NCBI GenBank assembly: GCA_014237975.1
Contig: JABACA010000038.1
Location: forward strand, 1-33,139
Length of the DNA stretch: 33,139 bases
DNA from: Mariniblastus sp.
GTDB taxonomy: Bacteria > Planctomycetota > Planctomycetia > Pirellulales > Pirellulaceae
Direction of reading: 5' to 3'
The notes under the pieces were generated by a model, which saw nothing but the letters and a program-made list of their open reading frames with translations, made no database searches and had not been told where the DNA came from. The number at the start of each line of letters is the position of its first letter. Position 1 is the first letter of the stretch. A program made the position numbers and the translations under genes. Below are positions 1 through 33,139 of this stretch, one piece after another.

Positions 1-3000
1 GCGCGTCCCACAGTTTGATCGTCCTGTCATCACTATCAGATGCAATCGACTGGCCATCGGGGCTGAAGGCGACGCTATTGACCTTCAGTTGATGCCCCGT
101 TAGCGCGTTGAGTTCTTTTCCGCTCAGGGCGTCCCACAGTTTGATCGTGTTGTTGGCAAGGCCTCTTCTGCCGAGTTGGCCAGATGCAATCGTCTGGCCA
201 TTGGGGCTAAAGGCGACGCTGCTGACAGGATGTGTATGCCCCGTTAGCGTGTTGAGTTCCTCTCCCGACTGCGCGTCCCACAGTTTGATGGTGTTGTCCG
301 TGCTGCCAGATACAATCCATTTGCCATCGGGGCTGAAGGCGACGCTTAGGACGTGATCTTTATGTCCATTTCCGGCACGTAGCGTCTTGAGTTCTTTTCC
401 CGTCTGCACGTCCCACAGTTTGATCGTGTTGTCCGAGCTGCCCGATGCAATCCGCTTGCCGTCGGGGCTAAAGGCGACGCTGTAGACAGAGACTGTATGC
501 CCCTTGAGGGATTGGATGCCGGTTTTTATAGACTTGGCTTCCTTTTCTACCATGTCGGCCTGTTTTTTCGCGCTGTCCGGCTCGCCCATGCCGAATTCAG
601 CTTGTCGTTTTAGTTCTAGGGCAGCGGCATTCTGCGGGTCGTTTCGCAGGATTTCCAGGGCGAGGGCCTTGGCGGCCGGGTAATCGCTACGGGCCAACGC
701 GCTTTGGATGCTGGCCTGGCGGAGAGCCTCTTTCTCAGCTTTCATTAACAAAGCTCGGTCTCTAATCTGCGGGTCCACTTTCCCGGAGGCTCCTTCCAAG
801 CCTAGCACCGCATCATAGTTCCCCTTGTCCAGCGCCATCATCTGTGCTTCAACGTTTTCGGGGTAGAGGCCCAGTACATAAGCATAGTTCCCGTTCTGAA
901 GAGCCGTTGCAATTTTGGCTTCTTGCTCTGCAATTTTGGCTTCTTGCTCTGTTGGAATGTACAACCCGATCATACCCACGATCACAACCGCCACCACAAC
1001 AGCGGCACCAATACCAAGCTTGGTTAACAACGCCTTCTGACGCTGGGCCGCCTGCTTGGATTCCTGTTGGGCCACCCGTTGTTGCTGGCAAGCAGCGCGC
1101 GCACTTTCGAATGCGGGATCGCGTAACCCGGATGCCGAAAGGGCTTGTTGATACGTCTTGATTACGGCTAGCGCTTTTTTGAATCCTCCCGTTCCACTGG
1201 CCCGTTTCATCGATTGCATGGCTTGGTAACGATGGTCTCGCAGCGTTTGGCATTTATACAGTAGTTCACTGGACTGTTGGGTCGCCAAATCGTCACTGAT
1301 TCGGTCCAGCGCCGCGACGGCCTCGTCAAACTGGCAGGCCTGGCGAAACTGCTCCGCTTGTTGTATTGACTCGGTGATTAAGGCCGTTTTCCTGCGGTCT
1401 CGATCGACGAGTTGGTCTCGCAATTTTTTCATGTCTGCCGCATCCCCTTTTAGGGCCAGACACTGTTCTACCGTTGGCAGCAGTCCGTCGAGTTGTTTGT
1501 ACTGGACGGCCAGGTTGATCGAATCACGCAGTTTGTTTACCTGGTGGAGATTCTCTCCGGCCGTTTCCCTTAAACTCTCGATTTCCGCATCGACCAACGA
1601 TGCATCAATCCGTTGCAATTGAAGCACACAGCCATCATAATCTTGTGACGCCAGCCGTTTTTTAGCCTCGGCCAATGCCTCGTCCCGTGTCGTGACCAGT
1701 TGGCTGTCCCGCGCAGTAAGTTGTTGGGCCAGCTTTTCGAGCTTTTCCCGGCCGGGTTGCAAAGCCTGTAACTGTTTAACCTCGGCCAGCAGACCGTTGA
1801 GTTGCCGTTTCTTGACCCGGGTACGAATCCGCTGATCAAGCCGTTCGATCTCGGCCACGATTGACTGCAGTTTTCGCTTTAACTGGGTGACGGTCTGGTC
1901 GTGTTTGGGCAAGCTTGTGCCGGAGACCGTCTCGGGAACTTGCTCCAAGGTGCGCAGGCCGGCCGCGTAGTCATGCGCCTGTTGATGCTTGATCGCTTCG
2001 TTCATCAATTCGGCCAAGCGGTTTAGTTCCTGTTCCCGATATTTTTCAATCTCGACCAGGAAACCCTCGGCCCAACCCTTGAGATGCATCAGCCGCAGGT
2101 CCGGCTCGTCGCGCAAGGCGACGGCCACCGATTGGGCCCGGTCAAAATCGAACGCCTTGAGCAAGCTCTCCGCCTCGGCCTGCTCCGATCCCATCTGCGT
2201 GCGGCGCTGGTCCAGCAGTTCGCGTTGCTTCGCACCACAATTGTCGCAGACCTCTTCCCACATCGGGATTTCGGAGCTGCACGAGAGACACGGTACCTCC
2301 AACGACTCGCCACATTCAGGATTTCGGCAGAATTTTCGACTGGTCGGGTTCTTGGTACCACATTGGGGACAGTCGCCCTCTTCGAGTTCCACTTCGGTCG
2401 TACCAGAGCGACTGGCCAGCAAGGCGTCCTTGAATTCGCGCGCATCCTGGTACCGGTCATCCTTCTCGTCCTCGAGTGCCTTGCCCAGGACATCCTGTAA
2501 TGACTGGGGTACGTCGTTGAACTTGATGATCTTGGGGCTCTTGCCGGTGACCATCTGGTACAAGGTGGCCGCCAGGCTCCACAAGTCACTCCGCGCATCG
2601 ACCAGCGCCGCATCCTTGCGTTGCTCGGGCGGCATAAAATCGAGTGTCCCCAGTACGGCTCCGGCCATCGTCATCCCCGTGTCGGCCGTCTCGGCCTTGG
2701 CCAATCCAAAGTCGGTCAGCTTGGGAATGTTGTTCTTGGTCAATAAAATATTGGCTGGTTTGATATCGCGGTGGATGATGTTGGCGTCATGGGCAGCCGC
2801 CAGTCCATCACACAACTGGACGACCAGGTCGATCGATTCATCCAGGGCAATAGCGCCTTGCTGACAACGTTCCAGCAAGTTTTCGCCGGGAACGTATTCC
2901 ATGATCAGGAACGGACCATCGGTGGCACGTCCATAATCGTAGACCTGCACGATGTTCGTGTGATTGAGGGCGGCAACCGATTTAGCCTCGGTTAAAAACC

Positions 3001-3355
3001 GGTTGACGGCCGTTCTTGATCGGGCCGCTTTGCCCAGGATCCGCTTGATCGCCACCTTCCGTTCCAGGCGCGTATCGGTGGCCAGCAGCACCTCGCCCAT
3101 GCCCCCCTTGCCCAGCACGCCATCGGTCGTGTAGCGGGATTCCAGGTCGACGATCTCCATTTGGTCATCGTACAGATCGTCATCGAGCCCAGCCGCATCA
3201 CCGCCGAACGTCATTTCGTCACCGAGGCTACTGGGGCCGGCGTTGGCTCCACCGGCATACGTTTTTTCGTCACCAAGGCTATTGGCGTCAGCCTCGTCGG
3301 AAATTTCGCCGTCAAACGTATTTTGATCGCCCAGGCTCTTGTCGTCGTTGGTCAT
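1..3355 (-). CDS. Large Ser/Thr protein kinase with double zinc ribbon, membrane segment and WD40 repeats (C-terminus beyond left edge)
   Basis: The frame is open from the ATG at 3355 to the window edge (about 1,118 residues visible). A Hanks-type kinase domain spans roughly residues 75-310: glycine loop GKGGMG at 82-87, VAIK lysine 104, HRD at 195-197, DFG at 215-217 and PPE at 242-244. A double zinc ribbon follows (about 319-366, pairs starting CPQCG, CRNPEC, CLSC, CDNCG). Next come a long charged, probably coiled-coil region, one membrane segment near 778-800 (GAAVVVAVVIVG), and from about position 520 down four WD40 blades ending TIKLWDA/V; the fourth reaches the edge. The first 53 residues carry three copies of a SLGD(E/Q)xT(F/Y) motif. 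The kinase would be cytoplasmic and the WD40 propeller on the far side of the membrane, as expected for a planctomycete sensor kinase; its ligand and substrates are not visible. Kinase identity is near certain. Confidence 0.95.
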   Translation of the reverse strand, partial: MTNDDKSLGDQNTFDGEISDEADANSLGDEKTYAGGANAGPSSLGDEMTFGGDAAGLDDDLYDDQMEIVDLESRYTTDGVLGKGGMGEVLLATDTRLERKVAIKRILGKAARSRTAVNRFLTEAKSVAALNHTNIVQVYDYGRATDGPFLIMEYVPGENLLERCQQGAIALDESIDLVVQLCDGLAAAHDANIIHRDIKPANILLTKNNIPKLTDFGLAKAETADTGMTMAGAVLGTLDFMPPEQRKDAALVDARSDLWSLAATLYQMVTGKSPKIIKFNDVPQSLQDVLGKALEDEKDDRYQDAREFKDALLASRSGTTEVELEEGDCPQCGTKNPTSRKFCRNPECGESLEVPCLSCSSEIPMWEEVCDNCGAKQRELLDQRRTQMGSEQAEAESLLKAFDFDRAQSVAVALRDEPDLRLMHLKGWAEGFLVEIEKYREQELNRLAELMNEAIKHQQAHDYAAGLRTLEQVPETVSGTSLPKHDQTVTQLKRKLQSIVAEIERLDQRIRTRVKKRQLNGLLAEVKQLQALQPGREKLEKLAQQLTARDSQLVTTRDEALAEAKKRLASQDYDGCVLQLQRIDASLVDAEIESLRETAGENLHQVNKLRDSINLAVQYKQLDGLLPTVEQCLALKGDAADMKKLRDQLVDRDRRKTALITESIQQAEQFRQACQFDEAVAALDRISDDLATQQSSELLYKCQTLRDHRYQAMQSMKRASGTGGFKKALAVIKTYQQALSASGLRDPAFESARAACQQQRVAQQESKQAAQRQKALLTKLGIGAAVVVAVVIVGMIGLYIPTEQEAKIAEQEAKIATALQNGNYAYVLGLYPENVEAQMMALDKGNYDAVLGLEGASGKVDPQIRDRALLMKAEKEALRQASIQSALARSDYPAAKALALEILRNDPQNAAALELKRQAEFGMGEPDSAKKQADMVEKEAKSIKTGIQSLKGHTVSVYSVAFSPDGKRIASGSSDNTIKLWDVQTGKELKTLRAGNGHKDHVLSVAFSPDGKWIVSGSTDNTIKLWDAQSGEELNTLTGHTHPVSSVAFSPNGQTIASGQLGRRGLANNTIKLWDALSGKELNALTGHQLKVNSVAFSPDGQSIASDSDDRTIKLWDA
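908..951 (-). repeat. 21-bp perfect tandem duplication inside the kinase gene
   Basis: Positions 908-928 and 929-949 are identical, and the match runs two bases further. On the minus strand this encodes the heptapeptide EQEAKIA twice, immediately after the membrane segment. The in-frame heptad duplication extends a probable coiled coil by two helical turns. Confidence 0.9.
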
Positions 3356-3416
3356 GGATATTGGACCTGATGGGAAGTGCAAAACGAGAATTTAAAAACG
3401 AGAAGTTCAAACATTC

Positions 3417-3425
3417 ACTATAGCA
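3417..3425 (-). promoter_or_regulatory. Candidate extended -10 element for the kinase gene
   Basis: On the minus strand the sequence reads TGC-TATAGT, an extended -10 form one base from TATAAT, about 60 nt ahead of the kinase ATG. No convincing -35 hexamer lies at 17 nt. Between it and the start codon are two direct copies of a 10-base AAAACGAGAA sequence (plus-strand reading, 3381-3390 and 3395-3404). Weak evidence only. Confidence 0.3.
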
Positions 3426-3576
3426 GATCGGCAGGGGCGAAATCGTGAGTTCTTGCAGGATCCAGACGTGTTCGAGCCTGGCCGGTTGTTCACTGTTTCA
3501 AACGGCGCGCAACGTTTTCACGTACCACACGGGAAACGAGCGAGTTTCTAAAACGTTTGTGTGAACTACCGCCGTC

Positions 3577-3861
3577 TCATTCGGCTACCGTCACGCCTTT
3601 CCAGAAGGCGACGAAACCTTTTATCTTAACCGCCTCTGGCTTGGGATCTGCATAGTACCAGGCCGCCGCTTCGTTTTTCTCGCCATCGACAACAATATCG
3701 TAATAATTCGCGGTTCCTTTCCACCCACAAACCGTGGTCTGCGGGTTCTCCAACAAGTATTCCCGGTTGAGTGAATCAGCGGGGAAATAGTCGTTGCCAT
3801 CCATCGTTACCGTTTGATCACTCTCGGCGATGATGGCCTGATTCCAGGTAGCTCTTAGCAT
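3577..3861 (-). CDS. DUF427 family protein
   Basis: A 94-residue protein covering essentially one DUF427 domain (PF04248 type): an opening of the form RATWN..IAESD, a central YFPADS, and the family's W-K-G-T-A-x-Y-Y and AAWYY stretches. I chose the ATG at 3861 because GGAG lies 6 nt ahead of it and because the family normally opens this way; an in-frame ATG at 3873 would add four residues. It is the last gene of the operon that begins with the EgtD-like methyltransferase, 17 nt after the transporter stop. The family has a small beta-rich fold and no settled biochemical role, so none is assigned. Confidence 0.85.
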   Translation of the reverse strand: MLRATWNQAIIAESDQTVTMDGNDYFPADSLNREYLLENPQTTVCGWKGTANYYDIVVDGEKNEAAAWYYADPKPEAVKIKGFVAFWKGVTVAE

Positions 3862-3878
3862 CGTTTGCTCCATGTTCG

Positions 3879-5408
3879 TTAATCGGCCGGTTTCAGTCTG
3901 AGTCCTTTGGGAACCACCCAGCGTTCAACCAGCTCAAACAGTAATTGAACCAGGACCGCCATGAGGGCGGCCGGTATGGCGCCTTGCAGGATCAAATCCA
4001 TGCTGTCCAGGCGTATACCCGTCATGATGGGTTGCCCATAACCGCCGGCCCCGATCAATCCGCCCAAGGCGGCAAAACCAACGTTCATCACGGCGGCCGT
4101 TTTAATTCCGGCCAGGATACTCCGCATGGCCAGCGGCATTTCGATGTGAAACAGAGTATAGCGACGGGACAGGCCGAGGGCCTGGGCGGACTCTTTGTAT
4201 TGGTTTTCGATGCCCTGGAAGCCTGCGTAGGTATTGCGGACGATGGGCAACAAGCTGTAAAGGAACAGCGCGATGACGGCTGACAACGAACCCTCGCCGA
4301 TCGACCGGGCGCCCACGATCGCAACCAGCGGCATGACAAGCACCAACAGGGCGAGGGCTGGAATCGTCTGGAAAATCCCCACAACGCCCAGTAATAACTG
4401 GCCCGTAATTCGCCAGCGATAGGCGATGATCCCGAAAGGTATCCCTAACAGAATGGCCGGGATCAACGAGCGGCGAACGAGATCCAGGTGTTCAACCGTG
4501 CGCTTGAGGATCGACATGATGACCGATTCCGGCTGGTTAATCTTGACATCCAAGCCGAGTTGTTCGGCAAGAAATTCACCGGCCACCCGGGTTTCGGTTT
4601 CACGATCAATCCCCTCCACCTTGAGGTTCATCTCGATCATCTGTTGGTCACTGATTTTACCGACCAGCATTTGGATCGCCTGGACTGCCTTGGGATACCG
4701 TTTGGTAAGATCTTGGCGGTATAAAATAACGGCGTCATAGCGTGGAAAAAACTTCCGGTCGTCTTCGAGAACGGCCAGGTCCATCGATTTAATTTTGGCG
4801 TCGGTAGAATAAACATCGATCGCATCCAGCGAGCCGGAGGCAAGCTGCCGATAGGCAATGTCATGGTCCAGGCCTTGCACATTTTGAAAGTCAAAACCGT
4901 AATGCTTCTCGAGCGATTTCCAGCCGTCGTCACGATCGATGAATTCATTACTGAACCCGAATTTCAAATCCGGATAACGGGCCAAGTCGGAGATCTTGCT
5001 GATGCCCAACTGTTGCGCCCGTGATTTCAGCATGCCGATGGCATACTTGTTGTTGAACCCCAGTGGCTTTGTCATGACGATGCCCCGTTCGGCCAGGGCG
5101 GCCGTCAGTTGGGCGTTCGTTTTGATATGCTGGTCGGCAAACGTTTCTTCGATCATGGTCCCGGTGTATTCCGGGTAAGTGTCAATGTCCCCTTTGACCA
5201 GCGCGTTAAAAACCAGCCTCGTGCCGCCCAGCTCCCTGTAATGCGTCGCATTGACGCCGGCCGACCGAATCGCGTCCTTGATCAACTCACCCACGATGAC
5301 ATTTTCGGTGAATTTCTTGGAGCCGACTCGGACGCCCGGTTTCTCGTGCGAAAAAGGCACGATTGCAAACACGACCAGGATCAGGAGAAACAGCCAGAAT
5401 CGATTCAT
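3879..5408 (-). CDS. Fused substrate-binding protein/permease of a betaine-type ABC importer
   Basis: 509 residues. Hydrophobic residues 4-18 form a signal anchor. Residues about 25-290 are an OpuAC/OpuCC-type quaternary-amine binding domain (VGSKKFTEN near the start, the FNNKYA stretch, DVYSTDA). Residues about 310-500 are a BPD_transp_1 permease with the EAA-loop form ESAQALGLSRRYTLFHIEMP. The ATG overlaps the stop of the upstream ATPase gene (ATGA at 5405-5408), so translation is probably coupled. It would import a trimethylammonium or related small solute across the inner membrane. In the fused OpuABC, ProWX and EgtU proteins I know, the permease comes first; here the binding domain is first. 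Placement behind an egtD-like gene favours hercynine or ergothioneine, but glycine betaine, choline or carnitine cannot be excluded. Confidence 0.9.
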   Translation of the reverse strand: MNRFWLFLLILVVFAIVPFSHEKPGVRVGSKKFTENVIVGELIKDAIRSAGVNATHYRELGGTRLVFNALVKGDIDTYPEYTGTMIEETFADQHIKTNAQLTAALAERGIVMTKPLGFNNKYAIGMLKSRAQQLGISKISDLARYPDLKFGFSNEFIDRDDGWKSLEKHYGFDFQNVQGLDHDIAYRQLASGSLDAIDVYSTDAKIKSMDLAVLEDDRKFFPRYDAVILYRQDLTKRYPKAVQAIQMLVGKISDQQMIEMNLKVEGIDRETETRVAGEFLAEQLGLDVKINQPESVIMSILKRTVEHLDLVRRSLIPAILLGIPFGIIAYRWRITGQLLLGVVGIFQTIPALALLVLVMPLVAIVGARSIGEGSLSAVIALFLYSLLPIVRNTYAGFQGIENQYKESAQALGLSRRYTLFHIEMPLAMRSILAGIKTAAVMNVGFAALGGLIGAGGYGQPIMTGIRLDSMDLILQGAIPAALMAVLVQLLFELVERWVVPKGLRLKPAD

Positions 5409-6157
5409 GGGCGGCGCTCTCCGCCCGGTTCAAAGTGGCTTGTCTGCGCCTCAATAAACTCGGTTACAAACGGGTCGGCGGGAGTGTTGACCAGCGTATC
5501 GATCGCGCCTTGTTGGATGATCTGTCCATCGCGCATCAGGATGATCTGGTTACCAAAATAGGCCGCTTCATTCAGGTCGTGTGTAACCATCACCACCGTT
5601 TTGTTCAAAGTCCGAAAGATGTGTCGCAGCTCAACCTGCAACTGGCTGCGAATCATTGGGTCCAGCGCGCCTAGCGGTTCATCCATCAGCAGTATTTCCG
5701 GATTGAGCATCAGGGCTCGCATCAAGCTGACCCGCTGACGTTGGCCGCCCGAAAGCTGGACCGGGTATCGATCAAGGCTGTCGGTCGGCAATTGTGTCAA
5801 TTCGCCCAGCTGTTTGACCCGATCAACAACCTTCTGCTTGGGCCATTTCCGGTAGACGGCGGGCAGCGAGGCATTTTGGCGAGCCGTAAGGTGTGGAAAC
5901 AGTCCGCCGCTCTGTATCACATAGCCAAAATCGGAACGGACCGATTGAATATCGACTTCTGACAACAACCGGTCGTTGTAATAGACCTGGCCCGCATCGG
6001 GACGGATCAACCCGATGATCATCCGCAGCAACGTCGATTTACCACAGCCGCTCGGTCCGACCAGGGTGTAGGTCTGGCCCTGTTGGAGCAACAGATCGAT
6101 TCCGTCTACGACCGTTCGGCCCTCGTATTGCTTGCTGACACCGGTGAGTTTTAGCAT
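5405..6157 (-). CDS. ABC transporter ATP-binding protein of the betaine type
   Basis: 250 residues with all nucleotide-binding motifs: Walker A GPSGCGKST at 34-42, Q-loop glutamine 82, signature LSGGQ at 135-139, Walker B ILLMDEP at 155-161, and the switch histidine in THD near 193. It is closest in character to OpuCA/ProV/EgtV ATPases but lacks the C-terminal CBS pair found in osmosensing OpuA-type ATPases, which argues against simple osmotic gating. It starts 12 nt after the methyltransferase gene and overlaps the binding-protein/permease gene by 4 nt, so the two form one importer: a homodimer of this subunit with two fused permease chains. Confidence 0.93.
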   Translation of the reverse strand: MLKLTGVSKQYEGRTVVDGIDLLLQQGQTYTLVGPSGCGKSTLLRMIIGLIRPDAGQVYYNDRLLSEVDIQSVRSDFGYVIQSGGLFPHLTARQNASLPAVYRKWPKQKVVDRVKQLGELTQLPTDSLDRYPVQLSGGQRQRVSLMRALMLNPEILLMDEPLGALDPMIRSQLQVELRHIFRTLNKTVVMVTHDLNEAAYFGNQIILMRDGQIIQQGAIDTLVNTPADPFVTEFIEAQTSHFEPGGERRP

Positions 6158-6169
6158 GGTCGTTGCTGC

Positions 6170-7294
6170 CTAACACCTTTCGTTGACGAGGTGTAAAACG
6201 GCGAATTGGCGCTCTGGATCAGTCCAATGTTTATGCAGGCTGAATTCGGCGGCAGCGGCCATTTGGGAAAAACCTTCAATGGTATACTTGTGTGAATGCT
6301 CGGTGAAAACAGCTTCGCCAATGCCGAAATGAAACTCTTGTCCTTGGATGGTGGCCGTTTGATCGTGGGTGCTGACAAGATAGATTTCAACCCGCCCGAT
6401 ATTGGAATCATATTCGACATGGTGCCGAAATTGGTCGACGTTGAAATTGCCACCGAGCTGCCGGTTAATGCGATGCAACAGGTTCAAATTGAATTCGGCT
6501 GTAATGTTCCGCGAGTCATCATAGGCCGCTTTGATGATGGACGGTTCTTTCTGTAAATCAATCCCTATCAACAAGCCGCCCTGGGGACCCAACACTCTGG
6601 CGATCATGGACAGCATTTGAGCTGCCTGGTCTGCAGGAAAGTTCCCGATCGTCGATCCTGGAAAATAGACCGCCGCGTGAGACGGCGTGCGGACAGTCTT
6701 GGGCAATTGAAATTCACGAGTGAAATCAGCCACCATCGGCAAGACTTCAACGTCCGGGTAGCGCTGTCTCAGGTCGTCAGCCGTTTTCAGTAAGTGGTCT
6801 TCCGAAATATCGACGGGCACGTAGGCGACCAGGGAGTCAAGCGCCTCGATCAGTGTCCGGGTTTTGATGCTGCTGCCGCTGCCAAATTCAACTAACATGG
6901 CGCCCGTTCCAATTTGATAGGCCATCTCATCGACGTGCCGATCCATGATCATTTGCTCGGTACGGGTCAGATAATACTCGTCGAGTTGGCAGATTTGGTC
7001 GAACAGGTCGGAACCGCGCTCATCATAAAAGTACTTGCAATTCAACTCTTTTTTTGGCTGGCTCAATCCCACCAGCACATCTTTCAGAAACGCGTGGTTA
7101 ATCGATTTGGATTCGGGTTGTTGGATGGGGTAACTCAAGAAAGCGTCCGTCAAATAGTGGGGGTAAATCGAGGCCTGGCGCAGAAATGAACCTTGCCGAA
7201 TGGAATGACTGTGATTCGTAATGATAACAGCTTTAGCGGAGATTGTGCTTGAGGGAAACGCCTCGGCCGGGAGGTTTGTTGTGATCAAGTCCAA
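6170..7294 (-). CDS. egtD: EgtD-like L-histidine N-alpha-methyltransferase
   Basis: 374 residues of the EgtD/DUF2260 SAM-dependent family, which methylates the alpha-amine of histidine three times to give hercynine, the first step of ergothioneine synthesis. Visible hallmarks: KYFYDERGSDLFDQI, the SAM loop LVEFGSGSSIKTR, PGSTIGNF, AAYDDSRNITAEFNLNLL, and TEHSHKY near 331-337. In that last motif E332 and S334 match, as I recall, the imidazole-binding Glu282/Ser284 pair of Mycobacterium EgtD, favouring histidine as substrate. The TTG start at 7294 has no clear ribosome site and gives about 50 extra N-terminal residues, so the true start may be an internal TTG (near 7155). First gene of the operon with the ABC importer. 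No EgtB-, EgtC- or EgtE-like gene is in the window. Confidence 0.88.
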   Translation of the reverse strand: MDLITTNLPAEAFPSSTISAKAVIITNHSHSIRQGSFLRQASIYPHYLTDAFLSYPIQQPESKSINHAFLKDVLVGLSQPKKELNCKYFYDERGSDLFDQICQLDEYYLTRTEQMIMDRHVDEMAYQIGTGAMLVEFGSGSSIKTRTLIEALDSLVAYVPVDISEDHLLKTADDLRQRYPDVEVLPMVADFTREFQLPKTVRTPSHAAVYFPGSTIGNFPADQAAQMLSMIARVLGPQGGLLIGIDLQKEPSIIKAAYDDSRNITAEFNLNLLHRINRQLGGNFNVDQFRHHVEYDSNIGRVEIYLVSTHDQTATIQGQEFHFGIGEAVFTEHSHKYTIEGFSQMAAAAEFSLHKHWTDPERQFAVLHLVNERC

Positions 7295-7340
7295 CGAGGT
7301 GCAGAAGAATTAAGCCAAAAATTCAGCAGTGGCCCGTTTT

Positions 7341-7369
7341 TTGACAGGAGCACAAGATCTTGTTTTAAT
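7341..7369 (+). promoter_or_regulatory. Sigma-70-type promoter for the secreted hydrolase gene
   Basis: TTGACA at 7341-7346, a 17-nt spacer and TTTAAT at 7364-7369 match the sigma-70 consensus at 11 of 12 positions. Transcription would begin near 7376, 67 nt ahead of the ATG at 7443. The site supports that start over an in-frame one at 7329. Confidence 0.6.
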
Positions 7370-7442
7370 CATCAGTCTGGAAGTTATCAAACAGTTGGGT
7401 TGGAGTTGCTGGTTGTCAATCTCGGCAGGGGGGAGTTCGGTC

Positions 7443-8642
7443 ATGGGTCAAAAAGCGAAAAATGGAAAGCTGCGTTTGGGTTGCGCTGTCATTATAATGC
7501 TCGGGTTCTGCGGAAACACGGGTTACAGCTGGGCAACGCAGGACGCGCCAGCCGATTCGGAAGTCAAACTGAGGGTTGGATACGCGCAATCGGAAGACGC
7601 CGCCAAGGCTGAGTTGCTGGACGTTATTTCCAAGCTGAAAAATCAGCAAGACTGGGAAGCCAGGGCTTCGAAAATTAGAGACGGGATCCTTCGCGGGGCA
7701 AAACTTACTCGGTTGCCGAAGCGGACACCCCTTAATCCGATCTACAATTCTTTGCGAACTTACGATGGCTACACAGCTGAAAACGTGGCGATCGAAAGCT
7801 CGCCTGGTTTTTTTGTCACCGGCACCATTTATCGACCTGTTGAGTTTCAAGGAAAACTGGCAGGCATCCTGTCGGCTCATGGTCACGCCGGTCGTTTTGA
7901 TCCGAACCGCCAAAAACGATGTGCTGTTCTTGCAAAAATGGGGGCCGTTGTTTTTCATTATGACATGATGGGCTATGGTGATTCCAAGGTGGCGGGATGG
8001 GATCACCGCCAAACCCCCGAGCTGCTTCGCCTGCAGACATGGAACAGCATGCGGGCGCTCGATTTTTTAGAAGCGATGGAAGATGTCGATTCGGCGCGAC
8101 TCGCCGTCACGGGTTGCTCCGGCGGGGCCACCCAAACGTTCCTGCTGACAGCGCTTGACGACCGGATTGCCGTTTCGGTTCCCGTCTGCCAGGTGTCGGC
8201 ACATTTTTTCGGGGGTTGTGTGTGTGAGAGCGGGATGCCAATTCATTGGAGCAAGGATCATAAAACGACCAACCCGGAAATTGCCGCATTGGCGGCGCCG
8301 CGGCCGCTTTTGTTGGTTTCCAATGGCGACGATTGGACCAAAAACACGCCAAAGATTGAGTATCCTTTCGTGCAGTACATCTATGGCTTGCACGGCAAAG
8401 ACGCAATTGTCGAAAACGCGCATTTCGAAAACGAGGGCCATGATTATGGACCGTCAAAACGAATGGCCGTTTATCCTTTCATGGCAAAGCATCTCGGTTT
8501 GGATTTGGATAATGTGACCAAAGACGGAAAAGTGGACGAGAGCTTTATCACTACCGAAACCCAGCAGCAGATGATGTCGTTCCACGGGAAATACCCGCCC
8601 AACGCGGTAGCACCCAACACGCCGCTGCCGGCGGTTGACTGA
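7443..8642 (+). CDS. Secreted alpha/beta hydrolase (acetyl xylan esterase/peptidase-like)
   Basis: 400 residues beginning with a cleavable signal sequence (basic start, hydrophobic core CAVIIMLGF). The ATG at 7443 is preceded by a strong GGGGGAG ribosome site 8 nt upstream and lies below a good promoter; an in-frame start at 7329 would precede that promoter. The alpha/beta-hydrolase triad is readable: nucleophile Ser226 in GCSGG, an acid at Asp296/297 in NGDDWT, and His333 in EGHDYG. An oxyanion-side loop AHGHAG lies ahead. Planctomycetes have many such secreted hydrolases beside polysaccharide-degrading genes, but no such partner is here; the substrate is unknown. It converges on the BlaI-type repressor gene. 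Confidence 0.88.
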
Positions 8643-8721
8643 AGTCGTGTATGGGTAAGATCGGTTGCGACAATGATGTCTGTCGGCACAAGATCGCTGG
8701 CCGGAACCCAGCAGGATCCAA

Positions 8722-9153
8722 CTAAGCCGGCTGCGACGACTGGCCGCCTGTCGGGCCTACCTGTTCGGATTCCCTGCGTTCGCTCTGGTGGCAAGCGTCC
8801 TGGATGTCTGCCAACAGCTCCTGTAAATACTTGGCTTGATCGGAACTGAGATTGGACGAAGATGCCAAATAGGCAACCGCCGCGGCAGGTTGGCCGTCAA
8901 ACACAACCTGGATCAGCTGGCTACAAGCCTGGGCAATCGACTCGGCATGCGACCGATGGGCCGAATAAAGATACCGATTGCCTTTGCGCCGAAAGCCGAT
9001 CGCCTCTTTTTCCATCAACCGATGTAAAACGGTTTTGATGGTTGCGGGCGTGCTGCCGATTTTGGACGAGAGATCCCTGATGATTTCCCGGGAGGTAGTG
9101 GGTTGGCCTTGCCAGACACTCTTCAATATCTGCCATTCCAATTCTGTGTACAT
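8722..9153 (-). CDS. BlaI/MecI/CopY-family transcriptional repressor
   Basis: 143 residues. The winged-helix region of this family is clear in the first 75 residues: ELEWQILKSVW, a recognition-helix region TPATIKTVLHRLMEKEAIG, and a wing RRKGNRYLYSA. The C-terminal half resembles the dimerisation region where BlaI/MecI are cleaved. The ATG at 9153 is preceded by AGGGAA at 5-6 nt; an upstream start at 9219 would add 22 unlike residues. Such repressors usually sit beside a BlaR1/MecR1-type M56 membrane peptidase that inactivates them. None is within the window on either side, so the gene looks like an orphan regulator. Confidence 0.93.
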   Translation of the reverse strand: MYTELEWQILKSVWQGQPTTSREIIRDLSSKIGSTPATIKTVLHRLMEKEAIGFRRKGNRYLYSAHRSHAESIAQACSQLIQVVFDGQPAAAVAYLASSSNLSSDQAKYLQELLADIQDACHQSERRESEQVGPTGGQSSQPA

Positions 9154-9341
9154 CCGATTCCCTTTTTTGAAACGCCAAGCCACGTTCTGGCCTGCCGTGC
9201 CCATTAGCCGATGAACCACCCAGCGATGGCCGAACCTGGTGCTGGCCCATCAAGTGCCTGGGGAGTCGAAACTGGCTGGCTAGTGAGACCAAGGCGCCTT
9301 TCTGGTTTTCGGCAGTCAAAGTTATCTCACTTAAGCAATTC

Positions 9342-9422
9342 CACCCATTTTGAAAACGGGGTCCGGAGAAGGCCTGGATAACAACTGCTAGCCATGCGAA
9401 CCCCCGTCGTTTGAAATGGGTG
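9342..9422. repeat. Long imperfect inverted repeat upstream of the repressor gene
   Basis: The left arm (9342-9361) begins CACCCATTT and ends CGGGG; the right arm (9402-9422) is its near reverse complement. The outer 9 and inner 5 bases match perfectly, with 6-7 unmatched bases inside each arm, and about 40 bases separate the arms. It could be an operator pair, an RNA structure or remains of a small mobile repeat. Confidence 0.55.
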
Positions 9423-9455
9423 CTGGCGGCCATGGCGCTGGCGCAAACAAACGGA

Positions 9456-9478
9456 CGGCCCGCCAGTCTTGCGGGCCG
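9456..9478 (-). terminator. Probable intrinsic terminator of the hypothetical gene ending at 9529
   Basis: A perfect 8-bp GC stem (CGGCCCGC with GCGGGCCG) and 7-nt loop lie 50 nt past the stop. On the minus strand the stem is followed after four bases by GTTTGTTTG, a broken T tract. Confidence 0.5.
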
Positions 9479-9528
9479 CCAGTAGAAATGAAGGCTCTGG
9501 TGCTTGCGATTGTTTGGGCAAACGTTTT

Positions 9529-10356
9529 TTACGTTTCCAGAGGCATCAATTCCAATTTAACGCCCCGGCCCGTGCCGTCACCGCGGAACTTGATCAACTT
9601 CTGGATCCTTCGTCGATTCAAGCATTTGATCGTATCGTGCAGCCGTCGTTTGGCGCAGATGTTTGGGTCTTGCGGCAGTGGGTCTGCAATCATCGCAGGC
9701 CATCCTTGCGCTTGGAATGCGTTCAATATGGTTTCCTGGTTCTGGGCAGGCCAACGAAACAGCTTGACAACCCTGTCTCCAAGTCTCAATTCCCTGCGGT
9801 TGGAATCCCAAACCGGAGTTTGTTGATGGTCCCCCGTACCCACCGAAGCCTGTGTTCCATCCGATTCAGGGCGCGACGACATCCAGGCAACAAGAGTGCG
9901 TATTCCTTGGGGCGTGATAATGAAACAGGATCGGCTTGAGAGCATGACATCCGTTTCGTTTTGAAAGGTTCGCCGGGGGCTGCCCTGGCTGGTTGTCTCG
10001 GCGCGGTGCTCCATCAGCCCCTTGTAGATCAACGATCGCAAATCGCTGGTGTCGGCCGACCCGACATCCGAAATCTCGATGGCGAAATCCCAGGGATCCC
10101 GTTTCATTTGGATCGCCATGAGATAGGCTGACTGCAAGCGGCGAAGCACCGCTTGTTGACGGGACTGCGATGCCTCTTTACGTGGGTCCGGTCCGGCCTG
10201 GAAAACGGGATCGCCATGGGGCGCCGCGGGATCGCCATTCGTCGTCGCCTGGCCATGCCCGGTACTTGGGGCGGTGATCACTCCCAACGTTCCGGCAGCG
10301 TTAAATGATCGGTTTTCGGATAATTCACCCGTATAACTTTGTTTCTGGTTTAACAT
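9529..10356 (-). CDS. Hypothetical protein with a conserved C-terminal domain of planctomycete type
   Basis: 275 residues, no signal peptide or membrane segment. The first 60 residues are polar and low in order (many Gly, Ser, Thr, Pro). The middle carries an acidic region and an RSLIYKGLMEHR segment. The last about 85 residues, from the ELRLGDRVVKLFRWP stretch through NQETILNAFQAQGWP and CAKRRLHDTIKCLNR to IKFRGDGTGRGVKLEL, have a pattern I recall from many uncharacterised planctomycete proteins. The helix-helix-basic-helix-hairpin layout suggests a winged-helix or small nucleic-acid-binding domain, but this is inference. ATG start at 10356, weak ribosome site; it faces the prolyl oligopeptidase gene divergently. 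Confidence 0.75.
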   Translation of the reverse strand: MLNQKQSYTGELSENRSFNAAGTLGVITAPSTGHGQATTNGDPAAPHGDPVFQAGPDPRKEASQSRQQAVLRRLQSAYLMAIQMKRDPWDFAIEISDVGSADTSDLRSLIYKGLMEHRAETTSQGSPRRTFQNETDVMLSSRSCFIITPQGIRTLVAWMSSRPESDGTQASVGTGDHQQTPVWDSNRRELRLGDRVVKLFRWPAQNQETILNAFQAQGWPAMIADPLPQDPNICAKRRLHDTIKCLNRRRIQKLIKFRGDGTGRGVKLELMPLET

Positions 10357-10774
10357 GGCGAGCTTTCATTCATTGAGAAAAGATTTGCTCCGCAATCACC
10401 ACCCATTGGTTCTTACAAACAGGGCGATTTTTAATGCGGTAACGGCTAGAAAAGTGAAAAGAAGTGTCGTTTTGCCGTCTGCGAGAATGAACGCAAGAGT
10501 CTTCCACAGGAGGCCCCCTTTTCGCTCCCCAGAAATCGGCCGGTTGATGTAAGCTCAAATGTCACAAGGGCTTAAAAATTTATCATATTTTCTTTTTCAA
10601 CCCCTAGCCGAGCCTTTCTTGCACCACGTCACCGGGCCGCCGCCAAACGTTGGAGTTGATTTTGCAAGCCCTGCCCTCGAATGCCCCCTGTTCGCTAGGC
10701 AGATGTTTCAGAAGATTGAGATGGGGGAGCCCTCCCCAGCGTCTGGTCCACTACCCTTTGCAGGAATCCAAAAC
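10357..10774. other. Divergent intergenic region before the prolyl oligopeptidase gene
   Basis: 418 bases between divergent genes. An AT-rich patch (about 10572-10598) may mark a promoter but I found no paired hexamers. An in-frame upstream extension of the oligopeptidase from 10559 has no signal-peptide or family character and is treated as non-coding. No RNA gene seen. Confidence 0.5.
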
Positions 10775-12970
10775 ATGAAACCCCGCGATCTCTTGTTCAG
10801 CCTTGAAACTGCCTGGCGGCTGACGGTTTGTCTTATTGTTGTTTTCGCTGTTTTTACCTGCGGGTCGCTTTCTGCCCAGGATGAATCACAACCGATGAAA
10901 TATCCCACAACAAAAAAAGTAGACCAGGTCGATGAGTACTTTGGTTACAAGGTGGCCGACCCTTACCGCTGGCTGGAAGATGACGTCCGCGAATCAGAGG
11001 ACGTTCGCAACTGGGTCGACGACCAGAATAAAATCACTTTTTCGTACATCGAGGAACTGCCCCACCGAGAAGAGATTGAAACTCGCCTTACCGAGTTGTG
11101 GAACTACGAAAAATATGGCATTCCTTCGAAACAGGGAGGCCGCTATTACTTTTCAAAAAACGATGGCTTGCAAAACCAAAGCGTGATCTACCAAATGGAT
11201 TCGCTCGACTCGACACCCACGGTGCTGATGGACCCCAACCAGTGGTCGGCCGACGGCACCGTGGCGCTGGGTGGCTTGGCTTTCAGCGATGATGGCAAGT
11301 ACGTTGCCTACGGAATCCAGGAGTCGGGATCGGACTGGCGAACCTGGCGGATCATGGAGATTGCCTCTGGCAAAACACTGGACGATGAAATTCGCTGGAT
11401 CAAGTTTGGCTCGGTTGCCTGGAGCGCCGACAACAAGGGCTTTTATTACAGCCGCTACGACGCCCCCACCGAAGGGGACGCGTTCCAGGGCCTGAACAAG
11501 AATCAGAAGGTGTACTACCACGCAGTCGGTACTCCCCAGTCAAAGGACGTTTTAATTCACGCCGAACCGCAGCACCCGGACTGGGGCTTTCAAATCGATG
11601 TTTCCGAGGATGGGAACTACCTGATCCTGACGGTCTGGAAGGGAACCGACGACCGTTATCGCGTGATGTACAAGAAGCTGAATGACCCCAATGCCAAGAT
11701 GGTTGAGCTGATCGACAACTTTGAGCACGACTATTCCTACATTGGCAATGACGGATCGTTGTTCTACTTTCAATCCGATTACCGGGCTCCCAAGAAATGT
11801 ATCCTGGCCATCGACATCGACAAACCGCAACAGGAAAACTGGAAAGTGATCGTCCCGGAGGCTGAAGAGGCAATTTCCAGGGCCGGCATGGTCGGGGATT
11901 TTATCGTGGTCAGCTATCTCAAGGATGCCAAATCGGAAGTCAAGCTGTTTGATCAACAAGGCAAGTTGGTTCGTGAAGTCAAATTCCCGGGGATTGGCAC
12001 AGCCAGCGGGTTTGGTGGCAAGCGGTCCGATGATGTCACGTTTTACAGCTTTGCCAGCTTTAACCGGCCGCCCAGTATCTATGAATATGACCTGAAAACG
12101 GGCGACGGCAAACTCTTTCGCGAGTCCAAGGTCGACTTTGATCCGAACGATTTTGTGGTCAAACAGGTTTTCTTCAAGAGCAAGGACGGGACGAAAGTGC
12201 CGATGTTTATCGGTTACAAGAAGGGACTGAAGTTGAATGGCAAGAACCCAACCTTGCTGTACGGCTATGGCGGTTTTAACATCTCTCTGACGCCCAGTTT
12301 TTCAATCTCCCGCTTGCAGTGGATGGAGATGGGCGGCGTGTTTGCCATGCCCAACCTGCGCGGGGGCGGCGAATATGGAAAAGCATGGCACAAGGCGGGT
12401 ACCAAGACTCAAAAACAGAACGTCTTTGACGATTTTATTGCGGCCGCCCAGTGGTTGATTGACAACCAGTACACATCGCCCGAGCATCTTGCCATTCAAG
12501 GTGGTAGCAACGGCGGGCTATTGGTCGGCGCCTGCATGACCCAGCGACCCGACCTGTACGGGGCTTGCCTGCCCGCCGTTGGCGTGATGGACATGTTGCG
12601 GTTTCAGAAATTTACTGCCGGACGGTTCTGGGTTGACGACTACGGTTCGTCAGAAGCCAGTGAACCGGAATTTAAAGCTTTGCGGGATTATTCGCCCTAT
12701 CACAACATCGAGGACGGAACGGCGTACCCGCCCACCATGGTCACCACGGCTGACACGGACGACCGTGTTGTGCCGGGCCACAGTTTTAAATTTGCAGCCC
12801 GCATGCAAGAGGCCCAGAAAGGCGCGAACCCGATCCTGATCCGAATCGAAACCAAGGCGGGTCATGGGGCGGGCAAGCCGACTTCGAAACAGATCGAGGA
12901 AAAAGCGGACCAGTGGGCCTTTTTGGTAAAACATCTTGGCATGCAGCCAAAACTGCCAGCCAAAAAGTAG
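10775..12970 (+). CDS. Secreted prolyl oligopeptidase (S9A family)
   Basis: 731 residues: a signal peptide (hydrophobic LTVCLIVVFAVF, ending near SLSAQ), then the full S9A layout. The N-terminal motif Y-x-W-L-E-D-D is present as DPYRWLEDD, followed by a seven-bladed propeller and the C-terminal hydrolase domain. Triad: Ser578 in GGSNGG, Asp663 in DTDDRV, His697 in AGHGAGKPT. The enzyme cleaves proline-containing peptides up to about 30 residues. Length agrees with the family (about 710 plus signal). The start at 10775 has AGGAA 8 nt upstream and opens directly on the signal sequence. It probably works in the periplasm or outside on peptides. No close operon partner. Confidence 0.96.
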   Translation: MKPRDLLFSLETAWRLTVCLIVVFAVFTCGSLSAQDESQPMKYPTTKKVDQVDEYFGYKVADPYRWLEDDVRESEDVRNWVDDQNKITFSYIEELPHREEIETRLTELWNYEKYGIPSKQGGRYYFSKNDGLQNQSVIYQMDSLDSTPTVLMDPNQWSADGTVALGGLAFSDDGKYVAYGIQESGSDWRTWRIMEIASGKTLDDEIRWIKFGSVAWSADNKGFYYSRYDAPTEGDAFQGLNKNQKVYYHAVGTPQSKDVLIHAEPQHPDWGFQIDVSEDGNYLILTVWKGTDDRYRVMYKKLNDPNAKMVELIDNFEHDYSYIGNDGSLFYFQSDYRAPKKCILAIDIDKPQQENWKVIVPEAEEAISRAGMVGDFIVVSYLKDAKSEVKLFDQQGKLVREVKFPGIGTASGFGGKRSDDVTFYSFASFNRPPSIYEYDLKTGDGKLFRESKVDFDPNDFVVKQVFFKSKDGTKVPMFIGYKKGLKLNGKNPTLLYGYGGFNISLTPSFSISRLQWMEMGGVFAMPNLRGGGEYGKAWHKAGTKTQKQNVFDDFIAAAQWLIDNQYTSPEHLAIQGGSNGGLLVGACMTQRPDLYGACLPAVGVMDMLRFQKFTAGRFWVDDYGSSEASEPEFKALRDYSPYHNIEDGTAYPPTMVTTADTDDRVVPGHSFKFAARMQEAQKGANPILIRIETKAGHGAGKPTSKQIEEKADQWAFLVKHLGMQPKLPAKK

Positions 12971-13182
12971 CCCAGCCGACAAGCCATCGCTAACGAATGA
13001 TCTGTATTGAGCCTGCCGCCTTGTGGAGCCAGGCTCTTTGGGTGCCGGTCGCCATTGTGGAAACAAACCTTTTGGCTGCCGGCGTTGCGCATTTTTCCTT
13101 GCCATGTCGACAGCCCGACGGGTACGGCTCACAATAACGTTTGCGTATTACCAGCAAACTTGGAATCTTTGGCGAGCTCACG

Positions 13183-14295
13183 ATGAATTCAGAGTCCCAG
13201 CATTCTTTAGACGAATTGCGGATCAAAATCGACGAAGTCGATCGCGGGCTGATTGACTTGATCAATCAACGAGCCCGGCTGGTTGTTGACGTTGGCCACA
13301 TCAAACGGGAATCGGGTATTCCCATCTACGCGCCTCATCGGGAGGCGGCCGTACTGGAAAAAATTCAGTCGCTCAATAAAGGGCCCATCTCGGATCGAAC
13401 GATCGAAGCCGTTTACCGTGAATTAATGAGCGGCAGTTTCGCGCTTGAGCAACCATTGCGGATCGGCTACCTCGGGCCGGTCGGCACCTACAGCCACCTG
13501 GCGGCAACGCGTCACTTCGGATCCAGTGTCGAGTTTGAAGATCTGCGGGCGATCGAGGGAGTGTTTGAAGAGGTGGCCCGGGGGCATGTCGATTACGGGT
13601 TGGTGCCCATTGAAAACAGCACCGGCGGAGGCATTACGGAAACCCTTGACGCATTCATGACCTACCACGACCGGTTGAATATCTATGGTGAAGTGCAGCT
13701 GGTGGTTCACTTCAGCCTGTTGGCCAACTGCCAGCCCAATAAAATAAAACGGATCTATTCCAAGTCCGAAGCGTTCCTGCAATGTCGTAACTGGCTGATC
13801 ACCCAATATCCCCAGGCCGAGTTGGTTCCGGCGGAAAGCACGGCGGCCGCGGCCGAACGAGCCAAGAACGACAACCTCAACAACCCCAATGCCGGTTCGG
13901 CAGCCATTGGTTCGGCGCTGGCTGGCGAAATTCACGGCCTCCATCCACTGTTCGAAAAAATAGAGGATCACACTAATAACGTGACCCGGTTCCTCATCCT
14001 GGCCGAGAGTCAAACTGAGATTTCGGGAGACGACAAAACCTCGATCATGTTCACGACCGACGACCGGCCCGGCTCGCTGGTAGACGTTTTGAATGTTCTC
14101 AAGCGGGCCGGGATCAACCTCACGCATATTGATAAACGGCCCAGTCTAGAAGTGAACTGGGATTACACTTTTTTCATCGATGCACTGGGCCACGCCAAGG
14201 AGCCGGGGTTTGCTGAGGTGATTGGTGAAACCCGGGCGCACTGCAAGCGATTGACGATTCTAGGCAGTTTTCCCAGATGTAAACGCACCCTGTAG
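13183..14295 (+). CDS. pheA: Bifunctional chorismate mutase/prephenate dehydratase (P-protein)
   Basis: 370 residues with three domains: AroQ-type chorismate mutase (about 6-85: ELRIKIDEVDRGLIDLINQR, HREAAVLE), prephenate dehydratase (about 93-270: GYLGPVGTYSHLAA, PIENSTGG, and the catalytic TRF in NNVTRFLIL) and a C-terminal ACT domain (PGSLVDVLNVLKRAGINLTHI). It converts chorismate to prephenate and on to phenylpyruvate for phenylalanine synthesis, with feedback through the ACT domain. The usual ESRP motif of that domain reads DKRP. I chose the ATG at 13183 because its product opens like the family; an upstream TTG at 13141 would add 14 residues. The Ycf48-like gene follows 8 nt later, so the two are likely co-transcribed. 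Confidence 0.96.
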   Translation: MNSESQHSLDELRIKIDEVDRGLIDLINQRARLVVDVGHIKRESGIPIYAPHREAAVLEKIQSLNKGPISDRTIEAVYRELMSGSFALEQPLRIGYLGPVGTYSHLAATRHFGSSVEFEDLRAIEGVFEEVARGHVDYGLVPIENSTGGGITETLDAFMTYHDRLNIYGEVQLVVHFSLLANCQPNKIKRIYSKSEAFLQCRNWLITQYPQAELVPAESTAAAAERAKNDNLNNPNAGSAAIGSALAGEIHGLHPLFEKIEDHTNNVTRFLILAESQTEISGDDKTSIMFTTDDRPGSLVDVLNVLKRAGINLTHIDKRPSLEVNWDYTFFIDALGHAKEPGFAEVIGETRAHCKRLTILGSFPRCKRTL

Positions 14296-14303
14296 GCGGA
14301 AAG

Positions 14304-15398
14304 ATGAAGCTCAATTTTTTTGGTTGCTGCTGGGCTGCCCTAGCCTTGGTTTTGTGGATGTCGCACAGCATCGTGTCGGCCCAAAGTGCTGAACGGCAGG
14401 CCTGGGAACTACAGAAAACGGGTGTCACCGCCAGCTTGCGGGGACTATCCGTTGTGGATTCCAACACCGCCTGGTCCAGTGGCAGCGGTGGAACCGTCAT
14501 CAAAACGGGGGACGGTGGCAAGACCTGGAAAGACGTTTCGGTTGTCGATGCGGGGGATTTGGATTTTCGGGACATCCACGCATTCGACTCCCAGACGGCC
14601 GTCATCCTGTCGGCTGGCCAGCCGGCCCGGGTCTATCGAACCGAGGATGGGGGTGCCAACTGGCAATTACAATTTGAGCACCCCGATGAAAAGTCCTTTT
14701 TTGATGCGCTCTCTTTTTTCGATAAACAACACGGGATTGCCATGAGTGATCCTGTCGACAACCGGGTGTTGCTGATCGAAACTTTGGACGGCGGAAAAAC
14801 CTGGGCCGAGTTGCCGGCCCAGCGACGCCCAGTCAAACAACGGGGCGAAGCGGGTTTTGCGGCCAGCGGGACGAACATGAGGGTCGTGGGAGATTCTGTT
14901 TTTATTGCCCTGGGGGGTGCGGAAAAAGACCAGGCCGAAACGTCCAGCCGGATTGTTTTTTCCAACGATCGCGCCAAGGCCTGGCAGCAGGCCGTTGTAC
15001 CGATGCCTCGAAACCCGAGCAGCGGTATTTTTTCCATGGTCTTTGTCGACCCTCAAACGGCCGTTGTGGTCGGCGGCGATTACCTGAACCAGCAAGAGCG
15101 CGACGGTACGGCCGCCTGCTCACAAGACGGTGGTAAAACCTGGTCCCGGCCCGGCAAGTTGCCCCGTGGTTACCGCAGTGGTGTCGCGGCAGGTCGACAG
15201 GATGGTCATACCATACTGATCGCGGTGGGACCCGCAGGAACCGATGTTTCACTGGACCTGGGTCAAAGCTGGCAAGCGGCAGCGGATCAGGGTTTTCATG
15301 CAGTACAATTCACCCCGGACGGAAAACGGGCCTGGGCCAGCGGCGCCGACGGGACCATCGGCCGCTGGAACGGCAAACCCGTTTTTCACTCCAAGTAA
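14304..15398 (+). CDS. Secreted Ycf48/HCF136-like beta-propeller protein
   Basis: 364 residues: signal peptide ending near VSAQ, then a propeller of BNR/Asp-box type repeats. At least five boxes are readable: TGDGGKTW, TEDGGANW, TLDGGKTW, SQDGGKTW and a degenerate SLDLGQSW. This is the pattern of Ycf48/HCF136 photosystem II assembly factors, but relatives without photosystems are common in planctomycetes and are of unknown function; sialidase-type catalytic residues are not apparent. GGCGGAAAG just before the ATG, and the 8-nt spacing from pheA, indicate translational coupling. Partner and role remain unknown. Confidence 0.85.
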   Translation: MKLNFFGCCWAALALVLWMSHSIVSAQSAERQAWELQKTGVTASLRGLSVVDSNTAWSSGSGGTVIKTGDGGKTWKDVSVVDAGDLDFRDIHAFDSQTAVILSAGQPARVYRTEDGGANWQLQFEHPDEKSFFDALSFFDKQHGIAMSDPVDNRVLLIETLDGGKTWAELPAQRRPVKQRGEAGFAASGTNMRVVGDSVFIALGGAEKDQAETSSRIVFSNDRAKAWQQAVVPMPRNPSSGIFSMVFVDPQTAVVVGGDYLNQQERDGTAACSQDGGKTWSRPGKLPRGYRSGVAAGRQDGHTILIAVGPAGTDVSLDLGQSWQAAADQGFHAVQFTPDGKRAWASGADGTIGRWNGKPVFHSK

Positions 15399-15478
15399 AC
15401 CGACCGCCCCGGCTCGACCATTCGTGGCCGGCGTCTATTGGAACCGTATACACCCGAAGCGGATGCAGAAACCACACG

Positions 15479-16513
15479 ATGAAACCAGACGACAGGGAAC
15501 ACGCGAATGATCCCGGCCCGCACGAGCAGGCCTCGCTGCAGGCGATCGACCATGCGTGTGTCTGGCGCGGCAGCGAGCTTTCGACGCGAACCGATTGGGA
15601 CCAGCAGGCCTCGCCGCAAGAACAGTTGGAATTTGACCGGTTGGCCCAGGGATCGTCGATCGATGCAGCACCTTGCCTGGAGAAGCGCGGCAGGTCGATC
15701 CGGGAATCACTGGAAACGGGATCGGGCGGGGTTCACCTGCGGGGACTGGATGTATCGAGTCACTCGCCCGAATCTCTCAGCGCGGCGTTTCTGAAGTTGA
15801 CCGAAACGATTGGCCATCCGATATCGCAAAGCGCTGCCGGCGAAAAGATCTTCAGTGTCCGCAACGCCGGTTACGCCGACGACGACCCCCGCGCCCGAGG
15901 GCCCAACACCCGAAAAAAATTGAGCTTCCATACCGATCGATGCGATGTGATCGGGTTCTTGTGCATTCGCCAAGCGCGATCGGGGGGCGAGAACCAGGTG
16001 GTTAGCTCGGCCGCGCTGTTTAATGAAATGCTGCACAACCACGCTGAACTGCTGCATGTCTTGATGCGGCCTTTTTATTACCAACGACACAACGTCGATA
16101 CGGCCAACCAGCTACCCTACACCCAGCAACCCATTTTTTCGATTTACCAGGGCCACTTTGCCGCCAATTTCCTGCGCGTCCTGATCGAGCGGGCTCATGC
16201 GAACCCGGATTTGCCCGATCTGACCAGCGCTCAACGCGAAGCCTTGGACTGTCTCGAGGCAATCGCCGCCCGGCCGGAGATGCACTACACGTTTCGGCAA
16301 CAACCGGGTGACATCCTGTTTCTCAACAACTGGGTCACGTTCCACCGGCGAACCGAGTTTGAGGATTTTGAAGACCCGCCGCTGCGGAGGCATATCCTGC
16401 GGGCCTGGCTGAGCATGCCCAACAGTCGCCCGGTCGACCCGTTGTTTGCCGGGAATTACGGTGACACCCGGGCGGGCGCCGTGCGGGGCGGCATGCGGGC
16501 CATCACGTCTTAG
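15479..16513 (+). CDS. TauD/TfdA-family Fe(II)/2-oxoglutarate dioxygenase
   Basis: 344 residues with a TauD-type double-stranded beta-helix. Iron ligands are visible as His151-x-Asp153 in FHTDRCD and distal His289 in NNWVTFHRRTEFED, followed by arginines 304/308 in RRHILRAWLSMP for 2-oxoglutarate. The first 80 residues are polar and variable. The family hydroxylates small molecules such as taurine, gamma-butyrobetaine or amino-acid derivatives using O2; the C-terminal block is closer to the amino-acid/betaine hydroxylase branch than to TauD itself, an impression rather than a measured result. It lies 80 bases after the propeller gene and converges on hutH. Confidence 0.88.
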   Translation: MKPDDREHANDPGPHEQASLQAIDHACVWRGSELSTRTDWDQQASPQEQLEFDRLAQGSSIDAAPCLEKRGRSIRESLETGSGGVHLRGLDVSSHSPESLSAAFLKLTETIGHPISQSAAGEKIFSVRNAGYADDDPRARGPNTRKKLSFHTDRCDVIGFLCIRQARSGGENQVVSSAALFNEMLHNHAELLHVLMRPFYYQRHNVDTANQLPYTQQPIFSIYQGHFAANFLRVLIERAHANPDLPDLTSAQREALDCLEAIAARPEMHYTFRQQPGDILFLNNWVTFHRRTEFEDFEDPPLRRHILRAWLSMPNSRPVDPLFAGNYGDTRAGAVRGGMRAITS

Positions 16514-16516
16514 CCT

Positions 16517-16543
16517 GCCGGCGAGTGGCGAATCCTCGTCGGC
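16517..16543. terminator. Hairpin between convergent dioxygenase and hutH genes
   Basis: GCCGGCGAG at 16517-16525 pairs with CTCGTCGGC at 16535-16543 (9 bp, one G-T pair, 9-nt loop) in the 29-bp gap between the two stops. No T tract on either side, so a bidirectional stop signal is likely but not certain. Confidence 0.4.
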
Positions 16544-18066
16544 TACCAGATGGTGACCGGTATCGACGGCGGAAAATCGGCTTCCTCCGTGATTAACTGC
16601 TTGATCGTCTCGATGTCCGGTGCAAAAAAACGGTCCTTGTCATAGTGCTCCACCCGTTTGCGGATCTCGGTATGGATCGACTCCAGGAAAGGGCTCGTCT
16701 TGAGTGGCCGGCGGAAATCAATCCCCTGGGCCGCAGCCAACAGTTCGATCGCCACAATCGTCTCCGTATTGTCAACCATGTCGCCAAGTCGTCGAGCCGC
16801 AAACGTTGCCATGCTGACATGATCTTCCTGGTTGGCCGAGGTCGGCAAACTGTCAACCGAGGCGGGGTGCGCCAGCGACTTGTTTTCGCTGGCCAGCGCA
16901 GCGGCCGTAACATGGGCAATCATGAACCCGGAGTTCAATCCGCCCTGTTCCACCAGGAAGGGCGGCAGTTCACTGAGGTGCTCATCGATCAACAAGGCAA
17001 TTCTTCTTTCGGACAAGGCGCCAATTTCGGCGACCGCCAGTGCCAGGTTGTCGGCCGCCAGGGCAACCGGCTCGGCGTGAAAATTGCCCCCGGAAAGAAC
17101 CTCTTCCGTCTCCGGAAAAATCAGCGGGTTGTCGGTAACACTGTTGGCCTCGTCCAGCAGGACCTCACCCACAAATTGGATCTGGTCGTGACAGGCTCCC
17201 ATGACCTGCGGCTGACAGCGCAGGGAATAGGGATCCTGAACCCGGTTGCAATCCAGGTGCGACTCGCGAATCTGGCTGTCCGACAACAGGGTGCGAAAAA
17301 TGGCCGCACATTGCTGCTGTCCTGAATGGGCTCGTGAAAAATGAATCCGTGCATCAAACGGAGTGTCGCTCCCCATCGCCGCATCCACACTCATCGCACC
17401 GGCAATCAGCGCGGACTGGAAAACATGGCGAATTCGCAACAGGCCGTCGATGGCCAAGGCGGTCGAGACCTGAGTGCCGTTGAGCAAGGCCAGGCCTTCC
17501 TTGGGGCCCAGCCGAATCGGTTGCAAACCGATTTTTTCCAGGGCCTGCCCTGCCGGCATGGTCTTGCCCTTGAGCCGAAACTGGCCCACGCCAATCAGCG
17601 CAGCGGCCATGTGGGCCAGTGGCGCGAGATCCCCCGACGCACCCACACTCCCTTTGGACGGTATGACTGGCAGCGCATCGGCGTTGAGCAACTGGGTCAT
17701 CATCTCGACCAGCTCCAGGCGGACCCCCGAATGACCCTGGGCCAGCGAACGGATCTTGAGCAACAGGACCAGCCGGACCACCCGGTCGGCGAGAGCAGGT
17801 CCGGTACCAACCGCATGGGACAGGACCAGGTTGGTTTGCAGCTGGTCCAGGTCCTCGGGTGAAATACGTTTTGTCGCCAGCAACCCAAACCCCGTGTTGA
17901 TCCCGTAAACCGTTTGGCCCGATTCCAGGATCGCTGTCAGCGCGTTGTGACATCGCGTGATCAGTTCCCGGCTGTCATCCGTGATTCGAATCGGTGCGGC
18001 CGCTGCCCGGACTTTGGCCAGCGAGTCCAATTCAAGGCGGTCTGTTGAAATTTCAATGGAAGACAT
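16543..18066 (-). CDS. hutH: Histidine ammonia-lyase
   Basis: 507 residues. The MIO-forming triad Ala143-Ser144-Gly145 sits in GSVGASGDLAPLAH, at the position found in Pseudomonas HutH. YGINTGFG carries the catalytic tyrosine, LSHAVGTG the histidine typical of His/Tyr rather than Phe lyases, and SANQEDHVSM the glutamate that marks histidine enzymes. It deaminates L-histidine to urocanate, the first step of histidine breakdown. hutU, hutI and hutG are not in the window. I use the ATG at 18066; a TTG at 18075 would overlap the preceding stop. The gene follows the small membrane-protein gene by 5 nt and is probably in its transcript. A tyrosine ammonia-lyase or aminomutase is a less likely reading. 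Confidence 0.93.
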   Translation of the reverse strand: MSSIEISTDRLELDSLAKVRAAAAPIRITDDSRELITRCHNALTAILESGQTVYGINTGFGLLATKRISPEDLDQLQTNLVLSHAVGTGPALADRVVRLVLLLKIRSLAQGHSGVRLELVEMMTQLLNADALPVIPSKGSVGASGDLAPLAHMAAALIGVGQFRLKGKTMPAGQALEKIGLQPIRLGPKEGLALLNGTQVSTALAIDGLLRIRHVFQSALIAGAMSVDAAMGSDTPFDARIHFSRAHSGQQQCAAIFRTLLSDSQIRESHLDCNRVQDPYSLRCQPQVMGACHDQIQFVGEVLLDEANSVTDNPLIFPETEEVLSGGNFHAEPVALAADNLALAVAEIGALSERRIALLIDEHLSELPPFLVEQGGLNSGFMIAHVTAAALASENKSLAHPASVDSLPTSANQEDHVSMATFAARRLGDMVDNTETIVAIELLAAAQGIDFRRPLKTSPFLESIHTEIRKRVEHYDKDRFFAPDIETIKQLITEEADFPPSIPVTIW

Positions 18067-18071
18067 ATGGA

Positions 18072-18599
18072 TCAATGTGATTGGAGGGACTGTTGTTGGA
18101 TTTCAGCAACTGACAGTCCCTGCTGGCGAAGGCGGAAGGCCTGGGCAACGCCCGGGTTAAAATAGATAATGCAGCCCCAAACACAGAGCCCTACCGCCGT
18201 AAAAACACAGTAACAGGTTAACAGGTTCAGCAGCCCGACAAAAAACGAACTGATTCCCAGAACCCGCCCTTTTAACTGCAGGTTACGGATTCCAGCCAGG
18301 ATTCGCAAACCGCCGGCCAGAATGGATAGCCCCCCACCGGCCCCGTAAACAATGCCCATAATCATCAACATCATTGTCTCTTCTTCGGCGGGCATCTGCG
18401 TACCTGCCTGGCCTTGATTGTTTATTATTACGGGGAACAGAAACGCCATGGCAACATAAATACCGCCCACTATTATTTCAAGTGTGCCCTGAACGATCGA
18501 ACAGATGGCAATCGCTTTGACCTGGCCCAGCAGGCGGCCAGGAGGATCAAAGTTCTTGGGCGAACCGGTTGCCGTGGGTGATGCATAGGGATTACTCAT
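18072..18599 (-). CDS. Membrane protein with N-terminal NPYASP motif, function unknown
   Basis: 175 residues starting MSNPYASP, a motif common at the front of planctomycete membrane proteins. About four membrane segments follow (AIAICSIVQGTLEIIVGGIY, MLMIMGIVYGAGGGLSILAG, SSFFVGLLNLLTCYC, FTAVGLCVWGCIIYF), and a polar C-tail ends in QGLSVAEIQQQ. No enzymatic motif. The stop is 5 nt ahead of hutH, so the two are probably co-transcribed, although nothing links this protein to histidine use. Confidence 0.82.
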   Translation of the reverse strand: MSNPYASPTATGSPKNFDPPGRLLGQVKAIAICSIVQGTLEIIVGGIYVAMAFLFPVIINNQGQAGTQMPAEEETMMLMIMGIVYGAGGGLSILAGGLRILAGIRNLQLKGRVLGISSFFVGLLNLLTCYCVFTAVGLCVWGCIIYFNPGVAQAFRLRQQGLSVAEIQQQSLQSH

Positions 18600-18691
18600 T
18601 CACTCATTCCATACAAAATGAATCTAAATTGCTTAACACGAAAGTGGTTGTGGCAGTTCGTCGTGCCCCCGTTCAACCACTCGATCGGGGA

Positions 18692-19384
18692 TCAGGTATT
18701 TTGCCACAGGATGATCCTCATCGCCATCGCTGCCAGCAGGACAATGTAAACCCAAAACAACCGGCGGCCGATGGGAAATGCGGCTGAAATCAGAATAAAG
18801 GCCAGGGACCAAACCAAGTAGCCGGTGCTGTTGGAAAGCGTGTCGTCCAGCGAAAAAGCAAAGGCAGAAACCGAGGTAATAAGCAGGGCGGCAAACCACG
18901 CGCCACGGCCCCGCTTAACGAAAACGGCAGCCGGTGCCCATAACATCAGGATATTGGCGGTCCCGGCTGCCAGGAACACCGACGCCGCCAATAGGTCGTC
19001 AGCGGACCACGCGAAGCTCGCCGTATTTCCAGTCAACAGATCGAAATTCGATTCATAAACAAACCCGGCGACTTCCCAGCCCACTAGCTCGTCGCTGAAC
19101 AGTCGCAAGGTCGGCAGGAAGAACGACGCCGTGAAGGCTAAACAGGAAAGCCCGCAAACGATCAGCCGTGCGGCCCCACCCTGGACCGGACGGCAATACC
19201 CGACACGGTTCAGCCCAACCACTGCCAGGACCAGGGGCGTCAACGTGGCAAAGGCACCCCATCTGATTCCGACGGCCAACACGATCGCCGCCAAGGCGGT
19301 CAACAACAACAGAAACCACAAGCTGAACTGCAGTTGGCCCACACCAGCCGTTTCACATGTCTGCGAGTTGTCAGCCTGCCTCAC
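18692..19384 (-). CDS. Hypothetical integral membrane protein
   Basis: 230 residues with six or seven hydrophobic segments, opening on QFSLWFLLLLTALAAIVLAV, a planctomycete-type start. I place the start at the GTG at 19384, which has GAGG 7 nt upstream and falls 17 nt after the stop of the upstream gene; a TTG at 19438 would overlap that gene by 37 nt, and a GTG at 19342 is a further option. Charged residues are few apart from a loop with FSDELVGWEVAGF. No family recognised. Confidence 0.75.
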   Translation of the reverse strand: MRQADNSQTCETAGVGQLQFSLWFLLLLTALAAIVLAVGIRWGAFATLTPLVLAVVGLNRVGYCRPVQGGAARLIVCGLSCLAFTASFFLPTLRLFSDELVGWEVAGFVYESNFDLLTGNTASFAWSADDLLAASVFLAAGTANILMLWAPAAVFVKRGRGAWFAALLITSVSAFAFSLDDTLSNSTGYLVWSLAFILISAAFPIGRRLFWVYIVLLAAMAMRIILWQNT

Positions 19385-19401
19385 CGCGATACCTCGAGCG
19401 A

Positions 19402-20031
19402 TTAAATCAGAACTGGGCGAAAACCGGGCGGTTCGCAAAACTCGGGCGGCATACCAAAGTTGGTTTCGATAAAATCGTCCATCCAGCCTTTGGTTTGTTC
19501 GGACAGCACCTCGGCAATCTCGTCCATAATCTCGCCGGAAATCATGATCGGGAAAAAGTCGCGAATGATCTCCCCGCCCGAACAGAGGGCCACCACCTGG
19601 AACTCCCGCATTTCACTGCGCGGTTGGCCGCTGAACAGGCACTGATCGACCCAATCGTCAATCGATTCCTGCTCGGAGTCCGCCTGTCGTCTCAGCAATA
19701 ATTGGTAGAGCCTGTCACTGAAGCTGGCGCGAGATTCAAAAAATGTCTGCATCGCCTCGGCCGATTCCTCGGACATGCACTCACCCGAGTCGTCGCGACA
19801 ATTTAAACACATGGCCAGTTCGATGATCGGCTCCGTTCCCCGAAACACTTTTTCGATCACATACTGGCGACCCGAATCGAGCAGGTTGCCGCCACATTGG
19901 ATGCACTCGGTAAACAGGCCTTCTTTTTCGACCGACTGAAATAGCTTGGGGATCGGCACCCGGCTGGCCATCAAGGAGGGTTGATATTCCTCGGGCCCCT
20001 CTTCCGGAGCTGGGTGGTTGTGCTCTTCCAT
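19402..20031 (-). CDS. Hypothetical cytoplasmic protein with paired CxxC motifs
   Basis: 209 residues, acidic, without a signal or membrane segment. Cys43-x-x-Cys46 (ECIQCGG) and Cys75-x-x-Cys78 (MCLNCRDD) with a connecting beta stretch look like a four-cysteine zinc site. The C-terminal part includes FFPIMISGEIMDEIAEVLSE and ends FCEPPGFRPVLI, a tail I associate with uncharacterised planctomycete proteins. The ATG at 20031 has AAGG 5 nt upstream; a TTG at 20043 would add four residues. It leads the group that continues with the membrane-protein genes and hutH. Confidence 0.8.
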   Translation of the reverse strand: MEEHNHPAPEEGPEEYQPSLMASRVPIPKLFQSVEKEGLFTECIQCGGNLLDSGRQYVIEKVFRGTEPIIELAMCLNCRDDSGECMSEESAEAMQTFFESRASFSDRLYQLLLRRQADSEQESIDDWVDQCLFSGQPRSEMREFQVVALCSGGEIIRDFFPIMISGEIMDEIAEVLSEQTKGWMDDFIETNFGMPPEFCEPPGFRPVLI

Positions 20032-20355
20032 GTTTGCCTTCAATGACTTGTTGAATTCAGCTGCCAGCTATCGCTCGACGCTTTCTTCGCTGAGGGGTTG
20101 AATTATAGACAGCGAAAACAGCCAAATTGAGTGGATTCGTAACGGTTTTTGCTGATTCTGATTCCGCATTCAAGGCTTACGGGTATTTTTCCCTTTTTAT
20201 CAACAACCATAATAGGGATAATGCCAAGCTGGCGGAGGCAAATTTTTAGACGGTGGGCCGTTCGTCGCTTTTTCCCCGAACAACCATTTGCTTGCCGGAG
20301 TAAACAGGCGCTCATTAAAAAAGAACCCGTACACAAGACAAAAAAGGAGGTTGTG
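20032..20355. other. Divergent intergenic region between CxxC protein and PDZ protein genes
   Basis: 324 bases. On the minus strand a perfect TATAAT (20102-20107) lies about 70 nt ahead of the CxxC gene, with only a poor -35 (TCAATT) at 17 nt, so it is a candidate promoter for that gene. Just before 20356 a full AAGGAGG ribosome site (20344-20350) fixes the start of the PDZ gene; an in-frame extension from 20149 is judged non-coding. Confidence 0.45.
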
Positions 20356-21324
20356 ATGAAACAGCCGTTGACTCTACTTTTCATGATCCTGTTGGGCGAC
20401 CTGTGTCTGTTATCGGCAGTCACAACCGCACAATCGCGACAGGGGGACGAACTAAAACCCCAGGATGCCGGCGCGCCGGATGCCGTTCGGGCGCCGAACG
20501 GGAAGATCGTTGTCGTGGGTCCTGATGGAAAAAAACGCGAGCTGGACACCTCGAATTCAGCGGGCATTATTTTGAAGCAGAGTGTTCAATCGGTAATGGA
20601 AAATGGAGAGAAACAGACACGCGTCCAGGGCAAAGCGGTGGTGATTGGGCCTGATGGAAAACGAACCGAGTTTGATCTTGCCAAGCCGCTGGAAACGGGC
20701 GAAGGCGACCGCATCATGAGGCTTCCCGGGCTTGGCCGCATCGAACAGGTGATCGGAGGCCTTCCACTGGACCCCAAACTACAAACGTTTTTAACCGATG
20801 GCGCCATGGGAATACCGGGTCGAGGCAATGTTGGTAAATACATGCTGGGTGTGCATTGCAAGCCTGTCAGCCCGGCGCTGCGCTATCATCTTGATCTGAG
20901 CGACGATGTCGGCTTGATGGTCGAAAGCGTAACGAAAAACTCGCCGGCGGCAGCGGCAGGAATTCAAAAGCATGATATCTTGTTGTACGCCAACCAGGCC
21001 GGTTTATCGACCGTCGATGATCTTGTTAATGCCATTGACAAAGCAGGGGACGAGGGCCTGGCGGTCTCGCTTCACCTGTTAAGCAAGGGCAAGGAAGTGG
21101 GCGCAGAGCTTGAGCCGATTGAACGACCGGCGCTGCAGGCCGGCGCGCGGCCTGGGCTGGATGGCGTCCAATGGGGCCAGCTGGGCCCTGGCATTATCAT
21201 TGGGGGTGAAGGCTTTGAGCAACAAATAAAACAGATGGAGGAACAGATGCGGAAGATGCACGAGCAGATGAAAACGCTGCAGGATCAAGCGCTGGAAGGT
21301 CGGCTCGACAACGCCGACCAATAA
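20356..21324 (+). CDS. Secreted PDZ-domain protein with coiled-coil tail
   Basis: 322 residues. A signal peptide (residues 1-25, LLFMILLGDLCLL core) is followed by two copies of a short beta motif, NGKIVVVGPDGKKRELD at about 48-64 and QGKAVVIGPDGKRTEFD at about 91-107. A PDZ domain fills about 163-255 (YMLGVHCKP, VGLMVESVTKNSPAAAAGI, HDILLYANQ). The tail (about 280-315) is a Met/Gln/Glu-rich coiled coil. There is no protease domain, so this is a binding protein rather than a DegP-type enzyme. A perfect AAGGAGG 5 nt before the ATG predicts strong expression. The next gene, also a coiled-coil secreted protein, is 88 nt downstream. Confidence 0.85.
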   Translation: MKQPLTLLFMILLGDLCLLSAVTTAQSRQGDELKPQDAGAPDAVRAPNGKIVVVGPDGKKRELDTSNSAGIILKQSVQSVMENGEKQTRVQGKAVVIGPDGKRTEFDLAKPLETGEGDRIMRLPGLGRIEQVIGGLPLDPKLQTFLTDGAMGIPGRGNVGKYMLGVHCKPVSPALRYHLDLSDDVGLMVESVTKNSPAAAAGIQKHDILLYANQAGLSTVDDLVNAIDKAGDEGLAVSLHLLSKGKEVGAELEPIERPALQAGARPGLDGVQWGQLGPGIIIGGEGFEQQIKQMEEQMRKMHEQMKTLQDQALEGRLDNADQ

Positions 21325-21327
21325 AGG

Positions 21328-21349
21328 CCCGCCATAGGTCCACGGCGGG
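21328..21349 (+). other. Intercistronic hairpin after the PDZ gene
   Basis: CCCGCC (21328-21333) pairs with GGCGGG (21344-21349) across a 10-nt loop, three bases after the stop codon. No T run follows, so it may be a transcript-stabilising or attenuating stem rather than a terminator between the two secreted-protein genes. Confidence 0.4.
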
Positions 21350-21412
21350 TTGGGCCGTGTTCGCAAACAGCAGGGCTTTAATTTTCAAATTTTTACATCA
21401 CTTGGAGTCAAT

Positions 21413-22243
21413 ATGAGAATTTATGTTACGGCAATCGCCGCGATAGCCATTGCATGGGCTGCGCCACAGCTGACGGCCCAGGAGCAGTTCGGTGAAACGG
21501 GGGCTGCCTCGGGGGCAATCGTTATCGAAGCGACCGCCGAGGATAACGGTTCCGGGGTCATTAGCAATATGCAAATCATGGCCGTCGACGCCAGCGACAT
21601 GGGCGAAGGTGCGTTTTTTATGACGGGTGATACCATGGGCGGCCCGCTGCCGATGGCGTTTGGTGGTGGCGATTCGTTTTCCATGCTGAACAATCCAAGT
21701 GTTCAAAAGGATTTAGAGTTGGTCGAGGATCAAATCCAGCAAATCAAGGATGTGAACGCCGATTTCAGCGGCCGGATCCAGGACCAGATCGGGGGACTGC
21801 GGGGCGAGAATGGCGGTTTCGACCTGGCCCGCGCCAAAGAGCTGGGTGAACTGGTCAAGAAACTGAAAGAGCAGCAAAAGGTGGAAATCGACAACTTGCT
21901 TCTGCCTCATCAGCAGGACCGCCTGCAGCAGGTTGCCTTGCAAATGCAAATGCAAGCGATGGGCGCTGCGCGGGCCCTCTCCAGCAAACTGGCGGAAGAG
22001 CTGGGCATTACCGATGAACAAAAAGATCGCTTGAAAAAGCGGCAAAAAGAGTTGCAGCAAGAGATGGAAAAGAAGATTGCCAAGATGCGAGAAGATACCA
22101 AAAAAGAACTGCTGCAAGAGCTTACTCCTGAGCAGCGGGAAAAACTGAAACAGTTGACCGGCGCCGAGTTTGAAATGAAGCCGGAGGACTTCCAGCGCCG
22201 CCGTTCCCTCAGCCCCCGAATACGACGCGGTAGCGGGCGATGA
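21413..22243 (+). CDS. Secreted Spy/LTXXQ-like helical protein
   Basis: 276 residues. A signal peptide (YVTAIAAIAIAWA, cleavage near LTAQ) and a Gly/Met-rich region lead into a long charged helical part: SVQKDLELVEDQIQQIKD, an LLLPHQQDRLQQ block, LGITDEQKDRLKKRQKEL and LTPEQREKLKQL. The repeated L-T/L-x-x-Q pattern resembles periplasmic Spy/CpxP-type chaperones, and comparable proteins are frequent in planctomycetes. The tail is basic (RRRSLSPRIRRGSGR). GGAG 5 nt before the ATG at 21413 decides the start. Co-transcription with the PDZ gene is likely and suggests a joint envelope role, which is inference. Confidence 0.82.
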   Translation: MRIYVTAIAAIAIAWAAPQLTAQEQFGETGAASGAIVIEATAEDNGSGVISNMQIMAVDASDMGEGAFFMTGDTMGGPLPMAFGGGDSFSMLNNPSVQKDLELVEDQIQQIKDVNADFSGRIQDQIGGLRGENGGFDLARAKELGELVKKLKEQQKVEIDNLLLPHQQDRLQQVALQMQMQAMGAARALSSKLAEELGITDEQKDRLKKRQKELQQEMEKKIAKMREDTKKELLQELTPEQREKLKQLTGAEFEMKPEDFQRRRSLSPRIRRGSGR

Positions 22244-22323
22244 TCGGTTCGATCTCGTTGCACGTGGCTAGTCGGCTCACTGTCTTGGCCATTAACCCGT
22301 TCGGTCTTATTAATAGACTGGTA

Positions 22324-22351
22324 CGCCGGGCGTCGAAGCGGGCGCCCGGCG
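22324..22351. terminator. Perfect 9-bp GC hairpin between convergent genes
   Basis: CGCCGGGCG (22324-22332) and CGCCCGGCG (22343-22351) form a perfect stem with a 10-nt loop between the stops at 22243 (plus) and 22360 (minus). There is no T tract on either side; the position suggests a shared transcription stop. Confidence 0.45.
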
Positions 22352-22359
22352 GGCCTGAG

Positions 22360-23352
22360 TCACTGCCGCTGGATGACGATCGTCGTGCCAGCATCGATGG
22401 AGTACGTCAGGCCGACGGGCCGGAGAACCGTTTTTAGTTCTTCGGCAAACGTCATTTCGCTCACATTACCATTAACCAAAATGGCGGCGCTCTCCGTTTT
22501 CACTTCGGCCGACAGCACAATCTCAATGCGGTAAATCTCTCGCCATAAATCGAGGCACTCATCCAGTGGAGTGTCGAGATACTCGCGGCCGCCCTGGAGT
22601 CCACTGGCCGGCCAGCTGGTGGACTGCAGTGCCTGGTTCAGCCTGTCCTTTTTCTCGTCGTCGGCCAGCTCGCCAGTAGGTTCGTTTTGTGCGGCCATTT
22701 CTTTTTCATGAGCTGTCCGGCCTTTGGCTAAACCTTCACGGTACGCCTGCCGCATGGCAACTGCTCTTGCGGATCTTTCCTGGCGTAACAACTCTTTTAA
22801 GCTCTCGAGCTTCCGCGTCATCGCTTCATTTTCCAGTTGGCGATCTTCTTGGCGCATTTGTTCATCTTTCTTCTGGCGTTCCTCGTAAAACTCTATTAAA
22901 TGGGCTCGCTGCTGAATGGCGTTTGCCTTTTCTGCTTCTGCCTCTGCCTCTACTTGCGCCAGTCGTTGTCGCGCTGTTTCAAGTTGATCTGACAATCGCC
23001 TGCTTTCTGACTGTTCTTTTGCTAACTGCCGTTGCGCTGCTTCAACTTGATCCGACAGCTGTTGCGGCTCCCGATAAGCTTGTTCCGCTTCTTCATGCGC
23101 CCGGTCAAGGCGGGCTGAAAGCACCATTTCCTGGAAAGACTCGCGGTGGTCATCGCCTTCTTTTTGCGGCGGGCGCTGGGCAGCTCTAAGTTGTTCCCAA
23201 TACGGCCAAGCCAGGGCCTGGAGACCCGCTGGCAGTTGTGCCGCCGGGCCGTCTTCTTCTGTTCCCGCTTTTGACGTAGTGACGACCACCGCGATCAGCA
23301 GCCCGATACCGGCCACACTGAGAATCGATCGTCGCATTATTAACAAAAACAT
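22360..23352 (-). CDS. Secreted coiled-coil protein with C-terminal STN-like domain
   Basis: 330 residues. Residues 5-28 form a signal sequence or anchor (ILSVAGIGLLIAVVVTT). A long coiled coil (about 85-230) contains a 21-residue repeat in two adjacent copies: QQLSDQVEAAQRQLAKEQ and RRLSDQLETARQRLAQVE. After a linker, residues about 260-330 resemble the secretin/TonB short N-terminal (STN) fold common in planctomycete proteins: YLDTPLDECLDLW, IEIVLSAEV, MTFAEELKTVLRPVGLTY, TTIVIQ. STN domains bind partner proteins in the periplasm; no secretin pore domain follows. AAGGA 7 nt before the ATG at 23352. Role unknown. Confidence 0.8.
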   Translation of the reverse strand: MFLLIMRRSILSVAGIGLLIAVVVTTSKAGTEEDGPAAQLPAGLQALAWPYWEQLRAAQRPPQKEGDDHRESFQEMVLSARLDRAHEEAEQAYREPQQLSDQVEAAQRQLAKEQSESRRLSDQLETARQRLAQVEAEAEAEKANAIQQRAHLIEFYEERQKKDEQMRQEDRQLENEAMTRKLESLKELLRQERSARAVAMRQAYREGLAKGRTAHEKEMAAQNEPTGELADDEKKDRLNQALQSTSWPASGLQGGREYLDTPLDECLDLWREIYRIEIVLSAEVKTESAAILVNGNVSEMTFAEELKTVLRPVGLTYSIDAGTTIVIQRQ

Positions 23353-23728
23353 GGTTGATTCCTTGATTGTTCAAACTGTTTCTGGGTCGTGCCAACCTGT
23401 GAGTGGGTTCAATCCAACTCACCGCTAGCCAGTGATCGCGTCATCCCAACCAACAGCGGGCCTCGGTTTCGATGTTGCTCCTGGCGCTGGTGCCGCCCGC
23501 TTCATCGCCCGTGGTCATCCTGCTTTCCTGCTGTAAATCGTGGATTTTTTTGCCTCAAACCTGAGTCATTTCGACCCGCATACCATTCAAAGCGTAGCCC
23601 GGCCGAATGTGTTACACGCTCATTGAGAAAAACATCGCTTCAGTGCGATTTGCCGAGCGACTGATTGTCTGGTATTTTCTGGTGGCTGAAGAAACGGGTC
23701 AAAACTGATCGTCTGCGGTGGGGGGTTC
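23353..23728. other. Divergent intergenic region ahead of the DUF4239 gene
   Basis: 376 bases. Apart from the candidate promoter at 23650-23678, it contains a small hairpin at 23400-23423 (GTGAGT with ACTCAC) whose loop resembles a tRNA T-arm but has no tRNA around it. No credible gene. Confidence 0.45.
23650..23678 (+). promoter_or_regulatory. Candidate promoter for the DUF4239 gene
   Basis: TTGCCG at 23650-23655, a 17-nt spacer ending in TGG, and TATTTT at 23673-23678: each hexamer matches consensus at four of six positions, helped by an extended -10. The start codon is 50 nt further on. Confidence 0.35.
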
Positions 23729-24499
23729 ATGCTTAACTTTTTCGTTGAACTACACCCCCTGCTGGGTGTTACTCTCTCGATGCTGGCTGCCGTCGTGTTT
23801 GGGCTGTCCGTCTATTTTGTTTCCCACAAACTGATCTCAAAATACCAGGAAGGCGATTCCGGACCGCCCGCCAGTCTGTTTGGTGTGGTGGGAATGCTGG
23901 TTGGCCTGATGCTCTCGCTCTCGTTTGCCAAGGTGATCTCCGACATTCGGTCGATCGACAATGCGATTGTTCGGGAAGCGGCAGCCATCTTGGACGTCTC
24001 CTACGACTTGAATCGTTACAAACATGATGACACTCGGGAAATCCAGCTGCTGCTGGTGCAGTACACCGAGTCGGTTATTAATGATGATTGGCCCGCCTTG
24101 GCAAATGACCGCCTGGGCAAGAAAACAACCGCACTCAAAATTGAATTGCTGGATCGTTTGGCCATGCTCGAACCGACCACGGCGCTGCAGGAGCGGCTGA
24201 TCTCCAAGATCGAAGATGATGTGGATGCCATTTCAGATCACCGACTGGTTCGGCTCAACAGCACCTTGTCGGAACCGCCCACCTATGTTTATGTCACGTT
24301 TCTCGGTTTCCTGCTAACCATGGCTTGTTTTGGGGCCTATCCGCCCCAGATTCCACTGGTCGTGCTGGTCGGGCTGTATGCTGCGTTTGTGGGGTTGGTA
24401 CTTTTTTTGATCATGACCCTGAGTGATCCGTTTCAAGGGGTTGGCATTGCGCCAACCACGTTTGAACACATTCTCGAAACGATGAAAGAAAATTCCTAA
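23729..24499 (+). CDS. DUF4239 (bestrophin-like) membrane protein
   Basis: 256 residues with two N-terminal membrane segments (VTLSMLAAVVFGLSVYFV and FGVVGMLVGLMLSLSFAKV), a cytoplasmic or periplasmic helical centre, and two C-terminal segments (VTFLGFLLTMACFGA and LVGLYAAFVGLVLFLIMTL). Family marks include IRSIDNAIVREAAAI, a central tryptophan in INDDWPAL and the C-terminal LSDPFQGVGIAP. DUF4239 is grouped with bestrophin-like proteins of unclear transport role. A GGGGGG run lies 4 nt before the ATG. The DUF4190-like gene follows 66 nt later in the same direction. Confidence 0.85.
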   Translation: MLNFFVELHPLLGVTLSMLAAVVFGLSVYFVSHKLISKYQEGDSGPPASLFGVVGMLVGLMLSLSFAKVISDIRSIDNAIVREAAAILDVSYDLNRYKHDDTREIQLLLVQYTESVINDDWPALANDRLGKKTTALKIELLDRLAMLEPTTALQERLISKIEDDVDAISDHRLVRLNSTLSEPPTYVYVTFLGFLLTMACFGAYPPQIPLVVLVGLYAAFVGLVLFLIMTLSDPFQGVGIAPTTFEHILETMKENS

Positions 24500-24565
24500 C
24501 AGGACCAACACGGGCCCGACGGCAAACGTGTTGACTAGATCGAAATTTGCAAAGGAAAAAGGCTG

Positions 24566-25003
24566 ATGAGCGAATCGTTCGCGGACCAAACAACTTCCAC
24601 CGAACCTACCGGGAAAGGCCAGGCAACGACTAACCGGCTGGCAATCGCCAGCTTGGTGCTCGGGTTTTTGTCCCTGATCTTGTCGTGCCTGGCTGGTTTG
24701 CCTGGCATAATCCTGGCGATCATTTCCTTGGTGCAAATTAACGGCAGCAAGGGCCAGCTGAAAGGCACCGGACTGGCTGTCGCGGGCCTTGGTTTATCTA
24801 TCATGTTGAGCATGATCACTCTTGTTTTGCTTCTCATCGCTCTGCTGCTGCCGGCTGTTCAGCAGGTAAGGGACGCCGCGCAACGAACGGAGGAGGCGAA
24901 TCGGATCCGGCAGCTGGGCGAGGCTGCGCATGAATATCACGAACAACATAAGCCTGTCGAAACTAAGGCTCTTGACGATCGGCCGGAAAAGTCAGCCAAG
25001 TAA
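24566..25003 (+). CDS. DUF4190 membrane protein with a DUF1559-prepilin-like segment
   Basis: 145 residues. Residues about 24-80 have the DUF4190 pattern: a polar start, ATTNRLAIASLVLGFLSL, LAGLPGIILAIISL and a second glycine-rich hydrophobic hairpin. From residue 83 the sequence turns into the membrane helix and first turn of a DUF1559 (SBP_bac_10) planctomycete prepilin-like protein, LLPAVQQVRDAAQRTEEANRIR, then QLGEAAHEYHEQH, but stops there without the large globular domain. AAGG lies upstream of the ATG at 24566. Function unknown; probably an inner-membrane protein. Confidence 0.8.
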   Translation: MSESFADQTTSTEPTGKGQATTNRLAIASLVLGFLSLILSCLAGLPGIILAIISLVQINGSKGQLKGTGLAVAGLGLSIMLSMITLVLLLIALLLPAVQQVRDAAQRTEEANRIRQLGEAAHEYHEQHKPVETKALDDRPEKSAK

Positions 25004-25212
25004 AGCCCGGTTAACCAGGTTGAATTCCGCTTGATCGTGATTGCCTGCGCGATGCGGGTGGCCCAACCGTCCAGGTCGCCAGGCGGGCTTGCCTGCCAGC
25101 CAAACCCAATGCACTCGCCACGCCGGGGTCCCAGGGAGTGTTGCCGAGGTTGCCTGCTGCGCGACCAACGAGAATAATTCCCGGTCGGGTTTCGTCGATT
25201 GAGGGCAGAAAA

Positions 25213-25596
25213 GTGGACAAAACCGAACCAGCTTCTGGGGAACAGGGCGGCGTTTCCGTCCTCGGCTGCTTCTTTGTATTGCTAATCTTCAACGGTCTGT
25301 ACAACATGTTGTTTCACCCGCTCCACTGGGTATCCATCGCTTGCATGGGGATTCTGTTGGTTTCCTGTTTGGGTCTCACTCTGTACAACACGATCCGCTA
25401 TGGCTGGGCGGGGCAACCGCAGCCAGAACTGTCCGAAGGGCCCGTCATCGGGCCGGTGATGAACTCGCCCGGATCGCGATACTTCTGGTACCTGTCGACG
25501 GCCGTGATTCTAATCTACAGCTTCAGTTTCTTTATTCTGGCAGGCTGGACGATCCTCGGGGTCGTTATCGGTTACTTACAAAAAATGGTCGGTTAA
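25213..25596 (+). CDS. Small hypothetical membrane protein
   Basis: 127 residues with three or four hydrophobic stretches: VLGCFFVLLIFNGLYNMLF, VSIACMGILLVSCLGLTLY, and AVILIYSFSFFILAGWTILG. I chose the GTG at 25213, which has GAGGG 7 nt upstream; a GTG at 25138 would add 25 basic residues unlike a membrane-protein start. No family recognised. It follows the DUF4190-like gene in the same direction after about 200 nt. Confidence 0.65.
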   Translation: MDKTEPASGEQGGVSVLGCFFVLLIFNGLYNMLFHPLHWVSIACMGILLVSCLGLTLYNTIRYGWAGQPQPELSEGPVIGPVMNSPGSRYFWYLSTAVILIYSFSFFILAGWTILGVVIGYLQKMVG

Positions 25597-25798
25597 TTAT
25601 TGCGACAGGCCCCGTTTGAGCGTGCCATTGCCGCCCCGACAGTCCTGCCAATTAGCTGGAGGTGCCAACACCCATCGGTCAACTAAAACCAGAAAAAAAC
25701 TCTCTCTGAGAATAAAAGCTGGTAGTCACGACGCATGGACTTGATACAAAACACCAAAACGAAAATCCGATGCTTACTTTCATAAGATCCTTCAACTG

Positions 25799-27019
25799 AT
25801 GCCGCTGATTTACACGCTTGTGTTCCTGGGCTTCTTTGCCGGCGCCTTGGTTTCTCCCGTTCTAGCGCCAATGTTTTTACACCCCACAGAACATGGCGTG
25901 CTGACTGGTGGAACCAGCATCGCGATGCGAACGTTACTGCTTGGGCTGGCGTTATCCATGATGCGGTTTGGCGAATTTATCGGTTCGCCCATTCTCGGCC
26001 TGATTTCCGATCGGCTGGGGCGAAAAAATGTGCTCGCCTTTGCCATGGCAATCACTGCGGCCGGCAATGTGGCAATTGGCTGGGCCATTCAGGCCGACAC
26101 ATTCTGGGTGATTATCGCTGGCCAGTTCTTTATCGGCTTTGCAGGTGTGCTACTGGTACTGGCGCAATCCGAGGTGGCACATCGGTCGACCGGCCCCGAG
26201 AAAACGCAGCGGTTTGGCCTGATCTACATGGCCAGCAGCCTGGCCTACGTGGTCGCGCCCGCGCTGGGCGGCTGCCTGGCTGATTCCAGGCTGTTTGCCC
26301 TCGCATCGTACTCGCTTCCGTTTTATGTGGCGGCGGCCATTTGTGTTGGGTGCACGTTGCTGATCCTCTGGCGATTCCCTGCCCCTGCCTCGGCGCCCAC
26401 CCTAACGGTCAAACGGGTCCAGCTGACACACGGTTTTGCCGCGCTGGGCGATGCCTTCCGTTTACCCTCGTTTCGATCTTTGCTGCTGATCAATTTCTTT
26501 TTGTACCTCGGTATCGACTTTGTGTTTCAGTTCAACCCGGTCTACTTTGTGCAGAAGTGGGAGTTCACCTCGTCGCAGGTGGGCTGGTTGATGTCGTACA
26601 CCAGTTTGGCGATGGTCATCACCCAGTGGTTGTTAATCAAGCCGATTGGCAAGCGTTGGCAACCGCGAGCCATCACAACGGTGATGGCCATCTCGCTGGG
26701 CGTCTTGTTGATATTGTTGATCGTACCCGAGCATTGGCAATGGCTCTGCCTGCTGCTGCCATTAATTGGAGCGGCCATGGCGCTGGGCACGACCACCATG
26801 TCGGCACTGTTGTCCAATACGGCACCCGGCGACTCGCAAGGTCGCATGCTGGGCGTGGCCCACTCGGTTCGCGTCGCTGGCTCTGCCCTGCTCTGTCTTG
26901 TCGGTGGCTACCTGGCAATGCTGGCTCCGCAATACCCGATTCTGGTCGGAGCGGTTGCCTCGCTGATTGCTGCCGCACTACTGGTTACCGGTGGCCGTAA
27001 AGCGAAGACAAACGGCTAA
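25799..27019 (+). CDS. Major facilitator superfamily transporter
   Basis: 406 residues, about twelve membrane helices in two halves. MFS motif A appears after helix 2 as GLISDRLGRKNVL, and the second-half counterpart is weak (KPIGKRWQPRA). The overall look is of a TetA/drug:H+ antiporter-type exporter: the FAGALVSPVLAPMF start, MMRFGEFIGSPILG and AALGTT-like helix 10 region MALGTTTMSALLSN. The substrate cannot be read from sequence. No ribosome site precedes the ATG at 25799, so initiation may be SD-independent. It is alone on its strand and converges on the zinc-peptidase gene. Confidence 0.9.
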   Translation: MPLIYTLVFLGFFAGALVSPVLAPMFLHPTEHGVLTGGTSIAMRTLLLGLALSMMRFGEFIGSPILGLISDRLGRKNVLAFAMAITAAGNVAIGWAIQADTFWVIIAGQFFIGFAGVLLVLAQSEVAHRSTGPEKTQRFGLIYMASSLAYVVAPALGGCLADSRLFALASYSLPFYVAAAICVGCTLLILWRFPAPASAPTLTVKRVQLTHGFAALGDAFRLPSFRSLLLINFFLYLGIDFVFQFNPVYFVQKWEFTSSQVGWLMSYTSLAMVITQWLLIKPIGKRWQPRAITTVMAISLGVLLILLIVPEHWQWLCLLLPLIGAAMALGTTTMSALLSNTAPGDSQGRMLGVAHSVRVAGSALLCLVGGYLAMLAPQYPILVGAVASLIAAALLVTGGRKAKTNG

Positions 27020-27121
27020 GGCGGCTGTCGGCCAGTACTTTGTTTTGGTTCAGCACAACATGGTCTTCCGCCCGGTTAATCTGGGCAGGGCCTGGCGGTT
27101 GACGTTCTCCTGACAGGTCTG

Positions 27122-28144
27122 TCAAAACTTGGGCAGGATTTTGGCTTGCTCGGCCAATGGCAGATCCGCAAACGTTTCAAATTCTTTTATAAATTCATCG
27201 GAGCTTTGGCCAAACGTTTCTCGAAAGGCTCCCTCCCATCCCAACTCGGCGACTTTCGGATGGAACGATTCAAGCAACACATTCGCGCCGTGTTTATTCA
27301 TCAGATAGGCAACCGCCCAGCCACCACTTTCGTAAGCCAACTGCGCACATTCGCCTTCGTAGGTATCGGGAAGAATCGTATCGCATTCGTCGCGTTTTTG
27401 TTGAACGATCCTCATTTTGCTCTTCATTCTTTGTTCCAAATTTGGCCAAGGACGATCCACGTTGTTCCATTTTTTCAGCTTGCCCTCTGCCCACAGACGC
27501 TCGGTCGTGATCTCCGCCATGGCCACCGCCGATCCTTCGGCAAACCAAACCGGCCCCATCTGTTTGCGGCGGGTTTGATGATCTTCCGCTTTGATTGAAG
27601 CTTGTTGAACGGAGTGCCAATACTCGTGAAAAATCGTCAGCTGATCCCCTTCAGCGGCAATATCAAGCAGTCCGGCAAAACCGAGCGGGATCGACGATGA
27701 GTATCGGTGAAAACCCCATTCGGACCCTCCATTGTGTCCCGCACTCATCGAAGGCCGCCCCGTCGCGACCGCATCGGCGCCGATCTTTTGGTAAGACAAA
27801 AAACCATGGTCCTTGTTGAAACGATCACGCATGCATTCGCGCATCGTCATATCACCTCTGGCAACACGCCGTTTGCAAAACTTCTCGCTTAACTCCAATG
27901 CTGCCTCGCGATCCGGTCCCAGCACCCAGTACTCCAGTCGCCCCGTCGAGCCCCAGGCGTCAACCGCTGCGGCGAGCGTCTCTTTTACCGCTTGCTCGGT
28001 CTCTTCCGATACATCCGAGGCCACAAACACCTCGGTCTGGTTTTCCTGCAGGATGCCAAAGAGGTTCGGTCGGGCTGCGGGTGGCGCCGCCTGGTCGTCC
28101 TGGCACAGGCCGGTCGTCGCGATCAACGTAAAAAACAGGATCAT
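27122..28144 (-). CDS. Secreted zinc metallopeptidase-like protein (HExxH, gluzincin type)
   Basis: 340 residues with a short signal peptide (MILFFTLIATTGLC). The zinc site His173-Glu174-x-x-His177 lies in IFHEYWHSV, and a third ligand is probably Glu203 in VWFAEGSAVAMAE, 26 residues later, the spacing and context of peptidase-MA/gluzincin enzymes. Four cysteines (CKRR, RECMR, DECD, EGECA) could form disulfides outside the cell. The C-terminal half (LAYESGGWAVAYLMNKHG and GWEGAFRETFGQSSDEFIKEFE) matches the helical tail of such peptidases. Substrate unknown. It is transcribed in the same direction as the DUF4396 gene 151 nt upstream. Confidence 0.82.
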   Translation of the reverse strand: MILFFTLIATTGLCQDDQAAPPAARPNLFGILQENQTEVFVASDVSEETEQAVKETLAAAVDAWGSTGRLEYWVLGPDREAALELSEKFCKRRVARGDMTMRECMRDRFNKDHGFLSYQKIGADAVATGRPSMSAGHNGGSEWGFHRYSSSIPLGFAGLLDIAAEGDQLTIFHEYWHSVQQASIKAEDHQTRRKQMGPVWFAEGSAVAMAEITTERLWAEGKLKKWNNVDRPWPNLEQRMKSKMRIVQQKRDECDTILPDTYEGECAQLAYESGGWAVAYLMNKHGANVLLESFHPKVAELGWEGAFRETFGQSSDEFIKEFETFADLPLAEQAKILPKF

Positions 28145-28177
28145 GGTTTCTCAATGCAAAATAGTAGTGATGTTCTC

Positions 28178-28196
28178 GGGTCGCGGTAAACGACCC
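28178..28196 (-). terminator. Hairpin between DUF4396 and peptidase genes
   Basis: GGGTCG (28178-28183) pairs perfectly with CGACCC (28191-28196) across a 7-nt loop, 100 nt past the DUF4396 stop and 33 nt ahead of the peptidase start. No T run follows on the minus strand; it may be a weak terminator or a leader structure. Confidence 0.3.
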
Positions 28197-28295
28197 GCCG
28201 TTCAAGACACGCCGAAACGGCAGGCCCAGCAGGTGCGTTTATTATTCATTAAGTTTGTCTGGCTACCTATCCAGGCACTCGGTGCTGCAGTCCGT

Positions 28296-29234
28296 CTACT
28301 CCAGCCGCGTAAACGTAATCGGTGCAAACAGGGTGGTGATCCACAGGGACAGGGCCAACACGGCAAACGTACCGACCAGAACGGCCACCATCTTGGTCGT
28401 TGGCAGCGCCGACCCGTGGTCCGATTGCATGTCGTGTGACATCTCCATGCCTGTTTCCATTGGCTCGGTAGCGCCCGGCTTCAGTTTGGGCAGCGCCGAC
28501 CCGTGGTCCGGTTGCATGTCGTGTGACATATCCATGCCTGCTTCCATCGGCTCGGTAGCGCCCGGCTTCGGTTTGGGCATCGCCGACATCATTCCATGCT
28601 TCAGGCCGCGACGCACCATCCACGAATTGATCGGGTAGGCCGTCGCCATACCCGCCATGGTGGCCAGCGACATGACGGCCCAGAACGTGGCGTGAAAGGG
28701 GCTTTCGGCACCAGGTATCGCGTGCATCAAGATGACCATGGTGGGGATCATGCCGACCATGACCATGTTCATCGAGACGGTCTCGGCGAAAAACGTCTTG
28801 CGCACCGCCAGCCAGTAGTTGCCGTTGTACATAGCCAGCATGAACAGGGCCTGGAAAACAAACAGCCCCACCACGAAGGCAGAAACGTATTCAATGATCA
28901 GATCGATGCCATTGGGCAGGCCAAAGTGATAGACGACCGCGGCGGAGATGATGATGCCGGTCGCATCGCCGGCGACACAATGCAGTAGCGACCCGGTCGC
29001 CTGTTTCCAGTGGGGCGCGATAAAGGCGTCGTGCGTTCCGGGCAAGGGTTGTCGACAGGACAACAGGTAAATGAATAGGCCGACAGGGCCAGTGTAAATC
29101 ACGACCAGAACCCAAGCCAATTTCATGACACGCCCCGTGGGCGTATTGGTAAGCAGGTCCCAGACCAGAAAGACCAGCGAGGCCCCCGTGAGCAGGTACC
29201 AGACGGCCAGCGCGCCTTCGATGGGAGTGGACAA
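28296..29234 (-). CDS. DUF4396 membrane protein with Met/His-rich loop
   Basis: 312 residues. Membrane helices at about 10-27, 38-58, 90-105, 115-136, 152-171 and 183-200, plus a last one at about 283-303. The family block HCVAGDATGIIISAA is at 85-99. Between the sixth helix and the last, residues 217-274 are two copies of a 29-residue unit rich in Met, His, Asp and Pro (GMDMSHDMQPDHG), like copper-handling segments. The family has no proven function; some members lie near metal-resistance genes, which is recollection. The start is a TTG at 29234 with AAGGAA 6 nt upstream. Confidence 0.85.
   Translation of the reverse strand: MSTPIEGALAVWYLLTGASLVFLVWDLLTNTPTGRVMKLAWVLVVIYTGPVGLFIYLLSCRQPLPGTHDAFIAPHWKQATGSLLHCVAGDATGIIISAAVVYHFGLPNGIDLIIEYVSAFVVGLFVFQALFMLAMYNGNYWLAVRKTFFAETVSMNMVMVGMIPTMVILMHAIPGAESPFHATFWAVMSLATMAGMATAYPINSWMVRRGLKHGMMSAMPKPKPGATEPMEAGMDMSHDMQPDHGSALPKLKPGATEPMETGMEMSHDMQSDHGSALPTTKMVAVLVGTFAVLALSLWITTLFAPITFTRLE
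28413..28586 (-). repeat. 87-bp tandem repeat, two copies, inside the DUF4396 gene
   Basis: Two adjacent in-frame units of 87 bp (29 codons) encode SAMPKPKPGATEP... and SALPKLKPGATEP..., with few substitutions. The four bases after the second unit begin the motif again (SALP) before diverging, a trace of an earlier boundary. Confidence 0.9.
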
Positions 29235-29583
29235 TTGCGTTTCCTTTTTGAACTTGATTGGCGGCCCCGTTACGAATGTTTATAAACGGCAGCCACCGAA
29301 GCTCAAGACTGTTTTTGGTTTATTCTGACACCTTCCACATGTTTTCATGAGACGGGCCGACCGCCAACGTTGGGGAGCCTTCGGCCCACACGGCGATACG
29401 GCTAATCTCGGAATCCAAAGGAGACAAGCGGAGCGCCTCCAGTAAAACGGGCGGGGGGGTTCAATTGTGCAAGACGAATTTCTTGCTGATTTGCAAATTG
29501 GGGACAATATTTTGGTGGTGGAAACGAACAGAGGGAACAGGTTGGTTGCGGGAGGCGGCCGAGAGTTCAACGAAAGGGGTCCG
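29235..29583. other. Divergent intergenic region ahead of the zinc-ribbon membrane protein gene
   Basis: 349 bases between the DUF4396 start and the ATG at 29584. AT-rich around 29270-29330 but I could not pair promoter hexamers. In-frame upstream extension from a GTG at 29467 has no family character. Nothing else seen. Confidence 0.45.
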
Positions 29584-30729
29584 ATGGTAGTCGCCGTAAA
29601 GTGTGCGTGTGGTAAAGGTCTAAAGCTAAACGAAACGCATGCGGGCAAGAGAGTAAAATGCCCCGCTTGTTCGCAAATCCTTCGAGTGCCGTCCCCGCAA
29701 ACCTCGGCAGCACCGCACCAGGCCGCCGGTCGGAACCTGCAGCATTCGCAGACTGCGCAGCAGGCCAATTCCCGCAACACGCCTGCCAGCAAACCGGGCT
29801 GGCAGGCTGGGGGCAACTCTTTACTGGCAGCAGTCGGATTTGCCGTTCCCCAAGGATTGCCGGCCGTCAACAAGGGAGCCAAGATTGCGATTTATGCATA
29901 CATCGTTTCCATCGCTGCTCCCATTTTGCTGATGTTCATCGGTTTTCTGGTGCCTGGCATAGTCTTGCTCGTCCATGTTGTCTCCGCCGCATGCATGGTT
30001 GCCATCTTGCTTGGATATTTTTGTTGCCTGCAAGTCCCGGAGGAACCCAAAGCGAAGCTGCTGATCATGATCGCCGGCCTTTGTATACTGTTAGGCACAC
30101 TGGGTGGCCTTGGATGGACTGCTGTCGGCTTTACGCCGATGATGGTGCTACCCATCTCTATCAGCGTCCTGTTGCAATCTGCTTTCCTGGCTGTCTCCTT
30201 TGCCAGCTTCGGTTTGTTTCTCCTGTTTATCCGGCGCATCGCTAACTGGCTAAAACAAAGCAATGTTGCGGAGGAAGCGATGTTGTGCTTTTATTTACTG
30301 ATCGCATTGACCGTGTTAACACTCATCGCACAAGGAGCTGTGACATTTACAATGAAGGAGAGTTGGAGCATCGTGAAAAATGCTGCACCGTCAGTTAAAC
30401 AGCAACAATTGATGGATCAAGTTGAGCAGATGAAAAGGGGAGACGAGCCGCTGAACTCAGAAAACATTGCCTCCCTGATGGAAACGATGAAAAAGCAGTC
30501 GCAGGACTTAAGCAGGTCAGCCGCCAGCATGAGTCCGGCCGTTGGCAGTAATGGGCTCGGATCCAGTCCCATTTACATAATCTCGTTTGTGCTTGCGGTC
30601 GTGAGTTTGGTGCTGACGCTCATTCTCATAATCCGGCTGATCACCTTGATGGATTTGATTGACTTTCGGTTGCCAAGCAGAAACCACGGGGCCAGGCCTT
30701 ATCGCCCTGGCCACCATGCGGGCCGGTAG
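29584..30729 (+). CDS. Membrane protein with N-terminal zinc ribbon
   Basis: 381 residues. The first 36 form a small zinc ribbon: Cys7-x-Cys9 in KCACGKGLKLNE and Cys26-x-x-Cys29 in VKCPACSQILRVP, a module very common at the front of planctomycete proteins. A Gln/Ser/Ala-rich linker leads to about six membrane segments (KIAIYAYIVSIAAPILLMFI, VVSAACMVAILLGYF, LIMIAGLCILLGTLGG, and others to LLIALTVLTLIAQG). A polar helical loop then precedes a final pair near IISFVLAVVSLVLTLILIIRL. The ATG at 29584 has AAAGGGG 4 nt upstream. No enzymatic motif; function unknown. Confidence 0.82.
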   Translation: MVVAVKCACGKGLKLNETHAGKRVKCPACSQILRVPSPQTSAAPHQAAGRNLQHSQTAQQANSRNTPASKPGWQAGGNSLLAAVGFAVPQGLPAVNKGAKIAIYAYIVSIAAPILLMFIGFLVPGIVLLVHVVSAACMVAILLGYFCCLQVPEEPKAKLLIMIAGLCILLGTLGGLGWTAVGFTPMMVLPISISVLLQSAFLAVSFASFGLFLLFIRRIANWLKQSNVAEEAMLCFYLLIALTVLTLIAQGAVTFTMKESWSIVKNAAPSVKQQQLMDQVEQMKRGDEPLNSENIASLMETMKKQSQDLSRSAASMSPAVGSNGLGSSPIYIISFVLAVVSLVLTLILIIRLITLMDLIDFRLPSRNHGARPYRPGHHAGR

Positions 30730-30746
30730 CCTGGCAGCGCACAAAA

Positions 30747-30760
30747 GCCGGCTAGCCGGC
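30747..30760. terminator. 14-bp perfect palindrome between convergent genes
   Basis: GCCGGCTAGCCGGC occupies the 51-bp gap between the stops of the zinc-ribbon gene and the ion-channel gene; extended pairing AGCCG with CGGCT (30746-30764) gives a hairpin. No T tract; a shared terminator is the simplest reading. Confidence 0.4.
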
Positions 30761-30780
30761 GGCTCCGAGACGGTCGTTGT

Positions 30781-31809
30781 TCAAAAGACGAACGAAACGA
30801 GTCCAATCACAATGAAAGCCGCCAGGAAAATCCAGCGACACCAATAATCAACCCGGACGGCCGTGGCCAACTTGCCCCGCGCCATCAGTCGTCCCGTCCA
30901 GATCGCTTCACCCAGGACACAAAATACCAAGATCGAGGCGCCCAACATAAAGCGGTCCAAGCGGGTCATGTAAGATACCTCGGGGACCATGTTCCCGATC
31001 AGGAAGCGGTAGGCGACCAGTGTCAAAATCGCCGTGTAGGCCACGCTGATCTGGGAGCTGCTGTTGGAGGCATCGATCCAGAAAACGGCCCCCGACATTA
31101 ATATCACCAGGCAAAGCGGGATGATCACTTTCCAGTAATAGTATCCCTGTTTGCGATGTGCCGTAAACACATAGGCGGCACCGGCAAATTCCTGCTGGGC
31201 CGGCTGAAAGAAAAACGGGTCGTTTTTCCAATGACCCGAGAACCGGTCCCAGCCCACCACACTCCACGCATCGGATTGACCCGTCTTCTCACGATTTTCC
31301 ACCAACCGAATCTGTTGGGGAGTGTTCCCCGGGGTGATCAGCTGGATCGAGAACGTCTGGTTGTCGAGCGGGAAATTCGAAAGGTCGCTGGCGTGCCAGA
31401 TCTCACCAATGTAGCGCTGCAGGTATTCGACTTTGCCCCCTTCGGTAACGTGCAACACGGCGGGGCGCGTCAACCGAATATTTTTGTTGGACATCATCTG
31501 CAGGTTCGGCGCCCAGGCTTCTTCCAGCGGAATCGTCTGGCCAGCCTTGCTCGCCAACCGCTTATCCACCCAGCGGGCCGAGAGCCCAAAATCGATCGTC
31601 ACGGTCTGCTCCGAATCATCGATCGAAAGGACGTCCAGCAGGTACAAACCCAACGAGACTTCGACTGGCTGGCCCGACGGTGGGGACTGGTCATCGGCAG
31701 CCGCCGCGCCGCCACCGGGCAAGAGACTGAAAAAAAACAGTCCGCAAACCAAGACCCGGCACAGCCCCTGCCGCAATAGGTAAGCCATCCGCTCCAGGCC
31801 CTTTGTCAT
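30781..31809 (-). CDS. Pentameric ligand-gated ion channel (Cys-loop superfamily, ELIC-like)
   Basis: 342 residues: signal peptide (about 1-38), extracellular beta-sandwich (about 48-220) with the prokaryotic Pro-loop FPLDNQTF at 146-153 and no cysteine pair, then four helices. M1 about 224-244 starts YYYWKVIIP, M2 about 252-274, M3 about 284-306, M4 about 323-342. The M2 end LTLVAYRF and NMVPEVSYMT follow ELIC closely. By alignment from memory to ELIC the pore-lining residues are Ser255 (2'), Thr259 (6'), Leu262 (9'), Ala266 (13') and Phe269 (16'). The M3-M4 link is short, as in bacterial members. The ATG at 31809 has AAAGGAG 6-7 nt upstream; a GTG at 31836 would fall in a strong inverted repeat. 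The ligand is unknown. Confidence 0.92.
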   Translation of the reverse strand: MTKGLERMAYLLRQGLCRVLVCGLFFFSLLPGGGAAAADDQSPPSGQPVEVSLGLYLLDVLSIDDSEQTVTIDFGLSARWVDKRLASKAGQTIPLEEAWAPNLQMMSNKNIRLTRPAVLHVTEGGKVEYLQRYIGEIWHASDLSNFPLDNQTFSIQLITPGNTPQQIRLVENREKTGQSDAWSVVGWDRFSGHWKNDPFFFQPAQQEFAGAAYVFTAHRKQGYYYWKVIIPLCLVILMSGAVFWIDASNSSSQISVAYTAILTLVAYRFLIGNMVPEVSYMTRLDRFMLGASILVFCVLGEAIWTGRLMARGKLATAVRVDYWCRWIFLAAFIVIGLVSFVF

Positions 31810-31829
31810 CAAGATGCTCCTTTGTGAAG

Positions 31830-31860
31830 CAGGCACCTCAAACCATTGAAGGGGTGCCTG
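31830..31860 (-). promoter_or_regulatory. Strong inverted repeat just upstream of the ion-channel ribosome site
   Basis: CAGGCACC (31830-31837) and GGTGCCTG (31853-31860) are perfect reverse complements with 15 nt between, including a further TCAA/TTGA pairing. The hairpin lies about 6-10 nt ahead of the channel gene's AAAGGAG, so it could be an operator or a structure controlling translation. The remaining bases to 32100 hold only short GTGGC/GCCAC repeats around a 7-A run. Confidence 0.6.
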
Positions 31861-32100
31861 TTCGTAATTGCCCCGGCTGAACCAATCTCCTCTTGCAACC
31901 CAACGGACAACCAGGAAAAACGGGTGCGAGCAGTGCCGGCCGGTTTGCTAAGTCTAAAGACCACCCTGTCGAGCGTCAATGTGCGGGCCCAGGCAGAAAG
32001 ATTCGTGTTCAATTTGAACGGATATTGAAAGCACTAAAGACGCGCTGCCACTTTTTTTGTGGCCGATCCCAGCGTGCCACTATCTGCTGGCTAACTGGAC

Positions 32101-33139
32101 CTATTCGCTGCGGGGAGACCCGGGCCCCTGGACCGGTTTCTGTTCTCGTCGGTGTTTGAGTAAAAAGTCGAGCGCGATGGCATCCGTTTCGTCCCGCAAG
32201 TCGCGGCGCAGATGGTGACCCTCCCCTTTCACCTCACACAGTACGACTTCGATCGCTTCCCCGTTGGAGTACTTACTCAGGGTCACCGCTTCACTTGGCC
32301 GGCTGATCACCGGCTGGGCGGCGCAACCGTTAAACGTTCGCCAGAGGTCGATCCGCTGGGCGGCCGAGTACATGGTGACTTTCGGATTGGTCGACCCGTG
32401 AAAACTTTTATCCTGATCGCCAATCACTTGCAGGATCGAAACGGGCCGGGTCGGGTCGGCCGGCGTGTGGGCCCCCTTGACCATCCCGCAGCTCATCGGC
32501 GCAAACGCGGCAAACAGGTCGGTCTGTTTGGCCAGGCGGTAACAGAACAGTCCCCCGCTGGAGTGTCCCGTGGCATAGATGGACCGGGGGTCGGCGACTC
32601 CGGCAGCGATCAACCCCTTCGCCACACCCGTCACCAGCCCGACGTCGTCGTGGTCGACGGCGTGGAACTGGTCCATGAAATTCCACTTCGCCATCGGCTG
32701 AACCGCCTCGCAGCTGACGACCACCAGGTTGCGCGGGTCGGCATGGCGACTCCACCGTTTGCTCTGACCGTCTGCCTTGCCGCCGGCGCCGTGAAAGCAG
32801 AACAGGACCGGGTAAGGGCGACCTGCTGCCAGCGACTATGGCGTCGTGATCAACAACCGGCGGGATTGGCCGTCATGATCGATCTGTATCTCGTTCAGCC
32901 CCGGGGAAAGTGAATCCAGTGGTGAATCGGCTCCGTCAGGGGATAGCTTGTCCGGTTGTTGATCGTCCGGTTGTTTGTCCTCTTTCTTGTCGTCCAGTTT
33001 CTTATCATCTGCTTCCTTATCATCTGACTTATTTTCGTTTTTATTTTCATCCGCCGCCTTGAGAGCGGCGAGGGTGGCGTTGAGACCTCGCTGCGTTTGC
33101 TGGGTAAGCGGATGTTCATCACCGAGCGTGCGACGGCGG
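32101..33139 (-). pseudogene. TPR-like/linker/PHB-depolymerase-type esterase frame, interrupted by TAG (N-terminus beyond right edge)
   Basis: One minus-strand frame (first bases divisible by 3) runs from the right edge to 32101 with a single TAG at 32836-32838. The upstream part starts RRRTLGDEHPLTQQTQ, a tetratricopeptide/kinesin-light-chain-like end, then an Asp/Lys-rich linker (for example NKSDDKEADDKKLDDKK), then LNEIQIDHDGQSRRLLITTP and the stop. Directly after the stop come SLAAGRPYPVLFCFHGAGG and the rest of an LpqC/PHB-depolymerase-like alpha/beta hydrolase: nucleophile GHSSGG, an acid near GDQDKS and a histidine in GEGHHL. The two halves join in mid strand as in intact esterases. 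A GTG at 32724 could start a truncated protein of 207 residues but would lack the first strands and the FHGAGG oxyanion loop. Pseudogene, sequencing error or stop read-through are the options. Confidence 0.75.

Follow-up and report, generated by a model that had tools for sequence, protein, structure and literature searches.

The systems closest to the locus described here are the EgtU importers and the egtB-egtD clusters for biosynthesis of the antioxidant ergothioneine. EgtU of S. pneumoniae (EgtUA/EgtUBC) has an OpuAC-type binding domain fused to the permease and a separate ATPase, as does the importer of this study, and the work on it dealt, by the account in PMC9732360, with uptake in bacteria unable to make ergothioneine. 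EgtU of H. pylori is represented by the structures 8dp6 and 8dp7, the latter with ergothioneine bound according to its record title. The biosynthesis clusters share with the present locus an EgtD that belongs to the equivalog family, and egtB stands beside egtD in many relatives; the operon reported here differs in adding a fused importer and a DUF427 protein, and egtB was not recognized in its genome. DUF427 is presented as a domain of unknown function in a passage of PMC4287342. In the literature searched, there was no paper joining DUF427 with ergothioneine and none joining ergothioneine, Planctomycetes, and egtD, and a search on ergothioneine, import, biosynthesis, and Planctomycetota gave a match on rapeseed clubroot only.

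Organization of the operon

The window, that is, the whole stretch of DNA analyzed (33,139 nt), is a complete contig (G000:C321) of a draft genome with 404 contigs and a completeness of 94.8%. It carries one tight minus-strand operon of four genes: egtD, for an L-histidine N-alpha-methyltransferase (6170-7294); the gene for the importer ATPase (5405-6157; ABC_tran, 8.1e-36); the gene for a fused importer protein composed of binding domain and permease (3879-5408; OpuAC and BPD_transp_1); and the gene for a DUF427 protein with a predicted beta-tent fold (3577-3873; PF04248). The distance between egtD and the ATPase gene is 12 nt, the ATPase gene overlaps that of the fused protein by 4 nt, and the gap to the DUF427 gene is 5 nt from its first ATG or 17 nt from its second. 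The family scores confirm the four packed genes of the original prediction, whose gap of 17 nt seems to have been based on the second ATG.

G005, a near relative of the same genus, has the gene order egtD-ATPase-fused protein-DUF427-egtB. The place corresponding to egtB is taken in the window by 194 bp beyond the DUF427 gene (3383-3576) that contain no egtB, and the adjoining long minus-strand ORF (2-3382), cut by the contig end, encodes by sight a putative Ser/Thr kinase with WD40 repeats. The upstream flank of egtD is syntenic between the window and G005. It includes a gene for a Penicillinase_R (BlaI/MecI-type) regulator (8722-9219, minus strand; PF03965, 2e-25), whose homologue in G005 is a 69% identical ORF (L025, 9206-9643) directly upstream of egtD (7991-8956) on the same strand, and we consider this protein a possible candidate for the regulator of the operon. 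The gene between it and egtD in the window encodes an esterase-like protein (7329-8642, plus strand; GCE_fung match) that has no match among the ORFs of the G005 locus. Elsewhere in the window, the gene for an aromatic amino acid lyase (16543-18075, minus strand; PF00221, 639 bits) is convergent with that for a TauD-type dioxygenase (15479-16513, plus strand). Both are retained in G005, with identities of 91% (partial) and 78%, and the lyase might bear on the substrate of EgtD if histidine is what it acts on.

The product of egtD scored 380 bits against TIGR03438, above the equivalog cutoff of 290.9, and 354 bits against Methyltransf_33 (PF10017), and it matched the EgtD structure 4pim (phmmer, 8.9e-50). 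The E and S of its TEHS motif and the N of GSTIGNF are invariant in 16 aligned EgtD sequences. The histidine site of M. smegmatis EgtD, which we take to consist of G161, T163, N166, Y206, E282, S284, and M252, is kept at six of the seven residues in the alignment with 4pim, M252 being replaced by I. The score bears out the identification as EgtD, and family membership together with the kept residues predicts that the enzyme makes hercynine by trimethylating histidine. It is an ordinary EgtD in unusual but widely recurrent company. The TTG start at 7294 is doubtful, because the alignment with the G005 homologue begins at residue 40 and those with other homologues at residue 53 or later, and the true start probably lies downstream.

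The importer and its pocket

In the fused protein, OpuAC matches residues 26-282 and BPD_transp_1 residues 322-501, the N-terminal substrate-binding domain extending over about 22-286 and the C-terminal permease over about 300-505. The ATPase scored 226.6 bits against the ProV-type family TIGR01186, under the cutoff of 326.6. The nearest solved binding domains are those of H. pylori EgtU (154.7 bits) and pneumococcal EgtU (154.5 bits), compared with 128.8 bits for ProX, and a Foldseek search with the model of the window binding domain (pLDDT 95) also placed H. pylori EgtU (8dp6) at the top. The earlier comparison of the fused importer with EgtU is upheld by both results. The fold comparison gives no separation of EgtU from ProX/OpuC.

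Thirteen pocket positions were compared (242, 243, 244, 275, 293, 296, 337, 339, 341, 375, 379, 419, and 443 in SpEgtUC numbering); the residues are KKFTYTFNYERYY in the window protein, KIGTFTYNYERYY in SpEgtUC, KPSTYTFNYDRFY in H. pylori EgtU, and KPFTYTFDYERYY in AfProX, the glycine betaine binding protein of Archaeoglobus fulgidus (1sw1/1sw2). The window protein is 36% identical to S. pneumoniae EgtU over 259 positions and keeps its cation-pi cage and carboxylate residues; all of the cage and ligand residues given in PMC9732360 (K242, T275, T296, N339, Y341, E375, R379, Y419, and Y443) are identical. However, the ergothioneine determinants G244, F293, and Y337 of SpEgtU are replaced by F, Y, and F, and the order of domains, which is permease and then binding domain in EgtU (PMC9732360), is reversed. 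Because the features that separate EgtU from ProX in the account of PMC9732360 are absent, we do not class the window importer as EgtU; with three EgtU-specific pocket features missing and the domains in reverse order, its sequence is EgtU-like. H. pylori EgtU is also without the three determinants. It shares Y293, F337, and N339 with the window protein and differs in having S at 244 (F in the window), D at 375 (E), and F at 419 (Y). To our knowledge, H. pylori has no egtD.

The pocket agrees with that of AfProX at 11 of the 13 positions. The four-Tyr cage of the AfProX type, with F at 244 and 337, is present in the window protein (Y293, Y341, Y419, Y443, F244, and F337), the mismatches being at 243, where AfProX has P and the window protein K, and at 339, where they have D and N, respectively. 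This agreement, which includes F244, Y293, and F337, and the failure of the fold comparison to tell EgtU and ProX/OpuC apart favor the alternative of an ordinary osmoprotectant importer for glycine betaine/choline that happens to travel with egt genes, perhaps by way of betaine methyl supply or a shared stress role. On the other hand, position 339 is N in both EgtU proteins as it is in the window, the score of AfProX is the lower one, and among the part of the neighboring families that were identified, none uses betaine. The original prediction had named a plain glycine betaine pocket as the result that would speak against it. Such a pocket is found at the three positions described as separating SpEgtU from AfProX (F244, Y293, and F337), but this does not decide the matter, since Y293 and F337 also occur in H. 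pylori EgtU, which has ergothioneine bound in 8dp7. Moreover, a G244F mutant of SpEgtUC retains ergothioneine binding with a Ka of 2e5 per molar, as given in PMC9732360, so ergothioneine may still be a substrate of the window importer, and we suggest that it is the most likely one.

A single origin of the fused importers was not borne out by a tree of 111 rows made by a quick method and excluding fragment G247, in which the 103 rows labelled as fused need two changes instead of one and the reference branches are long. Genomes of the same family and order as the window's also hold permease-first fusions (L222-L224).

Recurrence of the arrangement

In a set of 60 genomes that includes the window's own, EgtD was found in 20, the fused importer (counted at E below 1e-100) in 15, DUF427 in 12, and EgtB over the cutoff in 17. 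EgtD is encoded in 15 of 15 importer genomes versus 5 of 45 genomes without the importer (Fisher, 2.9e-10, and 3.2e-5 after removal of 27 same-genus genomes) and in all 12 DUF427 genomes (9.0e-8, and 1.3e-4 after the same removal), kinship being handled in these P values solely by leaving out the 27 relatives. The importer shares a locus with egtD in 7 of the 15 importer genomes (the window's own, G005, G049, G051, G054, G057, and G058), DUF427 is no farther than 3 kb from egtD or egtB in 8 of its 12 genomes, and egtB adjoins egtD in many relatives. Outside the order to which the window belongs, 32 EgtD neighborhoods were opened, 8 of which contained an importer match. At one locus (L037 of G041), DUF427, an importer-like ATPase, and egtD are together, and the fused binding-protein/permease gene is found on that contig at a distance of about 1 Mb.

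When named genomes were scanned with the importer alignment, at least 592 stretches matched, of which 541 were confirmed and the best 80 used; flanks of 7 kb at most were fetched, less where a contig ended, and ORFs were counted from the first possible start. Among these best 80 of 541 loci, egtD was present in the flanks of 30, egtB in those of 24, and either gene in those of 32, at a distance of at most 500 bp from an importer gene in 28 of the 32. The linked loci come from 11 named phyla and two records without a phylum, 14 being from Planctomycetota, and 16 of the 43 loci flanked by 5 kb or more on each side are linked. An arrangement found in no related genome, the other result that the original prediction had named as contrary to it, is thus not what was seen, either in relatives (7/15) or at the best named loci (32/80). 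The window-type importer is found in many phyla, mostly in genomes that encode EgtD, whereas homologues of SpEgtU are reported in PMC9732360 as nearly exclusive to Firmicutes.

When the importer is unlinked, as in 48 of the best 80 of 541 loci, EgtD is encoded elsewhere in 38 genomes (over the cutoff in 35) and was not seen in 10, and many of these genomes are drafts, in which missing genes are expected. The background frequency of EgtD is 50/199 in Planctomycetota and 52/249 in Pseudomonadota. One locus from a Nitrospiraceae record titled as a chromosome (L149) has the importer and no EgtD, so import without synthesis may occur. In the Pseudomonadota sample, the two importer matches above 500 bits, G268 (the chosen center) and G511, are both accompanied by EgtD; four matches at 382-401 bits are without EgtD and have one or two internal stop codons each, so that they are perhaps separate genes, and G268 has one stop as well. 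The 10 unlinked importer genomes without a visible EgtD would suit an osmoprotectant system. However, OpuAC/permease matches in general are weakly tied to EgtD in Pseudomonadota (17/46 versus 34/202 for the others), in contrast to the 15 of 15 importer genomes above, and we consider a glycine betaine/choline importer to be an unlikely explanation.

End product of the pathway

A tblastn search with EgtB of G005 as query found no egtB in the 33,139 bases of the window (best E of 0.47), and the incomplete draft genome contains no EgtB over the cutoff (TIGR03440; best 58.7 bits versus 360). A fused MES, consisting of molybdopterin oxidoreductase and class V aminotransferase and treated in a part of PMC9516567, was not found in this genome either, the protein query from L133 giving separate partial matches only. 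MES-like proteins of about 1,120-1,170 aa with both domains are encoded beside egtD at L133 (10151-13516), L171 (9450-12962), and L095 (3933-7337); they come from a Scalindua genome, an Eisenbacteria genome, and G147, and the importer is adjacent in the Scalindua and Eisenbacteria ones. It is likely that egtB was lost or relocated in the window's genome, and an assembly gap is possible, since an assembly that is 94.8% complete and in 404 pieces may lack the gene by chance.

The original prediction had proposed a salvage-plus-synthesis system or the import of hercynine or another histidine betaine, with hercynine as a conceivable end product. EgtD, an EgtU-like importer, and recurrence stand; hercynine as the end product does not hold as a rule, as 17 of the 20 EgtD genomes in the 60-genome set carry EgtB over the cutoff, including 13 of the 15 importer genomes, and egtB directly follows DUF427 in the G005 operon. 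G025 has a full-length EgtB match just under the cutoff (340 bits versus 360), and only G040, whose EgtD is just 34% identical, and the window's own genome have neither. For the latter genome, the lack of an EgtB over the cutoff and of a fused MES still agrees with the proposal, and with its EgtD intact in the key residues one may suppose that hercynine (histidine betaine) is both the substrate of the importer and the end product there; the SpEgtU-specific features are absent, so that the discrimination of SpEgtU against hercynine need not apply. Nevertheless, the prevalence of EgtB, its presence in the operon of the same-genus G005, and the draft state of the assembly count against this explanation, as does the affinity of SpEgtUC for hercynine, which is thousands of times below that for ergothioneine (PMC9732360, Table 1), and we regard it as quite improbable.

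DUF427 as a partner

The DUF427 protein scored 99.7 bits against PF04248, well over the gathering cutoff of 22.1, and is predicted to have the beta-tent fold of 3djm, a DUF427 structure (PF04248), from which the window copy is distinguished by its tie to egt genes. The family as a whole is not bound to them: 188 plasmid records match DUF427, many from Burkholderia glumae, Acinetobacter, and Klebsiella, and these genera are not named among the 32 plasmid records with EgtB (E of 1e-50 or better). Eleven egtB/egtD loci were opened, with DUF427 in three (Sinorhizobium mexicanum, Comamonas testosteroni, and Picosynechococcus) and not in the other eight; 3/11 is no rate, as it was DUF427 hits on their records that had led to those three. 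At the DUF427 loci of Kitasatospora and Sphingomonas, no egtB or egtD was annotated or matched nearby. One planctomycete genus (G107, G128, and G239) also has DUF427 without EgtD, and in the G107 protein (L121) the CGWKG stretch has Ser where Cys is nearly invariant. DUF427 thus accompanies egt genes repeatedly but not always, and the proposal that it is a new component of the system survives in this weaker form.

The presence of egtB/egtD and DUF427 on plasmids, where joint transfer would be possible, and of DUF427 without EgtD in 24/49 Pseudomonadota genomes and in the control genome Deinobacterium chartae might suggest that the genes cluster through shared transfer or by chance and that importer, DUF427, and EgtD are functionally unrelated. 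Yet the order and orientation of the genes vary among lineages while their company stays constant, and the co-occurrence persists in 38 of the 48 genomes, among the best 80 of 541 loci, in which the genes are unlinked. This explanation is very improbable.

Proposed function and implications

With moderate confidence, we suggest that the operon forms an ergothioneine gene cluster in which synthesis and uptake are coupled and that its ABC system imports a trimethylammonium compound of the pathway. The coupling is proposed on the basis of EgtD in every importer genome of the 60-genome set, the linkage across phyla, the EgtU proteins as the nearest solved domains, and the kept cage residues. EgtD would trimethylate histidine to hercynine, which would be converted to ergothioneine by EgtB in most EgtD-bearing relatives and by a MES-like protein in a few other genomes, a step apparently lost from the window's genome or missing from its assembly. 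The binding domain-permease fusion and its ATPase would import most likely ergothioneine and less likely hercynine, the ergothioneine being recaptured after leakage or scavenged from neighbors. In the window's genome, in which no sulfur-inserting enzyme was recognized, ergothioneine would come from import, with EgtD still yielding hercynine. DUF427 may have an optional accessory role, binding or processing a compound of the pathway. More tentatively, and with considerable doubt, many ergothioneine producers could possess a dedicated group of reversed-order importers, and DUF427 could be a genuine part of ergothioneine metabolism, as a beta-tent protein with a ligand groove in which ergothioneine is held or repaired, for example, by re-reduction.

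These findings suggest that a compound of the pathway may also be imported by bacteria that make ergothioneine. If an importer tied to the biosynthesis genes is indeed widespread, ergothioneine would be recaptured or shared by its makers as well, and the importer would provide a genomic marker for such species. The recurrent partnership with DUF427 opens the function of an orphan family to direct testing, and a role in ergothioneine metabolism, if true, would give a function to this large family.
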